This document shows, piece after piece, positions 1 through 64,000 of a stretch of 64,000 nucleotides of DNA. The notes beneath the pieces were generated by a model. That model searched no databases. It saw only the letters and a list, made by a program, of their open reading frames with translations, and was not told the DNA's origin. How positions within the stretch are numbered: position 1 is the stretch's first letter; each line of letters starts with the position of its first letter. Source of the stretch: Solibacteraceae bacterium (GTDB lineage: Bacteria; Acidobacteriota; Terriglobia; Bryobacterales; Bryobacteraceae); the NCBI GenBank assembly GCA_026984795.1, contig JALSRK010000027.1, positions 1 to 64,000 on the forward strand, written 5' to 3'. The position numbers and the translations under genes are program-made.

Positions 1-230
1 AACGGCGTCTTGGCTCCCCGGTAGTCGGCCTCAGGAGGATGCCCGAGTCCTCCCACCTCATCACCGGAGCCCATCAGCCCGTCGACCGTCAGCCTGCCGG
101 CTGCTTAAGGGCGGATTACGGTCCGGCCTCCGCCCCGCTCAGCGCCTGCCGCTCCGTTTCTTGTACAGTGGGACAGTGAGGCCCATGCGGCGGCCGGCGA
201 TGCTGCCGGGAGCCGCGGACAAGCGTTGGC
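1..230. other. Non-coding stretch before the first TPR gene
   Basis: I see no convincing gene here. Short open frames on the minus strand overlap the start of the following TPR gene and have no recognisable domain. The stretch probably holds the promoter and leader of the TPR operon, but I could not pick a clear -35/-10 pair. Confidence 0.4.
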
Positions 231-1832
231 ATGTCACTCGCCGCCCGTCTCGAACGAGCCGCGCTGATTTCAGTGGCCGCCGGTCTGATTGCGCTTCGCG
301 CGCTGGCACAACCCCCTGCAAGCGCGCCGGATTCTGAGCTGCAACGCATCCAGCGCCTCATCCAAAACGGAGACACCGCCGGCGCGGCCGGAGCCGTGAA
401 GCGACTTCTCGAGCGCTTCCCCGGCGATCCCGTGCTCTACAATTTCCGCGGCGTCATCGAGGCCCAGAAAGGCGAGTACCGCCGGGCGGAGGCGAGCTTC
501 CAGAAGGCAGTGGAACTTGCTCCCGCTTATCGCGGGGCTTATCTGAACCTGGGCCGGCTGTACCAGGAGCACGCGGACCTCGACCCGGAAGCCGTCCGAA
601 AAGCAGTAACCGTCTATCGCCGCGTCCTCGAATTGGATCCGGCCTCTCCTGAAGCCCACTACCAGCTCGCTGTGCTGCTGCAGGCCCAAGGCGCCGCCCG
701 CGAAGCGCTGGAGCACCTGGACCGCCTTCCCTCAAAGGCGCAGCAGCGGGCCCAGGTACTCGCCGTGCGCTGCGCGGCCCGGACACGCCTGGAGGATCGA
801 GCAGCGGCGAGACAATGCGCCCAGCGCCTCGCTGAAGCGGCCGACCTCACCGAGGCGGACGTCATGGTGGTGCTGCCCGCAGCCGCCGAACAAGAGGACT
901 ATGAAGTCGCGGTAGTGCTTCTCGAAGCATTGGCCGCCAGGACGCCGCCCGGTCCCTCCCTCCTGCGCCGCCTTGGCGCCGCCTACGAAAAACAAGGCCG
1001 TTTGGCCGAGGCCCGTTCAGCTTACGAACGCGCCGTCGCCGCCGGCCGGGAGGTCTCGTTCGACCTGTTGCTGGACCTGGCCCGCGTCGCCTATAAGCAG
1101 AAGGATTTCAAAGGGGCTCTCGGTTACCTGGCCCACGCGCGCGATCTGAAACCGGACGACCCCGGCGTCCATTTCTTTTTCGGGATGGTCTGCGTTGAAC
1201 TCGACCTTGCCTTCGAAGCCGAAAGGTCGCTTCGAAAGGCCTGGAAGCTGGACCCTGACAACCCGTTCTACAATTACGCTCTCGGCGCGGTTCTGGCCGG
1301 GAGCCGGAACTGGGACGAGGCCCTTCCGTTCTTCCAGAGCTACTGTCGGGCAAGGCCCAAGGATCCGCACGGGAAACTGATGTTGGCGGTGGCGCACTAC
1401 CATACCGACCAGATCGAGGCGGCCCGCCAGGAGTTCTCGGAAGTCGCCGGCAACCGGGAAACCGCCGCCGGAGCCCACTATCACCTTGGCCTGATCGCCA
1501 TCCGCGAAGAGCGGCTGTCTGAGGCCATCGCCCATCTGCAGGAGGCCATCGAGAGAAATCCCGATTACGCCGAAGCGTACACGGAGCTGGGGTACGCCTA
1601 CATGCGGTCCAAGCAGTTCGACAAGGCCGGCAAGGCTCTCGAGCGGGCCATCGAACTCGATCCGGAATCGCGCCGCGCGAACCTCGTCCTGCTGTCCTTC
1701 TACCGGCGGACGAAGGACCCCCGCGCGGCTGAACAAAAGGAACGGTTCCAGAAGCTCCAGAAGAAACTCGCCGAGCGGGCTAGAATGTACCTGCGCACGG
1801 TGGTCGCAAAGCCTTACACGGAAGTCCAATGA
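231..1832 (+). CDS. Exported TPR-repeat protein (533 aa)
   Basis: This is a scaffold protein built almost entirely of tetratricopeptide repeats after an N-terminal signal peptide (about residues 1-27, ending ALAQ). Repeats with the usual small/aromatic pattern and acidic DP-type turns (VELAPAY, LELDPAS, IERNPDY, IELDPES) run from about residue 60 to 510. TPR arrays bind other proteins, so a periplasmic or surface scaffold role is inferred; no catalytic motif is visible. The stop overlaps the start of the next TPR gene by 4 bases, so the two are probably translationally coupled. The ATG at 231 is the first start in frame; its ribosome site is weak. Confidence 0.85.
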   Translation: MSLAARLERAALISVAAGLIALRALAQPPASAPDSELQRIQRLIQNGDTAGAAGAVKRLLERFPGDPVLYNFRGVIEAQKGEYRRAEASFQKAVELAPAYRGAYLNLGRLYQEHADLDPEAVRKAVTVYRRVLELDPASPEAHYQLAVLLQAQGAAREALEHLDRLPSKAQQRAQVLAVRCAARTRLEDRAAARQCAQRLAEAADLTEADVMVVLPAAAEQEDYEVAVVLLEALAARTPPGPSLLRRLGAAYEKQGRLAEARSAYERAVAAGREVSFDLLLDLARVAYKQKDFKGALGYLAHARDLKPDDPGVHFFFGMVCVELDLAFEAERSLRKAWKLDPDNPFYNYALGAVLAGSRNWDEALPFFQSYCRARPKDPHGKLMLAVAHYHTDQIEAARQEFSEVAGNRETAAGAHYHLGLIAIREERLSEAIAHLQEAIERNPDYAEAYTELGYAYMRSKQFDKAGKALERAIELDPESRRANLVLLSFYRRTKDPRAAEQKERFQKLQKKLAERARMYLRTVVAKPYTEVQ

Positions 1833-2737
1833 CCCGCATCAGCTTCGCGCGCCTCACACTCATCGCTTTGGCCACCGTCTGCGCCTCGGGCGCCGGGGCC
1901 CAGCGAGACTTGGTCGCCGAAGGCCGCCGGGCGCTCTACGCCGGTGACCTGAAGACGGCGGCGGCCCTGGCCCGGCAGGTCTCCGAGACGCATCCAGAGA
2001 AGGCGGCCGGACGGGTGCTCCTCGGCGAAGTGCTGATGGCGGCCGGGCGTTACGAAGAAGCCTTTTCTACGCTGCGTGACGCCTTGCGCGCCGAGCCGGA
2101 CAACGTCGATGCCCTCTACTTCCTCGGCAAGGCCGCCATGGTTCTGGGCCAGCTCGAGCTGCAAAAGGTACGCGAAATGGCCCCCGATTCTCCGCGCGCC
2201 CACCAACTATTGGGCGAGGCCTACGCTCTGCGGGATGAACCCGAGAAGGCCAGGAAGGAGTTCCTGGCCGCCCTGGAAGTCAGGCCCCGCATGGTGGAGG
2301 TGCTCGATCGCCTGGGAGACTTGGAGCGGAAGCAGAACCGTTGCCTGGACGCTTTGTCCTATTACCGGCGGGCGGCAGCGATCCGCAAGGATGATTTCCA
2401 AAGCGCCTACGGCCAGGGCGCCTGTTATCTGCTGATGAGCGAATACGGCAAGGCGGCCGAGTTCTTGCGGCGGGCGGTGAAGCTCGATGGCGAGGACGCC
2501 GCGGCGCGCTACGCGCTGGCCCGGGCTCTGGTCGGCGCTGGAGACGCCGAGGCCGCGCGAACCGAATTGCGCCAGGCCGTCCGTCTGGAGCCGGGCATGC
2601 GGCAGGCTTACTACCTCCTCGGCCAGGTCGACCGGAGGCTCGGCCGCGGCGAGGAGGCCCGGGAGGCGTTCCGGAAAGCGCAGGAACTGTACCGCCTCGA
2701 GGCCGGAGCCGAAAGGCCCGGGGAGCCGCCGCGATGA
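1829..2737 (+). CDS. Exported TPR-repeat protein (302 aa)
   Basis: This is the second of three overlapping TPR genes. A signal peptide (about residues 1-25, ending GAGAQ) is followed by TPR repeats to about residue 290. One repeat near residues 95-125 is shortened and carries a DS-x-R-x-HQ-LLGE signature that recurs in the next gene (DSARFHQVIGE), so the two are probably paralogues. It overlaps both neighbours by 4 bases (ATGA), which supports one operon and fixes the start. Partner and cargo are unknown; function is inferred only from the fold. Confidence 0.85.
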   Translation: MTRISFARLTLIALATVCASGAGAQRDLVAEGRRALYAGDLKTAAALARQVSETHPEKAAGRVLLGEVLMAAGRYEEAFSTLRDALRAEPDNVDALYFLGKAAMVLGQLELQKVREMAPDSPRAHQLLGEAYALRDEPEKARKEFLAALEVRPRMVEVLDRLGDLERKQNRCLDALSYYRRAAAIRKDDFQSAYGQGACYLLMSEYGKAAEFLRRAVKLDGEDAAARYALARALVGAGDAEAARTELRQAVRLEPGMRQAYYLLGQVDRRLGRGEEAREAFRKAQELYRLEAGAERPGEPPR

Positions 2738-3567
2738 AATCCTGGCTGCTTGTCATCGCCGCCTTGGCCGGGGCCCCGGCGCCGGCTCAGCAGAATTGGC
2801 CTGCCGCTTTGCAACAACTGTTCCAGCGCGGCGTCGAAGCGCAGAAACAAGGACGGTTGGAAGAAGCCGAGAAAGCCTTCCTCGACGTCCTGGCGAAGGG
2901 CGGCGACGCGGCTTTCGTCCACAACAACCTGGGCCTCGTCTACCAGCAGCGCGGCGAGCACCGCAAAGCGATCGCAGAATTCCGCGAGGCGCTGCGGCAG
3001 GACCCCGGCTACGCCCAACCACAGGCGCTGCTCGGGGCGAGCCTGCTGGCGACCGGCCGCGTTCAGGAGGCCCTGGCGGCGCTGCGGCCGGCCGAGAAAC
3101 GGCTGCCCGACGACCCTCTCGTGCTGCTTACCCTCGCCCGGGCTCTCTCCCGTTCCGGAGACCCCGAAGGAGCCGTCGGAAAGCTTCGCAGGCTCCGGCG
3201 GCTGTTTCCGGAGGAGCCGGAATACGCGTACTTGCTAGGACAGGCCTACCTGGAACTTTCGGCCCGGTATTTCCGCCGCATTCGCAGCGTCGATCCGGAC
3301 TCGGCGCGCTTTCACCAGGTGATCGGGGAGAACTATTTCCTCGAGGGCCGCTACGACCGCGCCATCCCGGCCCTCAAACGGGCCGTGCGCGCCGATCCCC
3401 ATTTGCCCGGCCTCCATTTGATGCTGGCTCGAAGCTATCTGAAGCTCGGCCGGCGGAAAGAGGCCCTCAGAGAACTCGAAGCCGAACTCCGGGTGATGCC
3501 GGCGAGTGCGCTGGCCCGGGCCATGAAGGATCGTCTCGCCCAAGCAGGCCGTTCCGCGCCAAAGTGA
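2734..3567 (+). CDS. Exported TPR-repeat protein (277 aa)
   Basis: This is the third TPR gene of the run, with a signal peptide (about residues 1-18, ending APAQQ) and TPR repeats from about residue 30 to 265. It shares the HQ-V/L-I/L-GE repeat signature with the preceding protein. The start overlaps the previous stop by 4 bases. An 82-base gap separates it from the first CRTAC1 gene, close enough for co-transcription. TPR proteins beside CRTAC1 proteins are a recurring arrangement in Acidobacteriota as I recall; the pair may form a secreted or periplasmic assembly, which is inference. Confidence 0.85.
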   Translation: MKSWLLVIAALAGAPAPAQQNWPAALQQLFQRGVEAQKQGRLEEAEKAFLDVLAKGGDAAFVHNNLGLVYQQRGEHRKAIAEFREALRQDPGYAQPQALLGASLLATGRVQEALAALRPAEKRLPDDPLVLLTLARALSRSGDPEGAVGKLRRLRRLFPEEPEYAYLLGQAYLELSARYFRRIRSVDPDSARFHQVIGENYFLEGRYDRAIPALKRAVRADPHLPGLHLMLARSYLKLGRRKEALRELEAELRVMPASALARAMKDRLAQAGRSAPK

Positions 3568-3649
3568 CGCCGCCCGCGCAGCTCCCCCGGCAACCGGCAG
3601 GGGCCGCCGCTACGGCGACGGCAGTCCGTTTTGGTAAGTTGAGAATCGA

Positions 3650-5362
3650 ATGGCCGGTATGAGGTGGGAGTGCCTCTTGTATATCGCCGCGGTGCTGGCT
3701 CTGTCGGGTCGGACCGGCCCGGCTGCGTCCGGCGCCGCCGCGGCGCTGCCGGTTTTCCGTGATGTCACCCGCGCCTCCGGGGTGAAGTTCTCCTGTAACG
3801 GCAGCCCGACCTCCCAGAAGTACCTGATCGAAACCATGGTCGGCGGCGTGGCGTCGTTCGATTACGACTCCGACGGCTGGCAGGATCTCTACTTCGTGAA
3901 CGGAGCGTTGTTGCAGGATCCGATGCCCCAGGGGGCCGTTCCCGACAAGTCCGCCCCGCGATTCTGGAACCGCCTTTACCGCAATAACGGCGACGGCACC
4001 TTCACCGACGTGACCGAGCAGGCCGGGGTCCGGGGCCGTTATTACGGCATGGGGGTCGCAGTCGGCGACTACGACAACGACGGCGACCCCGACCTCTACG
4101 TCACCAACTTCGGCCGCAACACGCTGTTCCGCAACAACGGCGACGGCACCTTCACTGACGTGACCGAGCGGGCGGGCGTGGGGGCCGGAGGGTGGTCCGC
4201 TAGCGCCGGCTTCCTGGACTACGACCGTGACGGCTGGCTCGATCTGTTCGTCAGCCGGTACCTGGTCTGGGACTTCGACCACAATCCATACTGCGGGCCG
4301 CGCCAGGCCCGGGCCTACTGCCACCCGGCGACGTTTCCTACCATCACCCACGTGCTCTACCACAACAACCGGGACGGTACCTTCACAGACGTCTCCCGGC
4401 CGGCCGGAATCGCCGGCGCGCCGGGTTATGGGCTGGGCGTCGCCTTCAACGACTACGACCGCGACGGCTGGCCGGACATCTTCGTCGCCAACGACAAGGT
4501 CGCCGAGCAGCTTTTCCACAACCGTGGCGACGGGACCTTCGAAGAGGTCGCGCTGGAAGCCGGACTCGCCTTCAACGAGGAGGGGGGAACCTTCTCCGGC
4601 ATGGGTGTGGATTTCACCGACTATGACAACGACGGCTGGCCCGACATCGTCGTCACCGCCCTGGCCAACGAGCGCTATGCCCTCTTCCGGAACGAGGAAG
4701 GCTTTTTCGACTATGAGTCCGAATCGACCGGATTGGGCCGCGAAACACACCGCCGGTCCGGCTGGGGCCTGAAGCTGGTCGATTTCGACAACGACGGCTG
4801 GAAGGACCTGTTCGTAGGCCAGAGCCATGTCATGGACAATATCGAGTTGGTCCGCCCGTCCACCCCGTACCGCGAACCGATGCTCCTGTTGCACAACGAA
4901 AAGGGCGTGTTCCGCGACGTCTCCGACGGCCGCGGCGACGCCTTCGAGACCCCCCGCGTCTCCCGCGGCGCCGCCTTCGGCGACCTCGATAACGACGGCT
5001 TCATCGACGTGGCCGTCAACTGCCTCAACTGCCCTGCGGTCATCCTGCGCAATGAGGGGGGTAACGGGAATCACTGGCTGACCGTCGATCTTACCGGCAC
5101 GAAGAGCAATCGGGACGGTATCGGAGCGCGGCTTCGGCTCGTTGCGGCCTCGGGGCTCGAGCAGTACGCCTTCGCCAGTCCCACGGGAAGTTACCAGTCG
5201 GCCAACGACAAGCGTCTCCATTTCGGACTGGGGGCCGACGCCTCGGTCAAGTTGCTGGAAATCATCTGGCCCAGCGGCGTCGTCCAGCGGCTCGAGAACG
5301 TCGCCGCCGACCAGATTCTGGCCGTCAAGGAACCTGCAGGGGGCGGAGGTGAGAAAGAATGA
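3650..5362 (+). CDS. CRTAC1-family secreted protein, FG-GAP/VCBS repeats with ASPIC-UnbV domain (570 aa)
   Basis: This is a secreted beta-propeller-type protein. A signal peptide (about residues 1-30) precedes repeated calcium-loop motifs of the D-x-D-x-DG-x-x-D type (YDNDGDPDLY, YDRDGWLDLF, YDNDGWPDIV, FDNDGWKDLF) that mark FG-GAP/VCBS blades through residue 450. The last 95 residues match the ASPIC/UnbV domain (GIGARL, FGLG, WPSG motifs). The family has no established enzymatic role; extracellular calcium-dependent binding is likely. The next gene is a paralogue overlapping by 4 bases. The start could also be the ATG three codons downstream; neither has a strong ribosome site. Confidence 0.85.
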   Translation: MAGMRWECLLYIAAVLALSGRTGPAASGAAAALPVFRDVTRASGVKFSCNGSPTSQKYLIETMVGGVASFDYDSDGWQDLYFVNGALLQDPMPQGAVPDKSAPRFWNRLYRNNGDGTFTDVTEQAGVRGRYYGMGVAVGDYDNDGDPDLYVTNFGRNTLFRNNGDGTFTDVTERAGVGAGGWSASAGFLDYDRDGWLDLFVSRYLVWDFDHNPYCGPRQARAYCHPATFPTITHVLYHNNRDGTFTDVSRPAGIAGAPGYGLGVAFNDYDRDGWPDIFVANDKVAEQLFHNRGDGTFEEVALEAGLAFNEEGGTFSGMGVDFTDYDNDGWPDIVVTALANERYALFRNEEGFFDYESESTGLGRETHRRSGWGLKLVDFDNDGWKDLFVGQSHVMDNIELVRPSTPYREPMLLLHNEKGVFRDVSDGRGDAFETPRVSRGAAFGDLDNDGFIDVAVNCLNCPAVILRNEGGNGNHWLTVDLTGTKSNRDGIGARLRLVAASGLEQYAFASPTGSYQSANDKRLHFGLGADASVKLLEIIWPSGVVQRLENVAADQILAVKEPAGGGGEKE

Positions 5363-7116
5363 TTCGGCGAGCGCGCGCGTGCCTGGCGGGCGCGAGCTTT
5401 TTGTTCTGTATTGGCCCCGCAGTCTGGGCGCAGATGACCGGCGCCGGCCGCGTGCCCCAGAAGGCCAAGCCTCTCCCCCCAGGCCTGAAGGCCCCCGTGG
5501 TCCGCTTTGAAGATCTTGCCGGCCGGGCGGGGCTCACCGGCGTCAATGTTTCCGGTTCCGAAACGCAGCAGGCCTACATCGTGGAGAACACCGGCACCGG
5601 AGTCGCGGTGTTCGATTTCGACAACGACGGCCTGCTGGACCTCTTTTTCGTGAACGGGGATCGGTTTCACCACCGCGAAGGAGAGCGGATCACGCACTTC
5701 CTTTACCACAACAAGGGCGGCCTCCGCTTCGAAGACGTCACCGCCGCCTCGGGCATCGCCCATGAAGGCTGGGGGCAGGGCGTCTGTGCCGGCGATATCG
5801 ACAACGACGGCTACGTGGATCTCTACGTGGGCTACTGGGGACAGAACGCGCTCTACCGCAATCAGGGCGACGGCACCTTCCGCAACGAGACCGTCGAGCG
5901 GGGTCTGGGAACGCCCGGGCGGCGGTGGGGCACGGGCTGCGCCTTCCTCGACTACGACCACGACGGCTGGCTCGACCTGTTTGCCGCCCACTACCTGGAT
6001 TTCGACCCGGCGCAGGTCCCTGCCGCCGGCGAGGCCGGGGGATGCCGCTGGAAAGGATTCCCCGTGGTTTGCGGTCCCATGGGCCTCCCCCCGGAAACCA
6101 TGTCTCTCTATCACAACGAAGGCCAAGGACGCTTCCGCGACGTGACCGATGAAGCCGGCGTCGGCGGCGCCAAGGCGGCGGGACTCACTGTCCTCACGGG
6201 CGACTTCGACAACGACGGCTGGGTGGACGTCTACGTCACCGGCGACTCGACGCCCAGTCTGCTGTTTCACAATCTAGGCAACGGCAAGTTCGAGGAAATG
6301 GGAGAATTCCTCGGCGTCGCCTATAACGAGGACGGCCATGAACAGTCCGGCATGGGGACCTCCGCCGCCGACTACAACCACGACGGGCTTCTCGATATCG
6401 TCAAGACTAATTTCACCGACGACATTCCGAACCTCTACCAGAACTTCGGCGACGGCAGCTTCGTCGAAGTAACCACCGCCGCCGGCCTCGCCGTTCACAC
6501 ACAGTTCGTGAGCTGGGGCGTGGCCTTCCTCGATTTCGATCAGGACGGCTGGAAGGACATCTTCATCGCCAACGGCCACGTCTACCCCGACATCGACACC
6601 CGCCACGTGGGCCAGACCTTCCGCCAGCCTCGTTTGCTCTACTGGAACCGGCGCGACGGTGAGTTCTACGACATGAGCAAACAAGCCGGACCCGGAATTT
6701 TGGCCCGGCACTCCTCCCGCGGCGTGGCTCCGGCCGATCTGGACAACGACGGATCCTTGGAGATCGTCGTCGTCAACATGCATGAATCGCCTTCACTGCT
6801 CAAGAACTTCGCCCCAAAAGGAAATTCCATCTTGATCCAGGCGCTCACCGCCGACGGACGGGACGCTATCGGGGCCCGGCTGACACTGCGGACGGCCGGC
6901 GGGACACAGATCGACGAGGTCCGCAGCGGCGGTTATTACCAGTCGCAAGGGGATTTCCGCGTCCACTTCGGCCTCGGGGATGCGGAAAGCGCCGATCTGA
7001 CTGTCCGGTGGCCGAACGGGACCGAAAACAGTTACAAAGCGCTGCCGGCCAACCACTGGATCGTGATCCGCCAAGGCAAGGGCGTCGTCGCCAAGAAGCC
7101 GCTGGCCACCAAATGA
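5359..7116 (+). CDS. CRTAC1-family secreted protein, second copy (585 aa)
   Basis: This is a paralogue of the preceding gene: signal peptide (about residues 1-25), a series of calcium-loop FG-GAP/VCBS repeats (FDNDGLLDLF, IDNDGYVDLY, YDHDGWLDLF, FDQDGWKDIF) and a C-terminal ASPIC/UnbV domain (AIGARL, FGLGD, WPNG). The ATGA overlap with the upstream stop indicates translational coupling. It ends 12 bases from the convergent TPR gene on the other strand, so the operon ends here. It may form a heteromer with the first copy; this is inference. Confidence 0.85.
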   Translation: MIRRARACLAGASFLFCIGPAVWAQMTGAGRVPQKAKPLPPGLKAPVVRFEDLAGRAGLTGVNVSGSETQQAYIVENTGTGVAVFDFDNDGLLDLFFVNGDRFHHREGERITHFLYHNKGGLRFEDVTAASGIAHEGWGQGVCAGDIDNDGYVDLYVGYWGQNALYRNQGDGTFRNETVERGLGTPGRRWGTGCAFLDYDHDGWLDLFAAHYLDFDPAQVPAAGEAGGCRWKGFPVVCGPMGLPPETMSLYHNEGQGRFRDVTDEAGVGGAKAAGLTVLTGDFDNDGWVDVYVTGDSTPSLLFHNLGNGKFEEMGEFLGVAYNEDGHEQSGMGTSAADYNHDGLLDIVKTNFTDDIPNLYQNFGDGSFVEVTTAAGLAVHTQFVSWGVAFLDFDQDGWKDIFIANGHVYPDIDTRHVGQTFRQPRLLYWNRRDGEFYDMSKQAGPGILARHSSRGVAPADLDNDGSLEIVVVNMHESPSLLKNFAPKGNSILIQALTADGRDAIGARLTLRTAGGTQIDEVRSGGYYQSQGDFRVHFGLGDAESADLTVRWPNGTENSYKALPANHWIVIRQGKGVVAKKPLATK

Positions 7117-7128
7117 ACCGGCGCCACA

Positions 7129-8145
7129 CTAATCGGGTTCCTGGCGGGGGCGGTTTTCCCGTGTGGCGTGCTGGGGCCCGGTGCTGGAAGCGGCCTCCTT
7201 GCGGCGCTTCCGTTTCTGGAACTCTTTGAGAGCCTTGCGGGCTTGCTTCATATCGCCGGTGCGCCGGTACAGGCGGGCCATCGCGTACACCGGCTCAGTG
7301 TAGTCAGGATCCAAGTCGGCCGCCTGGCGGAACTCCGCAATCGCCTCCTCCAGCTTCCCCCACTTCTCCAGAATCATCCCCAGCCGGTAGTGCGCCTGGG
7401 CGAAGTCCGGCTTGTATTCCAGGGCCTCGCGGAGGTAAGTTTCCGCTTCGTCGCGGCGCCCCAGTTTGGAAAGCATGATGCCGAGGTTCAGCGGCGGCCA
7501 CGGCGAGCTTGGTTTCTTCTGTCGGTTCAGCTCGATTGCTTTCTTGTAGGCCGCCTCCGCCTCTTCATAGCGGCCCAGGGCTTCCAGAGAAAGCCCCAGG
7601 TTGTCGTGCGCCCGCATGAAGTCCGGTGTGGCGGCAATAACGCGCTGCAGCTTCTCTACCGCCGCGGCAAACTTCTGGTCGTCGTAATCCAGACGCGCCA
7701 GCCAGTAGAGGTAGATCGTGGCTTTAGGGTCGGCCGAAACCAGCCTTTCCAACTCGATGCGTGCCCAGTCGCGGCGGCCCAGCGCGATGAAGGCCATGGC
7801 GAGCGTGAACCGGTTCGGCGGGTCCAGCGGCTCGAGCTTGTCCGCCTTTTTGAAGGCGATCGCCGCATTCACGTAGTTGCCGTCGAGAAAGAAGACTCCC
7901 CCCGCCAGGCGGAGCAGAGCGGCGGAGTCGGGATTCGCCTTGTGCGCTGCCACCAGGATCCTCTCGGCCTGGGGGTAATCCCGCTCTTTCATCGCCGCCT
8001 CGAATTCTCGCCGCTGATCCGGGGTAAGCGGGATCGCGTCTTCGAGAACCACCGGGGCCGGCGCCGGCAACGGATACTGTGCCGTAAGCCTCGCGGCGGC
8101 CATCAAGAGCACCAACGCGGCTGCCTGCCGGTACATCACTCCCAT
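7129..8145 (-). CDS. Exported TPR-repeat protein (338 aa)
   Basis: This exported TPR protein has a signal peptide (MYRQAAALVLLMAAARL...AQ) and TPR units from about residue 45 to 300 (AAYKKAIELN, TYLREALEYKPDF, EFRQAADLDPDY). The last 40 residues are a very basic tail (KRKRRKEA). I start it at 8145 because a GAGG lies 9 bases upstream; starts at 8136 and 8178 are also open. It converges with the CRTAC1 operon and diverges from the TonB receptor gene. Function beyond protein binding is unknown. Confidence 0.8.
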   Translation of the reverse strand: MGVMYRQAAALVLLMAAARLTAQYPLPAPAPVVLEDAIPLTPDQRREFEAAMKERDYPQAERILVAAHKANPDSAALLRLAGGVFFLDGNYVNAAIAFKKADKLEPLDPPNRFTLAMAFIALGRRDWARIELERLVSADPKATIYLYWLARLDYDDQKFAAAVEKLQRVIAATPDFMRAHDNLGLSLEALGRYEEAEAAYKKAIELNRQKKPSSPWPPLNLGIMLSKLGRRDEAETYLREALEYKPDFAQAHYRLGMILEKWGKLEEAIAEFRQAADLDPDYTEPVYAMARLYRRTGDMKQARKALKEFQKRKRRKEAASSTGPQHATRENRPRQEPD

Positions 8146-8284
8146 CCCGATTATCCTCGATTGGCACACACCTGGCAATGTTCCTGCCCCGGGCCAAGAG
8201 CCGGGCCCCGGCCGCGCTTCGGTTGGATTTCTCTTGCGGAATCAAGGCCTTGTAGCCGTATTGGAAAACAAAAGAAAAGAAAGC

Positions 8285-8313
8285 TTGACAGCGGGAAAGT
8301 CCTGCACAATAAT
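8285..8313 (+). promoter_or_regulatory. Sigma70-type promoter of the first TonB receptor gene
   Basis: A perfect -35 TTGACA (8285-8290) and a -10 AATAAT (8308-8313, one mismatch to consensus) are separated by 17 bases. Transcription would begin near 8320, giving a leader of about 50 bases before the ATG at 8371. The flanking sequence is unusually A-rich for this genome. Confidence 0.7.
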
Positions 8314-8315
8314 TA

Positions 8316-8367
8316 CCCCAAGGCCGTCAGGCCGTTGCTGCCTTGGGGCAGCATCAGGGAGTTGCTG
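8316..8367 (+). promoter_or_regulatory. Leader with alternative hairpins, ribosome site in a loop
   Basis: Three hairpins can be drawn. A: 8316-8324 with 8340-8348 (9 bp, 15-base loop). B: 8336-8342 with 8347-8353 (7 bp, 4-base loop). C: 8349-8353 with 8363-8367 (5 bp) with the ribosome site AGGGAG in its loop. B excludes both A and C. This suggests translational control of the TonB receptor. I recognise no known riboswitch class. Confidence 0.4.
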
Positions 8368-8370
8368 AAT

Positions 8371-11300
8371 ATGAGAAAACCGATTAGTTTCCTCACCGCT
8401 GCTCTCATTGTTGGCCTCCTGGCTATCGGACCCGCTTCGGCGCAGTTCCGTAGCGGGATCAGCGGCACCGTGATGGACCCGAACGGCGCCGTCGTTCCAG
8501 GGGCTGAGGTTACGGTGACCAACGTCCAGACGGGCGTCGAGGCCACCGCGACCACGAACGAGAGCGGTCTCTATTCCTTCCCCAACCTCGTAACGGGCAC
8601 CTACGACCTGAAGGTCACGGCGCCCGGTTTCCGGACCTACGATCAGAAGGGGATCACGCTAACTCTGAACCAGTTCGTGCGCGTTGACGTGAAGTTGGAG
8701 CTGGGCACGGTGGAACAGGCGATCGAGGTCGTCGCCAACGCCTCGCCCCTGAACTTCGACAACGCCACCCGGCAGGAAGGCGTCTCTCCGGAGGTCATCA
8801 ACGACTTGCCGCTCATCGTCAGCGGCTCGCCGCGCAACTCGGCTCAGTTCGCCGTTTTGCTGCCGGGAGTTACGACAGGCGGAAGCAACAACGCGTTCGA
8901 CGCGCGCATCAACGGGGGACTTCAGTCCGGCGACGAAGCCATCATGGACGGCGTCAGCATGCAGCAGGGCACGATGAGCCAGAGCGGGATGATCTCGTTC
9001 TGGGACTTCCGCATGACGCCCGACATGATCAGTGAGTTCAAAGTCCTCACCGCCAACTACGAGCCGCAATACGGCTCCACCACGTCGGCCAACATCATGG
9101 TTACCACCAAGTCGGGCACCAACGAGTTTCACGGCGGGGTCTACGAGTACTTCCGTAACACCGCCCTCAACGCCCGCCAATTCGGCGCCGACAAGAGACC
9201 CAAGGACATCGAGCACGATTTCGGCGGCTTCATCGGCGGTCCCGTGAAGCTGCCCGGCGTCTGGTCCTCTAAATTCCGGACCTACTTCTACACGAACATC
9301 GAGAAGTTCTACATCCGGGGCGGCGTCAGCCGGCCGACGTTGTCGATCCCGTCGATGAAGGAGCGCAACGGCGACTTCACTGATTGGCTGGATGCCGACG
9401 GCAAGATCATTCCCGTCTACGACCCGGCCACCACCCGCTTTGTGGACGGCAAGATCGTGCGCGATCCGTTCCCGGGCAACATCATCCCGCACGCCCGGTT
9501 CGCGAACTCGCTGGCGCTCGAGTGGTTCAAGTTCCTGCCTCAACCAACCAATGACCAGCCGCTCAACAACTACCTCGTCCCCGAGCCCGTGCCCGACACG
9601 ATCCTCGGCGACGCCTTGCACTGGCTGGTGAAGATCGACGAGTATGTGGGCAACAACGATCACATCGCGGCTACCATCTGGCGCCAGAAAACCCCGCCGA
9701 AGTTCGCCACCACGCTGCCCATCCAGATCGCCAACGAGACCTTCTCGGATCCGCAGAACTCTTGGGTGGACCGCCTGAACTGGGACCACACCTTCTCGCC
9801 GACGCTACTCAACCACTTCGCCTTCGGCTACTTGAACCGGAATGAAGGCTATGGCTCCGTCAATGCCAAGTACGTCAACGAACTGCCCCGGATCCCCGGC
9901 GTCGCCAACAATAAGAACTACCCGCCGGTGATCGCCTTCAGCGATGGGTTCGAGCAATTCGGCCAGTCCGCCGGCATCAACACCGGCAACGTCACCACCC
10001 GTCCCGCCTACGTCGCCAACGACATGATGACGTGGGTCAAAGGCAACCACACGATCAAGTTCGGCGGCGAATACCGCAACATCGGGCAGAACTTCCACGA
10101 CAACGGCAACGAGTCCGGCACGTTTGGGTTTGACCGCGGGCCGACCTCGCTTCGCGGCGTCAACAGCGGCAACCCGGTGGCCGGCTTCCTGCTGGAGCAG
10201 GTCTCCTGGGCCAGCTCTACCTTCCGCACTGTCGGCGCCTGGTATGCACGGGCTGACGCCTTTGTCGCCCACATTGGCGATACCTGGAAGCTCACGCGCA
10301 AGCTCACCGTCAATTACGGCGTGCGGTGGGACATGTACCGCCCGACAGCGGAGAAGTATGACCGGTTGTCTTTCCTCGATCCCTTCAGCCCGAACCCCTC
10401 CGCCGGCAACCGCCCGGGACGGCTGGCGTTCGCCGGTAACAAGTGGGGCCCGGCGAGCTTCGGCAGGAGGCGGCCGGAAAAGACCTTCAAGAAAGGCTTC
10501 GCTCCGCGGCTGGGCATCGCTTACGCGTTGAACGACCGCACCGTCATCCGGGCCGGCTACGGGATCTTCTTCACCCAGGCCTTCTACCCGAACTGGAACG
10601 GCGGAACGAACCTCGACGGCTTCAATGCTGACGTGTCGTTCTCCAGCACCCAGGGCGGGCTGGTTCCGGCCTTCATCCTCAGTGAGGGCTTCCCGCAGAA
10701 CTTCACCCCTCCGCCGTTCATCGACCCCGGCTTCCGGAACGGCCGCAGCACGATGTACCGGCCGTTCGACGCCAATACCCGTTCCTACTCGCAGCAGTGG
10801 AACCTGACCATCGAGCGCCAGGTCGGCCAGGACACCCTCATCAGCCTCGCTTACGTCGCCAACAAGGGTACCCGGCTGCCGTCCCAGCTCGATCCGATCA
10901 ACGCGCTCCATCCGAAGTACCTCTCGATGGGCGATGCTCTCTTCGACGAGTTCGAGCCGGGCCAGACCGAACTGCACGGCGTGCCGGCTCCGTACGAAGG
11001 CTGGGCGCAGCAGTTGCTCGATGCCGGCTGCGGACCCTCGGTGGCGCAAGCCTTGCTGCCTTACCCGCAGTACTGCGGCAGCCTGACAGGGCTGAACGAG
11101 AACCATGGCAGCTCGACCTACCACTCTTTCCAGGCCAAGGTCGAGAAACGGTTCTCGCGAGGCTTCTACCTGTTGGCCGCCTACACCGTGTCTAAACTGA
11201 TCACCGACACCGGCCACGTCGATCCCGAAGCTCTGACGTGGAACAGCGTCATCGGAGTGATTTCCCCGTACGAGCGCAAACGCAACAAGGCACTCGCTTA

Positions 11301-11895
11301 TGACGACGTGCCGCAGGTGCTCAACGTGACCTTCATCTACGAGCTGCCCTTCGGCAGAGGCAAACGCTACCTCTCCGGCAGCCGGGCGGCGGATCTGGCT
11401 CTCGGCGGTTGGTCGGTCGCCTTCATCGGCCGCGCTTCCTCCGGGCTGCCCCTTTACTTCCGCTCCGGCTTCTGCAACGTGCCCGGACAGTTCCGCGCCG
11501 GTTGCATCCCAGCCTCGAAGGGGAACATCTTTACCACGAGCAAGGACAAGTTCGACCCTGGAGGCGGTCAGCCCCTGTTCAACAAGAGCGCTTTCGAACC
11601 CGTCGATTCGTTCAACTTCTATTGGGGCGCTGGACCGCGCATCAGCAATTTCCGGGGCTACGGCTACAAGAACGTCGACATCGCCGTCTACAAGGACTTC
11701 CACATCCGCGAAGGAATGAAGTTCCAGATACGCGGCGAGTTCTTCAACGCGTTCAACTTGCACTCCTTCGCCGCGGCCGGCGAGTGGGGGGACCAGGCGT
11801 TTACGACGGACCTCTCCAGTCCCGATTTTGGATTGTGGAACGGCGCGGTGACGGCCCCGAGAAACATTCAGCTCGGGGCCAGGTTCGAATTCTAG
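8371..11895 (+). CDS. Oar-like TonB-dependent receptor (1174 aa)
   Basis: This is an outer-membrane receptor of the acidobacterial Oar/SusC-like type, expected to import a large substrate with TonB energy. A signal peptide (residues 1-25, ending ASAQ) is followed by a carboxypeptidase-regulatory-like domain (about 28-110, ISGTVMDPNG...GTYDLKV), a plug-like region and a long barrel ending in Phe (LGARFEF), as expected for BAM substrates. The late motif RGEFFNAFNLHSF is typical of the family. The frame is open 401 codons further upstream, but that part is antisense to the TPR gene; the ATG at 8371 has AGGGAG upstream and a signal peptide. The substrate is unknown; downstream VWFA and GH4 genes suggest glycoside or polymer uptake. 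Confidence 0.9.
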   Translation: MRKPISFLTAALIVGLLAIGPASAQFRSGISGTVMDPNGAVVPGAEVTVTNVQTGVEATATTNESGLYSFPNLVTGTYDLKVTAPGFRTYDQKGITLTLNQFVRVDVKLELGTVEQAIEVVANASPLNFDNATRQEGVSPEVINDLPLIVSGSPRNSAQFAVLLPGVTTGGSNNAFDARINGGLQSGDEAIMDGVSMQQGTMSQSGMISFWDFRMTPDMISEFKVLTANYEPQYGSTTSANIMVTTKSGTNEFHGGVYEYFRNTALNARQFGADKRPKDIEHDFGGFIGGPVKLPGVWSSKFRTYFYTNIEKFYIRGGVSRPTLSIPSMKERNGDFTDWLDADGKIIPVYDPATTRFVDGKIVRDPFPGNIIPHARFANSLALEWFKFLPQPTNDQPLNNYLVPEPVPDTILGDALHWLVKIDEYVGNNDHIAATIWRQKTPPKFATTLPIQIANETFSDPQNSWVDRLNWDHTFSPTLLNHFAFGYLNRNEGYGSVNAKYVNELPRIPGVANNKNYPPVIAFSDGFEQFGQSAGINTGNVTTRPAYVANDMMTWVKGNHTIKFGGEYRNIGQNFHDNGNESGTFGFDRGPTSLRGVNSGNPVAGFLLEQVSWASSTFRTVGAWYARADAFVAHIGDTWKLTRKLTVNYGVRWDMYRPTAEKYDRLSFLDPFSPNPSAGNRPGRLAFAGNKWGPASFGRRRPEKTFKKGFAPRLGIAYALNDRTVIRAGYGIFFTQAFYPNWNGGTNLDGFNADVSFSSTQGGLVPAFILSEGFPQNFTPPPFIDPGFRNGRSTMYRPFDANTRSYSQQWNLTIERQVGQDTLISLAYVANKGTRLPSQLDPINALHPKYLSMGDALFDEFEPGQTELHGVPAPYEGWAQQLLDAGCGPSVAQALLPYPQYCGSLTGLNENHGSSTYHSFQAKVEKRFSRGFYLLAAYTVSKLITDTGHVDPEALTWNSVIGVISPYERKRNKALAYDDVPQVLNVTFIYELPFGRGKRYLSGSRAADLALGGWSVAFIGRASSGLPLYFRSGFCNVPGQFRAGCIPASKGNIFTTSKDKFDPGGGQPLFNKSAFEPVDSFNFYWGAGPRISNFRGYGYKNVDIAVYKDFHIREGMKFQIRGEFFNAFNLHSFAAAGEWGDQAFTTDLSSPDFGLWNGAVTAPRNIQLGARFEF

Positions 11896-11983
11896 CCCCT
11901 GTGTCAACTTGTTGACCACCGGCCCGTCCCCGGCGGGGACGGGCCGGTGGCTTCTCTTGTCGCTTGCCGAACGCCAGTACGCA

Positions 11984-13621
11984 ATGAGCGTGGGCCCTAT
12001 CCGCCGGTTTTCCACCGCGGCCCTTTCCGCCGCTCTCGCGCCCGTGGTCCTGTCTGCCATCGCCCGATGCGGGCAGCAGACGCCCGTTCTGAAAGTCACG
12101 ACCCGACTCATCCAGGTCCACGTCACTGCCCGGGATTCCCACGGCCAACCGGTGGCTGATCTCGAACGTGGCGACTTCACCCTTTTGGATGAAGGGCGTC
12201 CTCAACCCATCACGTTTTTCGCCGCCGAGAGAGCCCAGACGCCGGACTCCACAACGCTTCCGCCCCTGCCACCCAACACGTTCTCCAACCGGCTGGAAAA
12301 GCTTGCCGGCGCCACGTCGGTCACGGCGATTCTGTTCGATGGACTTAATACGCCGATGACGGACCAGGCGTACGCCCGCCGGCAGATCGTCCGGTTTCTG
12401 GAAGAACTCCCTCCCAACCAGAAGGTGGCGCTCTATGCGCTCGGCCGCGGCCTGGTGGTGCTGCAGGACTTCACCAGCGACAGCCACGCCCTTATCGAAG
12501 CTCTGAAGACGTATCAGGGCGAGCTCTCGCCGGAGAAGGAAACTGCTGTCGACCGCGCCGCGCCTCCCGAGGTCGTCCGGTTCCACGGGTGGCTCGAAGA
12601 ATTGAAACTGAACCTGATCGAACACTACAAGCGCGACCGGGCTCTGCGCACCATCCGCTCCCTCGTCGCCATCGCCAACCACCTCGAACGGGTACCGGGG
12701 CGCAAGAACCTGATCTGGGTTTCCGGGAGCTTCCCGGTCTGGATCAGCCGGGACTCCGTGCCTCTGCCGAACAAGCCCCAACCGGGCCCGCAGCGGTTCC
12801 GCCCCGAGGTCGAGCGCGCCGCCCGCGCCTTGAACAACGCCAACCTCGCCGTCTACCCGGTGGACGCTCGCGGCCTGATGGCGCCGGCCGAGTACAGCCC
12901 GGAACGCAGCTCGATCTCGCGGGACTCGAAGCTGTCGGACTGGTCGGGGTTTCAAACCATGGAGATCCTCGCCGATCGGACCGGCGGTGCGGCGTTCTTC
13001 AATACCAACGACCTTACCCGGGCGCTGCACGAGGCGCTCGAAGATTCCCGGATCACTTATGTGCTCGGCTACGCTCCCTCGCACGACAGTTGGGACGGCC
13101 GTTTCCGGGAGATCAAAGTCCGGGTGAATCGCCCCGGGGTCCGTCTCCGTTACCGCCACGGCTACTTCGCTCAGCCCGAGGAGCCGTCCGAGGAATGGTA
13201 CCGTAGCGCCGTGCTGGGCGCCGCGATGTGGAGTCCTGTAGACGCCACGGGCCTCGGGCTTACCGTTCGCGTTGCTCCACGGTCGAAAAGGTCCTGGGAC
13301 CTGGAACTGAGCCTCGACCCCCGCAATGTGAGCCTGCTTCCCGGCCAGGGCTTCTGGACCGGGAAACTCGACGTCTGGCTCGTGCAGTTGGGACGCGCCG
13401 ACAAGCTCCTCGACGCCGTCTCCCACATCGCCGATCTGCGTCTCAACGACCCCGTTTTCGCCTCGGTGATGCGCGCCAACAAGCTCGTCTTGATGGAGCG
13501 GCTAGAGCTGAAACGGCGCACGGAACTCGTCCGCGTGCTGGTCCGCGACGTCGGCTCCGGCACGCTCGGCTCGGTGAGCATCCCGGTAGACCGGGTGCGC
13601 ACCGGCGACGGTAGCGATTGA
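11984..13621 (+). CDS. VWFA-related acidobacterial domain protein (545 aa)
   Basis: This resembles the VWFA-related Acidobacterial domain family. A signal peptide (about residues 1-30) is followed by a region (FKVTTRLIQVHVTARDSHGQPV-type beta domain, then FDGLNTPMTDQ and a VWA-like Rossmann section with ALGRGLVVLQDFT) that covers about residues 35-390, and a beta-rich C-terminus. The canonical MIDAS DxSxS motif is not obvious (FDGLNT at its place), so metal-dependent adhesion is uncertain. The frame opens at 11909, but the ATG at 11984 begins a signal peptide. It follows the TonB receptor by 88 bases and may share its transcript. Role inferred: surface or periplasmic protein interaction. Confidence 0.75.
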   Translation: MSVGPIRRFSTAALSAALAPVVLSAIARCGQQTPVLKVTTRLIQVHVTARDSHGQPVADLERGDFTLLDEGRPQPITFFAAERAQTPDSTTLPPLPPNTFSNRLEKLAGATSVTAILFDGLNTPMTDQAYARRQIVRFLEELPPNQKVALYALGRGLVVLQDFTSDSHALIEALKTYQGELSPEKETAVDRAAPPEVVRFHGWLEELKLNLIEHYKRDRALRTIRSLVAIANHLERVPGRKNLIWVSGSFPVWISRDSVPLPNKPQPGPQRFRPEVERAARALNNANLAVYPVDARGLMAPAEYSPERSSISRDSKLSDWSGFQTMEILADRTGGAAFFNTNDLTRALHEALEDSRITYVLGYAPSHDSWDGRFREIKVRVNRPGVRLRYRHGYFAQPEEPSEEWYRSAVLGAAMWSPVDATGLGLTVRVAPRSKRSWDLELSLDPRNVSLLPGQGFWTGKLDVWLVQLGRADKLLDAVSHIADLRLNDPVFASVMRANKLVLMERLELKRRTELVRVLVRDVGSGTLGSVSIPVDRVRTGDGSD

Positions 13622-13692
13622 CCGCGCCGCCTTCCCGCGCCGCCTGCGGTGGCGCACGGCGCACCGGCTGGAGAAAGGAGAGAACGGAAGCG

Positions 13693-15153
13693 ATGATTAC
13701 CCGCAGGCAGTTGTTCGCAATGGGCGCTGCGGCGGCCGCCGGCTCGCGGGCCGCAGGCGCCTCCGCAACCAGAACGCAGAAAGCCGCCGGGCCGGCCAAA
13801 CGGAAGATGGTGCTCATCGGCGCCGGCAGCGCCATGTTCACTCAAGGCATCGTCATCGACTGGATCCACCGGCGCTATCCGGAAGACTGGGAGATCGCCC
13901 TGGTCGATATCAATCCCGTCATCCTCGAGGCCACTGAGAAGCTGGTCCGGCGCTACATGCTTTCGGCCGAGAAGCCGGCCAGGATCACCGCCGCGGTGGA
14001 CCGCCGGGACGTGCTCGCCGGCGCCGACGTCGTCATCTGCACCATCGGCGTCGGCAGCCGCCGCGCCTGGGAACAGGACGTCTTCATCCCCCGCAAGTTC
14101 GGCATCTACCAGCCCGTGGGCGACTCGGTCATGCCCGGCGGCGTCTCCCGGGCGCTCCGCATGATCCCGCCTATGCTCGACATCGCCCGCGACGTCGAGC
14201 GCATGTGCCCGGACGCCGTCTTCATCAACTACTCCAACCCGATGACCGCCGTCACCCGCGCCCTGCGCCGCGAGACCTCCGTCCCCGCCATCGGCCTCTG
14301 CATGGGCACCGAGGAAGGTATCCAGTACCTGGCCCGGATCGCCGGCGTCGAGCGCAAGCGCGTTACCGCCCGCTGGGTCGGCGTCAACCACCTCACCTGG
14401 ATCACCGACTTCCGCGTGGACGGTGAGGACTGGTGGCCGCGCATCCGCGAGAAGGTCGCCCGCCTGCGCCGCAACGGCATCGACCGCGCCAGTTGGGCCG
14501 GCCCCTTCGGCAATCCGAAGGATCCCAACAAGCTCTCCTATCCGTTCAGTTGGGAACTCTTCGACGAATTCGGCGCCTTTCCGGCTCCGATGGACCGCCA
14601 CGTCACCGAGTTCTTTCCCGACCGCTTCCGCACCGGCGCCTACTACGGCTCGAAACTCGGGGTGGACGCCTATTCGTTCGAGAAGACCATCGAGGTCGGC
14701 GACAAGATCTACGACGAGACCATCAGCCTCGCCAAAGGCGAGGGTCCCATTCCCAAGGAGCGCCTCGAGGCCACCGCGGGCGAGCACGTCCAGGCCCTCG
14801 ACATCCTCGACAGCTTCTGGCAAGACCGCCGCCGCTGGTATTCCGCCAACCTGCCGAACCGGGGCGCCGTGGGCAACCTGCCGCAGGATACGGTGCTCGA
14901 ACTGCCGGCCATCGCCGCCAAAGAAGGGATGATCTTCCCGCCCTGGGGCGACGCTCCCGCGCCGATTGCCGCCATCCTGCTGCGCCGCCTGGCCGCCGTA
15001 GAAGCCACGGTGGAGGCCGCCGTCACGGGAAACCGTAAGATCTTCGTCGAGGCCCTGATCCTCGACGGCGGCGTCGCCGACCACGCCACCGCCGAGAAAT
15101 TGGCCGACGCCCTGCTGAAAGCCCAGGCCCAGTACTTGCCGCAGTTCAGTTGA
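13693..15153 (+). CDS. Tat-signal family 4 glycoside hydrolase (486 aa)
   Basis: This is an NAD- and metal-dependent GH4-type glycosidase, related to alpha-galactosidase/6-phospho-glycosidases. After a Tat-type signal (TRRQLF, residues about 3-30) comes the Rossmann start IGAGSAMFTQ, the acidic VDIN after beta-2, SNPM, then CMGTEEG and GVNHLTW, whose Cys and His match the metal ligands of GH4. The frame opens earlier with TTG at 13618, but the ATG at 13693 follows GAAAGGAG and begins the Tat signal. Exporting an NAD-binding enzyme requires folding with cofactor in the cytoplasm, consistent with Tat. Substrate specificity (alpha-galactoside is likely from the neighbouring GH36) is inference. 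Confidence 0.8.
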   Translation: MITRRQLFAMGAAAAAGSRAAGASATRTQKAAGPAKRKMVLIGAGSAMFTQGIVIDWIHRRYPEDWEIALVDINPVILEATEKLVRRYMLSAEKPARITAAVDRRDVLAGADVVICTIGVGSRRAWEQDVFIPRKFGIYQPVGDSVMPGGVSRALRMIPPMLDIARDVERMCPDAVFINYSNPMTAVTRALRRETSVPAIGLCMGTEEGIQYLARIAGVERKRVTARWVGVNHLTWITDFRVDGEDWWPRIREKVARLRRNGIDRASWAGPFGNPKDPNKLSYPFSWELFDEFGAFPAPMDRHVTEFFPDRFRTGAYYGSKLGVDAYSFEKTIEVGDKIYDETISLAKGEGPIPKERLEATAGEHVQALDILDSFWQDRRRWYSANLPNRGAVGNLPQDTVLELPAIAAKEGMIFPPWGDAPAPIAAILLRRLAAVEATVEAAVTGNRKIFVEALILDGGVADHATAEKLADALLKAQAQYLPQFS

Positions 15154-15169
15154 GCCGCCGCCCGGGGCC

Positions 15170-17218
15170 TCACTCGGGCGCCGCTTCGAGCAGCAGGTGC
15201 TTCTCGAACTCGACCTCGAGGCGCCCCGCCGGGCCCTCGACCGTGCCGAGCTCCTTGCCCGCTACGTAGTCGGTGATCTTGTAGCTGCGCGCCTCCAGGC
15301 CCCGAAGCTCCACCGGGCCCCGGTAGCGCTCGGCGAAAAAGGCGTAGTAGAGACGCCCGTCCTTTCGGATGGCGTGCGCCTCCGGCCGGTCGAACCCGAT
15401 GTCGTAGAGCTCGCCCAGGTACTCGCCCCGGGAAAGCATCTTCGCCTTGTAGATGTCGATCCAGCGCTTCCACTCGCGCTCTTTGTCCGCCGTCAGCCAG
15501 CGGTCGCGCTCCCCGCCGGAGCCGGGGGGCCAGACGAACTCGGTGCCGACCACGCCCCCCACACCGACGGTCGAGGCGAAGTCCCGGCCTTCGTCGCTCA
15601 GCTCCACGTGGTCGCCGAAGTAGGCGACTCCGTCCCCCATCAGCGCCTTCAGCGTCTTGCCTTTCAGCCGGACCTGCCAGGAGCTCAACGGATCCGAGGC
15701 CACCGCCATGTTCATATGCGGCAGCAGGAAGAACGAGTAGGCCGTTCCGCACGGGCAGATCTCGATCAGCGCGTCCGGCTTCACGCTCACCGCGGCCTCG
15801 TAGATCGCTTTGAAGAAATCCGGCAGCGCTTCTACCGACTCCTCGGGCCGCGCGTGCTTGTGGGCCGGGTTGTAACACGGAGGTACGCCGTTCAAGAACT
15901 GCCCGTCGATCTTCAGCCCGTCGAATCCCCAGTCGCGCAACGCCTTGATCGTGAACCGGCGGGCGTCCTCTACGACGTCCGGATATGCCGGGCACAGGTA
16001 GTAGGCGTCCCACCAGGTGATCTTCCGCCGGGAGCCGTCTTCGTTCAGCAGCAACTGCTCCGGGTGCTTCTCGATGAGATCCGTGCCGGGACCCACCGAC
16101 ATGGGCGCCCACCAGAGCTGCGCTTGGAAGCCCTGGTTGTGCAACCGGTCCGTGAAGCGCCGCATGTCGGCGTCGCCGCGCCGGAACTTCTTCCGGTCGA
16201 TGTACCAGTCGCCCTCGGCCGTCTGCCAGCCGTCGTCGAGCGTCACCCATCGGAAGCCGAGCTCTTTCACTTTCGGCAGCGCGCCCAGGATCTGCGGCAG
16301 GCGGAAGTTGCGGCGATAGCCCCAGGCGCACCAGATGGGCTCGAAGGCGTCGTCCGGGGCCTCGTGGAAGCGGACGCCCTGGGCCATCATCACCCGGCGG
16401 TAGTCCCGCAACGCCTGGAAGTAGTCGCCCTGGTGGACGGCGGCGAACGTCCGGAAGGTCTCCAGGCTCTCGCCGGGTGAGAGCTGCATCTCTTTTTCGT
16501 ATTCCACGGCGACCGTCGCCCCGCCGGCGTCCGGCATCGCCACCGGCAGGGAGACCAGCTTCGGAACCATCTCCACGTGACCGACGGCCAGGCCGGCGTC
16601 CCGCCGCCAGACGTCCACCACCGGGGTGCCGCCGCCGTAGTCGGTCGCCGTCATGCCTTGATAGTTCCGCTGCGAGAAACCGGGCTCGAGCGGCACGACC
16701 CAGTCCCGGCGATCCTCGTAGGTACCGCCCTGGAAGGACCAGAAGGCCGGCTCGCCCCCGCTAGGAGCAGCGTCGATCCGGTAGGCGTGGCTCTTCCACC
16801 CGCCCACCGCCACCGGCTCGTTGCCCGTGTTCGTATACCTCACCCGGAACAGCGCCAACCGCGGGAACGCTTCATAGAGATCCACCGTCACCGTCTTCCG
16901 CAGCCCGTCCGCCTCCCCGGTGATCACGTAGCGCCGCCCGGCGCCGATCCCGTCCCGGAACTCCTCCTCGGCTTCCGACGTGAAGCGGAAGTCAGTCACT
17001 TCGCGGCCGGCCACCGTCACCGTCTCCGAGGCGCTGAAGCCGCCGAGGGGAACCGCCTCGTCTCCGAACCGGGCCACTACGCGGCTGTGCAGCACGTCGT
17101 TGAACTCGATCCGGATCGCCTCGGTTTCGACTACGGGGGCACGCCGGCTGCAGGAGCACACTACCGCGGCCAAACCCGCGCCAAGCATCACCCACGTCCG
17201 TGCAAACGCTCTGCTCAT
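15170..17218 (-). CDS. GH36-type alpha-galactosidase, exported, possible lipoprotein (682 aa)
   Basis: This is a melibiase-type alpha-galactosidase that removes terminal alpha-galactose. An N-terminal beta-sandwich region is followed by a TIM barrel with WVTLDDGWQ, the nucleophile motif GLKIDGQF (Asp) and the acid/base motif ASDPLSSWQ (Asp), then a C-terminal beta domain. The N-terminus is a signal with a possible lipobox VCSC, so it may be a lipoprotein. The start is decided by a strong GAGGAGGT (complement 17225-17232): it abuts an upstream ATG at 17224 but lies 6 bases from the ATG at 17218, so I choose 17218. It converges with the GH4 gene 16 bases away and diverges from the second TonB receptor. 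Confidence 0.85.
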   Translation of the reverse strand: MSRAFARTWVMLGAGLAAVVCSCSRRAPVVETEAIRIEFNDVLHSRVVARFGDEAVPLGGFSASETVTVAGREVTDFRFTSEAEEEFRDGIGAGRRYVITGEADGLRKTVTVDLYEAFPRLALFRVRYTNTGNEPVAVGGWKSHAYRIDAAPSGGEPAFWSFQGGTYEDRRDWVVPLEPGFSQRNYQGMTATDYGGGTPVVDVWRRDAGLAVGHVEMVPKLVSLPVAMPDAGGATVAVEYEKEMQLSPGESLETFRTFAAVHQGDYFQALRDYRRVMMAQGVRFHEAPDDAFEPIWCAWGYRRNFRLPQILGALPKVKELGFRWVTLDDGWQTAEGDWYIDRKKFRRGDADMRRFTDRLHNQGFQAQLWWAPMSVGPGTDLIEKHPEQLLLNEDGSRRKITWWDAYYLCPAYPDVVEDARRFTIKALRDWGFDGLKIDGQFLNGVPPCYNPAHKHARPEESVEALPDFFKAIYEAAVSVKPDALIEICPCGTAYSFFLLPHMNMAVASDPLSSWQVRLKGKTLKALMGDGVAYFGDHVELSDEGRDFASTVGVGGVVGTEFVWPPGSGGERDRWLTADKEREWKRWIDIYKAKMLSRGEYLGELYDIGFDRPEAHAIRKDGRLYYAFFAERYRGPVELRGLEARSYKITDYVAGKELGTVEGPAGRLEVEFEKHLLLEAAPE

Positions 17219-17390
17219 TGACATACCTCCTCGGCCGGCTCCCTCGTTCCGCCGCCGACCGTTGACTGTAGCAGACTGCACAGGCCCTCGCCAGCGACGC
17301 TGCTGCTCAATCCGGGACTCTACTGTTCTGAGTGGGACGTAGGCCGGATGAGGAGGGGGCGAACGGATGGAACGGCCCAGAAAAAAGTTC

Positions 17391-17419
17391 TTGACATAGC
17401 TTTGTGATAAAGCTATATT
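17391..17419 (+). promoter_or_regulatory. Consensus promoter overlapped by a perfect inverted repeat (operator candidate)
   Basis: TTGACA (17391-17396), 17 bases, TATATT (17414-17419). A perfect 8-bp inverted repeat, ATAGCTTT-GTGAT-AAAGCTAT (17396-17416), fills the spacer and overlaps both hexamers. A dimer bound here would block RNA polymerase. A marR-type regulator lies immediately after the downstream receptor gene and is the best candidate ligand-responsive repressor; this pairing is inference. Confidence 0.75.
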
Positions 17420-17509
17420 AGCTCCGAGACAACTGTCGAGCGCACCCCGCCGGGCGCCGGCTCTCACAAGAGTGTCACGGAACTCCCGGGGGTGCGCAGG
17501 GAGGTATCG

Positions 17510-20500
17510 ATGTGCCGAAGACTGTCGGCGTTCCTCCTGGCGGCCCTGGCCTCGCTGCCACTTTACGGCCAGAGTTCCACCGCCAGCATCCTCGGCGTCG
17601 TCCAGGACAGCACGGGCGCCGTCGTGCCCGCAGCCGCCGTCACCGCCACGCACCAGGCGACGAACCAGGTCTTCCGGACCGCTACGGGAACCGAAGGTTA
17701 TTACGAGATCCCGGCGCTGCCTGTCGGCGAGTACCGCGTCGAAGTCGAAGTGCCCGGCTTCCAGCGCGTGGTCAAGGCCGACGTGTTGGTTCAGGCCGAT
17801 GACCGGATCCGGCTGGATTTCACCCTCGAGCCGGGGACCGTGAACGAATCGGTCACCGTGAGCGCCGACGCTCAGCTCGTGGAGACTTCCCGGGCCACAC
17901 TCGGACAGGTCGTCGACTCGCACCGGATGATCGAGCTGCCCCTCAACGGCCGTAACATGCTCGAGCTGCAGTTGTTGAGTCCGGGAGCCCTCTCGGCGAC
18001 CCATAGCGGCGGCGGCGTCCAATCGCCCAACCACGGATTCTCGATCAACGGAGGCCGCGGCGGCACGGTGAACTACCTGATGGACGGCGCCGACAACAAC
18101 GATGCTTACCAGAACACGGCCTCACTCTACCCCAACCCGGACGCGGTGCAGGAGTTCAGCATTCTGTCAAACGCGTTCTCGGCGGAGTACGGCCGCGCAT
18201 CCGGCGCCGTCGTAAACGTGATCACCCGCTCCGGCACCAATGAGTTCCACGGTAGCGCGTTCGAGTTCCTTCGTAACGACGCCTTGAACACGCGGAACTT
18301 CTTTTCTCTCGGCGAGAAGCCGAAGCTTCGCCAGAATCAATTCGGAGGCGCCTTCGGCGGGCCGATCCGGAAGGATCGGACCTTCTTTTTCTTGTCCTAC
18401 CAGGCTACCCGGATCCGTTCGGCCCCCACTGCCTCCAGCGTCTTCGTCCCCACTGAGGCCGAGCGGCGCGGCGACTACTCGCAGTCGAGCCGCAAGCCCC
18501 GGGACCCGCTGACGGGCAAGCCCTTTCCTGGCGCTCTCATCCCGGCTTCCCGATTCGATCCCGTGGCGGCGGCCTTCCTGGAGCGCTATGTCCCCCTGCC
18601 GAACCTGCCCAACGGCCAGTTCTCCTCCAACAACGAGCAGGACACGAACGCAGATCAGGGCTTGCTCCGCATCGACCACTCGTTCTCGGCTTCCCACAAC
18701 ATGTTCGTCAGAAGCTTCCACGACGCCCAGCGGACGGTCCTCACCGAAACGCTTCCCGTCTTCCGGAACCGCCAGGAGTTCCGGGCGTGGAACCTGAGCC
18801 TCGGCGACAACCTGATCCTGCGGCCCACGCTGGTCAACACCTTCACGATCGGGATGAACCGCACGTCTTCCCATCCTGGGCCGGGGAACCGCTTCCGCTG
18901 GCGCGACCTCGGGGCGGCGATTCCCCTCGCCGTTCCCGAGGACGACCCGACGAACTCCAGGCTCCGGGTCGCCAACGCCTTCGGGTTCACTCAGCGGGTG
19001 AACCTCGAACTGCCGCGCACCGTCGTCTATCTCCGCGACTCGATGAGTTACGTACACGGCAAGCACATGCTCAAGTGGGGCTTCGAGGCCCGCCATCTCC
19101 AGGAGATCCGCCGGACCAACTTCGTAGTCGACGGCTCGTTCGTCTTCACTGGGCAGTTCAGCCGCGTGCCGGTGGCGGATTTCCAGCTCGGCCTGCCGGC
19201 CCGCTTCCAGCAGTTGGCCAACATCGCCGAAGGCCTGGCCCGGAATCTGAACGTCTCATGGTATCTGCAAGACGACTGGAAACTCACGCCGCGGCTTACT
19301 CTGAACCTCGGTCTCCGCTATGAACCCTTCTTCCCGATGGTCGATCAGAGGGACCGGCGCTCCACATTCCGGGCGGGCCAGCAATCGACTGTATTCCCCA
19401 CGGCTCCGACAGGTCTCGTCTTTGTCGGTGACGAGGGAATCCACCGGGGCATTGTGCCGAACCAGTGGAACCGCTTCGCGCCGAGGGCCGGCCTCGCCTG
19501 GGACATCACCGGCAAAGGCAAGACGAGCCTCAGGGTGGGATACGGCATCTATTACGACGCCGCCCCAACGCTGCAGAACAATCTCGCCAACCAGCCGTTC
19601 ACCCTGCAGTACAACATCATCGCCCCGCCGAGCCTGAGTGACCCGTACGGATCCACGGTTCCCGAAATCCCTTACTACCCTCCGGAGACGCCGGAGGAAC
19701 GCGCCCGGGCCAGGTTCTTCCCGCCCATCCGGGTCGCCGGCTTCGACGCCGGATTCCGTAATCCGTACGCCCAGCAGTACAACGTCAGCTTCGAGCACCA
19801 GATCGAGAAATACACGAAGGTCACCATCGCCTACGTCGGCTCCAAGGGGACCCACCTGTTCGTGCCCCTCGAGCGGAACGCCGCCGTCTACGGGCCGGGG
19901 GCGACGCTTCGCAACACCAATGCCCGCCGGCCCTATAAGGGCTTTCAGTCGATTGTCCACTTCACCAGCGCTTCCACGAGTTCCTACAACGCCCTGCAAG
20001 TTTCCGTGAATCGCCGCTTTGCCCAAGGCTTCACCTTGCTGGCGAACTACACCTGGGCCAAGTCCATCGATACGCGCTCCGACAATCTGCTGAATCCCAA
20101 TGTGACCGGCCCCCAGAACCCGTATGACCTCAGAAGTGAACGCGCAGTTTCGGATTTCGACATCACTCATGCGTTCGTGAACTCGTTCGTCTGGGAGATC
20201 CCGTGGCTCGGCGGCGCTCCGGGCTGGCGGGGGTTCCTGCTCGGAGGCTGGCAGTTGTCCGGGATCGCCATCTTGCGGACGGGCCGCCCGGTCCACATAC
20301 TCACCGGACGCGACAATTCACTCACCGGCGTCGGCAAAGACCGGCCCGACCTCGTCGGTGACTGGCGCTTGCCGGAGGACCGCCCCCGCGCGGAGAAAAT
20401 CCAGGAATACTTCAACCGCAGCGCCTTCGCTCCCAACCGTCCCGGAACCTTCGGCAACCTGGGACGGAACCCGATCCGGGGCCCCGGCTACGTCAACTTC

Positions 20501-20692
20501 GACTTCTCGCTCGTCAAGTCGTTCCCCGTAGGCGAACGCGTCCACCTCCAGTTCCGGGCTGAAGTCTTCAACGCCTTCAACAACGTCAACCTGGGACTGC
20601 CCGTCGGGAACCTGAGCGCTCCGAACTTCGCCCAGATCACCACTGCCGGCGACTCCCGGATCTTCCAACTGGCAATGAAGCTGCGGTGGTAA
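17510..20692 (+). CDS. Oar-like TonB-dependent receptor, second copy (1060 aa)
   Basis: This outer-membrane receptor has a signal peptide (residues 1-23, ending LYGQ), a carboxypeptidase-regulatory-like domain (about 27-105), a plug-like segment with FSINGGRGG and NYLMDGADNND, and a barrel ending in Trp (LAMKLRW). The motif FRAEVFNAFNNVN near the end is typical. The ATG at 17510 is preceded by GGGAGGT with good spacing; a GTG six codons upstream is open but lacks such a site. It is driven by the promoter at 17391-17419 and is followed at 98 bases by the marR gene and hydrolases, which suggests a regulated uptake-and-degradation operon. The substrate is unknown. Confidence 0.9.
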   Translation: MCRRLSAFLLAALASLPLYGQSSTASILGVVQDSTGAVVPAAAVTATHQATNQVFRTATGTEGYYEIPALPVGEYRVEVEVPGFQRVVKADVLVQADDRIRLDFTLEPGTVNESVTVSADAQLVETSRATLGQVVDSHRMIELPLNGRNMLELQLLSPGALSATHSGGGVQSPNHGFSINGGRGGTVNYLMDGADNNDAYQNTASLYPNPDAVQEFSILSNAFSAEYGRASGAVVNVITRSGTNEFHGSAFEFLRNDALNTRNFFSLGEKPKLRQNQFGGAFGGPIRKDRTFFFLSYQATRIRSAPTASSVFVPTEAERRGDYSQSSRKPRDPLTGKPFPGALIPASRFDPVAAAFLERYVPLPNLPNGQFSSNNEQDTNADQGLLRIDHSFSASHNMFVRSFHDAQRTVLTETLPVFRNRQEFRAWNLSLGDNLILRPTLVNTFTIGMNRTSSHPGPGNRFRWRDLGAAIPLAVPEDDPTNSRLRVANAFGFTQRVNLELPRTVVYLRDSMSYVHGKHMLKWGFEARHLQEIRRTNFVVDGSFVFTGQFSRVPVADFQLGLPARFQQLANIAEGLARNLNVSWYLQDDWKLTPRLTLNLGLRYEPFFPMVDQRDRRSTFRAGQQSTVFPTAPTGLVFVGDEGIHRGIVPNQWNRFAPRAGLAWDITGKGKTSLRVGYGIYYDAAPTLQNNLANQPFTLQYNIIAPPSLSDPYGSTVPEIPYYPPETPEERARARFFPPIRVAGFDAGFRNPYAQQYNVSFEHQIEKYTKVTIAYVGSKGTHLFVPLERNAAVYGPGATLRNTNARRPYKGFQSIVHFTSASTSSYNALQVSVNRRFAQGFTLLANYTWAKSIDTRSDNLLNPNVTGPQNPYDLRSERAVSDFDITHAFVNSFVWEIPWLGGAPGWRGFLLGGWQLSGIAILRTGRPVHILTGRDNSLTGVGKDRPDLVGDWRLPEDRPRAEKIQEYFNRSAFAPNRPGTFGNLGRNPIRGPGYVNFDFSLVKSFPVGERVHLQFRAEVFNAFNNVNLGLPVGNLSAPNFAQITTAGDSRIFQLAMKLRW

Positions 20693-20790
20693 CCGGGTTG
20701 CGGCCGGCGGCGTTCCCGGCGGCTGTTTCGGCCACACCCGGGCAGCCGTCCCGGGGCGGACGCCGGGGATCACCGGAGGGGGTATTGTAA

Positions 20791-21429
20791 GTGACAGCGA
20801 TTATGGCTCACGAACGTAAGTCAAGAAAGTCCAGCGCGACGGGCGCGCAGCAGAAGTTCCCGCTGACCGTCTCCCGGGAGGAACTCTTAGTGAACGGATC
20901 CGACGAGGCCTTTCGCAGCTTTATTCATGCCATGCTGGCGTTCTCCGCCCGCCTCAGCGCAATACGGGCGAATTTCGCGAAGCTTGTCGGCCTGTCGGGA
21001 CCGCAGTACATGATCCTCGTCCTGATCGGACATCTGGAGGCGACTCACGACGTCAGCGTTCAACTGGTGGCCGAGCGCATGCACCTCAGCGGGGCGTTCG
21101 TCACCATCGAAACCGGCAAACTGCTGAAGAAGGGACTGATCGTCAAGAAGCCGGACGGCAACGACCGCCGCCGGGTCTGCCTCTCTCTGACCCCGAAAGG
21201 CTGGGCGCTCCTCGAGAAGCTGGCCCCCATCCAGCGGCGCGTCAACGACGTCCTGTTCGGGGATCTCACCCGGGAGCAGTTCGAGGAACTCTGCCGGTTG
21301 ATGCCCGCGCTCGTCGAGTCGGCCGACCGCGCTCTGCATCTGGTGCGCTACTACCTCTCCGGCGGCGAACCCGCTAACGGCGGCGCGCGCGATTCCCGGA
21401 ACAGGCGGAAGGAGGCGGTGAGATCATGA
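20791..21429 (+). CDS. MarR-family transcriptional regulator (212 aa)
   Basis: This is a winged-helix MarR-type repressor: helical dimerisation segments flank the winged helix at about residues 65-150 (VQLVAERMHLSGAFVTIETGKLLKKGLI, then DGNDRRRVCLSLTPKG, the classic DxRxxx-L-T-x-G wing). A GTG at 20791 is preceded at 8 bases by GGAGGGGG; an ATG four codons later is possible. The N-terminal 40 residues and C-terminal 25 are polar extensions. It sits directly after the TonB receptor and overlaps the next hydrolase gene by 4 bases, so it probably controls this operon through the palindrome at 17396-17416. The effector ligand is unknown, perhaps an aromatic product released by the esterases. Confidence 0.85.
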   Translation: MTAIMAHERKSRKSSATGAQQKFPLTVSREELLVNGSDEAFRSFIHAMLAFSARLSAIRANFAKLVGLSGPQYMILVLIGHLEATHDVSVQLVAERMHLSGAFVTIETGKLLKKGLIVKKPDGNDRRRVCLSLTPKGWALLEKLAPIQRRVNDVLFGDLTREQFEELCRLMPALVESADRALHLVRYYLSGGEPANGGARDSRNRRKEAVRS

Positions 21430-23717
21430 GCAGGCCGCTGGCCCGCACCCTCGGCGTCCTCGCCGCCCTCTCCCTCGCGGCCGCGGGCCCGGCCGCGGTG
21501 TTCGATCTCTCCTACATCCGCGATGCATCGAGCCTCGAGACCAGAACCCTCGAGGACTGGCACGAAGTTCCCGGCGCGGTCCCCAGCCGCCAGAAGCTCG
21601 AGGAAATCACCGTCTGCGAATGGTGGCCCGGCAAGAAGATCCGCGTTCCGGTGATCCTCGTGGCCCCGGCCGGGCGTCCCGCGCGGGGCTTCATCGTCGC
21701 CAATATGTCGTTTCGCACGCGCCACATCAAATTGGGGCCGCTGCACCGTCACCTGCTGCCACGCGGCGTCGGCTTCGTGCACGTCGCCATCGATCGTCTG
21801 GACCGGATGGAACCGGGCGGGCGCCTCCAGAAGGCGGCGAACGAAATGCTGCTGAAGACCCGAAGCGTCCGTTACACCGGGCCGTGGCTCTGGGGGATCA
21901 CCTACATGCGCGCGGTGACGGCGGCGCTCCACGAGTCGGCGGAGTTCCGCGGACCCAAGATTGCAGCAACCGGCGGCTCGAAGCGGGGGATGGCCGCCGC
22001 CGTCGCCGCCCTCCACGACGACCGCTTCACCGCCATCGCACCCATCGTCGCCCCGGCCATGGAGCTGCCGGCGGCTTTGACGCGGGGAGGGGAAGAGCCG
22101 TCTCCGGAGATCGCAGAGGCCGACGCCCGCTTCTGGAAGGATGCCGCCGCCGGCCGGACGCCGCTCACCGAAACTCAGATTCAGAACCTCCGCCGCCAGC
22201 AACAGCGAATGCGCAACATGGGGCCGACGCCGGACCAGATGCGCGGCGCCGGCTGGAGTCCCGAGCAGATCCGGGCCTTCGCGCGGGCGCTCGAGCGCCT
22301 CTGCCTCATCGGACGCCATCCGGAGCTGATGCGGAAGCCCGGATTCGAGTTCTTCTATCAGTTCGGCTCCAATGACAACGTCACGCCCGGCTTGCGCCGC
22401 CTCGCCATTGCCTGGCCCTCGTTCCCGGCCTACATCGTGCCCGGAGGGCAACACGGCATCGACGGCCTCGGATGGCGCCGCCGGGTGCCTACCCTGCCGG
22501 AAGTCCGCGCCAACCTGATCGCGTTCTTCTCGAACCACTTCTTCGGCGACCGGCCATTGATGAGAACGCCGGAGATCACCTGGGACCAGGCGGAGGGCAA
22601 ACTTACCGTCACGGTGAAGTTCGCTTCGGGCCCGCCGCCTCGGGAAAGCACGCTCCACTGGTCTTACGACAGAGCGCCCGTGGGCTCGCTGCCTTACACG
22701 TACAGCGAATGGCGCTCCACGCCGATGCGGCGGACCGGGCCGCGCGAGTGGGCGGCGGACGCCCCGGTCCCCGGTGACGTGAAATGGATCGATGTCCTGA
22801 CTACCCACCGGGATGAGATCAATGGGCTGCCGTTCCACGTTTCCAGTCCCTACCTCCGGATACCCGCGCGAGTCCGGCTGATCGAGGATCTCCCCTATCG
22901 CCAAGGCGCGAGCACGGCCTGGAAGTTGGATCTCGCTCTCCCGCTCGAGCGGACAAACGCGCTGCGCCCGGCGCTCGTTTTCGTGCACGGCGGCGGCTGG
23001 CGGGGCGGCGACAAGCGCAGCTTCACGCAAATGGCGCTCGAATACGCCCAAAAAGGATATGTCGCCATCGCCCCGAACTACCGTCTCTCGCGGGAAGCCC
23101 CCTTCCCGGCGGCCGTCGAAGACGTGAAGTGCGCCGTCCGGTGGCTTCGGGCGCACGCAAAACAGTACGGCGTGGATCCTGACCGGATCGGCGCTTACGG
23201 CAACTCCGCCGGGGCCCACCTCGTCGCCCTGCTGGCGCTGGCCGGACCGGACGCGGGGCTGGAAGGCGACGGGCCCTACCAAGATCAATCGAGTGCGATT
23301 CAGGCCGCGGTCGCCTCCGCTACGCCGGCCGATTTTGTGGCCTGGGATCGGCGGACCCTGTCTTGGCAGACGGCCGTCCTGCCGTTCCTGGCCGGCCCGG
23401 ACGAGACTTTGGAAGAGCGGGCCCGCCGCGCTTCCCCCGTCACTTACGCACGGGCCGGCGCACCCCCGATCCTGCTCATCCACGGCACGAGCGATTCCAC
23501 CGTGCCGTTCGAACAGGCGGAAAGACTGCTCGCCGCCCTCGAGCGCGCCGGCGCCGAGGACGTCACGTTGATGCGGTTCGACGGCGCCGGGCACGGGGTC
23601 TTTCGCGAACGCTACGCCGAGACCGCCCCGGCCATGGAGGCGTTCTTCCGTACGAGGCTCCGGCTTGACGGTTCCGACGAGGGAACCAGCAGCCGCCGGC
23701 AGCGGCGGAGGAACTGA
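21426..23717 (+). CDS. Tandem alpha/beta-hydrolase: PqaA-like domain fused to esterase domain (763 aa)
   Basis: This exported protein carries two hydrolase domains in one chain. The N-terminal one (about residues 60-400) has the nucleophile elbow GGSKRG and later FGSNDN and GGQHGID, resembling the PhoPQ-activated (PqaA) family. The C-terminal one (about 475-750) is a carboxylesterase/feruloyl-esterase-type fold with the oxyanion motif HGGGW, elbow GNSAGAH, acid in HGTSDSTVP and GAGHGVF. A signal peptide lies at residues 1-24. The start overlaps the marR stop (ATGA), and the next esterase begins 13 bases after. Both domains retain a Ser nucleophile. Possible role: removing ester decorations from plant polysaccharides (inference). 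Confidence 0.75.
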   Translation: MSRPLARTLGVLAALSLAAAGPAAVFDLSYIRDASSLETRTLEDWHEVPGAVPSRQKLEEITVCEWWPGKKIRVPVILVAPAGRPARGFIVANMSFRTRHIKLGPLHRHLLPRGVGFVHVAIDRLDRMEPGGRLQKAANEMLLKTRSVRYTGPWLWGITYMRAVTAALHESAEFRGPKIAATGGSKRGMAAAVAALHDDRFTAIAPIVAPAMELPAALTRGGEEPSPEIAEADARFWKDAAAGRTPLTETQIQNLRRQQQRMRNMGPTPDQMRGAGWSPEQIRAFARALERLCLIGRHPELMRKPGFEFFYQFGSNDNVTPGLRRLAIAWPSFPAYIVPGGQHGIDGLGWRRRVPTLPEVRANLIAFFSNHFFGDRPLMRTPEITWDQAEGKLTVTVKFASGPPPRESTLHWSYDRAPVGSLPYTYSEWRSTPMRRTGPREWAADAPVPGDVKWIDVLTTHRDEINGLPFHVSSPYLRIPARVRLIEDLPYRQGASTAWKLDLALPLERTNALRPALVFVHGGGWRGGDKRSFTQMALEYAQKGYVAIAPNYRLSREAPFPAAVEDVKCAVRWLRAHAKQYGVDPDRIGAYGNSAGAHLVALLALAGPDAGLEGDGPYQDQSSAIQAAVASATPADFVAWDRRTLSWQTAVLPFLAGPDETLEERARRASPVTYARAGAPPILLIHGTSDSTVPFEQAERLLAALERAGAEDVTLMRFDGAGHGVFRERYAETAPAMEAFFRTRLRLDGSDEGTSSRRQRRRN

Positions 23718-23730
23718 ACGGAGGTTTGAA

Positions 23731-24633
23731 ATGCGTGCAACCGCCCGTCTGATCTGTCTCGCAGCAATCCTGGCCCTCGGCGCTCAGGCTGAACAGCCGC
23801 GCGTCGAGCGGAGCGTCGTCTTCGGCATGTACTCCGGACTCGCCCTGTTGATGGACGTCTATCACCCCGTCGAGCCCAACGGCTACGGCGTGGTATTGAT
23901 CGCCGGCAGCGGCTGGCACCAGCCCCTCGGCTACGACGCCAAGCGGATCGCCGTCGGCGGGATCGTCCGCACCTACGGCAAGGCTCTCGTGGACGCCGGC
24001 TACACCGTCTTCGTCATCAACCACCGGATGGCCCCGCGGTTCCGATACCCGGCTGCGCTGGAGGACGCCCAGCGAGCGGTGCGTTTCATCCGCCACCACG
24101 CCGCCGATTACGGGATCTCAGCGGGGCGGATCGGGGGCGTCGGCGGCTCCTCCGGCGGGCACCTGATCGCTTTGCTCGGCACACTCGACGGCGCCGGCGA
24201 CCCGGATGATCCCGACCCGGTGAACCGGGAGAGCGCCAAGCTGCAGTGCGTCGTCGTGAGGGCGGCTCCCTCAGACCTGATGCGGATGAACAGCCCGTTT
24301 GGCGCTATGACGGTGGCGTCCTTCCTGGGGATGCGGCTGCCCCGGCATCCTTCCAAAGACTCGATCGAGTACCGCACCTACCGCGACGCGTCCCCGATCT
24401 ACCATGTGTCGGCCGATGACCCGCCCTTCCTGCTCATCCACGGAGACAGGGACGAAACAGTCCCCTTCGAGATGGCCACCCGGATGCGCGACGCTTTGCG
24501 GGCCGCGGGAGTGCCGGTCAAGTTGTGCACCATGCACGGCGCCGGCCACGGCGTTCCCGCCAGCGAGCTTGCCAAGATCCCCGATTACCGAAACGAAGTC
24601 GTCGAGTGGATGAACCGGTATCTTCGCCGCTAG
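23731..24633 (+). CDS. Exported alpha/beta-hydrolase, esterase-like (300 aa)
   Basis: This is a secreted esterase/lipase-type enzyme with a signal peptide (about residues 1-22), an oxyanion-side GSGWHQ instead of HGGGW, the nucleophile elbow GGSSGGHL, acid in HGDRDETVP and His in GAGHGVP. It resembles the C-terminal half of the preceding protein, suggesting duplication. The ATG at 23731 has GGAGG six bases upstream; the longer open frame from 23665 overlaps the upstream gene and is less likely. It is probably the last gene of the TonB-marR-hydrolase operon. The substrate is unknown. Confidence 0.8.
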   Translation: MRATARLICLAAILALGAQAEQPRVERSVVFGMYSGLALLMDVYHPVEPNGYGVVLIAGSGWHQPLGYDAKRIAVGGIVRTYGKALVDAGYTVFVINHRMAPRFRYPAALEDAQRAVRFIRHHAADYGISAGRIGGVGGSSGGHLIALLGTLDGAGDPDDPDPVNRESAKLQCVVVRAAPSDLMRMNSPFGAMTVASFLGMRLPRHPSKDSIEYRTYRDASPIYHVSADDPPFLLIHGDRDETVPFEMATRMRDALRAAGVPVKLCTMHGAGHGVPASELAKIPDYRNEVVEWMNRYLRR

Positions 24634-24663
24634 CGGCGCTCGAAGGACTGGGCCGCTTCGGCG

Positions 24664-26043
24664 TCACCCCAGCCCGTAGCTGGCCGGATCGAACCGGTCC
24701 CCGTACTGCTCGCGCATCTCCTCGAGCAGTTCCTCTTCGCTTTCGGGAAGCGCGGCCAGCGCCTCCTCGATCCGGGCCAGCCAGGTCCGCTCCCGCGGCG
24801 GGACTTGTAACCGCTCCGATTCGATCCCCTCTCTTACAAACGCCAGCGCCTCGCGGCCCGCCGCGACCGTGCGGGAGTAGCCGTCGTGGCAGCTCACAAT
24901 GGCCTTCGCGATCCGGTATGTCGCCTCTGTCGCGAGCACCGCCGCCTGCGGGCTCAGCCAGCGGTCGGATTCCTCCAGCCACTCCCGGAGCCGCCGGGCG
25001 CCTCCCCGTTCGGCCGCCGTGTTCATCAGCCGGCAGTCATAGATCAGCAGTTCGGTGAATGCCTCCGGCGCGCTTCCCGAGAGCAGCCGCACGTTCTGAA
25101 CCGATTCGTTGCTCCACAGGTCGCACGCCGCCGCGGCGATGTTGCCGATCGGACTGAAGTGGGCGCAGGCGGCCGACTTGCCTTCCATTGAGATCGGACA
25201 CCCGGTAATCGCCTTGATCACCGGCCCTTCGTAGGCGCAGTCCTTCGACGGTCCCACCGCGCCGTGCTCGAACGCCGCCAGCGAACGCACCGCGCTCATC
25301 GCCCGCACCGCCGCCGCCAGGACTTCCGGCAGCATCTTCTGGCCGGCCAACTGCATCGCCGTGTTGGCAAAGCCGCACGCCGTATCGCCGCCCGGGATCA
25401 CTTTCCCATGGCTCCGGCAGACGGCGGCGATCTGATCCCACAGCCAGGCCACGTCCCGCGGCGCCAACACGCCGAGCGCGAAGACGATGCCCCGCACATC
25501 GCCGTAGACCAGCGCCTGGTCGTGGACCTCTTTTCCGCCGACCGACTCGATCGAGAGAATGTCCGCCCCCGCCTCGGCGCACAACTCGAACGACCGCCTG
25601 AGTCTCTCCCATGCTTCTCCCTGGCGGAGCGCCGGGACACCGCCCGTGTCGCGAATGTCCGTCGGGGTCACCCGCAACGCGCACCGCAATCCATGCCGTT
25701 CGTGCGCCTCCTGCAAACGCCGGTGCAGCAGCGCCGTGATCTCGGCTCCCCACGCCGGCTCCTCCGTCATCGCCGGCAGCAGCTCGAACTCGATCACCAG
25801 TCCCGGAACTCCGAGCCCTGCCGCCCGGCCGAGCACGCCCTTCACCATCTGTTCGTACTGAGCCGTCACTTCCGGCCAGTTCGCTTCGTTCACGCTGATG
25901 GCCGGCAGAGTGAAATTCACTTCCGGGTAGATGCAACCGTCTCCGATCGTGAGTCCGAAACCGCATTTCACCGGCCGTGGCGCGCGGCCGAAGATCAGTT
26001 CCCTAGGGTCGAGGATCGCTAGAGAAGAATATGTGGTCGTCAT
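24664..26043 (-). CDS. mtaB: Methanol:corrinoid methyltransferase MtaB-like (459 aa)
   Basis: This matches the zinc enzyme MtaB, which moves the methyl group of methanol to the corrinoid protein MtaC. From the ATG at 26043 the protein is 459 residues, close to the archaeal enzyme. The three zinc ligands appear in order at Glu166 (LSIESVGG), Cys223 (DTACGF) and Cys269 (SKDCAYEG), nearly the same numbers as the Methanosarcina enzyme (E164, C220, C269 from memory). No mtaC, mtaA or corrinoid reactivation gene is in the window, so it is an orphan here. I see no cobalamin riboswitch upstream and no clear ribosome site. The open frame extends 90 codons upstream, but that part lacks family similarity. 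The true substrate might be another methoxylated or hydroxylated compound. Confidence 0.85.
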   Translation of the reverse strand: MTTTYSSLAILDPRELIFGRAPRPVKCGFGLTIGDGCIYPEVNFTLPAISVNEANWPEVTAQYEQMVKGVLGRAAGLGVPGLVIEFELLPAMTEEPAWGAEITALLHRRLQEAHERHGLRCALRVTPTDIRDTGGVPALRQGEAWERLRRSFELCAEAGADILSIESVGGKEVHDQALVYGDVRGIVFALGVLAPRDVAWLWDQIAAVCRSHGKVIPGGDTACGFANTAMQLAGQKMLPEVLAAAVRAMSAVRSLAAFEHGAVGPSKDCAYEGPVIKAITGCPISMEGKSAACAHFSPIGNIAAAACDLWSNESVQNVRLLSGSAPEAFTELLIYDCRLMNTAAERGGARRLREWLEESDRWLSPQAAVLATEATYRIAKAIVSCHDGYSRTVAAGREALAFVREGIESERLQVPPRERTWLARIEEALAALPESEEELLEEMREQYGDRFDPASYGLG

Positions 26044-26077
26044 GGTTTGTCGGTAATCCACTACGATACCGCCGCCG

Positions 26078-26109
26078 GGACCCGGGAGGCGACATCCGGG
26101 TCCTTTTTT
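26078..26109 (+). terminator. Intrinsic terminator in the divergent mtaB intergenic region
   Basis: A perfect 8-bp stem GGACCCGG/CCGGGTCC (26078-26085 and 26096-26103, 10-base loop) is followed by TTTTTT (26104-26109). It reads on the plus strand. Because mtaB points the other way and the next gene starts at 26180, it would end either a short leader RNA or plus-strand read-through antisense to mtaB. Confidence 0.75.
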
Positions 26110-26179
26110 GTGGCGCCCGAATCGTGCAATGTGATAAACCTCGGGGCAGGGAAGCGCCCCCCGTCGAGGGAGGCCGCCT

Positions 26180-27067
26180 ATGTCAATGACTCGAAGACAG
26201 GTATTGGCGGCTCCGGCGGCTGTCGCCGCCACCCGGGAAGCCATCCCGCGCGTCCCGTTCGGCGAGCACCGTATCTCGCGTCTCATCGTCGGCGGGAACC
26301 CGATCAGCGGCAACTCCCACGTCTCCGGCGAACTCAGCCGCGAGATGATTGACTACTTCACCGGCGCCAATGTGCTGAAGCTGCTGCGCCGCTGCGAAGA
26401 GGCCGGCATCAACACCTGGCAGTCGCGCGGCGACCGGCACATCCGGCGCCTGTTGAACGACCACCGCATCGAGGGCGGCCGCCTCTATTGGATCGCCCAG
26501 ACGGCTTCCGAGTTCGCCGACATCCCGAAGAACATCCGCACCATTGCCGCTTCCGGCGCCATCGGCATCTACCACCACGGCACCCAGACCGACCGCTTCT
26601 GGCGAGCCGGCAAGATCGAGCAGGCCCGCGAGATGCTGAAGGTCATCCGCGACACCGGCGCCCGCGTCGGCCTCGGCACGCACATCCCCGAGGTGATCGA
26701 CTACGTCGAGGAAAAAGGCTGGGACGTGGACTTCTACATGACCTGCGTCTACAACCTCGCCCGGCCGCGCGAGGAAATCGAGCGCCTGGCCGGCGGCAAG
26801 GTCCGCGGCGAGTTCTTCTACGACCCCGACCGCGAGGCGATGCTCCAGCGCGTCCGCCAGACAAACAAGCAGTGCCTCGTCTTCAAGGTCTACGGCGCCA
26901 GCCGCAAGTGCGGCTCCCGGAAAGAGATGCTCGCCGCCCTCCAGCTCGTGGCCCGCTACGCCAAACCCCGGGACTGCGTCGTCATCGGCATGTTTCCCAA
27001 GTACAAAGATCAAGTCGAGGAGAACTGCCGCCTCTTCCTGGAAGCCTTCTACCCGAAGACGAGCTGA
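26180..27067 (+). CDS. Tat-signal TIM-barrel-like protein, aldo/keto-reductase-like (295 aa)
   Basis: I do not assign a reaction. The N-terminus (TRRQVLAAPAAVAAT) looks like a short Tat signal. What follows reads like a TIM barrel related to aldo/keto reductases: RLIVGGNPISG near the first strand, AGINTWQSRGD, GAIGIYHHG, GLGTHIPEVIDYV and VFKVYGASRKCG. The AKR catalytic Tyr/Lys set could not be placed with confidence. The ATG at 26180 has GAGGGAGG seven bases upstream. It is divergent from mtaB and separated from it by the terminator at 26078-26109. Export and the absence of clear AKR catalytic residues suggest a different activity, perhaps on sugars. Confidence 0.55.
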   Translation: MSMTRRQVLAAPAAVAATREAIPRVPFGEHRISRLIVGGNPISGNSHVSGELSREMIDYFTGANVLKLLRRCEEAGINTWQSRGDRHIRRLLNDHRIEGGRLYWIAQTASEFADIPKNIRTIAASGAIGIYHHGTQTDRFWRAGKIEQAREMLKVIRDTGARVGLGTHIPEVIDYVEEKGWDVDFYMTCVYNLARPREEIERLAGGKVRGEFFYDPDREAMLQRVRQTNKQCLVFKVYGASRKCGSRKEMLAALQLVARYAKPRDCVVIGMFPKYKDQVEENCRLFLEAFYPKTS

Positions 27068-27080
27068 CCCTCCCCGCCGT

Positions 27081-28241
27081 TCAACCTTCCGCTGACCGCC
27101 GGTACACGAGCTCTCCGTCCAGCCAGGTGCGGAGAATCTCGATCCGGTTCGCCTCGCGGTCGTAGTCGAACTCGATCAGGTCGGCTCTCTCGCCGGCCTC
27201 CAGCCCCCGCTGCCGGCCCGGAATGCGCGCCACGCGGGCCGGATTGCGCGTCGCCATCGTCACTGCTGCGGCAAAGGAAACGCCTGCCAGGCGCACCAGG
27301 TTCTCCACGCCGCGGTCCATCCGCAGGGCGGAGCCGGCGAGCTGGTTCGTACCCCGCAGGGTAACCCGGTTGCCTGGGTGCAACTCCACCTCCACGCCGC
27401 CGATCCGGTAGGGTCCGGGCGCACTGCAGGCCGGCGCCACCGCGTCGGTCACCAGGATGGAGCGTTCCGGGCCCTTGGCCCGCACCGCCACCTTCACGAA
27501 CGCCGCCGGCAGGTGGATCCCGTCCACGATGAACCCCGCCGCCAGGCGGTCATCGGCCAACTGGTCCCAGATGTAGTTCGGGAACCGCGGCAGCACCGCG
27601 TGCGAGCCGTTGCCCAAATGAGTGGACATCGTCGCCCCGGCCTTCACCGCCGCCTCGATCTGCTCCGCCGTCGCTTTGGTGTGCCCGATGGCGGCGACCA
27701 CCCCGTCGGCCACCAGCTTCTCGATGTAGCCCGGCGCTTCCGGCCACTCCGGCGACAGCGTCACGATGCGCACCGCGCCCCGGGCCGCCTCCTGCCACCG
27801 CCGGTACTCGTCGTAGTCCGGCGGCCGCACCCACTCGGCCGGATGCGCCCCCCGCGGCCCGTCTTCAGGCGAAATGTGCGGCCCTTCGACATGGAAGCCC
27901 TCCATCGCCCGCCCGTGCGGCAGCCGTTCCCGTGCCTCGGACAGGTTCCGCAGCGCCCCGGCCATGTCGTCCGGCGGCCCGGTGATCACCGTCGGGAAGA
28001 ACCGCGTTACGCCGGTCGAGAACAGCACCTCGATCGACCGCGCGATCTCCTCTTGCGGCGTCGAAGGCGAGTTGTAGTCCACCCCGGCGAAGCCGTTCAC
28101 CTGAAGATCGATCCATCCCGGCGCGATGAAGTGCAAACCCTCCGGAGCCGTGATCAGCCCGTCTACGATCTGGATGTTTCGCTCGAACGCGATCGCCAAC
28201 GGGGCGTTGTTGACTGCGTGGATACCGGTGATGGTCGCCAT
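27081..28241 (-). CDS. nagA: N-acetylglucosamine-6-phosphate deacetylase (386 aa)
   Basis: NagA removes acetate from GlcNAc-6-phosphate to give glucosamine-6-phosphate in the cytoplasm. Amidohydrolase-fold signatures are all present: PGWIDLQVNGFAGVDYN, HVEGPHISPEDGPRGAH (metal Glu), AIGHTKA (His), THLGNGSHA (His), VTDAVA (catalytic Asp) and AGSALRMD. The length is normal for the family. A GGAAG lies four bases before the ATG. It converges with the Tat-signal gene and is divergent from the mutarotase. No nagB or nagK is adjacent. Confidence 0.92.
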   Translation of the reverse strand: MATITGIHAVNNAPLAIAFERNIQIVDGLITAPEGLHFIAPGWIDLQVNGFAGVDYNSPSTPQEEIARSIEVLFSTGVTRFFPTVITGPPDDMAGALRNLSEARERLPHGRAMEGFHVEGPHISPEDGPRGAHPAEWVRPPDYDEYRRWQEAARGAVRIVTLSPEWPEAPGYIEKLVADGVVAAIGHTKATAEQIEAAVKAGATMSTHLGNGSHAVLPRFPNYIWDQLADDRLAAGFIVDGIHLPAAFVKVAVRAKGPERSILVTDAVAPACSAPGPYRIGGVEVELHPGNRVTLRGTNQLAGSALRMDRGVENLVRLAGVSFAAAVTMATRNPARVARIPGRQRGLEAGERADLIEFDYDREANRIEILRTWLDGELVYRRSAEG

Positions 28242-28344
28242 TTGCTTCCGAGTGTATCAACTGATTCCGGCCCGCGCGCGGCAGGACCGGCTGTGATAAC
28301 GTCGATAGGGCCGCCCCGACCGGCGGCGCCGCTTTCGCATCGAC

Positions 28345-29397
28345 ATGAGGAAGACAGCGACCCGTTTCGCTCTGGCGCACCTGCTCATCGCTATGACTTC
28401 GATGGCTCAAACACATCCCTACGAAGCCGGCAAAATCAAAGTGGACGGCTTCGACGTCGTCCGCCTCGCCGACCGCGAGCGTCGGATCGAAGTCCTCATC
28501 GCTCCGGGCGAGGGCAACAACGCCTATCGGATGACGGTGAACGGCCAGCCCGTCCTCTGGGCTCCCGCCGATACTCCCGCCGGGCTGAAGGCCGCCCGGG
28601 GCATGGGCGGCAATCCGTTCCTCGCCCCCTGGGCCAACCGCCTCGACGCCGAAGCCTACTACGCCAACGGCGCGCGCTTCCTGCTCAACCCGCACCTGGG
28701 CAATTACCGCAAGGACGGATACGGACAGCCCATTCACGGCCTGCTCGTCCACGCCGCCGAGTGGGAGGTCACGCATCTCGCCGCCGATGCCCGGGCCGCC
28801 GCCGTCACCTCCCGGCTCGAGTTCTGGCGCTACCCGCGCTGGATGGCCCAGTTCCCCTTCGCCCACACCATCGAGATGACCTACCGGCTGGCCGGCGGCG
28901 AACTCGAGGTGGAGACCGCCATCAAGAACCTCTCCGCAGAGCCTATGCCGCTTTCGATCGGCTACCACACGTATTACCAGATCACCGACGCCCCGCGGGA
29001 CGCATGGAAGATCCGCCTCGCCGCCCGCGAGCGCCTCCTGCTCACGGACCGCGTGATTCCCACCGGCGAGACCGCGCCCGTCGAAGACCAGGGCCCCCTC
29101 GCGCTGGGCGAAACGAAGCTCGACGACCTCTTCGCCGGGCTCGTGCGCGACAGCCGGGGCAGGGCGGTCTTCTCCGTCGAAGGCGTGCGGCAGAAGATCA
29201 GCGTCGCCTTCGGGCCGAACTACCCGATCGCCGTCGTCTGGGCTCCCCCGGGCCGCGAGTTCCTCTGTTTCGAGCCAATGACCGGCCCTACCAACGTCTT
29301 CAACCTCGCCCATTCGGGGGCGTGGAAACAACTGCAAGAAATCCCGCCTGGGGGATCCTGGCGCGAGAGCTTCTGGATCCGTCCCGGCGGCTATTGA
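28345..29397 (+). CDS. Exported aldose 1-epimerase (galactose mutarotase) (350 aa)
   Basis: This interconverts alpha and beta anomers of aldoses such as galactose. A signal peptide (residues 1-22, ending SMAQ) shows it acts outside the cytoplasm. Family motifs are present: GNPFLAPWANRL, IHGLL (catalytic-region His), IGYHTYYQ (second His) and FEPMTGPTN (Glu base). An exported mutarotase fits with the exported alpha-galactosidases upstream, since galactose is released outside the cell. It is divergent from nagA. Confidence 0.85.
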   Translation: MRKTATRFALAHLLIAMTSMAQTHPYEAGKIKVDGFDVVRLADRERRIEVLIAPGEGNNAYRMTVNGQPVLWAPADTPAGLKAARGMGGNPFLAPWANRLDAEAYYANGARFLLNPHLGNYRKDGYGQPIHGLLVHAAEWEVTHLAADARAAAVTSRLEFWRYPRWMAQFPFAHTIEMTYRLAGGELEVETAIKNLSAEPMPLSIGYHTYYQITDAPRDAWKIRLAARERLLLTDRVIPTGETAPVEDQGPLALGETKLDDLFAGLVRDSRGRAVFSVEGVRQKISVAFGPNYPIAVVWAPPGREFLCFEPMTGPTNVFNLAHSGAWKQLQEIPPGGSWRESFWIRPGGY

Positions 29398-29810
29398 CTT
29401 CATTGTTGAGCGGCGCCCCGGGACCGATTCGTGCGCCCTCGGAGCAGACCCGACCCGACAACCTGCTGCGGTTGCGGTTTATCCACAGGTTTCGCACAGG
29501 ACGTCTGGAATAAATCACTGATTCCAAAACAGAAAAAACCTGTTGATATCGCTCCTGAACCCGCTGATTCCACTGGCGTGCCGGTCCGCTCCCGTGCTAC
29601 AAAATAGCGGCAGATCCCCTGCGGGCGTATGCAGAGCGGAAGTCTCGGGGGAGGTGGCCGCCTGCAAGGCGCCTGCGGATCGAGTCAAGGGCGGACGGCG
29701 CCCTGCCGCGGAAGGAGTCGCCGGCCGCCCATAACTTCTTCGGGTTGCGAACGAACTCCACCCGCTCGCAGTTCACCACAGGCTCTGTCCGCCAGCAGAC
29801 CGGCGCGATC
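29398..29810. other. 413-bp non-coding gap with one perfect DnaA box
   Basis: I see no gene. It contains TTATCCACA (29479-29487), the consensus DnaA box, followed by an AT-rich patch (about 29509-29560) that is unusual for this genome. No cluster of further perfect boxes and no dnaA, dnaN or gidA neighbours are present, so an origin is not supported. Confidence 0.45.
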
Positions 29811-30755
29811 TCAGGATCGGGGAACGGGCTCCGATGCCGGGACGGGCGTCAGCCAGCCGAACCGGTCTTCCACGGCTCCGCTAACGATGTCGAAAAAGGT
29901 CCGCTGCAGCTTCTCGGTGATCGGTCCCCGGCGGCCTTCGCCGATCGTGATGCGGTCGATCGAGCGGATGGGAGTGATCTCCGCCGCCGTCCCGGTGAAG
30001 AAGACCTCGTCGGCGATGTAGAGCATCTCGCGCGGCACCAGCGTCTCGATCACTGGGATCCCCAACTCCTCGCAAAGCCTCATTACCGAGTCCCGGGTGA
30101 TCCCCGGCAGCACGCTGTTGCCCAGCGGCGGGGTGTAGATCTTGCCGTCCCGCACCACGAAGATGTTCTCGCCCGAGCCTTCGCTCACGTAACCGGCCGC
30201 ATCCAGGGCGATTCCCTCTTCGTAGCCGTTCACGTTGGCTTCCATGCGGATGAGCTGCGAATTCAAGTAGTTGCCGGCGGCCTTCGACAAAGCCGGTAAC
30301 GTGTTCGGGGCCATCCGCATCCAGCTCGAGACGCACACGTCCACCCCATTTGCGAGCGCCTCTTCGCCTAAGTACTTGCCCCACTCCCAGCAGGCCATGT
30401 AGACCTCCACCGGGGTGTTGCGGGCATCCACACCGATTTGTCCGTAACCGCGGAAGACGATCGGCCGGATATAGCAGCTCTTCAATCGATTGACCCGGAC
30501 GAGGTCAACCGCCGCCTGTGACAGCTCATCCAGGGAGAAACCGATGTTCTCCATCCGGTAGATTTTCGCGGAATCCACCATCCGCCGCATGTGGTCCCGC
30601 AGCCGGAAGATGGCCGCACCGGACGCGGTTTCATAACACCGCAAGCCCTCGAAGACCGAGCTGGCATAGCTGACGACATGCGAAAGGACGTGAATCTTCG
30701 CCTCGTCCCAACCGATGAACCGGCCATTGTGCCAGATTTTCTCAGTGGGCGTCAT
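29811..30755 (-). CDS. ilvE: Branched-chain amino acid aminotransferase (314 aa)
   Basis: IlvE transfers amino groups between glutamate and the 2-oxo acids of Leu, Ile and Val in the cytoplasm, using PLP. Class IV signatures: [11 protein letters not shown] at the start, [18 protein letters not shown], the PLP lysine in [32 protein letters not shown] and [11 protein letters not shown]. The length is typical. A consensus TATAAT ends six bases before the ATG and there is no ribosome site, so the mRNA is probably leaderless. Divergent from the M48 protease gene. Confidence 0.92.
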
Positions 30756-30761
30756 TTCGCT

Positions 30762-30767
30762 ATTATA
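30762..30767 (-). promoter_or_regulatory. -10 TATAAT placing the ilvE start at the ATG
   Basis: TATAAT on the minus strand is followed by AGCGAA and then the ilvE ATG. A start site seven bases after the hexamer would be the A of the ATG. No good -35 is visible at 17 bases (GGGAGG there). Confidence 0.55.
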
Positions 30768-30858
30768 GCCCAGGGGATCGGCGGCCTCCCCGCCCGCCCC
30801 GTTGTTGGAACCCGCCGGACCCAGCGAGCATCTGATACGCGAAACGGAGACCGCCGAC

Positions 30859-32316
30859 GTGCAATGGAGCCGGAATCACCGCCTGATCGCCTGCTGGCTC
30901 GCGGCCCTCCTCTTGCTCGGGCCTGCGGCCGCCGCCAGGAAGCGGAAGCTGCCCAAACCCGGCTTCAACCTCTTCAGTGTCAAACAAGACATCGAGCTTG
31001 GCCGGGCCGGCGCCAAGGAGATCGAAAGCAAAGTCGAGCTGGTCACCGACGAGCAGGTGAACCGCTACGTCCAGACCATCGGACGAAAACTGGCGGCCAC
31101 GCGCTACGCCGGCGACTTTCCTTACACGTTCAAGGTGGTGCGCGACGACGCCATCAACGCCTTCGCTCTGCCCGGCGGCCCCACCTATGTGAACACCGGA
31201 CTGATCCTGGCCGCCGAGAACGAGGCCCAGTTGGCCGGCGTCATGGGCCACGAGATCGCCCACGTCGCTTTGCGCCACGGTACCAGCCAGGCCTCCAAGG
31301 CCAACTTCATCCAGATCGCCGCCATAATCGGCAGCGGCTTGCTCGGCGGCGGCTCCATCACCTCGGAGCTGGCCCGGCTGGGCATCAGCTTCGGCGCCTC
31401 CTCGGTGCTGCTCAAGTACTCGAGAAGCGCCGAGAAGCAGGCTGACATCCTCGGCGCCTACATCGTCCACGACGCCGGTTACAACCCCGTCGAGATGGCC
31501 CGCTTCTTCGAGAAACTCCAGGCCGAAACCGGCAAGCGGAGCAAGATCGCGACCTTCTTCTCGACCCACCCCGACCCGGGCAACCGCATGCAGCGCATCG
31601 AGGAAGAGGTTCCGTACATGGCGCCGAGAGAGTACGACGCCGGCAGTGGCCGGCTCCCCGAAATCCAGAAGCGCCTGCGGGCCCTGGGCGCGGCCGGCCC
31701 GCCGGCGGGGGAGAAAGCGCCTGCCCGGCGCACACCGAGGACGTCGCCCGAGAGATCGTCCAAACCGGCGCCCCAGACCGGTCCTCCGTCTGCCGCCCGC
31801 CTCAGCCGTCCGCCTCGGATCGCGCTGCCGTCCGGCTCCTTCCGGACCTACCGGGGCAGGGGATTCAGCTTCCGCTACCCCGGCAACTGGCGCGTCTACG
31901 AAGGCGAGGACGCTTCGGTCACCGTCGCGCCCCCCGACGCCGTGACCCAGGCCCGGGGCAAAGGACTCACCGTGGTACGCGGCGCCATCTTCGGCTTTCT
32001 CGCCGGAGCCGCCCTCCAGCAGGCCAGCCTCGCCGAAGCCACCCGCTTGCTGGTGAAACGCTTCCAGAGCGCCAACCCCTCGCTGCGGCCGGTGAACCGG
32101 CAGCCGACCCCCATGACGCTCAGCGGACGCCCCGCGCTGTTGACCACCCTGTTCTCGGACTCGCCCTATGAAGGGGAAACCGAGATCGACCTGCTGGTGA
32201 CGGTGAAGACTCGGGACGGACTCTTCTATGCTGTCTTCGCCGCCCCGCAGCGCGACTTCCGGGCCTTCCAGCCGGCCTTCCGAGGCATTCTCAATTCTGT
32301 TCTCCTATCCAACTGA
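30859..32316 (+). CDS. Exported M48-family metalloprotease (485 aa)
   Basis: This is a zinc protease of the M48 (BepA/LoiP-like) type that acts in the periplasm, usually in envelope quality control. A signal peptide (to about residue 24, ending AAAA) is followed by the protease domain (about 40-260) with HEIAH as zinc motif and the third ligand in RSAEKQAD. A Pro/Arg-rich linker (about 275-330) leads to a C-terminal beta domain ([14 protein letters not shown]..., to 485) of a kind found in lipoprotein-like or PsbP-like folds. I choose the GTG at 30859, which has GGAG upstream and starts a signal; a TTG at 30802 is also open. It lies 2 bases before the HAD gene. Confidence 0.85.
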
Positions 32317-32318
32317 TT

Positions 32319-32939
32319 GTGAAGTACTTATACGACGCGATCCTCTTCGACTTCGACGGTGTCCTTCTGGACAGCGAACCGGTCCACTTCGAGTGCTGGA
32401 AGCAGGTGCTCGAACCGTTCGGCATCCGCTTCGATTGGGATACGTACACGCGAAAGTGCGTCGGCGTCTCTGACTACGAAATGCTCGTGCTGCTCGGCCG
32501 CCAGGCCGATCCGCCCGTGCCCGCCGAGCGGCTCTGGCGGGAATACCCGCGCAAGAATGCGCTGTTCGTCGAACGCATCCGCCGCCGGCCGCCGGTGCCC
32601 GAACAGACCCGGGAACTGCTCGAAGAGCTGCACCGCCGGTTGCCTCTGGCCGTCGTCTCGTCGAGCTCCCAGCGCGAAGTGGTGACGATTCTTAAAGAGA
32701 CCGGCCTGCATGGCTACTTCCGTACCGTAATCTGCTCGGAGGACGTGCAGCGCCACAAGCCGGATCCCGAACCCTACCGGCTGGCCGCCCAGCGGCTGGG
32801 CGCCGAGCGCCCGCTGGTGGTCGAGGACTCGGAATCAGGGGAACGGAGTGGCCGGGCAGCGGGGTTCGATGTCATCCGGGTACCGCGGGCCGGGGAGATG
32901 GCGGCCCTGGTGCGGGAACGGATCCACGGCTTCCGATAA
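32319..32939 (+). CDS. HAD-family phosphatase, beta-phosphoglucomutase-like (206 aa)
   Basis: This is a cytoplasmic haloacid-dehalogenase-superfamily phosphatase/phosphomutase. Motif I is DFDGVLLDS (nucleophile and acid Asp), motif II SSSS, motif III lysine in RHKPDPEPY and motif IV VEDSESG. A small helical cap follows motif I, as in beta-phosphoglucomutase and phosphoglycolate phosphatase. It starts with GTG two bases after the protease stop, so translation is probably coupled. The exact substrate cannot be read from sequence. Confidence 0.85.
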   Translation: MKYLYDAILFDFDGVLLDSEPVHFECWKQVLEPFGIRFDWDTYTRKCVGVSDYEMLVLLGRQADPPVPAERLWREYPRKNALFVERIRRRPPVPEQTRELLEELHRRLPLAVVSSSSQREVVTILKETGLHGYFRTVICSEDVQRHKPDPEPYRLAAQRLGAERPLVVEDSESGERSGRAAGFDVIRVPRAGEMAALVRERIHGFR

Positions 32940-33186
32940 CAGATATTATGTCAACTCTGAGCCCGCCGCCTCTTCCGTCCTCGCCTCGTTCCAGCCTCAA
33001 AAACCCTCGCCCCGCCCCCGAAGCGCCGCCCAGCCGGCCATCGCCCTCGCCCTCAGGCATCGCCAGTGACTCCCGCAGCCTCCCATCAGCAGCGCAAGCT
33101 GCTCGCGGGCACAGCGAAAGCCACCGGGACAGCTAACCCGAACGGGCGCCGCCCCGGCGGCGATCAAGTGGGCGCGAATCTACAGT

Positions 33187-33350
33187 TCAGTAGTACAGTT
33201 TGAGCCCGAGCTGGATCACCCGCGCCGGGAACGTCTGGGTGATGACGCCGAAGTTCGGCCGCCCGAACAGCCGGGCGCTGCCGACCGGATCGCGGAAGTT
33301 CGCCCGGTTCAGCGCGTTGAAGAACTCCGCCCGGAGCCCTCGTGGGAGCT
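33187..33350 (-). pseudogene. C-terminal remnant of an Oar-like TonB receptor
   Basis: The last 50 or so codons translate to RGLRAEFFNALNRANF, then FGVITQTF and the terminal LGLKLYY. This is the signature C-terminus of the two intact Oar-like receptors in this window (RGEFFNAFN... and FRAEVFNAFN...). No signal peptide, regulatory domain, plug or barrel precedes it. A promoter-like element with a palindrome sits directly upstream (33362-33394), so an internal deletion appears to have joined the promoter to the gene's end. Confidence 0.75.
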
Positions 33351-33361
33351 GCCTGTGGCAA

Positions 33362-33394
33362 GACATATATATGTCAGCGGGGCGCAAAAGTCAA
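33362..33394 (-). promoter_or_regulatory. Promoter with 14-bp palindrome at the receptor remnant
   Basis: On the minus strand TTGACT (complement 33389-33394) and TATATA (complement 33366-33371) are 17 bases apart. The -10 lies inside the perfect palindrome GACATATATATGTC (33362-33375), an operator-like site. The layout mirrors the promoter of the intact receptor at 17391. Confidence 0.6.
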
Positions 33395-33497
33395 CGATTA
33401 AATAGCACCGCGCCGCTGCGCTCAGCCAAGCCTTCCCCGAGTGCTCGGCTCCCGCGGCCCCACACAACGCTCCCGCCGGCGGGTTATTCTAACCTGA

Positions 33498-34418
33498 GTG
33501 ACGTTGCCTCGGCCTCTGGGCCTGCTTCTGCGCCTGGGCGCTGTCTGGGCCTTCGCTTCCGTCTTCTTGCCGGCCCAGCAGCTGGAGCCCCGCGCCTACT
33601 CGATATCGCCCGTGGGCGTGAACGCATTCCTCGTCACCTTCACTACAATGGCCGGCGATATCAACTTCGATCCCACGTTTCCTGTCGAAGACGTCAGCGC
33701 CACCATCAACACCGTTCATGTAGGCTTCTTTCGGTCTGTCGATTTCTTCGGGCGCTCCGGTAGCATCGCCGTGGTTGCCCCCTATACGGCGGGCTCGATT
33801 CAGGGTCTGGTACTAGGGGAGTTCGTAAAGGTTCACCGTTCCGGGCTCGCTGATCCCGCCGTCCGCCTGGCCGTAAACCTGTACGGTGGACCGGCGATGA
33901 CACTAGAAAAGTTCGCCGGCTACGAGCAAAACTGGATCGTCGGCGCGAGCTTCGTCGCCGTTCCGCCTACGGGCCAGTACGATCCGGCGCGCCTGGTCAA
34001 CATCGGCGCCAACCGCTGGTCGTTCAAGCCCGAGCTCGGCATTAGCCGGACACTGAATCGTTGGACGCTCGAGTGGATCCTCGGTGCTTGGCTGTTCACC
34101 GCCAACGACAACTTCATGGGGTCCCGGCAGACCCAGCAACCCATCGGCTCTGGCCAGATGCACGTGGTCTACACTTTCAAGCCCGGGCTCTGGGCCGCCT
34201 TCAACGCCAACTTCTACGTCGGCGGCCGCACCACGGTGGACGGGGTCCCGAGCTTCGATCTCCAGCGCAATTCCCGCGTCGGCGCCACCTTCTCGATCCC
34301 GCTTGGCCGCCACCACTCCTTGAGGGTCGCCTATTCCACCGGCGCTTATACCACTGTCGGAGCGGATTTCCAGGCAATCGACCTTGCCTACCAATACGTT
34401 TGGGGCGGCGGTTTGTAA
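33498..34418 (+). CDS. Outer-membrane beta-barrel protein, phenol MetA-like family (306 aa)
   Basis: This looks like the family annotated as transporter or phenol meta-degradation protein homologue (PF13557): a signal peptide (about residues 1-27, ending LPAQ), then alternating amphipathic strands (VHVGFFRSVDFFGRSGSIAVVAPY, GANRWSFKPELGISR, YTFKPGLWAAFNANFYVGG, HSLRVAYSTGAYT) ending in an aromatic-containing strand YQYVWGGGL. A barrel in the outer membrane is inferred; the cargo is unknown. It starts at GTG 33498 with no strong ribosome site. It stands alone, with the receptor remnant upstream and the FecR gene convergent downstream. Confidence 0.65.
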   Translation: MTLPRPLGLLLRLGAVWAFASVFLPAQQLEPRAYSISPVGVNAFLVTFTTMAGDINFDPTFPVEDVSATINTVHVGFFRSVDFFGRSGSIAVVAPYTAGSIQGLVLGEFVKVHRSGLADPAVRLAVNLYGGPAMTLEKFAGYEQNWIVGASFVAVPPTGQYDPARLVNIGANRWSFKPELGISRTLNRWTLEWILGAWLFTANDNFMGSRQTQQPIGSGQMHVVYTFKPGLWAAFNANFYVGGRTTVDGVPSFDLQRNSRVGATFSIPLGRHHSLRVAYSTGAYTTVGADFQAIDLAYQYVWGGGL

Positions 34419-34545
34419 ACGTCTCCGCCCGTTTCGGTCACCGGGCGGCTTGGGGCCGGCGGCCCTTGGGAGAAAAAAGATGCCCGCCGCTGGGTAGCCT
34501 TGCCCCCCGGCGGCGGGCCGATGAGGGAAGAAATCATGCCCGCGA

Positions 34546-37263
34546 CTATCGGCGCCCGCCGGAATGGCCTCTCCCGCCTCGGCTGAGCGGAGCTGACCGG
34601 CTCACCGATCCGCGGCTCCCTGATGCCGGGGCCGAAAGCCTCCCGGCCGAGCCGCTCGAACGGCTCGGGGCGCTCATCGAGGGCCGGGAGTAACCACCAC
34701 GGCTGCCCCCGATCCCAAACGGGCTTCTCGAACGCGACCCGCCCGTAAAGATCGACCGCGACGGACGGCCGGACCGCGAGCCGCCTCCGAAGATCGACGG
34801 GGAAGAGCTGACGCCCCGGGACCGCGAGCCGCCATATCCCCCATACGAGGGGCGGCTGCGCGGCCGTACAATCGGCGGCCGTACCTGGATCGTACTCCGC
34901 GACGGGAAAGAACGCCGGTAACTCGGGCTGGAGCGCCCATAACCCGGAGAATAGCCCGGCGCCGAGCGCCGGTAAGTCGGTACGCTCCGGCCGCTGGAGC
35001 GCGACGGCAAGGACCGGATGCTTCGGTTCGTCGGAGCGCCGGACGCCCGCCCGCCGATTCCCGCCGGAGCCGGACTCCTCAGCCCGCCGAACCGCTCCCA
35101 ACCACTCGAGCGGGCTCCAGCCGAACGTGAGGCGCCCGCGCCGCCCATCCGGCCGGAATGGCTGGAGCCGAAAGCCGGCCGGCTGGAAAGGCCTGTGCCG
35201 CTCCTCGTACCGAACACGCTCCGCGACGTTCCCGTCGCAGGCTGGCCGAAACGGCGCCAGCCACCAGCGCTCCGTGTGCCGACCGCCGCTCCCCTGGTGG
35301 CTGAACGGCCGCCGGTCACCGGGACAGATGCCGTACCCGAGCCTATGCTTCGAACGGCTCGGGAAGGCTCCCCGAAACGCCGCCAGCCGCTGCTCCGGCT
35401 CGCTCGCGAACCAGAGCGGGACGTGAATGCGCCTCGGCTCGCCGCCGCTCGGGACGGTGTATCCGCACTGGGCCGCCCGGTGATCACCTGCGGCAACCGG
35501 GCGTTCCGCGAGGCCTCGCCGACCCGGCGCCATCCTCCAGTGGCGCGCGTCCCGGTACGCGACGGCGCCGGCAACGTCACCGATCGGGTCCCTGCAGCAC
35601 GGCTCGCCGCGCCCCTGCCTGCCACCGCGCGCGCTCCGCCACGGGACGCTGCACTTCCCGGCTCCGCCGAAACCGCCGTTCCCGCTCTCGTCCAGCCGCG
35701 AGCGGCTCCCCGAGAATTCACCGGCGCCCGCGTGGCGGCATTCCCGCCGCCCGCGGCGCGCTGGCCCCTGCTGGCCGGTTGCGCCACGCCGGCTGCGGCG
35801 CGGCTCGCCCCGGCCGGCCTGGCTATCCGCCGGACGATCTCCTCCATCCGCCGCTGCTGTTCCGTGAACGGCACGCGCGCCCTTTGCTGGGGCTGGCGCC
35901 GCGTGAAGAACCGGCTGCGGCTTCCCGATGCCGGCAGGCTCGCCCGGCGCACCGTCCGGTCGCTGAGCCGCAAACTCTCACGCCGCGGCACCATAGGAAC
36001 CGCCCCGCGGATCAGGTGGGCGTTCCGGATCTGATCGCTCCGGAAGATGTTGCGAACCCGCCCCTGAACGAAGTCTTCTCCGTTCACCGCCGTGATCGCG
36101 TTGGGAGCTCTGGCGTTGCGGTAGATGTTCGTGATGTTGACGTTGTTTACGATGCGGACGCTGTTGTCGATGTAAGTCCCGTGCCCCCAGCCGTGATACC
36201 AGCCGTGGCCGTACCAGGGATAGTACGGCTCATACGGAGCCAGCGGCACCCATCCGATGTGACCGAAACCGAAGCCGACGCTTACCCCGAAGTGGAACCC
36301 GGAGTAGCCGTTCCAGCCGAAGAACGCCACCAGCGCCGGACGCCAGTAGTGGTGTATGCCGATTCCCCCGGGCCACCAGACCCAACCATACGGCCCGTCC
36401 CAGAACCACCGCCCCCAGTGGTACGGCGCCCAGCCCCACGGGTCGTAGCTGATCCAGGTCCAGCCGTAGTAGTCGATCCACGACCACCGGCCATAGCGGT
36501 ACGGAGCCCAGCCAGGCGCCACGTCGGGATCCCAGACCCAGCCATACGGCGGTACGTACACCCAGCGGCCGTAGACGTCCAGATCCTCGGCCCCGTAAAT
36601 GTCCCGGCTCACATACTGGTACGCCCGCGTACGCCGCAGTTGCTTGTCCCGTTCCTCGTTCCACCGGTCCCAACGGTCTTTCGGGATTGCGGCGACGATG
36701 CGGAACTCCGGATTCCCGATCGGTCCGCGCACGATCATCGTCTTGCCGCCGCGCAGGTATTCGACTCCCTGCGGTGTGTAGATCTCGGCCTGCCCTTTGC
36801 GGACGGTGACTTCCGTCGTTTCCTCCGGACGCACGGTCACGCGGTAGCGTCCCTTCTTTAGGGGACGCACCGAGACGTTGGGTGTGGCGATCTCCACCTC
36901 GGCGTCATTGTCGTCGAGCACGCTGTAGGTGATCGTGCCGCGGGCCAACTGGATCTGGTACTGCCCGGTCTCCAGCTCCGACAGGCGGATCTCCGTGTTC
37001 GCCGCCAGCCGGACCACGTTCGCCCAGTCCAATTGGATCTCGGCCCGCGAACCCGCACCGGTATAGACGCTGTCCTCGGCCACCAGCGGCGCGTTCACCG
37101 CCCCGGCCACCCAGTCGCCCGAGTCGCCCCGGCGCACCGAGACGTCGCCGTTGATCACGCTGAGCCGGGCCACTCCCCGGCCCAACTCATCGGTCTCCTG
37201 CCCGGAGGCCGTCACCAACAGCGTGGTGGCCAATACCGGCAGCCAGAACAGTCTCGGTCTCAT
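34546..37263 (-). CDS. FecR-domain protein with W/Y-rich repeats and long Arg/Ser-rich tail (905 aa)
   Basis: This exported protein has a signal peptide (residues 1-21), a FecR-like beta domain (about 30-190; VNGDVSVRRGDSGDW, RAEIQLDWANVVRLAANTEI), and a Trp/Tyr/Gly-rich repeat block (230-360; YGRWVYVPPYGWVWDP, GWAPYRYGRWSW) as in DUF6600-type proteins. The rest (about 420-905) is a disordered Arg/Ser/Gly/Ala tail with four GWRRFG-type repeats at about residues 577, 626, 668 and 721. A strong AGGAGG lies five bases before the ATG. No sigma/anti-sigma partner is adjacent, so a FecR signalling role is doubtful. The basic tail may bind envelope polymers or nucleic acid outside the cell (inference). 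Confidence 0.75.
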   Translation of the reverse strand: MRPRLFWLPVLATTLLVTASGQETDELGRGVARLSVINGDVSVRRGDSGDWVAGAVNAPLVAEDSVYTGAGSRAEIQLDWANVVRLAANTEIRLSELETGQYQIQLARGTITYSVLDDNDAEVEIATPNVSVRPLKKGRYRVTVRPEETTEVTVRKGQAEIYTPQGVEYLRGGKTMIVRGPIGNPEFRIVAAIPKDRWDRWNEERDKQLRRTRAYQYVSRDIYGAEDLDVYGRWVYVPPYGWVWDPDVAPGWAPYRYGRWSWIDYYGWTWISYDPWGWAPYHWGRWFWDGPYGWVWWPGGIGIHHYWRPALVAFFGWNGYSGFHFGVSVGFGFGHIGWVPLAPYEPYYPWYGHGWYHGWGHGTYIDNSVRIVNNVNITNIYRNARAPNAITAVNGEDFVQGRVRNIFRSDQIRNAHLIRGAVPMVPRRESLRLSDRTVRRASLPASGSRSRFFTRRQPQQRARVPFTEQQRRMEEIVRRIARPAGASRAAAGVAQPASRGQRAAGGGNAATRAPVNSRGAARGWTRAGTAVSAEPGSAASRGGARAVAGRGAASRAAGTRSVTLPAPSRTGTRATGGWRRVGEASRNARLPQVITGRPSADTPSRAAASRGAFTSRSGSRASRSSGWRRFGEPSRAVRSIGSGTASVPVTGGRSATRGAAVGTRSAGGWRRFGQPATGTSRSVFGTRSGTGLSSRPAFGSSHSGRMGGAGASRSAGARSSGWERFGGLRSPAPAGIGGRASGAPTNRSIRSLPSRSSGRSVPTYRRSAPGYSPGYGRSSPSYRRSFPSRSTIQVRPPIVRPRSRPSYGGYGGSRSRGVSSSPSIFGGGSRSGRPSRSIFTGGSRSRSPFGIGGSRGGYSRPSMSAPSRSSGSAGRLSAPASGSRGSVSRSAPLSRGGRGHSGGRR

Positions 37264-37563
37264 GACAGCCTCCTTTCCGCCGCCTTTGTTGGTGCATCTT
37301 CCCGGCCAAAGGATAACTTGCTTGATATCAAAGAGTTTCGTTCCTTGAGCCCCGCCTTTGAGTGGCCGAAATCCACCACCCCGGTTGAGTTGGACCGCCT
37401 CTGCACCCGTGTTCCCCCCGCACCTCGACGCCCCGCCCGGCTTTCCCCCTCACCCTGCATCAGATTGCCCGCCGGGGACTTCCGAGTCTGTGATAGAATA
37501 GGTTCTCAACTGTGGTTAATGCCGGGCCGATATCTATGCTTACATGCCCGGCGGGAGGGGATC
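37264..37563. other. Divergent region between FecR and iron operon, with leader hairpin
   Basis: This 300-bp stretch must hold both promoters. It contains the palindrome TTGATATCAA (37322-37331) and, on the plus side, TGTGATAGAAT (-10-like, 37489-37499). A 7-bp stem (37521-37527 with 37546-37552) ends just before the ribosome site GGAGGGG (37554-37560) of the DtxR-FeoA gene. No Fur- or IdeR-type box was obvious. Confidence 0.4.
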
Positions 37564-38601
37564 GTGGCCTGGCTCGTCCTATTGTTGCTCGCGTTGGCCT
37601 TCTTGCTCGCCCCGCGCTGGGGCCTTCGCCACCGCTGGCGGCAGTGGCGGCGTCTCCGTACGCGCCGCCGCCTGGAAGACGCCCTGAAGCACCTGTTCGA
37701 GGCGGACCGGCGGAAACTGTCGCCCACCCTGGATTCCCTTGCCGGGGCCCTGCGCCTGCCGCGTTCCGAAGTCGCGTCGCTCGTCGAGAGGATGGAGAGC
37801 AACGGCCTACTCAAATCCCTCAAAGGCGCCCTCGAGTTGACGCCGGCCGGCAAGGATCTCGCCTTCCAGATCGTCCGGGCTCACCGTCTGCTCGAAACTT
37901 ACCTGGCCGAAGAGGCCGGCATGCCGCTCCGCGAGGTCCACCGCACCGCCGAACGGGCTGAACACGACCTGTCGGCTGAAACGATCGAAGCGCTAGACGC
38001 CCGGCTCGGGCATCCAGACCGCGACCCGCACGGGGACCCCATCCCCCTTGCCGACGGCTCCATTTCTGACGAAAAATTGACTCCTCTAACTGATGTGACT
38101 ACAGGAGAATCACTCTATATAGCTCATGTAGAAGATGAACCGGACTCCGTCTTCCGCCGTATCTCGGCCCTCGCCTTGAGGCCGGGCGATCCCATCCGGG
38201 TTCTCGATCACGGCCCCGATTTCGTGGTCATCGAACATCATGGACGTCAGCGCCGGATTTCCCCGGTGGTAGCCGCCAACGTCCACGTTCGCCGTTCTCC
38301 GGTAGCCCCCGAGAAGCCCGCCGATGCCGTGACCCTGGCGGACCTCGCTACCGGCGCCCGGGCCGAGGTCGTCGGCCTCGATCCAAGCTTCCGCGGATTG
38401 GCCCGGCGTCGCCTGCTCGATCTCGGCCTCACGCCCGGAGCTCACGTCACCGCCGCTCTCGCCAACGCCTTTGGAGATCCGCGCGCCTATGAGGTGCGCG
38501 GCACCCTGATCGCCTTACGCAGCGACCAGGCGCGAATGGTCTGGGTGCGCCCGGTAAACGGAACCGGAGATTCCGTTCCGTCCCAGGAGGCTACCGCGTG
38601 A
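37564..38601 (+). CDS. Membrane-anchored DtxR/MntR-like regulator fused to FeoA (345 aa)
   Basis: One chain combines an N-terminal transmembrane helix (residues 1-18, MAWLVLLLLALAFLLAP) and a basic juxtamembrane segment (RHRWRQWRRLRTRRR), a winged helix (about 35-90, LAGALRLPRSEVASLVERMESNGLL), a DtxR/MntR dimerisation domain with metal-ligand-like residues (RAHRLLETYL, EVHRTAERAEH), an SH3-like domain (about 185-255) and a FeoA domain (about 268-340, GLARRRLLDLGLTPG). The GTG at 37564 is chosen because GGAGGGG lies just upstream; the frame opens far earlier but is antisense there. The next gene, feoB, overlaps by 4 bases. Inferred role: sensing metal and either regulating transcription at the membrane or serving as FeoA for FeoB. 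Residues 168-192 are encoded by an AT-rich patch. Confidence 0.8.
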   Translation: MAWLVLLLLALAFLLAPRWGLRHRWRQWRRLRTRRRLEDALKHLFEADRRKLSPTLDSLAGALRLPRSEVASLVERMESNGLLKSLKGALELTPAGKDLAFQIVRAHRLLETYLAEEAGMPLREVHRTAERAEHDLSAETIEALDARLGHPDRDPHGDPIPLADGSISDEKLTPLTDVTTGESLYIAHVEDEPDSVFRRISALALRPGDPIRVLDHGPDFVVIEHHGRQRRISPVVAANVHVRRSPVAPEKPADAVTLADLATGARAEVVGLDPSFRGLARRRLLDLGLTPGAHVTAALANAFGDPRAYEVRGTLIALRSDQARMVWVRPVNGTGDSVPSQEATA

Positions 38602-39428
38602 GTACTCCCTTCCCCTCCGGACACGACTGCTCCCACTGTCCCGCCGGCGCCCAGCTCGCCCAGATGGGAATCGAACTCTCCCACCACGACCACCTGGTGG
38701 CGTTGGCCGGGAACCCGAATACCGGGAAGTCCTCGGTCTTCAATGCCCTCACCGGCTTGAAGCAGCACGTCGGCAACTGGCCCGGGAAGACCGTCACCCG
38801 CGCCGAGGGCGCCTTCGCTTACCGCGGCCTCCACTACAAGCTCGTCGATCTGCCCGGCACCTATTCTCTGATGTCCGCCTCCCAGGACGAACAGGTAGCC
38901 CGTGACTTCATTCTGTTCGGTCAGCCGGACTGCACCGTCGTCGTCATGGACGCCACCGCCCTCGAGCGCAATCTCAATCTCACCCTACAGGTGCTCGAAA
39001 TTACCGGTAGGGTCGTCGCCTGCGTGAACTTGATGGACGAAGCCGAACGCAAGGGCATCGACGTGGATGTCCGCGCCCTCTCCCGGGAGCTCGGTGTTCC
39101 CGCCGTCCCCACGGTCGCCCGTACCGGCCGGGGGCTTCACGAGCTGGTAGAGACCATCGCCGGGGTCGTGTCCGGCGCCATTCCAACAAGACCCCGGAAG
39201 TGGCGGCAGAACCCCGCCCTGGAACGCGCCGTCGAGCAACTCGTGCCCCTGATCGAGGAAGTAGCTCCCGGGCTGCCCTCCGCGCGCTGGGTCGCCTATC
39301 GCCTTCTCGACGGCGACCACACCATCAGGCAGTCCCTGCTCACGGGTGAGCTGGCGCGGCTGGCGGCAGCCCAGTCCGCCCCGGCCGCCTCCGGGAGCCG
39401 CCTCATCGCTTTGGAGGGCGGACAATGA
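38598..39428 (+). CDS. feoB: FeoB N-terminal G-protein half (276 aa)
   Basis: This is the cytosolic GTPase part of the ferrous iron transporter FeoB as a separate gene. It has G1 GNPNTGKSS, the switch-I region with NWPGKTV, G3 DLPGTYSL and G4 NLMD, followed by a helical GDI-like segment. A CSHC motif near residue 12 might bind metal. It starts with GTG overlapping the previous stop (GTGA), and its own stop overlaps the start of the permease half (ATGA). In most bacteria FeoB is one chain of about 700-800 residues; here 276 plus 467 add up to that, so a clean split rather than a frameshift is likely. Confidence 0.9.
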   Translation: MSTPFPSGHDCSHCPAGAQLAQMGIELSHHDHLVALAGNPNTGKSSVFNALTGLKQHVGNWPGKTVTRAEGAFAYRGLHYKLVDLPGTYSLMSASQDEQVARDFILFGQPDCTVVVMDATALERNLNLTLQVLEITGRVVACVNLMDEAERKGIDVDVRALSRELGVPAVPTVARTGRGLHELVETIAGVVSGAIPTRPRKWRQNPALERAVEQLVPLIEEVAPGLPSARWVAYRLLDGDHTIRQSLLTGELARLAAAQSAPAASGSRLIALEGGQ

Positions 39429-40828
39429 TGCCCGAAACCAGCGCCCCGACCGCGGCCGAGCGCCTCGTGCGCCGCGCCGACGAGCTGCGCCGCCGGCTCC
39501 CGCCGGACTTCCGCGACCAGGTCGTCACCTCCCTCTATGCCGAGGCCGGCCGCATCGTCAACCGCGTCGTCCGCACCCGGCCCGGCCGGCGCCTCTCCTG
39601 GGAGCAGCGCATCGACCGCCTGGTCACCTCGCCCGTCTTCGGCCTGCCGCTGATGCTGGCCCTGCTCGCCCTCGTCTTCTGGATCACCATCGTGGGAGCC
39701 AACTACCCGTCCAGCCTGCTCGCCCGGGGCCTGTTCGCCATCGAAGCCCACGCCGCCGCCTGGTTCGAAGCCTGGGGCGCCCCGTGGTGGCTCACCGGAT
39801 TCCTCTGGCACGGCGTCTACCGCGGCCTGGCCTGGGTGATCAGCGTCATGCTGCCGCCGATGGCGATCTTCTTCCCGCTGTTCACCATCCTCGAAGACCT
39901 CGGCTACCTTCCCCGGGTCGCCTTCAACCTCGATTGGCTCTTCCGCAAGGCCGGCGCTCACGGCAAGCAGGCCCTGACCATGGCCATGGGTTTCGGCTGC
40001 AACGCCGCCGGCGTGATCGCCACCCGCGTGATCGATTCCCCCCGCGAGCGCCTCATCGCCATCCTCACGAACAACTTTGTCCCCTGCAACGGCCGCTTCC
40101 CTACCCTGATCATGCTGGCCAGCGTCTTCGTCGCCGCCGCTTTCCCGCCCGCCCTCGCCTCGCTCGCCGCCGCCGGCGCCGTCGTGGGGATCGTTCTTCT
40201 CGGGGCCGTCTTCACTCTGATCGTCTCCTGGGGCCTCGCCCGCACCGTCCTCCGGGGCGAAGCCTCCGCGTTCACGCTCGAGCTGCCTCCATACCGCCGC
40301 CCGAGTATTCTGCGCATTCTCTACACTTCGATCATCGATCGCACCATCTTTGTTCTTCTCCGCGCCATGGCTACCGCCGCCCCCGCCGGCGCCGTCATCT
40401 GGCTGCTCGCCAACATCCATGCCGGTAGCGCTAGCCTCGCCCAGCATGTGGCTTCCTTTCTCGATCCCTTGGGCCACGCCATCGGACTCGACGGCGTGAT
40501 CCTGCTCGCTTACATCATCGCTATCCCAGCCAACGAGATCGTCGTCCCGACCATGCTCATGGTCTACCTTGGCACCGGCATGATGATTGAACTCGAATCG
40601 CTCGACCAGCTCCGGGCTCTGCTCGTGGACGGACATAGCTGGACCCTGCTCACCGCCGTCTGCCTGATGTTGTTCGCCCTCCTCCACAACCCCTGCGGCA
40701 CCACCATCCTCACCATCTGGAAGGAAACCCGCAGCGCGAAATGGACGCTTCTGGGCGCCCTGTTGCCCCTCGCCCTGGGATTCCTGGTCACTTTCGCCGT
40801 GGCCCAGGCCGTCCGGGCCTGGGGCTGA
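39425..40828 (+). CDS. feoB: FeoB C-terminal permease half (467 aa)
   Basis: This is the membrane part of ferrous iron transporter FeoB. Two Gate-type regions are present: PRVAFNLDWLF...GFGCNAAGVIATR and the later NNFVPCNGRFP (the Cys position of the second conserved motif). About eight or nine hydrophobic helices can be drawn. The first 60 residues are a helical linker with no GTPase motif. It starts four bases before the upstream stop, so the two halves are translationally coupled and probably form one complex. It is the last gene of the iron operon. Confidence 0.9.
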   Translation: MMPETSAPTAAERLVRRADELRRRLPPDFRDQVVTSLYAEAGRIVNRVVRTRPGRRLSWEQRIDRLVTSPVFGLPLMLALLALVFWITIVGANYPSSLLARGLFAIEAHAAAWFEAWGAPWWLTGFLWHGVYRGLAWVISVMLPPMAIFFPLFTILEDLGYLPRVAFNLDWLFRKAGAHGKQALTMAMGFGCNAAGVIATRVIDSPRERLIAILTNNFVPCNGRFPTLIMLASVFVAAAFPPALASLAAAGAVVGIVLLGAVFTLIVSWGLARTVLRGEASAFTLELPPYRRPSILRILYTSIIDRTIFVLLRAMATAAPAGAVIWLLANIHAGSASLAQHVASFLDPLGHAIGLDGVILLAYIIAIPANEIVVPTMLMVYLGTGMMIELESLDQLRALLVDGHSWTLLTAVCLMLFALLHNPCGTTILTIWKETRSAKWTLLGALLPLALGFLVTFAVAQAVRAWG

Positions 40829-40953
40829 CCCCCTGGCCCTCCGGCTGCCCCACACTGTGTCAGGGTGCCACAATAATGGTATGTGCGGCTTTTGTTTTCA
40901 AGTGGTTAGCATTGGTACGCGGGATGCAAGGAACCCCGTTGAGTGAACTACCG

Positions 40954-41499
40954 ATGCGCCGGGCCACGTGGATGAGCGTTCTCCTCGGCGCCGCCTTGGC
41001 GGCGCCTTTGGCGGGCGCGACACTGGAGAAGCTCTCTCTCGATGAGATGGTGCGCAAGTCAACCGCGATCGTGCGCGTCCGGGCTGAGGGTAGCCGGACT
41101 ATCCAGCGGGGCCCGCTGATCTACACCCTCACCCGCGTCAGTGTCATCGAGCGGTGGAAGGGGCCGGAAGCGTCTTCGATCGAGGTCGCCGTCCCCGGCG
41201 GCAGCCTGGGCGCCCTGCGCCAGGAGTTCTCCGGTACGCCGGCGCTCGAGCGCGGCGCCGAATACGTGCTCTTCCTGTGGACAGGCAAGAGCGGCATCAC
41301 CTACGTCATCGGCCTCTCGCAGGGCGTCTTCGAACTCCGGCGTGACGCCGACGGCAAGCTTGTGGCCTACCGGCCGGCCAGCGCCGCTACTATGCTCGAT
41401 CCCAGCACCGGGCGGCCTGTTCAGGATCAGGCGCTGACCTTGGCTTTGAGCGAACTGCGCCGCCGCGTCGAGCGCGTCATGGGGGCGGGAGCCAGGTAA
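40954..41499 (+). CDS. Exported protein of unknown function (181 aa)
   Basis: I do not recognise the family. From the ATG at 40954 there is a signal peptide (RRATWMSVLLGAALAAPLAGA), then a compact alpha/beta domain with EKLSLDEMVRKSTAIVRVRAEG, LTRVSVIERWKG, GGSLGALRQEFSG and YVLFLWTGKSGITYVIGLSQGVFEL. The frame is open from 40741, overlapping feoB; ATGs at 40876 and 40924 are alternatives. It is followed at 5 bases by the metalloprotease gene, so the two are likely partners, for example an inhibitor, chaperone or substrate of the protease (inference). Confidence 0.65.
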   Translation: MRRATWMSVLLGAALAAPLAGATLEKLSLDEMVRKSTAIVRVRAEGSRTIQRGPLIYTLTRVSVIERWKGPEASSIEVAVPGGSLGALRQEFSGTPALERGAEYVLFLWTGKSGITYVIGLSQGVFELRRDADGKLVAYRPASAATMLDPSTGRPVQDQALTLALSELRRRVERVMGAGAR

Positions 41500-41504
41500 C
41501 CGTT

Positions 41505-44081
41505 ATGTCTTCCACGGCCGGATCGAAACAGGTGATCGTCGCCCTGGCTTGCGCCGCCCTGCTGTGCTCCCCGGCGTCCGCATACTATTTTTACGTCCAC
41601 TATCAGAGCACTGAGCCGCCCTTCGTCCCCGTCGCCGAGAAGTTCGATCTTGCTTCCCTGCCCGGTCGGGTTCTGCAGTACCGGATCTCAGACGCTGGTC
41701 CGGAGCAGTTGGCTCCCGGCGACAGTTTCGACTCCCTGATCAGCCAGATTCGGCTTGCCGCGGCTGCCTGGGATCAAGTCCCGACTTCAGCCCTGCGGCT
41801 CCGCTTCGGAGGAGTGGCCGACATCTCTCTGCCCGAAGCCACCCCGAGCATCGACGTCGTTTTCGACGAGCTGCCTCCGGGCTTGATTGCTATGGGGGGG
41901 CCTACTTCCCGCGCCGGCTTCGTCACTCGCGGCGGGGAGACCTTCGTCGCCATTACCAAGGCCGTGGTCGTGCTGAACACCGATCTCTCGCGCCAGCCGA
42001 GCTACAGCGATGGCTTCTTTATGACGCTCGTCCACGAGCTGGGCCACGCTCTCGGCCTCCAGCACACCTTCACCTCTGCAACCATGTCCACCGGGATCAC
42101 CCGGGCGACTACAAAAGCGAGACCGCTGGCGGCTGACGACATCGCCGCCGTCTCCCTGCTCTACCCCGCCCCCGGCTTCGCGCAGGCTACCGGTTCGATC
42201 ACCGGCCGTGTCGTGGCCGGCGGCAACGGCGTCAACCTCGCTTCCGTGGTGGCCGTCTCCCCCGAAGGGACCGCCATCAGTACCCTCTCGAATCCCGATG
42301 GCGCCTACCGGATAGCCGGCCTGCCTCCCGGCCAGTATTACGTCTACGCTCATCCTCTCCCCCCGCCCGTTTATGGCGAGGTCAGCCGCGCCAATATCGT
42401 GATGCCCCGCGGCCCGGACGACGAACCGATCATCGCTGACGTGTACTTCGACACCCAGTTTTATCCGGGCGTCAAGGACGTCACCCGCGCCACGCTCATC
42501 ACCGTCGAGGCCGGCGCGCTGGCCGAGGCTGTGGATTTCTTTCCCGATGTCACAGGACTGCCCGAAATCCATTCCGTCACCACCTACAGCTTCCCCGGCA
42601 ACGTCCCCGTTCGGGCCGGGTATCTCAGCCTGGATACCGAGAGGCGGTTCCTCGTCGCCTATGGTTTCGGCTTGTCCACGGGCGAGGAGCCTGCTCCGGG
42701 CCTGAAAACCTCCGTCATCGGCGGTTCCGCCGTCGTTCCCGAAGGCGGCCTCCAACCTTATGGCCCCGATCCGCGCTTCGTTCAGATCAACCTCGAGTTC
42801 AATCCGTTTTCCGGCACCGGCTCCCGGCATCTGCTGTTTTCCCGCGGCAGCGAACTCTACGTTCTGCCGGCGGGCTTGCAGTTGAGCCAGACGGCGCCGC
42901 CGACCATCCACGAAGTCACTCCGGCCGTGGATGAAAACGGCGCTCCAGCCGTTGCCGTGGTGGGCGAGCGGATTACCGGGGACACGCGGATTCTCTTCGA
43001 CGGCGCCGCCGCTGAGATCCTGGGCGTTCTTGACCCGGGCGGCCTCCTCGTCCGGCCACCGGTGGCCGCCGGCGGACACCAGGCGGTGGTCGTGGCGCTG
43101 AATCCCGACGGCCAGACGTCCTGGTTCCTCGACGGCCGGCAGCCTCCGGTCTTCGACTTCGAGGACCGCGACCCGGCCATCTTCTCCATCAGTCCGTCGG
43201 CTCTGCCGGCGGGCACGGAGGCGATGGTCGAAATCCGGGGCGCCGGCACCCGGTTCGGCCCGGGTACCGTGCTTGGGTTCGGTTCCGGGGATGTCCTCGT
43301 CAAAGACTCTCTGGTCCTCGGCCCCGGCCGGATCCTCGCGAACGTCGCGGTGGCCGCCAAGGCGCCGGAAACTTTGGTCAACGTCACCGCGGTAACCGGC
43401 CTCGAGGTGATCGAGCAGCCCCGGGCGTTCCGCTTGGACCCGGCAGATCCATCCCGGCCCTCCGTCTACACCCCGGCCTTCGACGAAGCCACCGGCCGCC
43501 CGGTCGCTTACCTTGGCAAGACGGCCGTGCTGAGTGTGGCCTCGCTTCCACCGGAACTCTCGCCCGCGGAAGTGACCCTGACGCTGCACGGCGAGCCGGC
43601 TGAAGTGCTCGAGGTGAACGATGGCAAGGTCCGTTTCCGCGTGCCCGCTTCCGTGCGGCCTGGCTGGGTGGTGGCCCGGCTCACCGCCCGTGGCAGTGCC
43701 GCCTACCCGGTGCTGCTGAAGACCGGCCTGGCCCCCCCGCAGATCCTGAGCGTGCACTCGGCTACCGGCGCCGTCGTTTCGGCTGAGAACCCCGCCGTGC
43801 CCGGCAAGCTGGTCCAGATCCGCGTCACCGATCTCGGCCTGCCCGACGAGGAGATCGACGCTGAGCGCGTCACCGTCACCGTGGCCGGCATCGTGCACAA
43901 CCCTACTCGCATCATCCGCGCGGGCGGCGGCGGCAATGTGCGGATCGTGCAGTTTATTCTCGGTACCACCGTTCCGGAGGGCGAGGCCGTTCCTCTGGTG
44001 GTGAGCATCGACGGCCGCCCGTCGGCCCCGGTGGCGATCCCCGTCGCCGAGCCCGGCGAGGAAGCGGTCACGGCTCCCTGA
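41505..44081 (+). CDS. Matrixin-like metalloprotease with carboxypeptidase-regulatory and IPT/TIG-like domains (858 aa)
   Basis: This exported zinc protease has a signal peptide (about residues 1-26), a metzincin catalytic domain with HELGHALGLQH (His177, His181, His187) and a Met-turn candidate MSTG at 194, then a carboxypeptidase-regulatory-like domain (about 220-285, GSITGRVVAGG...GQYYVYA). The remaining 550 residues are beta-rich and resemble tandem IPT/TIG-like immunoglobulin folds (IFSISPSALPAG, PQILSVHSATGAVV). The architecture suggests a surface or secreted protease with adhesive domains. The ATG at 41505 is five bases after the partner gene. Confidence 0.75.
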   Translation: MSSTAGSKQVIVALACAALLCSPASAYYFYVHYQSTEPPFVPVAEKFDLASLPGRVLQYRISDAGPEQLAPGDSFDSLISQIRLAAAAWDQVPTSALRLRFGGVADISLPEATPSIDVVFDELPPGLIAMGGPTSRAGFVTRGGETFVAITKAVVVLNTDLSRQPSYSDGFFMTLVHELGHALGLQHTFTSATMSTGITRATTKARPLAADDIAAVSLLYPAPGFAQATGSITGRVVAGGNGVNLASVVAVSPEGTAISTLSNPDGAYRIAGLPPGQYYVYAHPLPPPVYGEVSRANIVMPRGPDDEPIIADVYFDTQFYPGVKDVTRATLITVEAGALAEAVDFFPDVTGLPEIHSVTTYSFPGNVPVRAGYLSLDTERRFLVAYGFGLSTGEEPAPGLKTSVIGGSAVVPEGGLQPYGPDPRFVQINLEFNPFSGTGSRHLLFSRGSELYVLPAGLQLSQTAPPTIHEVTPAVDENGAPAVAVVGERITGDTRILFDGAAAEILGVLDPGGLLVRPPVAAGGHQAVVVALNPDGQTSWFLDGRQPPVFDFEDRDPAIFSISPSALPAGTEAMVEIRGAGTRFGPGTVLGFGSGDVLVKDSLVLGPGRILANVAVAAKAPETLVNVTAVTGLEVIEQPRAFRLDPADPSRPSVYTPAFDEATGRPVAYLGKTAVLSVASLPPELSPAEVTLTLHGEPAEVLEVNDGKVRFRVPASVRPGWVVARLTARGSAAYPVLLKTGLAPPQILSVHSATGAVVSAENPAVPGKLVQIRVTDLGLPDEEIDAERVTVTVAGIVHNPTRIIRAGGGGNVRIVQFILGTTVPEGEAVPLVVSIDGRPSAPVAIPVAEPGEEAVTAP

Positions 44082-44096
44082 TCCCGCCGCCCGCCT

Positions 44097-44837
44097 TCAG
44101 CGCAGGCTCAGACCTCCGTCCACCGCCAGCAGCTGCCCGGTGACGAAGCCCGGCGCCCTCAGGAAATAGACCACCGCGTCCGCCACCTCTTCGGCCCGCC
44201 CCGGCCGCCTCGCTGGCGTGTCGCGCACCATCGCCCGGCTTTCCTCGTCCAACTCTCCGAACTGGATCACGCCCGGCGCCACCGAGTTCACCGTCACCTC
44301 CGGCGCGAACGCTTTCGCCAGCGCTCGCGTCAGGTGGATCACCCCCGCCTTCGAGGCGCAGTAGTGCGCGTGCATCGCCCAAGGCCGCAGCCCGCCCAGC
44401 GAGCTGATGTTCACGATCCGGCCGCCGCCGGCCTCCCGCATCAGTTTCGCCGCCTCTTTCGAGCAGAAGAAGACCGCCTTCAGGTTCACCGAGTGGATGA
44501 AGTCCCAGTCCGCCTCCGTGATCTCGAATGGGTGCCGCTTGGTGAACCGCGCCGCGTTGTTCACCAGTCCGTAGAGCCCCCCGGCGCGCTCGCGTACATC
44601 CCGGAACATCCTCTCGATCTCCGCCACGCTCTCCAGATTCGCCCGGAACAGCTCCGCCCCGCCGCAGTCGGCCGCCGTCCGCCGCGCGTCCTCTTCCGAG
44701 GTGTGATAGTGGATCAGCACCCGCGCCCCTTCCTGCGCCAGCCGCAGCGCGATCGCCCGCCCGATGCGCCGCGCCCCGCCGGTCACCAGCACGGTCTTTC
44801 CCCGCAGTTCGGCCCGTTCAGACCCCGGGTTCGCCAT
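44097..44837 (-). CDS. SDR oxidoreductase, pteridine-reductase-like (246 aa)
   Basis: This is a classical short-chain dehydrogenase: NADPH-binding TGGARRIG, NNAA, NISSLGG with the catalytic Ser, and Tyr-x-x-x-Lys in YCASKAG. The Arg in TGxxxRxG and the following HYHTS are hallmarks of pteridine reductases (PTR1/FolM) rather than generic TGxxxGxG dehydrogenases, so reduction of dihydropterins or dihydromonapterin is the leading guess. The start overlaps the end of the MFS gene by 20 bases. Last gene of the minus-strand run. Confidence 0.75.
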   Translation of the reverse strand: MANPGSERAELRGKTVLVTGGARRIGRAIALRLAQEGARVLIHYHTSEEDARRTAADCGGAELFRANLESVAEIERMFRDVRERAGGLYGLVNNAARFTKRHPFEITEADWDFIHSVNLKAVFFCSKEAAKLMREAGGGRIVNISSLGGLRPWAMHAHYCASKAGVIHLTRALAKAFAPEVTVNSVAPGVIQFGELDEESRAMVRDTPARRPGRAEEVADAVVYFLRAPGFVTGQLLAVDGGLSLR

Positions 44838-46110
44838 GGACTTCCACCTCTTCCCGCTCCACTCCGGCCGCCGCCGGCTCCCGCAGCATCCCGCGCCAGC
44901 CCGCCACCATCCAGATCACCGCCGTCGAGCAGCTCAGCATCCCCGCCACCGCGCCGATCGTCCGCGGATCGTAATGTTCCGTCGCCCAGCCCGTGGCCGC
45001 CATCGACACCATCATCGTCCCCCAGGTCAGCGTCTCGATCGTGGCGAACACGCGGCCCCGGTAGGCGTCCGGCACATGCCTGAGCAGCAGCGTCACGTTC
45101 AGAATCGCCGCCACCCCCATGCCGAAGCGCGACATGGCGATGAAGACCAGCACCAGCCAGAACGGCCGCGCCTGGCTGAAGGCAATGTAGGCCAAGCCGT
45201 GGATCCAGAACACCACCGTGATCAGCCGCCGGTAGCCCTCGAACCCGAGCCGGTTGCCCACCCGGTTCGCGAAGGCGCCGCCGATCAGCAGTCCCACGCC
45301 CGCAAATCCCCAGATCGTTCCCAGCCCCGCCGGCCCGTACGGATAGACCACCTGGCCGAACAGCGTGAACAGGATCTGCGCCGCGCCGCCGCCCGAGGCC
45401 CATCCCACGTGGACCAGGGCGATGGTGAACAGCAGCGGCACGCTCCGCATGTACTTCAGCCCGTCGATGTACTCCCGCCACGGCCGCAGCACCGCCGCCT
45501 CGGTCAGCGCCCGCCGCTCGGCCCGGAACCCCCGCGGCGCCTTCAGTTGCGCGATGCACGCCGCCGAAAACACGAACGACGCCGCATTGAACACGAACGC
45601 CCACTCGTAGCCGAACTGCATGGCCGTGGCGCCGCCGGTCAGCGCTCCGATCGTCACCGCCGTCCACTGCGTCGTTTTCGTCAGCGAGTTGGCCGTGTGC
45701 AGCTCCTCTTCGCTCGTGATCGCCGGCAGGATCGCCGCCCGCCCGCTGGTGAAGAACGGCGAGGCGAACATCAGCAGGAAGCTCAGCACGTAGAGCAGCC
45801 AGGTGTGCTCCGGATCGGTGGCGAAGATGAAGCAGATGCCGATCGCCGCCCGCACCAGATCACTGGCGATCATGAGGTGCTTGCGGTCCATCCGGTCCAG
45901 CAGCACCCCCGCCAGCGGACCGGCCAGCACGAACGGCAGCGCCCGGGCGATCATCAGCGTGCTCACCACCATCCCGGAGCCCGTGTTGTGCAGCGCCAGC
46001 GAGAAGACGGCGATCGTGTTGAAGTGGTCGCCGATTTCGGAAACGATCTGCCCGATCCACGTGTAGCGGTAGTTGCGGTTCTGCTGGAGGAGTCGGCGGA
46101 ACGTGATCAT
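44818..46110 (-). CDS. MFS transporter, EntS-like (430 aa)
   Basis: This inner-membrane exporter of the major facilitator superfamily has about twelve hydrophobic helices, with the intracellular loop motif LLDRMDRKHLMIASD after helix 2 typical of the MFS_3 (enterobactin-exporter-like) group. The substrate is unknown. It is preceded by the racemase gene at 64 bases and overlaps the SDR gene by 20 bases. It could export a metabolite made by the racemase/GNAT pair, but this is only a guess from context. Confidence 0.8.
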   Translation of the reverse strand: MITFRRLLQQNRNYRYTWIGQIVSEIGDHFNTIAVFSLALHNTGSGMVVSTLMIARALPFVLAGPLAGVLLDRMDRKHLMIASDLVRAAIGICFIFATDPEHTWLLYVLSFLLMFASPFFTSGRAAILPAITSEEELHTANSLTKTTQWTAVTIGALTGGATAMQFGYEWAFVFNAASFVFSAACIAQLKAPRGFRAERRALTEAAVLRPWREYIDGLKYMRSVPLLFTIALVHVGWASGGGAAQILFTLFGQVVYPYGPAGLGTIWGFAGVGLLIGGAFANRVGNRLGFEGYRRLITVVFWIHGLAYIAFSQARPFWLVLVFIAMSRFGMGVAAILNVTLLLRHVPDAYRGRVFATIETLTWGTMMVSMAATGWATEHYDPRTIGAVAGMLSCSTAVIWMVAGWRGMLREPAAAGVEREEVEVHGEPGV

Positions 46111-46174
46111 GCGGTTGTCTTCAGCGCCGCGGGGCCGGCAGCGGGGAATGCAATCTCCTATTCTCTCATTCCGG

Positions 46175-47308
46175 CTACGCGCCGGCCTCGCCGGGTCGGA
46201 TCTCGGCCCGGCGGAATGTCAGGCGCTCGATGTAGTCCAGATCCAGCTCGTAGCCGAAGCCCGGCTCGTCCCGCAGCCGGATCGTGCCCTCCGGCGTCAC
46301 CTCCACCGGCGGATCGATGATGTCCCGCTCCCAGTAGCGCTTCGACGCCGAAACGTCGCCCGGCAGGGTGAAGTTCTCGAGGCTCGACAACGCGATGTTG
46401 TGCGCCCGCCCTACGCCGGATTCCAGCATCCCCCCGCACCAGACCGGAATCCCCGCCCGCTCGGCCGCATCGTGCACCGCCCGCGCCCCGGCGAAGCCGC
46501 CCACCCGGCCCAGCTTGATATTGATCACCCGGCACGCCCCCAGCCGGATCGCCTGCTCGGCATGCCGCGCGCCCCGAATGCACTCGTCCAGGCACACCGG
46601 CGTCGCCAACTGCTTCTGCAGCTCCGCATGGTCGATGATGTCGTCCCAAGCGAGCGGCTGCTCGATCATCATCAGATGGAAGGCGTCGAGCTGCTTCAAG
46701 TGTGCGGCATCTCCTAACGTATAGGCTGAATTCGCATCCGCCGACAGCTTGATTCCCTGGAACTTCTCCCGAATCCTGCCGAGCACCCCCACGTCCCAGC
46801 CGGGCTTGATCTTCACCTTGATCCGCTGGTAGCCGGCTTCGAGTTCCGTCTGAATCTTCTCCAGCAGTTGCTCCACGGTGTCCTGAATGCCGATCGAGAC
46901 CCCGCACGGAATCTCCCGCCGCGCCCCGCCGCCGATCTTCCTCCATAGCGGCACGCCCTCGAGCCGCGCCTCCAGATCCCAGACAGCGCACTCGAGCCCG
47001 CCCTTGGTCATCAGGTGCCCGCGAACCGGCGGCAGCATCTTGTGGAACTCCGCCGCGCTCGAAACTTCCCGGCCCACCACCGCCGGCCCGATCAGGTCCC
47101 GTAGCAGCAGGAACGCCCCCTCGGCCCACTCTTCGTTGAAGAAAGGCCGCTCCCCGCACGTCACCTCGCCCCAGCCGGAGACTCCGCCTGAGGTTACCTC
47201 CACCAACGTGATGATCCGGTGCGTGGTACGGCCGAAGCTCGTCTCGAAGAAATGTACCAGCGGCATCTGCAGTTGCCGCACCGTGATGCGCTCGATTCTC
47301 AGGGCCAT
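46175..47308 (-). CDS. Enolase-superfamily racemase (MenC/N-succinylamino acid racemase type) (377 aa)
   Basis: This enzyme of the MLE subgroup of the enolase superfamily has the KxK motif IKVKIKPG, metal ligands in SADANSAY (Asp), MIEQPL (Glu) and CLDECI (Asp), and the opposite base Lys in INIKLGRVGG. It groups with o-succinylbenzoate synthase/N-succinylamino acid racemase (NSAR). The neighbouring GNAT gene, overlapping by 10 bases, matches the known NSAR-GNAT pairing in which a D-amino acid is N-succinylated, racemised and then deacylated. No menaquinone genes are nearby, so NSAR is the better call. The start at 47308 begins the conserved N-terminus; a longer frame exists but overlaps the GNAT gene. 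Confidence 0.85.
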   Translation of the reverse strand: MALRIERITVRQLQMPLVHFFETSFGRTTHRIITLVEVTSGGVSGWGEVTCGERPFFNEEWAEGAFLLLRDLIGPAVVGREVSSAAEFHKMLPPVRGHLMTKGGLECAVWDLEARLEGVPLWRKIGGGARREIPCGVSIGIQDTVEQLLEKIQTELEAGYQRIKVKIKPGWDVGVLGRIREKFQGIKLSADANSAYTLGDAAHLKQLDAFHLMMIEQPLAWDDIIDHAELQKQLATPVCLDECIRGARHAEQAIRLGACRVINIKLGRVGGFAGARAVHDAAERAGIPVWCGGMLESGVGRAHNIALSSLENFTLPGDVSASKRYWERDIIDPPVEVTPEGTIRLRDEPGFGYELDLDYIERLTFRRAEIRPGEAGA

Positions 47309-48015
47309 GGGCTTAGCAGATAGGTTCCAAACTTCTCGGAGCGCTCGAAGCCGGTCACCGCCAGGCCGCGTTCGAAGCACTCCTCGAACTTTTCCGTCGC
47401 TTCTCGTTGAATTCGCAGCGCTTCCCGGATATCCTCGTGCCGGATCCGGGCGATGTCGGCCGGGATCGGGATCCGCTCCACCACCGGCTCCCTTTCGCGC
47501 TCGTCCCCGTCGAGGATCCGCCGCGTCCGCTCGGTGTCCAGATGCCACTCGGCCACGCAGCGGTCCGTCGGCATTCCTGAGTGGAGCTTGCTCGTCGTGA
47601 TCCCGTAATAGTTCCGGATGTAGCGCCGGACGATCACCCCCAGCCGCTCGATGTTCAAGTAGGCGTTCTTCAGCTCCAGCGGATCGAAGGTCCACTCGAT
47701 CAGGTCGATCCCGCGCTCGAGCGCCTCCTTGCGCTGCTCCAGCTTGAGCTGCCGCCCGATGCCCCGGTTGCGGTAGTCCGGCAGCACCGCCAGCATGTGG
47801 CTGTGGAGGTAGATCCCGCCCGTGTCGCGCCGGATGCCGGGCAGCGAGAAGCAGTAGCCGATGATCCGTTCGCCGTCCTCGGCCCCGATCACCTGCCCGC
47901 CCACCTTGTGCGCGATCAGGAACAGCCGCGACGGCACGATCTCGACATCGGCGAAGCCCCAGACTTCACGCTGAATCTCGATCAACTGCTCGAACTCGCT
48001 GAGCTGGGTCAGCAT
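47299..48015 (-). CDS. GNAT N-acyltransferase partner of the racemase (238 aa)
   Basis: This is a GNAT-fold acyltransferase of the group found beside NSAR/OSBS racemases (COG3375-like). The acyl-CoA loop is LPDYRNRGIGRQLK; HSHMLAVLPDY lies on strand beta-4. It is expected to N-succinylate (or N-acylate) D-amino acids as the first step of conversion to the L form. The start at 48015 overlaps mazG by 7 bases (ATGCTGA), the usual coupling; a GTG at 48054 would add 13 residues. The family also carries a long helical C-terminal part, seen here to residue 238. Confidence 0.75.
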   Translation of the reverse strand: MLTQLSEFEQLIEIQREVWGFADVEIVPSRLFLIAHKVGGQVIGAEDGERIIGYCFSLPGIRRDTGGIYLHSHMLAVLPDYRNRGIGRQLKLEQRKEALERGIDLIEWTFDPLELKNAYLNIERLGVIVRRYIRNYYGITTSKLHSGMPTDRCVAEWHLDTERTRRILDGDEREREPVVERIPIPADIARIRHEDIREALRIQREATEKFEECFERGLAVTGFERSEKFGTYLLSPWP

Positions 48016-48857
48016 TCTGTATTGGATCCGCTCTCCCGTTTCGCGTCTTCCCACAGCGCTTCCATCTCCTCAAGCGATGCTTCCTCCAACGACTTGCCTC
48101 GTTTCGCGAGCCCTTCCTCCACCCGCGCGAACCGCCGCCGGAACTTGGCGTTCGCCTTCCGCAGCGCCTGTTCCGGATCCACCTTCAAGTGCCGCGCGAT
48201 GTTCACGATCACGAACAGGATATCGCCGATCTCCTCTTCCAGCGCCTCGGCCCGCTCGCCTGCGGCGGCCGCTTCCCGTAGTTGCCGCCGCGCCCGGTCC
48301 AGCTCGTCGAGTTCCTCGTGCAGCTTCTCGAGCACGTGGTCCGTATCGGTCCAGTCGAAGCCCACGGCGGCGACTTTTTTGGAGATCTGCGCCGCCTCGG
48401 CCAGCGCCGGCTGCGCCCGCGACACCCCGTCGAGGAGCGCCTGCCGCGTCCGGTTCTTCTCATCGAGCTCCTCGGCCTTGATCTCCTCCCAGCGCTTCCT
48501 GACGTCCTCCGGCGTCCGCGCCTCCGCCGTGCCGAACACATGCGGGTGCCGCCGCAGCAGCTTCTTGTTGATGGCGTCCAGCGAGTCGTCGATCGTGAAG
48601 TAGCCCGCTTCCTTGGCCATCTGGGCGTAGAAGACGCACTGGAGCATCAAGTCGCCCAGCTCCTCGGCCAGCGCCGGCCAGTCTCGGGCGTCGATCGTGT
48701 CCAGGACCTCGTAGACCTCTTCGAGCGTGTACGGCTTGATCGAGTCGAAGGTCTGGGCGCGGTCCCAGGGGCAGCCGTCCGGCGCCCGCAGCCGCGCCAT
48801 GATCTCCACCAGGCGCTGGAACCGTTCCCCTGTCGTCGTCTCAGAACTCCCCGGCAT
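48009..48857 (-). CDS. mazG: Nucleoside triphosphate pyrophosphohydrolase MazG (282 aa)
   Basis: MazG hydrolyses dNTPs and NTPs to the monophosphate and pyrophosphate, as housecleaning. The first MazG domain has LRAPDGCPWD, YTLEEVYEVLD and EELGDLMLQCVFYA; the second has EELDELDRA and EEEIGDILFVIVNIARHL, the Exx(E)...ExxD metal-binding pattern in both. The length fits full two-domain MazG. The start at 48857 leaves a 59-base gap to the deaminase upstream; the longer open frame to 49154 overlaps that gene and is rejected. Confidence 0.92.
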   Translation of the reverse strand: MPGSSETTTGERFQRLVEIMARLRAPDGCPWDRAQTFDSIKPYTLEEVYEVLDTIDARDWPALAEELGDLMLQCVFYAQMAKEAGYFTIDDSLDAINKKLLRRHPHVFGTAEARTPEDVRKRWEEIKAEELDEKNRTRQALLDGVSRAQPALAEAAQISKKVAAVGFDWTDTDHVLEKLHEELDELDRARRQLREAAAAGERAEALEEEIGDILFVIVNIARHLKVDPEQALRKANAKFRRRFARVEEGLAKRGKSLEEASLEEMEALWEDAKRESGSNTEC

Positions 48858-48916
48858 CGGCGGAATTACAGCGTAACACAGGCTCTTCCGGCGCCCGCTC
48901 CCGGCCGGCGCGCCCC

Positions 48917-49498
48917 TCAGCGCCGCGGGTTGTAGATGGGCCCGCCCGCCGCCTGGTAGTCGCGCAGCACCGCCGTCGCTTCTTCCCGCAACACGTCCCG
49001 CACGACGTCGATCCGCCGCGACTCGAGCGCCGCCGGCCAGTCCGCCGGCTTGCTTCCCTCGTCGAAGCCGATCGCCCGGGCGTCCTCCTCCCGCGCCCCG
49101 CACACCAGGCGGCCCACGCCGGACCACGGCACCGCCCCCAGGCACATGGCGCACGGCTCGACGGTGGTCACCAGCTCGCAGTCCAGCTCGGAAAGATCGT
49201 GCGTGCCCGCCGTCTGCCCCGCCAGGGTCAGCGCCACGATCTCGGCGTGCGCCGTCGCCGCGTGCGACGGAACCACCAGGTTCACCCCTGGAGCCACCAG
49301 CGCCCCCGTCGCGCGCTCGAACACCGCCGCCCCGAACGGTCCTCCGGTCCCCTCCTCCACGTTCCGCCTCGCCAGGACTACTGCCAGCCGCATCTTCTCT
49401 TCAGCGTTCCGGTAGGCCGGCGCGAACTCGAACCTCCCCAGCCAGGCCGGCAGCTCGATCACGATCTGGAACGGGAACGGCGGGCGTCCGGCAGGCAT
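48917..49498 (-). CDS. Nucleoside/base deaminase (193 aa)
   Basis: This is a zinc cytidine-deaminase-fold enzyme of the tRNA-adenosine/guanine deaminase branch, with HAEIVAL (zinc His and proton-shuttle Glu) and EPCAMCLGA (two zinc Cys). Its 193 residues are longer than TadA, with an N-terminal extension (about 30 residues) and a C-terminal part resembling guanine deaminase. The tRNA anticodon role is not excluded. It is the first gene of the minus-strand run ending with the SDR gene; a purine or pterin salvage role would fit with the pteridine-reductase-like SDR (inference). Confidence 0.8.
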   Translation of the reverse strand: MPAGRPPFPFQIVIELPAWLGRFEFAPAYRNAEEKMRLAVVLARRNVEEGTGGPFGAAVFERATGALVAPGVNLVVPSHAATAHAEIVALTLAGQTAGTHDLSELDCELVTTVEPCAMCLGAVPWSGVGRLVCGAREEDARAIGFDEGSKPADWPAALESRRIDVVRDVLREEATAVLRDYQAAGGPIYNPRR

Positions 49499-49590
49499 GC
49501 TCCACCCATTATCCCCGAACGCTTGCTTTCTACGGCTCCGCCCGCCCGCGCCCTTGCAAACGCCGGCGCCGCTGTTGCTACCCTGTTCCC

Positions 49591-51243
49591 ATGGATCGCC
49601 GCAGATTCTTGTCCACCGCCGCCGCCCTGGGTCTGGGCGGCTGCGCCCCGAAGCCCTCTCCCGAACGCGCCCGGGAGGCCGTTCCCGCCTTCGAGCTGGA
49701 TGAAGTTCCCATCGCCGAGCTCCGACGCCGCATGGAGGCCGGCGAAGAGACGTCGCGCTCGCTCTGCGAGAAGTACCTCGCCCGCATCGAGCAGATCGAC
49801 CGCTCCGGGCCCACGCTGAACTCCGTCATCGAGATCAACCCGGACGCCCTCGAGATCGCCTCGCGCCTGGACGAGGAGCGCCGCGCCGGCAACGTCCGCG
49901 GGCCGCTGCACGGCATCCCCGTCATGATCAAGGACAACATCGACACCGCGGACCGGATGAAGACCTCGGCCGGTTCCCTCGCCCTGGCCGAATCCATCGC
50001 GCCCCGGGACTCCGGCGTCGCCCAACGCCTCCGCGCCGCCGGCGCCGTCATCCTCGCCAAAACGAACCTCTCCGAGTGGGCCAACTTCCGCTCCGAGCAC
50101 TCCACCTCCGGCTGGAGCGGCCGCGGCGGCCAGACCCGCAATCCCTATTTGCTGGACCGCAACCCCTGCGGCTCTTCCTCCGGCTCGGGGGTCGCCCCCT
50201 CGGCCAGCCTCTGCGCCGCCGCCGTCGGCACCGAGACCAACGGCTCCATCGTCTGCCCCTCCAACGCCAACGGCATCGTCGGCATCAAGCCCACCGTCGG
50301 GCTGGTCTCCCGCGCCGGCGTCGTCCCGATCTCTCACACCCAGGACACCGCTGGACCCATGGCCCGCACCGTGGCCGACGCCGCCGCCCTGCTCTCCGCC
50401 CTGGCCGGCGTCGATCCCCGCGACCCCGCCACCGCCGCCGCCGAGGGCCACATCGAAGCCGACTACACGAAGTTTCTGGACCCCGACGCCCTCCGCGGCG
50501 CCCGCATCGGCGTCGCCCGCAACTACCAGCACCGCAACCCCAGGGTCGCCAGGCTCTTCGACGACGCCGTCGAGGCCATGAAGAAGGCTGGCGCCGAAAT
50601 CATCGACCCCGCCGACATCCCCAACCGCCGCAAGTATTCCGAAGCCAGCTACGAAGTTCTGCTCTACGAGTTCAAGGACGGCATCAACAAGTACCTGGCC
50701 TCCCTCGGCCCGGGAGCCCCCGCTAAGACCCTCGCCGATTTGATCGAGTTCAACGAGCGCCACGCCGATCAGGAGATGCCCTACTTCGGCCAGGACATCT
50801 TCATCAAAGCCCAGGAGAAAGGCCCCCTCACCGACAAGGCCTACCGCGACGCCCTCGCTACCTGCCGCCGCTACGCGCGCACCGAGGGTCTCGACAAAGT
50901 CATCCGCGAGCACCGCCTCGACGCCCTCGTCGCCCCCACCGGCGGCCCGGCCTGGTGCACGGACCTGGTCAACGGCGACCACTTCACCGGCGGCAGCTCC
51001 ACCCCCGCCGCCGTCGCCGGCTACCCCTCGATCACCGTCCCCATGGGCGCCGTCTTCGGCCTCCCCGTCGGCATCTCCTTCATCGGAGCCGCCTGGACCG
51101 AGCCCCGCCTCATCGCCCTCGCCTACGCCTTCGAGCAGTTGACCCAACACCGCCGCCCCCCGCGCTTCCTGCCCCGCCTGCCCCCGGTCCTCCCCGGCCC
51201 GGCCCGCCTCGAACTCCCACCGAGCCCCGGCGAGCGGGCGTGA
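49591..51243 (+). CDS. Exported amidase, Tat lipoprotein-type signal (550 aa)
   Basis: This is an amidase-signature hydrolase. The N-terminus carries RRRF (Tat-like) followed by the lipobox LGGC near residue 18. The catalytic triad is visible: Lys in IPVMIKDNID, cis-Ser in the GSSSGSGV glycine-serine box, and the nucleophile Ser in GTETNGSIVCPS. It acts on an amide outside the cytoplasm; the substrate is not deducible. It is divergent from the deaminase gene 92 bases away, and is followed by the repeat patch at 51244-51611. No ribosome site is evident at the ATG. Confidence 0.88.
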   Translation: MDRRRFLSTAAALGLGGCAPKPSPERAREAVPAFELDEVPIAELRRRMEAGEETSRSLCEKYLARIEQIDRSGPTLNSVIEINPDALEIASRLDEERRAGNVRGPLHGIPVMIKDNIDTADRMKTSAGSLALAESIAPRDSGVAQRLRAAGAVILAKTNLSEWANFRSEHSTSGWSGRGGQTRNPYLLDRNPCGSSSGSGVAPSASLCAAAVGTETNGSIVCPSNANGIVGIKPTVGLVSRAGVVPISHTQDTAGPMARTVADAAALLSALAGVDPRDPATAAAEGHIEADYTKFLDPDALRGARIGVARNYQHRNPRVARLFDDAVEAMKKAGAEIIDPADIPNRRKYSEASYEVLLYEFKDGINKYLASLGPGAPAKTLADLIEFNERHADQEMPYFGQDIFIKAQEKGPLTDKAYRDALATCRRYARTEGLDKVIREHRLDALVAPTGGPAWCTDLVNGDHFTGGSSTPAAVAGYPSITVPMGAVFGLPVGISFIGAAWTEPRLIALAYAFEQLTQHRRPPRFLPRLPPVLPGPARLELPPSPGERA

Positions 51244-51611
51244 CGGAGTGGCCCCAAATCGGGGACAGTCACCCCTTTCCCTAATTGCTAATTGCTGGTC
51301 TGAACCCTGGTCTGAACCCCGAAGCTGAGACAAGGAAAAGAGGGACACTGACATAAACCGGGGACTGGCCACTCAATCACCAATTCCTGCTGCAGCACTT
51401 GGCGCGTCGAGACACGGTCCTTCCTGATTGGTGATTGCGGTGCCTGTCCCCGAAAAGAGATTAAAAGAGATTGGTGATTGCGGTGCCTGTCCCCGAAAAG
51501 AGCGCGCGGCCCCCCGCTCAACACCGCCCCGCACAATTGGCTGGCTGGACCCGGATTCCCCAGCAACGACCCTGGGGTGCCTGGCGCGCGCCGCACCCCG
51601 AACCCGGAGAC
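51244..51611. repeat. REP-like patch of inverted and tandem repeats
   Basis: This 368-bp gap has no gene but several repeats. A 34-bp direct repeat (51426-51459 and 51469-51502) contains GGTGCCTGTCCCCG, and the near-inverse CGGGGACAGTCACC lies at 51260-51273. CAATCACCAAT (51374-51384) is the exact inverse of ATTGGTGATTG (51427-51437 and 51470-51480). Small tandem duplications occur at 51282-51295 (TAATTGC twice) and 51297-51320 (GGTCTGAACCC twice). GGGGACAG/CTGTCCCC elements of this type are typical REP sequences mobilised by TnpA-REP (RAYT) enzymes, but no such gene is in the window. Confidence 0.7.
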
Positions 51612-52148
51612 TCAGTCCTTCCCCTGGATCAACTGCGACCGGCAGCGCTGCGCCTCTTCGTCGATGATCTTGAACTCCGCCTCCTTCTGCGCCACCAGTT
51701 GCACCAGGTAGTCCTGCAGCGCCTGGGCGTACGGCCCCACCTCGTTCAGCACCCCTTCGAGCAGGTCCGCCATCGCCGGGTTCTGGTACCGCCGCACCCC
51801 CTCGATCATCGACCGCATCATCGACTCCACCGTCTGCATCCGCAGGAACGCCTCGAGCGCCTTCGTCATCCGCCCCGGGTCCGCCGCCAGCTCGCCGAGC
51901 GTGCGTTTCAGGTAGCCGATCTGCTTCTCCAGATCCTCCAACTGCTTCGCGTAGGCGTCGGCCGAGTGCTTCCACTCCTGCGGGTTCACCTTCTCGAGCA
52001 GCGGCTCGAACCGGCCGAGCTGATCCGACAGCTCCCGGCACATCGTCTTCACGTCCCAGACCGGCTGCACACCCTCCGGGGTGGGGTCTTGCGCTTGCAG
52101 AACGCGGGCGCCCAGCCCGATCAAAACCAGAACCGCGGCAAACCTCAT
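51612..52148 (-). CDS. Exported helical protein of unknown function (178 aa)
   Basis: I do not recognise the family. From the ATG at 52148 a signal peptide (about residues 1-22, ending LQAQ) is followed by almost entirely helical, charged sequence with coiled-coil-like stretches (AYAKQLEDLEKQIGYLKRTLGEL, VLNEVGPYAQALQDYLVQLVAQKEAEFKIIDEEAQ) and one Cys near each end. It lies 55 bases downstream of the selenoprotein gene on the same strand, so it may be a periplasmic chaperone or partner. The open frame to 52499 overlaps the selenoprotein and is an artefact. Confidence 0.65.
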   Translation of the reverse strand: MRFAAVLVLIGLGARVLQAQDPTPEGVQPVWDVKTMCRELSDQLGRFEPLLEKVNPQEWKHSADAYAKQLEDLEKQIGYLKRTLGELAADPGRMTKALEAFLRMQTVESMMRSMIEGVRRYQNPAMADLLEGVLNEVGPYAQALQDYLVQLVAQKEAEFKIIDEEAQRCRSQLIQGKD

Positions 52149-52203
52149 CACCGCCCAGTGTCGCACAGCGGCGCCGCAGCGGTGAGACCGCCGGCCGGCC
52201 GGC

Positions 52204-53259
52204 TCACTTCTCGAGATCCTCCACCGCGAAACTCCACTCCAGCGGCAGCGTCTGGGGCGGATAGCACATCTTGTCGTCGCAGGCCTGGTAGCGGAACGAG
52301 CCCTTGACGGTGATCCTCCCATCCCGGACCACCGGCGCCAGCTCGGTCCTCTGCCCGAAGACCACGTCCCGCGTGAGCCGGAACGTCCCCTCGAACACCG
52401 GCAACGTCTCGTCGATCGCCTCCAGGTGCAGCGTCCGCGACTCCGGATACCCGGCCGCGAGCGCCACCCAGGCCCCGGTTTGTGGAATCTCCCAGGCAAC
52501 GGGGATGTAGCCGCCCGCGACGCCCGGCGCGTAGACGTGCATCTTCGGTTTCAGTTCCACTTTCAGAACAAGCGTGATGCGGCTGCCCGGATGCACCACG
52601 GCGTCGCTCGCCGAAGCCGTCAGTTTCAGGTGCTTCGTCTCGACAGTCTTCACCGCCCGCCCGGCGTCGTCCCGGAAGTAGCGCACCAGGATGCTCGACG
52701 CGGTATACCGCTCCCGGTGGTCCTCCTCGAAGAACTTCGCCCGGACCACGCCGTTCTCGTCGATGATGTACGTCCCGGGAAACGGAATGCCGTAGGCTTT
52801 GCTCTTCCGTGGGATGTTGGTGTTCAGAATACCGAAGGCGCGGATCACCTCCGACTCCGGATCGGACAGCAGCGGGTACGTAATCCCCTTCCGTTCCGCG
52901 AACGCCCGGATGGTTTCCACCGGATCGTACATCAACGCGGCCACCCGCAGGCCCCGCTTCTCGAAATCACTCCGGCGCTGTTCCAGCTCCACGAGCTGGG
53001 TCTTGCAGTACGGTCACCAGTCGGCCGACCGCACGAACATGAGGACAAGCCCGCGCGGCCCCCTGAGGTCTTCGAAGCTGCGCCGCCGCCCGTGCTGGTC
53101 CACGGCCTGGAAGGCAGGGATCTTTTCGCCGATCGCCGGGCCGGTCTTGACGCCCTCGTCGGTCTTGGGCAACGCGTGCAGCCGCGGCCGCGACTGTGCC
53201 CACGCCAGTCCAGCGGCCAACGCGGCCGCCGCCCAGAAAACAATCCAGTCCGTTCTCAT
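52204..53259 (-). CDS. Probable selenoprotein: redoxin with UxxC site fused to DsbD-alpha-like domain (351 aa with Sec82)
   Basis: A single reading frame from ATG 53259 to 52204 is interrupted only by TGA at 53016-53014. The flanking sequence reads FVRSADW-TGA-PYCKTQL, i.e. the thioredoxin-like W-C-x-x-C site with the first Cys replaced by UGA (Sec82) and Cys85 as resolver. A perfect hairpin follows (see 52983-53016). The protein has a signal peptide (residues 1-22, ending AWAQ), an AhpC/TSA-redoxin domain (about 40-190; GITYPLLSDPESEVIRAFG, FPGTYIIDENGVVRA), and a C-terminal domain like DsbD-alpha (about 205-345) with YQACDDKMCYPP (Cys327, Cys332). Inferred role: periplasmic thiol-peroxide or disulfide relay. 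AGGAG lies just upstream of the ATG. A routine caller would give two short genes. selA/B/C/D are not in this window. Confidence 0.82.
52983..53016 (-). promoter_or_regulatory. Bacterial SECIS-like hairpin at the in-frame UGA
   Basis: The UGA occupies 53016-53014. After 14 bases, CCAGCUC (52999-52993) pairs perfectly with GAGCUGG (52989-52983) around the 3-base loop GUG. The distance UGA to loop is 21 bases and the loop begins with G; both satisfy the published bacterial SECIS pattern (loop 16-37 bases away, G in the first two loop positions) as I recall it. It also encodes TQLVEL in frame. Confidence 0.72.
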
Positions 53260-53383
53260 CTGCTCCTGGTCCCTCCGGACACAGACCCACCGGAATCGGC
53301 GGCTGCCAGTTTACACTTTCGTTCCCGGACGGCTTTCGGTTACGCTCCCAGCGTCCAGGTCCGTCCGCCAGCCGTTCCGGGGG

Positions 53384-54871
53384 TTATTTTTCCTCTTCCC
53401 GCGTCCATCGCACCACCGGCTTCCGGGCCGCCGTCACCTCGTCCACCCGCCGGATGCGCGTCATGTGGGGCGCGCCCTTCACCAGTTCCGGATTCTCCTC
53501 CGCTTCCCTGGCGATCGAGATCATCGCGTCGATGAACAGGTCCAGCTCCTGCTTGCTCTCGGTCTCGGTGGGCTCGATCATGATCGCGCCCTTGACGATC
53601 AGCGGGAAGCTCACCGTATAGGGGTGGAAGCCGTAGTCGATGAGCCGCTTGGCGATGTCCATCGTCCGCACGCCGCGGCCCGCTTGCCGCGCGTCGCTGA
53701 AGACGCACTCGTGCATCGTCGGCGCTTTGTGCGGCAGCTCGTAGTAGGGCTCCAGCTTCTTGCGGACGTAGACCGCGTTCAGGATCGCATCGAGCGTCGC
53801 CCGCCGCAGCCCCTCGCCCCCGTGGGCCAGGATGTACGCCAGCGCCCGCACCAGCACGCCGAAGTTCCCGTAGAAGGCCCTGACCCGGCCGATCGACTGC
53901 GGCCGGCCGTAGTCCCACCGCCAGCCCGCTTCTTCGTTCACCAGCCGGGGCAGCGGCAGGAACGGCTCCAGGCGCTTCTTCACCGCCACCGGACCCGAGC
54001 CCGGCCCTCCGCCGCCGTGGGGCGTCGAGAACGTCTTGTGCAGGTTCAGGTGCATCACGTCCACGCCGAACTCGCCCGGCCGCGAGATCCCCGCCAGGGC
54101 GTTCATGTTCGCCCCGTCCATGTAGAGCAGCGCCCCCTTGGCGTGCAGGATGCGGGCCACCGCGACGATGTTCTCTTCGAACACCCCCAGCGTGTTCGGA
54201 TTGGTTACCATCAGCGCCGCCGTGTCTTCGTCCACCGCCGCCTCGAGCGCCGCCAGGTCCACCATCCCCTTCTCGTTCGAGGCGATGTTGCGCACCTGGT
54301 AACCCGCCATGGCGACCGATGCCGGGTTCGTGCCGTGCGCCGAATCCGGCACCAAAACCACCCGCCGCGGCCGCCCCTCGGCCTCCAGCGCCGCCCGCAC
54401 CAGCAGCATCCCGGTCAGCTCCCCGTGCGCCCCCGCCGCCGGCTGCAGCGTCACCGCGTCCATCCCGGTGATCTCGCACAGGGCATTCTCCAGGGCCGCG
54501 ATCACCTCCAGCGCTCCCTGCACCGACTCGTCCGGCTGGTAGGGGTGAATCCACCGCAGCCCTTCCAGCGCCGCCACCGCTTCGTTCACCCGCGGGTTGT
54601 ACTTCATCGTGCAGGAGCCAAGCGGATACATCCCGTGGTCGATGGCGTAGTTGTAGGTGGAGAGCCGCGTGAAGTGGCGCACCACTTCCACCTCGCTCAC
54701 CTCGGGGAACCCGCCGATCTCCTCCCGCACGTTCCCGGCGCCCAGGGCGTCCTTCGGGTCCACCGCGGGCACGTCGAGCGGCGGCAACTGATAGGCCCGC
54801 TTGCCCGGCGAGCTGCGCTCGAAGATCAGCGATTCGTTCTGGCTGACGTGCTGCCTGGCTTTCTTGATCAC
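53384..54871 (-). CDS. gcvPB: Glycine dehydrogenase (decarboxylating) subunit 2 (495 aa)
   Basis: This is the C-terminal half of the two-subunit P-protein. It carries the PLP lysine in HLNLHKTFSTPHGGGGPG, with the substrate loop LGSCTMKYNP and DSAHGTNPASV. With GcvPA it decarboxylates glycine and passes the aminomethyl group to the lipoyl arm of GcvH. It is the last of the four gcv genes (9-base gap to gcvPA), followed at 124 bases by the selenoprotein gene. Length is normal. PLP-dependent cytoplasmic enzyme. Confidence 0.95.
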   Translation of the reverse strand: MIKKARQHVSQNESLIFERSSPGKRAYQLPPLDVPAVDPKDALGAGNVREEIGGFPEVSEVEVVRHFTRLSTYNYAIDHGMYPLGSCTMKYNPRVNEAVAALEGLRWIHPYQPDESVQGALEVIAALENALCEITGMDAVTLQPAAGAHGELTGMLLVRAALEAEGRPRRVVLVPDSAHGTNPASVAMAGYQVRNIASNEKGMVDLAALEAAVDEDTAALMVTNPNTLGVFEENIVAVARILHAKGALLYMDGANMNALAGISRPGEFGVDVMHLNLHKTFSTPHGGGGPGSGPVAVKKRLEPFLPLPRLVNEEAGWRWDYGRPQSIGRVRAFYGNFGVLVRALAYILAHGGEGLRRATLDAILNAVYVRKKLEPYYELPHKAPTMHECVFSDARQAGRGVRTMDIAKRLIDYGFHPYTVSFPLIVKGAIMIEPTETESKQELDLFIDAMISIAREAEENPELVKGAPHMTRIRRVDEVTAARKPVVRWTREEEK

Positions 54872-54880
54872 CGCCGCCTC

Positions 54881-56200
54881 CTACCTCCCCAGAATCGCCT
54901 CGGCCACGGCGTCCATGTCTTCCCGCCGCGCCATCTCCGTCGCGCACAGCAGCAGGCAGTCTTCGAGCTCCGGATAGAACCGCCCCAGCGGCAGCCCGCC
55001 GACGATGCCCCGCTCCATCAGCCGCGCGTTCACCTCCGCGGGCTTCCTCACCGCCGAGTGGGCCACGAACTCGTTGAAGAACGGCCCGAAGAACTTCTGC
55101 GGCACCTTCCCCGCCAGATAGTGCGCCTTGGCGAGGTTCTGCTCGGCCAGTTCGCGCAGCCCGCGCTTGCCGTAGACGGTCATGAAGATCGTCGCCATCA
55201 GCGCCACCAGCGCCTGGTTGGTGCAGATGTTCGACGTGGCCTTCTCCCGGCGGATGTGCTGCTCCCGCGTGGTCAGCGTGAGGCAATAGGCACCCCTGCC
55301 CTCGATGTCCTTCGTCCGCCCCACCAGCCGGCCCGGCAGTTGCCGGATGTACTTCTGCCGGGTGGCGATCACCCCGGCGTAGGGGCCGCCGTAGCTCGGC
55401 GCGATGGCGAAGGATTGCAGCTCGCCGGCCACGATGTCGGCCTGCCGCGGCGGCTCCAGCACCCCGTAGGCCACCGGCTCGGTGAAGACGACGATCAGCA
55501 GCGCCCCCTTGGCGTGAGCGATCTCGGCCGCCTGCCTGACGTCCTCCACCACGCCGAAGAAGTTCGGCGACTGGATCAGGACCGCCGCCGTCCGCTCGTC
55601 GGTCTCCCGCTCGATCTCTTCCAGATCCGCCATCCCCGTGTCCCGGACATAGCCGGTCACGGCCGTCTCCAGCCCCTGGTGCCGCGCGTAGGTCTCGAGC
55701 ACCTGGCGGTACTCCGGGTGAACCGTGTTCGCCACCACCACCCGGTCGCGCCGCGTGATCCGCCGCGCCATCTGCACCGCTTCCGGCACGGCCGTCGAGC
55801 CGTCGTAGACCGAGGCGTTCGCCACCTCCATGCCGGTGAGCTGGCACAGCATGGTCTGGAACTCGAAGATCGTCATCAGGGTGCCCTGCGAGATCTCCGC
55901 CTGGTACGGCGTGTACGCGGTAAGGAACTCGCCTCGGCCCACCAGGACGTCGACCAGCACCGGCCGGTAGTGACAGTAAGCTCCCGCACCAAGGAAACAG
56001 GGACGCCCCGCCACGTTGCGTCCGCTCAGCCGCCGGAAGTAGTCGGTGATCTCGTACTCGGACTTGCCCGGCCCCAGCTTCAGCGGCTCCCGAAGCAGGA
56101 CCTCCTCGGGAAGATGGGCGTAAAGGTCGTCCAGGCTCTCCAGGCCCAGTTCCGCGAGCATCTCGCGGCGTTCATCGTCGGACTTCGGCAGGTAACGCAA
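54881..56200 (-). CDS. gcvPA: Glycine dehydrogenase (decarboxylating) subunit 1 (439 aa)
   Basis: This is the N-terminal half of the two-subunit P-protein. Family features include LGAGAYCHYRPVLVD, FLTAYTPYQAEISQGTLMTIFEFQTM, VYDGSTAVPEA and GPYAGVIATRQKYIRQLPGRLVG. It lacks the PLP lysine, which is in GcvPB. The split P-protein is common in Gram-positives and many deep-branching bacteria. Six bases separate it from gcvH. Confidence 0.95.
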   Translation of the reverse strand: MRYLPKSDDERREMLAELGLESLDDLYAHLPEEVLLREPLKLGPGKSEYEITDYFRRLSGRNVAGRPCFLGAGAYCHYRPVLVDVLVGRGEFLTAYTPYQAEISQGTLMTIFEFQTMLCQLTGMEVANASVYDGSTAVPEAVQMARRITRRDRVVVANTVHPEYRQVLETYARHQGLETAVTGYVRDTGMADLEEIERETDERTAAVLIQSPNFFGVVEDVRQAAEIAHAKGALLIVVFTEPVAYGVLEPPRQADIVAGELQSFAIAPSYGGPYAGVIATRQKYIRQLPGRLVGRTKDIEGRGAYCLTLTTREQHIRREKATSNICTNQALVALMATIFMTVYGKRGLRELAEQNLAKAHYLAGKVPQKFFGPFFNEFVAHSAVRKPAEVNARLMERGIVGGLPLGRFYPELEDCLLLCATEMARREDMDAVAEAILGR

Positions 56201-56206
56201 GGAGTC

Positions 56207-56602
56207 TTAAGATTCGCTCCCTTCTATGTAGGACTGGTACTCGGCCGCCGTCAGCAAACTCTCTACCTCCGCCGGGTTCGACAGCCGCACCTTCACCATC
56301 CAGGCCTCCCCGTGCGGGTCCTCGTTCACCTTCTCCGGCGCGTCGGCGAGTTTCTGGTTCACCTCGATCACCTCACCGGTCACTGGCGAGTAAACGTCCG
56401 AGACCGCCTTCACCGACTCCACCGAGCCCATCGTCTTGCCGGCCACCACGGAGTCTCCCGGTTGCGGCAGGTCCACGTAAACCACGTCGCCCAGCTCCTT
56501 CTGGGCGTAATCGGTGATCCCGATGGTCGCCGTGTCGCCCTCGACAACCACCCATTCGTGCTCTTTGGTGTAACGGTAGTTTTCCGGGTATGTCGCTGCC
56601 AT
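56207..56602 (-). CDS. gcvH: Glycine cleavage system H protein (131 aa)
   Basis: This is the lipoyl carrier that shuttles the aminomethyl intermediate between P, T and L proteins. The sequence shows the N-terminal YTKEHEWV, ITDYAQKELGDVVYVDLP, the lipoylation lysine in SVESVKAVSDVYSP, and NEDPHGEAWM at the end of the fold. The length and start are standard. Six bases from gcvT and gcvPA on either side. Confidence 0.97.
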   Translation of the reverse strand: MAATYPENYRYTKEHEWVVVEGDTATIGITDYAQKELGDVVYVDLPQPGDSVVAGKTMGSVESVKAVSDVYSPVTGEVIEVNQKLADAPEKVNEDPHGEAWMVKVRLSNPAEVESLLTAAEYQSYIEGSES

Positions 56603-56608
56603 TTGCTC

Positions 56609-57700
56609 TCACCTTTTCCGCTTGTAGAACGGGATGGGCGCCGTCACGGCTTCCACCGTCCTGCCGCGGATCAGAATCTCGATCTTGCGCCCGGGCTCCG
56701 CCTGGTCCGCGGGCAGATAGCACATGCCGATGTTCTTGCCCAACGTCGGCGACGGGCCCCCGCTGGTCACCCACCCCGCCAGGTCGCCGCCGATCAGCAC
56801 CTCGTAGCCGTCCCGCGCGATCCCCCGCCCCGTCACCTCGAATCCGATCAGGTTGCGGCGCACCCTCTCCCGCGCCTTCTCGAGCGCCGCCCGGCCCAGG
56901 AATTCGCCCTTGTCCATCTTCACGATCCAGCCGAGGCCGGCTTCGAACGGGTTGATCGAGGCGTCGATCTCATGGCCGTAGAGCGCCATGCCGGCTTCCA
57001 TCCGTAGCGTGTTCCTCGCCCCCAGACCGCACGGCCGGATGCCGAACTCCTCGCCCGCTTCGAGCACCGCGTTCCAGATCCGTTCCGCCTCCGCCGGACC
57101 GATGTAGATCTCGAAACCGTCCTCGCCCGTGTAGCCGGTGCGGGCGATCCGCCCCCGGACCCCCAGCACCTCGCCGTCGGTGAAGCGGTAATACCGGATC
57201 TCCTCGAGCCGCGTCCGCGTCAGCTTCTGCAGCGTCGCCGGCGCCTTCGGCCCCTGAATGGCGAGCTGCGCGTAGCGCTCGCTCGCAAACACCACTTCCG
57301 CGTCCCAGCGGTTCACCGCGCGGATGTGCTCGTAGTCCTTCTCCTGGTTCGAGGCGTTCACGCACAGGAAGAAGTGGTCGTCGGCCACCTTGTGCACCAG
57401 GATGTCGTCCACGAACCCGCCGTGCTCGTAGAGCAGCGCCGAGTACTGCGCCCGCCCCGGGGTCAGCTTCGCGGCGTCGTTGACGGTGACGTAGTTCGTC
57501 AGCTCGAGCGCCTCCGGGCCCCGGATCTCGATCTCCCCCATGTGGCTGACGTCGAACAGCCCCACCGCCGTCCGCACCGCCCGGTGCTCTTCCAGAATCG
57601 AGCTGTATTGCACCGGCATCTCCCAGCCGCCGAAATCGACCATCCGCGCGCCGAGCCGCCGGTGTACTTCGTTCAAGGGGGTTTTCTTGAGACCGCTCAT
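56609..57700 (-). CDS. gcvT: Aminomethyltransferase, glycine cleavage T protein (363 aa)
   Basis: GcvT releases ammonia from the H-protein-bound aminomethyl group and makes methylene-tetrahydrofolate. Motifs: MVDFGGWEMPVQY, FDVSHMGEI, ARTGYTGEDGFEIY, CGLGARNTLRMEAGMALYG and the C-terminal VTSGGPSPTLGKNIGM. The ATG at 57700 begins the conserved start KTPLNEVHRRLGA; the frame extends 24 codons upstream into the promoter region. It is first in gcvT-H-PA-PB. I looked for a glycine riboswitch in the leader and found none; a promoter with an operator-like repeat lies at 57763-57800. Confidence 0.95.
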   Translation of the reverse strand: MSGLKKTPLNEVHRRLGARMVDFGGWEMPVQYSSILEEHRAVRTAVGLFDVSHMGEIEIRGPEALELTNYVTVNDAAKLTPGRAQYSALLYEHGGFVDDILVHKVADDHFFLCVNASNQEKDYEHIRAVNRWDAEVVFASERYAQLAIQGPKAPATLQKLTRTRLEEIRYYRFTDGEVLGVRGRIARTGYTGEDGFEIYIGPAEAERIWNAVLEAGEEFGIRPCGLGARNTLRMEAGMALYGHEIDASINPFEAGLGWIVKMDKGEFLGRAALEKARERVRRNLIGFEVTGRGIARDGYEVLIGGDLAGWVTSGGPSPTLGKNIGMCYLPADQAEPGRKIEILIRGRTVEAVTAPIPFYKRKR

Positions 57701-57762
57701 GGCTGCCTGGCGCCCGTGGTTCGGAACGCCGCTTCCCTCGTCAGGCCCGTCACTGCCATCCG

Positions 57763-57800
57763 GAAAGCCCACTCTAGCAAGGGCTTTCGAAGAGTGTCAA
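57763..57800 (-). promoter_or_regulatory. Promoter of the gcv operon with overlapping inverted repeat
   Basis: On the minus strand TTGACA (complement 57795-57800) and TAGAGT (complement 57771-57776) are 18 bases apart, placing the start near 57764 and giving a leader of about 65 bases. A perfect 8-bp inverted repeat GAAAGCCC-N10-GGGCTTTC (57763-57770 and 57781-57788) brackets the -10, as an operator would. Confidence 0.6.
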
Positions 57801-57925
57801 ACTTCGGAATACACCGGCCAGGCGTCGTCGAACGCGCCCGCGACCCCGTCCTCCGCGGTTCCCGGCGACGCTCTCCTGCCCGCTGGTCCGCCACGCCGGG
57901 AGAGGCTCGCCTCTGCCGGGACCGC

Positions 57926-57931
57926 TATAAT
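57926..57931 (+). promoter_or_regulatory. -10 TATAAT of ribA
   Basis: A perfect TATAAT lies 44 bases before the ribA ATG at 57975. No clear -35 accompanies it, but transcription from about 57938 would exclude the in-frame ATGs at 57930 and 57936 and so supports the start at 57975. Confidence 0.45.
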
Positions 57932-57974
57932 GAAAATGGGTCTGCCGGAACCCGGAGCCTGCGCGTTTCCTGTA

Positions 57975-58592
57975 ATGCCGACAAGACTTGCAGCCGACTT
58001 GCACAAAGTGGCGGAGGCTGACTTCCCCTCGCGCTTCGGCCACTTCCGTATCTTGGGATTCGAAAGCCGCAATGGACAGTCGGTCGAGGAGGCGGTGGTT
58101 CTGAAAATGGGCGACCTTGGCGGAGACCCGCCGCCGCTCGTCCGCATCCACTCGCAGTGCCTCACCGGTGACGTCTTCCACAGCCTCCGGTGCGACTGCC
58201 GGGCGCAACTGGAACTCTCTCTGGCGATGATCGCCGACGAGGGCCGCGGCCTGCTCATCTACGAGCACAAAGAAGGCCGCGGCATCGGCTTGCTCAACAA
58301 GCTCCGCGCCTACGAGCTGCAGGACGAAGGCGCCGACACCGTCGAGGCCAACGAGAAGCTCGGCTTCGCCGCCGACCTGCGCAGCTATGAGCTCCCGGCC
58401 CGGATCCTGCTCTACTTCGGCATCCGCAGAGTGCGCTTGCTGTCGAACAACCCCGACAAGATCCGCGCCCTGGAGCGCAGCGGTATCAAAATCGTTGAGC
58501 GCGTGCCCTGCCAGGCCGAGTACTGCGAGACCGCCGAGAATTACTTGCGGACGAAGAAAGAGCGCATGGGCCACTTGCTCGAAGGATTCTGA
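57975..58592 (+). CDS. ribA: GTP cyclohydrolase II (205 aa)
   Basis: RibA opens GTP to the first pyrimidine intermediate of riboflavin synthesis. The signature [16 protein letters not shown] gives the three zinc Cys region, followed by [24 protein letters not shown] and [10 protein letters not shown]; the C-terminal [18 protein letters not shown] is characteristic. The protein is a stand-alone cyclohydrolase without a DHBP synthase domain. The ATG at 57975 gives a length close to E. coli RibA; in-frame ATGs at 57930 and 57936 would add 15 and 13 residues. Divergent from gcvT, followed by thiG at 77 bases. Confidence 0.9.
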
Positions 58593-58669
58593 CGGCTTTG
58601 CGGCGGCGGCCCGGGGCCGGCAGCAAAGCTTGGAGCCCGGTCCGGCTCCTCATTCGGGAACATAACGAC

Positions 58670-59446
58670 ATGTCTGGAACATTGACTATCGCTGATCGCA
58701 AGTTTCGCTCCCGCCTCATCGTGGGTACCGGCAAGTATCGCACCTTCGAAGAAATGAAACGCTGCCACGAGGCCTCCGGCGCCGAAATGGTCACCGTCGC
58801 CGTTCGGCGCGTGAACCTGACGGACCGGAGCAAGGAGTCGCTACTCGACTACATCGACCGTGACAAGTTCTTCATCCTGCCCAACACCGCCGGCTGCTAC
58901 AACGCCGACGAGGCCGTGCGCACCGCGCGCCTGGCCCGCGAGGTCGGCCTGTCGAACTGGATCAAGCTCGAAGTAATCGGCGACCAGAAGACCCTCTTTC
59001 CCGACACCCATGGCCTCCTCGAGGCCACCCGCATCCTCGTCAAGGAAGGCTTCGTCGTCTTGCCCTACACCAACGACGACTTAATCGTCGCCAAAAAGCT
59101 GATCGATGCCGGCGCCGCCGCCGTCATGCCCCTGGCCGCCCCCATCGGCTCCGGCCTCGGCATCCAGAACGTCTCGAACCTGCGCATACTGCGCGAGATG
59201 ATCACCGAGGTGCCTCTCATCATCGACGCCGGCGTCGGCACCGCCTCCGACGCTACCGTGGCCATGGAGATGGGCTTCGACGGCATCCTCATGAACACCG
59301 CCATCGCCGAGGCGGGGGACCCCGAGAAGATGGCCGTGGCCATGCGCCACGCCGTCGAGGCCGGCCGCCTGGCCTACGAGGCCGGACGCATCCCCAAGAA
59401 ACTCTACGCCAGCGCCTCCAGTCCCCTGGAAGGCGTCGTGCGCTGA
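58670..59446 (+). CDS. thiG: Thiazole synthase (258 aa)
   Basis: ThiG condenses DXP, dehydroglycine and sulfur from ThiS thiocarboxylate to make the thiazole of thiamine. Sequence features: [23 protein letters not shown], the Schiff-base lysine in [36 protein letters not shown] and [13 protein letters not shown]. No thiS, thiF or thiH/O is adjacent and no TPP riboswitch fits in the 77-base gap to ribA, so regulation is not evident. The start at 58670 begins the conserved core. Confidence 0.95.
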
Positions 59447-59456
59447 ACGGCCGCCG

Positions 59457-60788
59457 CTACCGCAGCCCGTAACGCCGCAGCTTGTTGTAGAGCGTCGTCC
59501 GGTCGATCTTCAGGATCCGGGCCGCCTGCGACAGGTTCCACCCCGTCTGCTCCACGATCCGCTCGATGTGCCGCCGCTCCACCTCGGCCAGGCTCAGCCC
59601 CTCATTGTCTTCCCTCCGCTCCAACTGGAACGGGAAGTGGCTCCGGCGGATCTCGCCTCCGTTCGAGATGAGCAGCGCCCGCTCCACCGCGTTCTCCAGC
59701 TCCCGGACGTTCCCCGGCCATGCATAAGCCAGCAGCAGATCCATCGCTTTTTTCGCCACCCGCGGCGCCGGCCGGTTCATCAGCGCCGCGTGCTTCCGCA
59801 GGAAGTGGTCCACCAGCAGCGGAATGTCTTCTCTCCGCTCCCTGAGCGGAGGCAGCTCGATCGTAAAGACGTTCAGCCGGTAGAAGAGCTCCGCCCGGAA
59901 GCGTCCCTCTCGCACCAGCGCCTCCAGCTTCCGGTTGCTGGCCGCGATCCACCGCACGTCCACCCGCACCGGCTTCGATCCCCCAGTCCGGAACACCTCT
60001 TTCGTCTCCAGAACGTTCAGGAGTTCTGCTTGAAGCCGGGGGCTGATTTCGCTGATCTCGTCCAGCAAGACCGTCCCACTGTCGGCGATTTCCAACTTCC
60101 CCTTCCGGATCGTGACGCCTTCTGTTCCCGCCCGTTCCCGGCCGAATAGCTCTTCGTCGAGCAGTTCCTCGGGAAGCAAACCGCACCGCACCACCGCCAT
60201 CGGCATCTGGCTCCTAGGGCTACCCGCGTGGATCGCCCGGGCGACGATCTCCTTGCCCGTTCCCCGCTCCCCCGTGATCAGCACCGTGGCGTCGGTCCCC
60301 GCCACCGTCTCGACCTGCTCGCGCACCCGGACCATCGCTGCGCTCCGCCCCACCAGGTCCGCTTTCGGCGAGGTCTCGCTCAACTTGACCCGCAGCCGCT
60401 CCACTTCCCGGCGCGCCCTCGAGCGCTCCAGCGCCTGCTCGATTCCCCGTAACAGCTCGCTGAACTCCACCGTTTTGGTGAAGTATTCCTCCACCCCCGC
60501 CTTCAAGCACCGCACCGCACCCTCAACCGATGGGTATGCGGTCACCACGATCACCGGCACTTCCGGGCATAGCGCTTTGATCCGCGACGGCAGCCCCCCA
60601 CCCGCCGCGCTGTCCAGCCGCGCTTCGGTCACCACCACATCCCACCGCTGCTGTTCGATCGCCGCCAGCCCCTCCACCGCGCTCGAACAGACGTGCGGGA
60701 CGTATCCCTGGGAGTCCAGGCGGCGGGCGAGGGTTTCCCGGAAGCGGCGGTCGTCGTCGATGATGAGGATCTTCCCCTTCCGAATCAC
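59457..60788 (-). CDS. NtrC-like AAA+ regulator without phospho-Asp and sigma54 loop (443 aa)
   Basis: This has a receiver domain (about 1-120), an AAA+ domain (about 145-385) and a Fis-type HTH (about 405-443, LSQAARILKIDRTTLYNKLRR). The receiver keeps the acidic pair (Asp11-13), Thr83 and Lys105, but the phospho-acceptor position is Glu55 (VVVTEARL). Walker A GERGTGKE, Walker B LLDEIS and the arginine-finger region FRAELFYRLN are present. The sigma54-contact loop GAFTGA is gone: after ELFGRER the sequence is AGTEGVTI. It therefore probably works without phosphorylation and without sigma54. A TATAAT lies 33 bases upstream. Divergent from the M23 gene; no histidine kinase is adjacent. Confidence 0.88.
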   Translation of the reverse strand: MIRKGKILIIDDDRRFRETLARRLDSQGYVPHVCSSAVEGLAAIEQQRWDVVVTEARLDSAAGGGLPSRIKALCPEVPVIVVTAYPSVEGAVRCLKAGVEEYFTKTVEFSELLRGIEQALERSRARREVERLRVKLSETSPKADLVGRSAAMVRVREQVETVAGTDATVLITGERGTGKEIVARAIHAGSPRSQMPMAVVRCGLLPEELLDEELFGRERAGTEGVTIRKGKLEIADSGTVLLDEISEISPRLQAELLNVLETKEVFRTGGSKPVRVDVRWIAASNRKLEALVREGRFRAELFYRLNVFTIELPPLRERREDIPLLVDHFLRKHAALMNRPAPRVAKKAMDLLLAYAWPGNVRELENAVERALLISNGGEIRRSHFPFQLERREDNEGLSLAEVERRHIERIVEQTGWNLSQAARILKIDRTTLYNKLRRYGLR

Positions 60789-60820
60789 CGCCGTGGGCCT
60801 CCCGTGGCAGTTCCGCCGCC

Positions 60821-60851
60821 ATTATAGCAGATTATTACCTCTGTTAATCTG
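60821..60851 (-). promoter_or_regulatory. Promoter and inverted repeat upstream of the NtrC-like gene
   Basis: TATAAT on the minus strand (complement 60821-60826) lies 33 bases before the ATG. A perfect 7-bp inverted repeat CAGATTA-N10-TAATCTG (60828-60834 and 60845-60851) sits where the -35 would be. It could be the binding site of the NtrC-like regulator itself (autoregulation) and affect the divergent M23 gene. Confidence 0.5.
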
Positions 60852-61015
60852 AAATATACCTTGGCCGCCGCCGCCACGGTTGCGAACAAAACCGCCGCTT
60901 CGTGTACATTAGGAAAGGTGCTTGTGCTCCGGCTGGACTCTCTGGTTCTGGTCGCTGCGCGGCCTCCGCGGCCGAGGGTGTCCGGCCCCCGAAGACGGAA
61001 CGGGAGGCGGCTCTC

Positions 61016-62323
61016 ATGAAGTCCACCAAAGCTTCCACGGCCGCCGCCGTCGCCGCGATCCTGGCGGTGGTGGCGATCGGCGCCGCCTTGCTCGGCTACG
61101 CCGTCCACTCCCCGCCCAGCCCAGAGCGCCTCGCCGCTCCTGCGCAGCGCGACCAGAACGCGGAAGAAGCCGCCCCTGCGCCGGAACTCGTCGCCGAATC
61201 CCTCCGCATCCGCCGGGGCGACACGCTGGAAGTCTTGCTGAAGCGCGCCCGCGTGCCCCTGGACGACCGGCTCGAGATCATCGACTCCGTCCGCCGCGCT
61301 TTCGACGTCCGCAAGTTCCGCGCCGGAACCTATCTGGTCGTCAAACGCGAGCCCCCCGCCGGAACCGTCGAGCTTCTCGAGTACACGATCGACCCGGACC
61401 ACTGTCTGAGGGTGCGGCGCGACTCCGGCTCTTTCTCCGCCTCCATAGAAGAGATCCCCGGCGTCGTCCGCACCGTCGCCGTCTGCGGCATCCTGGAAGG
61501 CTCGCTGTTTGAGAGCATCGCCGCTACCGGCGAGCGCCCCGAATTGGCTCTCGCCATGGCCGAGATCTTCGCCTGGGACATCGACTTCTACACCGATCCT
61601 CGCCGCGGCGACGACTTCTGCCTCTTGGTCGAGAAGAAGGAATACTTCAACGGTCAGCCGCCCACCTACAAGCGCATCCTCGCCGCCCGCTACAACAACG
61701 CCGGCGCCCTCTACGAGGGCTTCCTCTACCCCGACCCGGACGGCAAGCCCCGGTACTACTCCCGCGACGGCCGTTCCCTGCAGGCCGCTTTCCTACGCTC
61801 GCCCCTGAAATTCAGCGCCCGTATCAGCTCCCACTTCTCCCGCCACCGCTTCCACCCGATCCTCAAGATCTACCGGCCGCACCTCGGGACCGACTACGCC
61901 GCACCCCGGGGAACGCCCGTCCAGGCGATCGCCTCCGGCCGGGTGACCTTCGCCGGCTGGTCCGGCGGCGCCGGCCGCATGGTGAAGATCCGCCACGCCA
62001 ACGGCTTCGAGACCCGCTACCTCCACCTCTCGCGCATCTTCGTCCGCCGCGGCCAGCGCGTCTCCCAGGGCCAGCGGATTGGGCTCGTCGGGGCCACCGG
62101 GCTCGCTACCGGTCCCCACCTCGACTTCCGCATCCTCAAACACGGCAAGTACCTGAATTTCGAGCGCCTCAGGCCCCCGCGCGCCCGCCGCCTCACCGCC
62201 CGGCAGATGCGTGAGTTCGCCCCCGCTCGCGACCAGTACGCCGCCCTCATCCAGCGCCGCCTCGCCCCGGGACCGGTGCTGGCTTCCGCCGGTTCTGCGC
62301 TCTCCCCCACCGCCGTCGATTGA
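61016..62323 (+). CDS. M23-family murein endopeptidase, membrane-anchored (435 aa)
   Basis: This is a LytM/M23 peptidase that cuts peptidoglycan cross-links. An N-terminal signal anchor (about residues 8-30) is followed by a domain resembling the OapA/LysM-like part of MepM (about 60-235, LRIRRGDTLEVLLKRARV), then the M23 domain (about 270-385) with RPHLGTDYAAPRGTPV (zinc His and Asp) and GPHLDFRI (the HxH-type motif, here HLDF). The ATG at 61016 has GGGAGG upstream; the frame opens earlier at 60902. The C-terminal 50 residues are Arg-rich. Divergent from the NtrC-like gene, convergent with clpP. Confidence 0.88.
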   Translation: MKSTKASTAAAVAAILAVVAIGAALLGYAVHSPPSPERLAAPAQRDQNAEEAAPAPELVAESLRIRRGDTLEVLLKRARVPLDDRLEIIDSVRRAFDVRKFRAGTYLVVKREPPAGTVELLEYTIDPDHCLRVRRDSGSFSASIEEIPGVVRTVAVCGILEGSLFESIAATGERPELALAMAEIFAWDIDFYTDPRRGDDFCLLVEKKEYFNGQPPTYKRILAARYNNAGALYEGFLYPDPDGKPRYYSRDGRSLQAAFLRSPLKFSARISSHFSRHRFHPILKIYRPHLGTDYAAPRGTPVQAIASGRVTFAGWSGGAGRMVKIRHANGFETRYLHLSRIFVRRGQRVSQGQRIGLVGATGLATGPHLDFRILKHGKYLNFERLRPPRARRLTARQMREFAPARDQYAALIQRRLAPGPVLASAGSALSPTAVD

Positions 62324-62528
62324 CTGGGGCCTGGGCCGCGTCTTTTGCTTTTCCACACGCACGCAGCTCCCGCCCCTCGTATTCCGGGCTTTTCGCACAA
62401 ATGCTCGACGCGGAGCTTTTGTGGGAGTCTCGGAAGTATGCCTGAAGCGCCCGCCCAGAGCGGTTCACGGTCTTATCGGCCGCACCCGCGGCGCCGACCT
62501 CTTGAAGCGTCGCGTCCCCGGTTCAGCC
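62324..62528. other. Convergent non-coding gap
   Basis: This 205-bp gap lies between the ends of the M23 and clpP genes. I see no gene, no terminator with a U-run and no repeat. Confidence 0.4.
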
Positions 62529-63146
62529 TCACCCCACCCGGACCGCCGCCGGCTCCCGCGTGGTGATGATCCGGTCGATCATCCCGTAGTCGAGGGCCTG
62601 CTGGGCGTCCATGATGTAGTCACGATCCACGTCCCGGGCCACCTTCTCCACTTCTTGCCCGGTGGCCTCCGCCAGGATCTTGTTCAGCGTCTCCCGCATC
62701 CGCAGGATCTCCCGGGCGTGGATGTCGATGTCGGCCGCCTGCCCGGCCAGCCCGCTCATCGACGGCTGATGGATCAGAATCCGCGAGTGCGGCAGGCTGT
62801 AGCGCTTGCCCTTCGTCCCGCAGGCCACCAGCACGGCCGCCATCGAGGCTGCCTGTCCCACGCAGTAGGTCACAATGTCCGGCTCCACCAGCCGCATCGT
62901 GTCCAGAATCGCCAGGCCCGCCGTGATCGAGCCGCCAGGAGAGTTGATGTACAGGGAAATGTCCTTTTCCGGGTCCTCCGCGGCGAGGTACAGGATCTGG
63001 GCGATGATCAGATTCGCGACGTTGTCGTCGATTGGCGTCCCCAGGAAGATGATGTTCTCCTTGAGAAGCCTCGAGTAGATATCAAAGGCTCGCTCGCCCC
63101 GCGATGTCTGCTCGACGACCATCGGGACCAATACCGAACTGCCCAT
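62529..63146 (-). CDS. clpP: ATP-dependent Clp protease proteolytic subunit (205 aa)
   Basis: ClpP is the serine peptidase core that degrades proteins fed by ClpX or ClpA/C. The sequence has the start [22 protein letters not shown], the oxyanion region YINSPGGS, the catalytic Ser in GQAASMAAV, the His in [11 protein letters not shown] and the Asp in [20 protein letters not shown]. The length is typical. No tig or clpX is adjacent on the downstream side within the window. Cytoplasmic. Confidence 0.97.
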
Positions 63147-63209
63147 AGTTGCCTCCTGCTGAATGTTACCGGCGCCGCCGGCGCCCGGTTCCCCTGTCTT
63201 TCTTCCCTC

Positions 63210-63683
63210 TCAGCTCTCTTCGACTTTGGCCAGTTTCTTGGCCCGCTTCTCCTTGCGGGCCAGCGCCTCGCGCTTCTTGCGCTGCGCCTCGGCCACGTCG
63301 GCGATCGAGGTGTCCTCCAAGTAATCCAGTATACGCGCCCGCAGTTCCTTCCAGGAATCGTGCATCCCGCAGGGAGCGTCGTCGTTGCACTCGGCCATCC
63401 CGCCGAGACACCGCTGGTACTCCTCCAGACCGTCGATCGCATCGACGATCTCCAGCAGGTTGATCTCATCCGGCGGCCGCCGCAATGTGAACCCCCCCGT
63501 CGGCCCCTTGCTCGAACGCAGGAACCCTTTGCGGGCAAGCTGCTGGAGGATCTTCGCCAGGAAGTGCGTGGGTATGTCGCACTCCTCGGCGATGTTCTTC
63601 ACCATGGCGTACTTCCCCTCCGGCACGTCTGCCAGATAGACGAACGCCCGAATGGCGTACTCGGCGGAACGTGAATAGATCAT
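63210..63683 (-). CDS. Rrf2-family regulator with three conserved Cys (157 aa)
   Basis: This is a winged-helix regulator of the Rrf2 (IscR/NsrR/RsrR) family. The HTH reads AEECDIPTHFLAKILQQLARKGFLRSSKGPTGGF. Three Cys in C-x6-C-x5-C (RCLGGMAECNDDAPC) match the cluster-ligand spacing of Fe-S-binding members, so it probably holds a [2Fe-2S] cluster and senses iron-sulfur status, NO or oxygen. A Lys/Arg-rich tail (about residues 132-157) is unusual. No isc or suf genes are adjacent in the window, and clpP follows 63 bases downstream, so its target is not evident. Confidence 0.85.
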   Translation of the reverse strand: MIYSRSAEYAIRAFVYLADVPEGKYAMVKNIAEECDIPTHFLAKILQQLARKGFLRSSKGPTGGFTLRRPPDEINLLEIVDAIDGLEEYQRCLGGMAECNDDAPCGMHDSWKELRARILDYLEDTSIADVAEAQRKKREALARKEKRAKKLAKVEES

Positions 63684-63786
63684 CCGATGCTCCCTCGTTC
63701 TCGATAGAGAAAATGTACAATCACATCTTATTAGGGGAGTAGCCTCAAATGCAACCCGGCTGCAATTGGTGCGCCCGCCGCACTCG

Positions 63787-64000
63787 CTATGGGTTGACGT
63801 CCGCCTGCCGGGTCCCGCCGGCCCTGGCCCACCGCCGGATGAGCGCCGCCACGATGACCAGCCCGGCCACGAGAACCACCACCGGAACCACGTTCATGAC
63901 CACGAAGAGCCCGCCCTCCGGCTCCGTCAGGATCCGCATCCCGTACTGCGCTTTGTAGTAGTCCAGGATCTCGCGGTCGCTCTTGCCCTCAGCCACCATC
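63787..64000 (-). CDS. ccmH: C-terminal end of a CcmH/CycL-type cytochrome c maturation protein (partial)
   Basis: Only the 3' end is in the window; the 5' part with the CxxC motif lies beyond base 64000. The visible 70 residues start with MVAEGKSDREILDYYKAQYGMRILTEP, a strong match to the C-terminal helix of CcmH/NrfF (AEGKSDQEI and YG motifs), followed by a transmembrane helix (about residues 32-54, VVMNVVPVVVLVAGLVIVAALI). CcmH passes apocytochrome c through its thiols to the heme lyase in the periplasm. The transmembrane position fits an N-terminal domain in the periplasm and a C-terminal anchor. Confidence 0.75.
   Translation of the reverse strand, partial: MVAEGKSDREILDYYKAQYGMRILTEPEGGLFVVMNVVPVVVLVAGLVIVAALIRRWARAGGTRQADVNP

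Follow-up and report, generated by a model that had tools for sequence, protein, structure and literature searches.

What does a TGA codon mean when it stands in place of an active-site cysteine codon in a redoxin-like gene, and what might the protein do if the codon is read through? The question is raised by a frame on the minus strand of the Solibacteraceae bacterium DNA analyzed here (the window, 64,000 nucleotides) that runs from 53259 to 52204. Direct translation gives 351 residues plus a terminal TGA, and the sole internal stop is a TGA at 53016-53014 (residue 82), in the context RSADW-U-PYCKTQLVELE, where it replaces the first Cys of a WCPYC motif. The initial annotation had described the locus in this way, as one frame open except for this codon, and had expected standard gene calling to yield two pieces; table 11 translation does split the gene into ORFs of 81 and 262 amino acids, and the 81-residue piece alone has no Pfam match at E≤0.001. 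By eye, a possible ribosome-binding site, AGGAG (53263..53267, minus strand), lies 3 nt upstream of the ATG, and a GGAGGG is located farther upstream. The first codons (53194..53259, minus strand) encode a likely signal peptide, recognized by eye as a hydrophobic N-terminus ending in AWA-Q, within which the AlphaFold2 model has a helix at residues 5-22, and so the protein is likely to be periplasmic or secreted.

The two ORFs are what table 11 would give if TGA82 were a real stop and the locus a pseudogene or two separate proteins, and against this stand the selenium machinery of the source genome, the conservation of the codon and an RNA hairpin beside it, as follows. The source assembly (5.23 Mb, 77 contigs) contains the four components of selenocysteine (Sec) synthesis and insertion that the initial annotation had proposed looking for (selA, selB, selC and selD): a tRNA-Sec with anticodon TCA that scores 79.1 bits (two more loci are narrowly over the cut-off of 47, at 49.2 and 47.4 bits), and SelA, SelB and SelD at 511.5, 373 and 372.2 bits, respectively, each the sole match over its curated cut-off. 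The SelD gene has its own in-frame TGA, read as Sec in AGUASK (L125 1501-2421, minus strand), so SelD is likewise a selenoprotein and the source cell has a second TGA-interrupted gene of this kind.

Relatives of the protein are present in 99 of 237 genomes of the same family (E≤1e-25); by a count over the listed match rows, 84 of these genomes have a match that holds one TGA, 10 have a match without a stop across codon 82 and 5 have a match that does not cover codon 82. This search gave 118 match rows, codon 82 was read in 90 of them, and the eight of the 10 no-stop genomes that were read all have TGC or TGT there. A phylum-wide sample of 396 genomes, the source genome included, gave relatives at E≤1e-50 in 29 genomes and TGA-bearing relatives in 24 (15 families), and the 24 loci from it that were newly read at codon 82 comprise 23 with TGA and one with TGC. 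The titled relatives are from Bryobacterales, Bryobacteraceae, Candidatus Solibacter, other Terriglobia and unclassified Acidobacteria. When these genes are pooled without redundancy (repeated identical segments were omitted, as were alignments with scores <450, most of them from Proteobacteria with the redoxin only or from loci with the C-domain only), TGA at residue 82 is the sole stop within the aligned region of 111 distinct genes, including that of the window, and 25 distinct relatives have TGC or TGT at this codon. Thus the Cys-for-Sec homologues that the initial annotation had anticipated do exist, and the relatives do not end at the TGA, which would have spoken for a stop, but retain it and continue beyond. 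Global reassignment of TGA in the source genome was rejected, as the gene itself ends in TGA, and decoding as Trp was rejected, as the relatives have Cys at codon 82.

The Sec and Cys states change eight times on the tree (built, like the first hairpin survey and the synonymous reshuffling below, from 113 genes, without 23 that were added later). At E≤1e-60, 75 of the 84 TGA genomes have SelB, compared with four of the 10 no-stop genomes (Fisher p 0.0009, kinship ignored). A laxer search of the nine TGA genomes without SelB at that threshold found split or partial SelB-like pieces in three (G090, G100 and G011) and none in the other six, five of which are <90% complete and one of which, G206, is 97% complete; G206 and the SelB-bearing Cys genomes speak against a strict rule connecting SelB and Sec. 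Several individual loci deserve mention. L060 and L192 are Cys versions with a nearly intact SECIS sequence (CAG CTC GTG GAG ATG), possibly the result of a recent Sec-to-Cys change. A contig titled as a Bifidobacterium breve MAG (L081), probably a mislabelled bin, bears an acidobacterial-type fusion gene with Cys. In genus g23 the TGA gene lies within open frames of 867, 902 and 832 residues (genomes G091, G092 and G084, respectively), which may encode longer fusions, and G551 has a second copy (G551:C209:828-1775) with an internal TGA and a TAA that is perhaps decaying.

Is there a signal in the RNA that could direct Sec insertion? The published bacterial SECIS (bSECIS) model, as given in PMC13188914, calls for a loop of 3-9 nt with G at loop position 1 or 2, a stem of 4-16 bp and a distance of 16-37 nt from the UGA. 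The window hairpin CCAGCUC-GUG-GAGCUGG (52983..52999, minus strand) fits this model in all of these respects, with 7 bp, a 3-nt loop that starts with G and a loop position 21 nt after the UGA. Its folding energy has z values of -1.18 in 51 nt and -0.28 in 61 nt, the fold in 81 nt has z +1.36 with a minimum-energy structure that differs from the hairpin, and 38% of synonymous reshuffles of the window gene reach 6 bp. On its own the window hairpin is weak and unexceptional, and the case for a SECIS stands on the family. There, 108 of 111 Sec genes have a hairpin of at least 6 bp downstream of codon 82, compared with two of the 25 genes with Cys (Fisher p 1e-20, kinship ignored). Compared with synonymous reshuffling, 85 such hairpins were observed and 24.2 expected among 88 Sec genes, and two were observed and 4.0 expected among the 25 Cys genes.

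The stem pairs the third base of a Gln codon (CAA or CAG) with the first base of a Leu codon (TTG/TTA or CTG), both synonymous sites, and they are matched in 108 of the 111 Sec genes (42 A-U and 66 G-C); the pair is broken (mixed) in three of the 111, and three of the 111 are without a 6-bp hairpin. On a tree built with these residues masked, the Gln and Leu sites each change 19 times, and well supported branches provide 11 independent pairs, in nine of which they changed together and in none apart (median p 0.004); as a control, the unpaired third base of a Lys codon has no significant link to either stem site (median p 1 and 0.625). The loop types CGUGG and GGUCG likewise switch as units (about 11 together and 0 apart, of 13), and in three genes (L166, L169 and L170) a stem C-G pair has become U-A (TTG with GAA). 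Among genes in which a Glu has become Gln, three (L204, L207 and L214) preserve the closing pair through a matching change in the base opposite and three others have lost it, and so it is not strictly required. With the Sec machinery in the genome, TGA at codon 82 in 111 genes and a bSECIS with synonymous covariation, the hidden selenoprotein proposed in the initial annotation has held up well: judged from sequence, the gene almost certainly encodes a selenoprotein, and the chance that TGA82 is a real stop is very slight.

The above observations argue strongly that the codon is read as Sec (Sec82, 53014..53016, minus strand, the first position of a UxxC motif, placed by translation and homologue alignment), and what kind of redoxin carries it? 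The 351-residue translation with U read as C (P0001) matches the AhpC-TSA Pfam family (PF00578) with 113.9 bits over residues 43-174 (52738..53133, minus strand). The full-length AlphaFold2 model made from the family alignment has pLDDT 89.5 and pTM 0.83, and the best folds for its redoxin half are peroxiredoxins (Bcp, AhpE and Prx), although a ResA-type chain is also within the Foldseek top 50. In profile alignment UPYC lies on the CPHC of the ResA chain 3c71, and with the Pfam match this bears out the UxxC redoxin of the initial annotation. Cys85 (53005..53007, minus strand), the likely resolving partner of Sec82, is kept in 136/136 genes (111/111 with Sec and 25/25 with Cys).

These same comparisons bear on the possibility that the protein is mainly a ResA/TlpA/CcmG-like reductase of protein disulfides and not a peroxidase. 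Besides the UPYC/CPHC correspondence, that assignment draws on the absence of the canonical peroxiredoxin motif PxxxT/SxxC: in alignment with the Bcp-type peroxiredoxin 2cx3 (PAAFSPVC), the corresponding residues are RSADWUPYC, so that Arg occupies the Pro position, Sec82 that of the Ser and Cys85 that of the Cys. P161 is nearly invariant among the relatives and would fit a thioredoxin cis-Pro, and E. coli nDsbD, the N-terminal domain of DsbD, to which the C-terminal half of our protein is similar (below), reduces CcmG and DsbC. On the other side are the peroxiredoxin best folds and the precedent of GPx, whose peroxidatic site is likewise a Sec at the first position. We consider a mainly disulfide-reducing role a serious contender whose chances fall a little short of even. 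By analogy, the likeliest working of the enzyme is thioredoxin-like, and of the candidate substrates a peroxide appears to have a slight edge over a protein disulfide, because the protein combines Sec with a peroxiredoxin-like fold.

The C-terminal half was described in the initial annotation as DsbD-alpha-like, and this was borne out. P0001 matches DsbD_N (PF11412) with 32.2 bits against a cut-off of 25 over residues 222-337 (52249..52596, minus strand). Modelled alone, the C-domain has pLDDT 92.4 and pTM 0.86, and its only three PDB fold matches at E≤0.001, 3pfu and 1vrs_B among them, are the ScsB N-terminal domain, reduced nDsbD and the nDsbD-cDsbD complex; the fold scores are modest (TM 0.46-0.60 of query, 12-17% identity), and a profile of the C-domain gave no match to PDB sequences even at E≤1. 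The Cys327-x4-Cys332 pair of this domain (52264..52281, minus strand), which lies in YQACDDKMCYPP, is kept in 132/132 genes that cover it (108/108 with Sec and 24/24 with Cys). Like the DsbD and ScsB N-domains, the protein has DsbD_N above cut-off, the fold and a Cys pair that precedes a YPP motif; it differs from them in its Cx4C spacing, shared with the source genome's own DsbD, and in its lack of membrane and gamma domains (there is no DsbD_TM Pfam match in the chain). The sole DsbD_TM match in the source genome (E≤0.001) is on a different contig, and the genome encodes a single full-length DsbD, composed of DsbD_N, DsbD_TM and Thioredoxin_7.

Could the nDsbD-like domain be a structural or docking module that does not reduce Sec82, with the redoxin recycled by other thioredoxin-like proteins? 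Cys relatives with RSADWCPYCK in Hyphomonas, Colwellia and Aliikangiella, whose match is confined to the redoxin part, are in keeping with such an arrangement. The retention of Cys327 and Cys332 in every Sec gene that covers them argues against it, as does a second locus of the source genome (L187, C51 about 60.2 kb) at which an AhpC-TSA/TlpA-like ORF with WCGPC (609-1517) overlaps an ORF for a stand-alone nDsbD (1408-1896; YQACTDKLCLPP), a two-gene form that supports a functional link between the two domains. We regard a purely structural or docking role as unlikely, and a selenoprotein working together with a DsbD-type relay, whatever its substrate, as quite probable.

In such a relay, UGA82 would be decoded as Sec by SelA, SelB, SelC and SelD, directed by the bSECIS just downstream, and the putative signal peptide would take the selenoprotein out of the cytoplasm. 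There Sec82 of the Prx-like/ResA-like domain would be the nucleophile that attacks the oxidised substrate, and a Sec82-Cys85 selenenylsulfide would form next, with Cys85 resolving. The initial annotation had electrons passing from this bond to Cys327/Cys332, a direction that is probably reversed: the N-terminal domain of DsbD is an electron donor, and by this precedent the Cys327/Cys332 dithiol should reduce the oxidised Sec82-Cys85 pair, presumably within the same chain. Its description of the relay as self-contained is doubtful as well, since a chain without membrane or gamma domains needs an outside electron donor; the nDsbD-like dithiol would be recharged from the cytoplasm, probably through the full-length DsbD.

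How does this protein relate to known systems? Selenoproteins with UxxC redoxin and Prx-like domains, and selenoproteins of Acidobacteria, are already on record (PMC13188914, PMC9312934, PMC1794560), and four acidobacterial selenoproteins of three families were counted in PMC1794560. The list in PMC13188914 includes a "Prx-like thiol:disulfide oxidoreductase" (PF00578, UxxC) and a "Redoxin family protein" (PF08534, UxxC), which are like the protein studied here in being bacterial and in having the redoxin fold with Sec first in UxxC; judged by their descriptions there they are set apart, in that an nDsbD fusion is not mentioned for them. The same review table lists the rhodanese/DsbD fusion-like selenoprotein TsoB (NF045694), also a selenoprotein with a DsbD-like part, which differs in its rhodanese and UxxxxU motif (PMC13188914). 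NF045694 is not among the NCBIfam matches of P0001 at E≤0.01, and no NCBIfam model reaches its own cut-off with P0001: the best match, to SelL-related redox proteins (NF040769), which share the redoxin domain, reaches 54.3 of the 120 bits required, and the ResA model 48.5 of 170 bits. The ResA/TlpA/CcmG oxidoreductases, with an active site that aligns in their ResA chains and the same type of donor, differ in having Cys where Sec stands here and in lacking the fused donor domain. The GOS paper describes other Prx-like selenoprotein fusions, one of them with an unnamed CxxC domain (Prx-like 3/Unknown_3), and by those descriptions the redoxin-nDsbD family may overlap with them (PMC2398784). No description of a redoxin-nDsbD fusion selenoprotein was found in searches of the open-licence PMC literature.

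The genes around the locus give no hint of the substrate. The window neighbors (four gcv genes, the downstream gene, an amidase, a deaminase and mazG) were found at 0 of 105 other loci by tblastn (E≤1e-8; loci L017-L122, flanks of 1.5-6 kb or shorter, some of the 105 being only distant relatives), and a conserved operon was rejected on this basis. An all-against-all comparison of flanking ORFs gave small clusters only, the largest of seven loci and ABC-F-like by eye, and several of these are copies from one genome. The downstream gene (51615-52148, minus strand) encodes 178 amino acids that look secreted by eye and have no Pfam match. A PHROGs search gave no match, a plasmid search gave 139 records with partial matches, none of which covers 80% of the query, an Rfam scan of the window gave none at gathering score, and promoter and terminator scans gave 0 and 1 sites, respectively, not above shuffles.

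A self-reducing periplasmic Sec redoxin with its own DsbD-type donor, through which it would connect directly to the DsbD membrane electron pathway, as a largely unannotated, phylum-wide family of Acidobacteriota envelope selenoperoxidases, is the boldest reading of these data, and we put it forward tentatively, as a possibility that we would not yet favor. The redox enzyme, which a standard gene caller would split, is found again and again across one phylum (TGA-bearing relatives in 84/237 genomes of the same family and 24/396 of the phylum sample). Such an enzyme would link selenium use to the periplasmic DsbD electron pathway within one polypeptide. The family further offers over 100 naturally occurring SECIS variants within a single coding frame, and these many variants, together with the repeated switches between Sec and Cys, make SECIS recognition and the loss of Sec directly testable.
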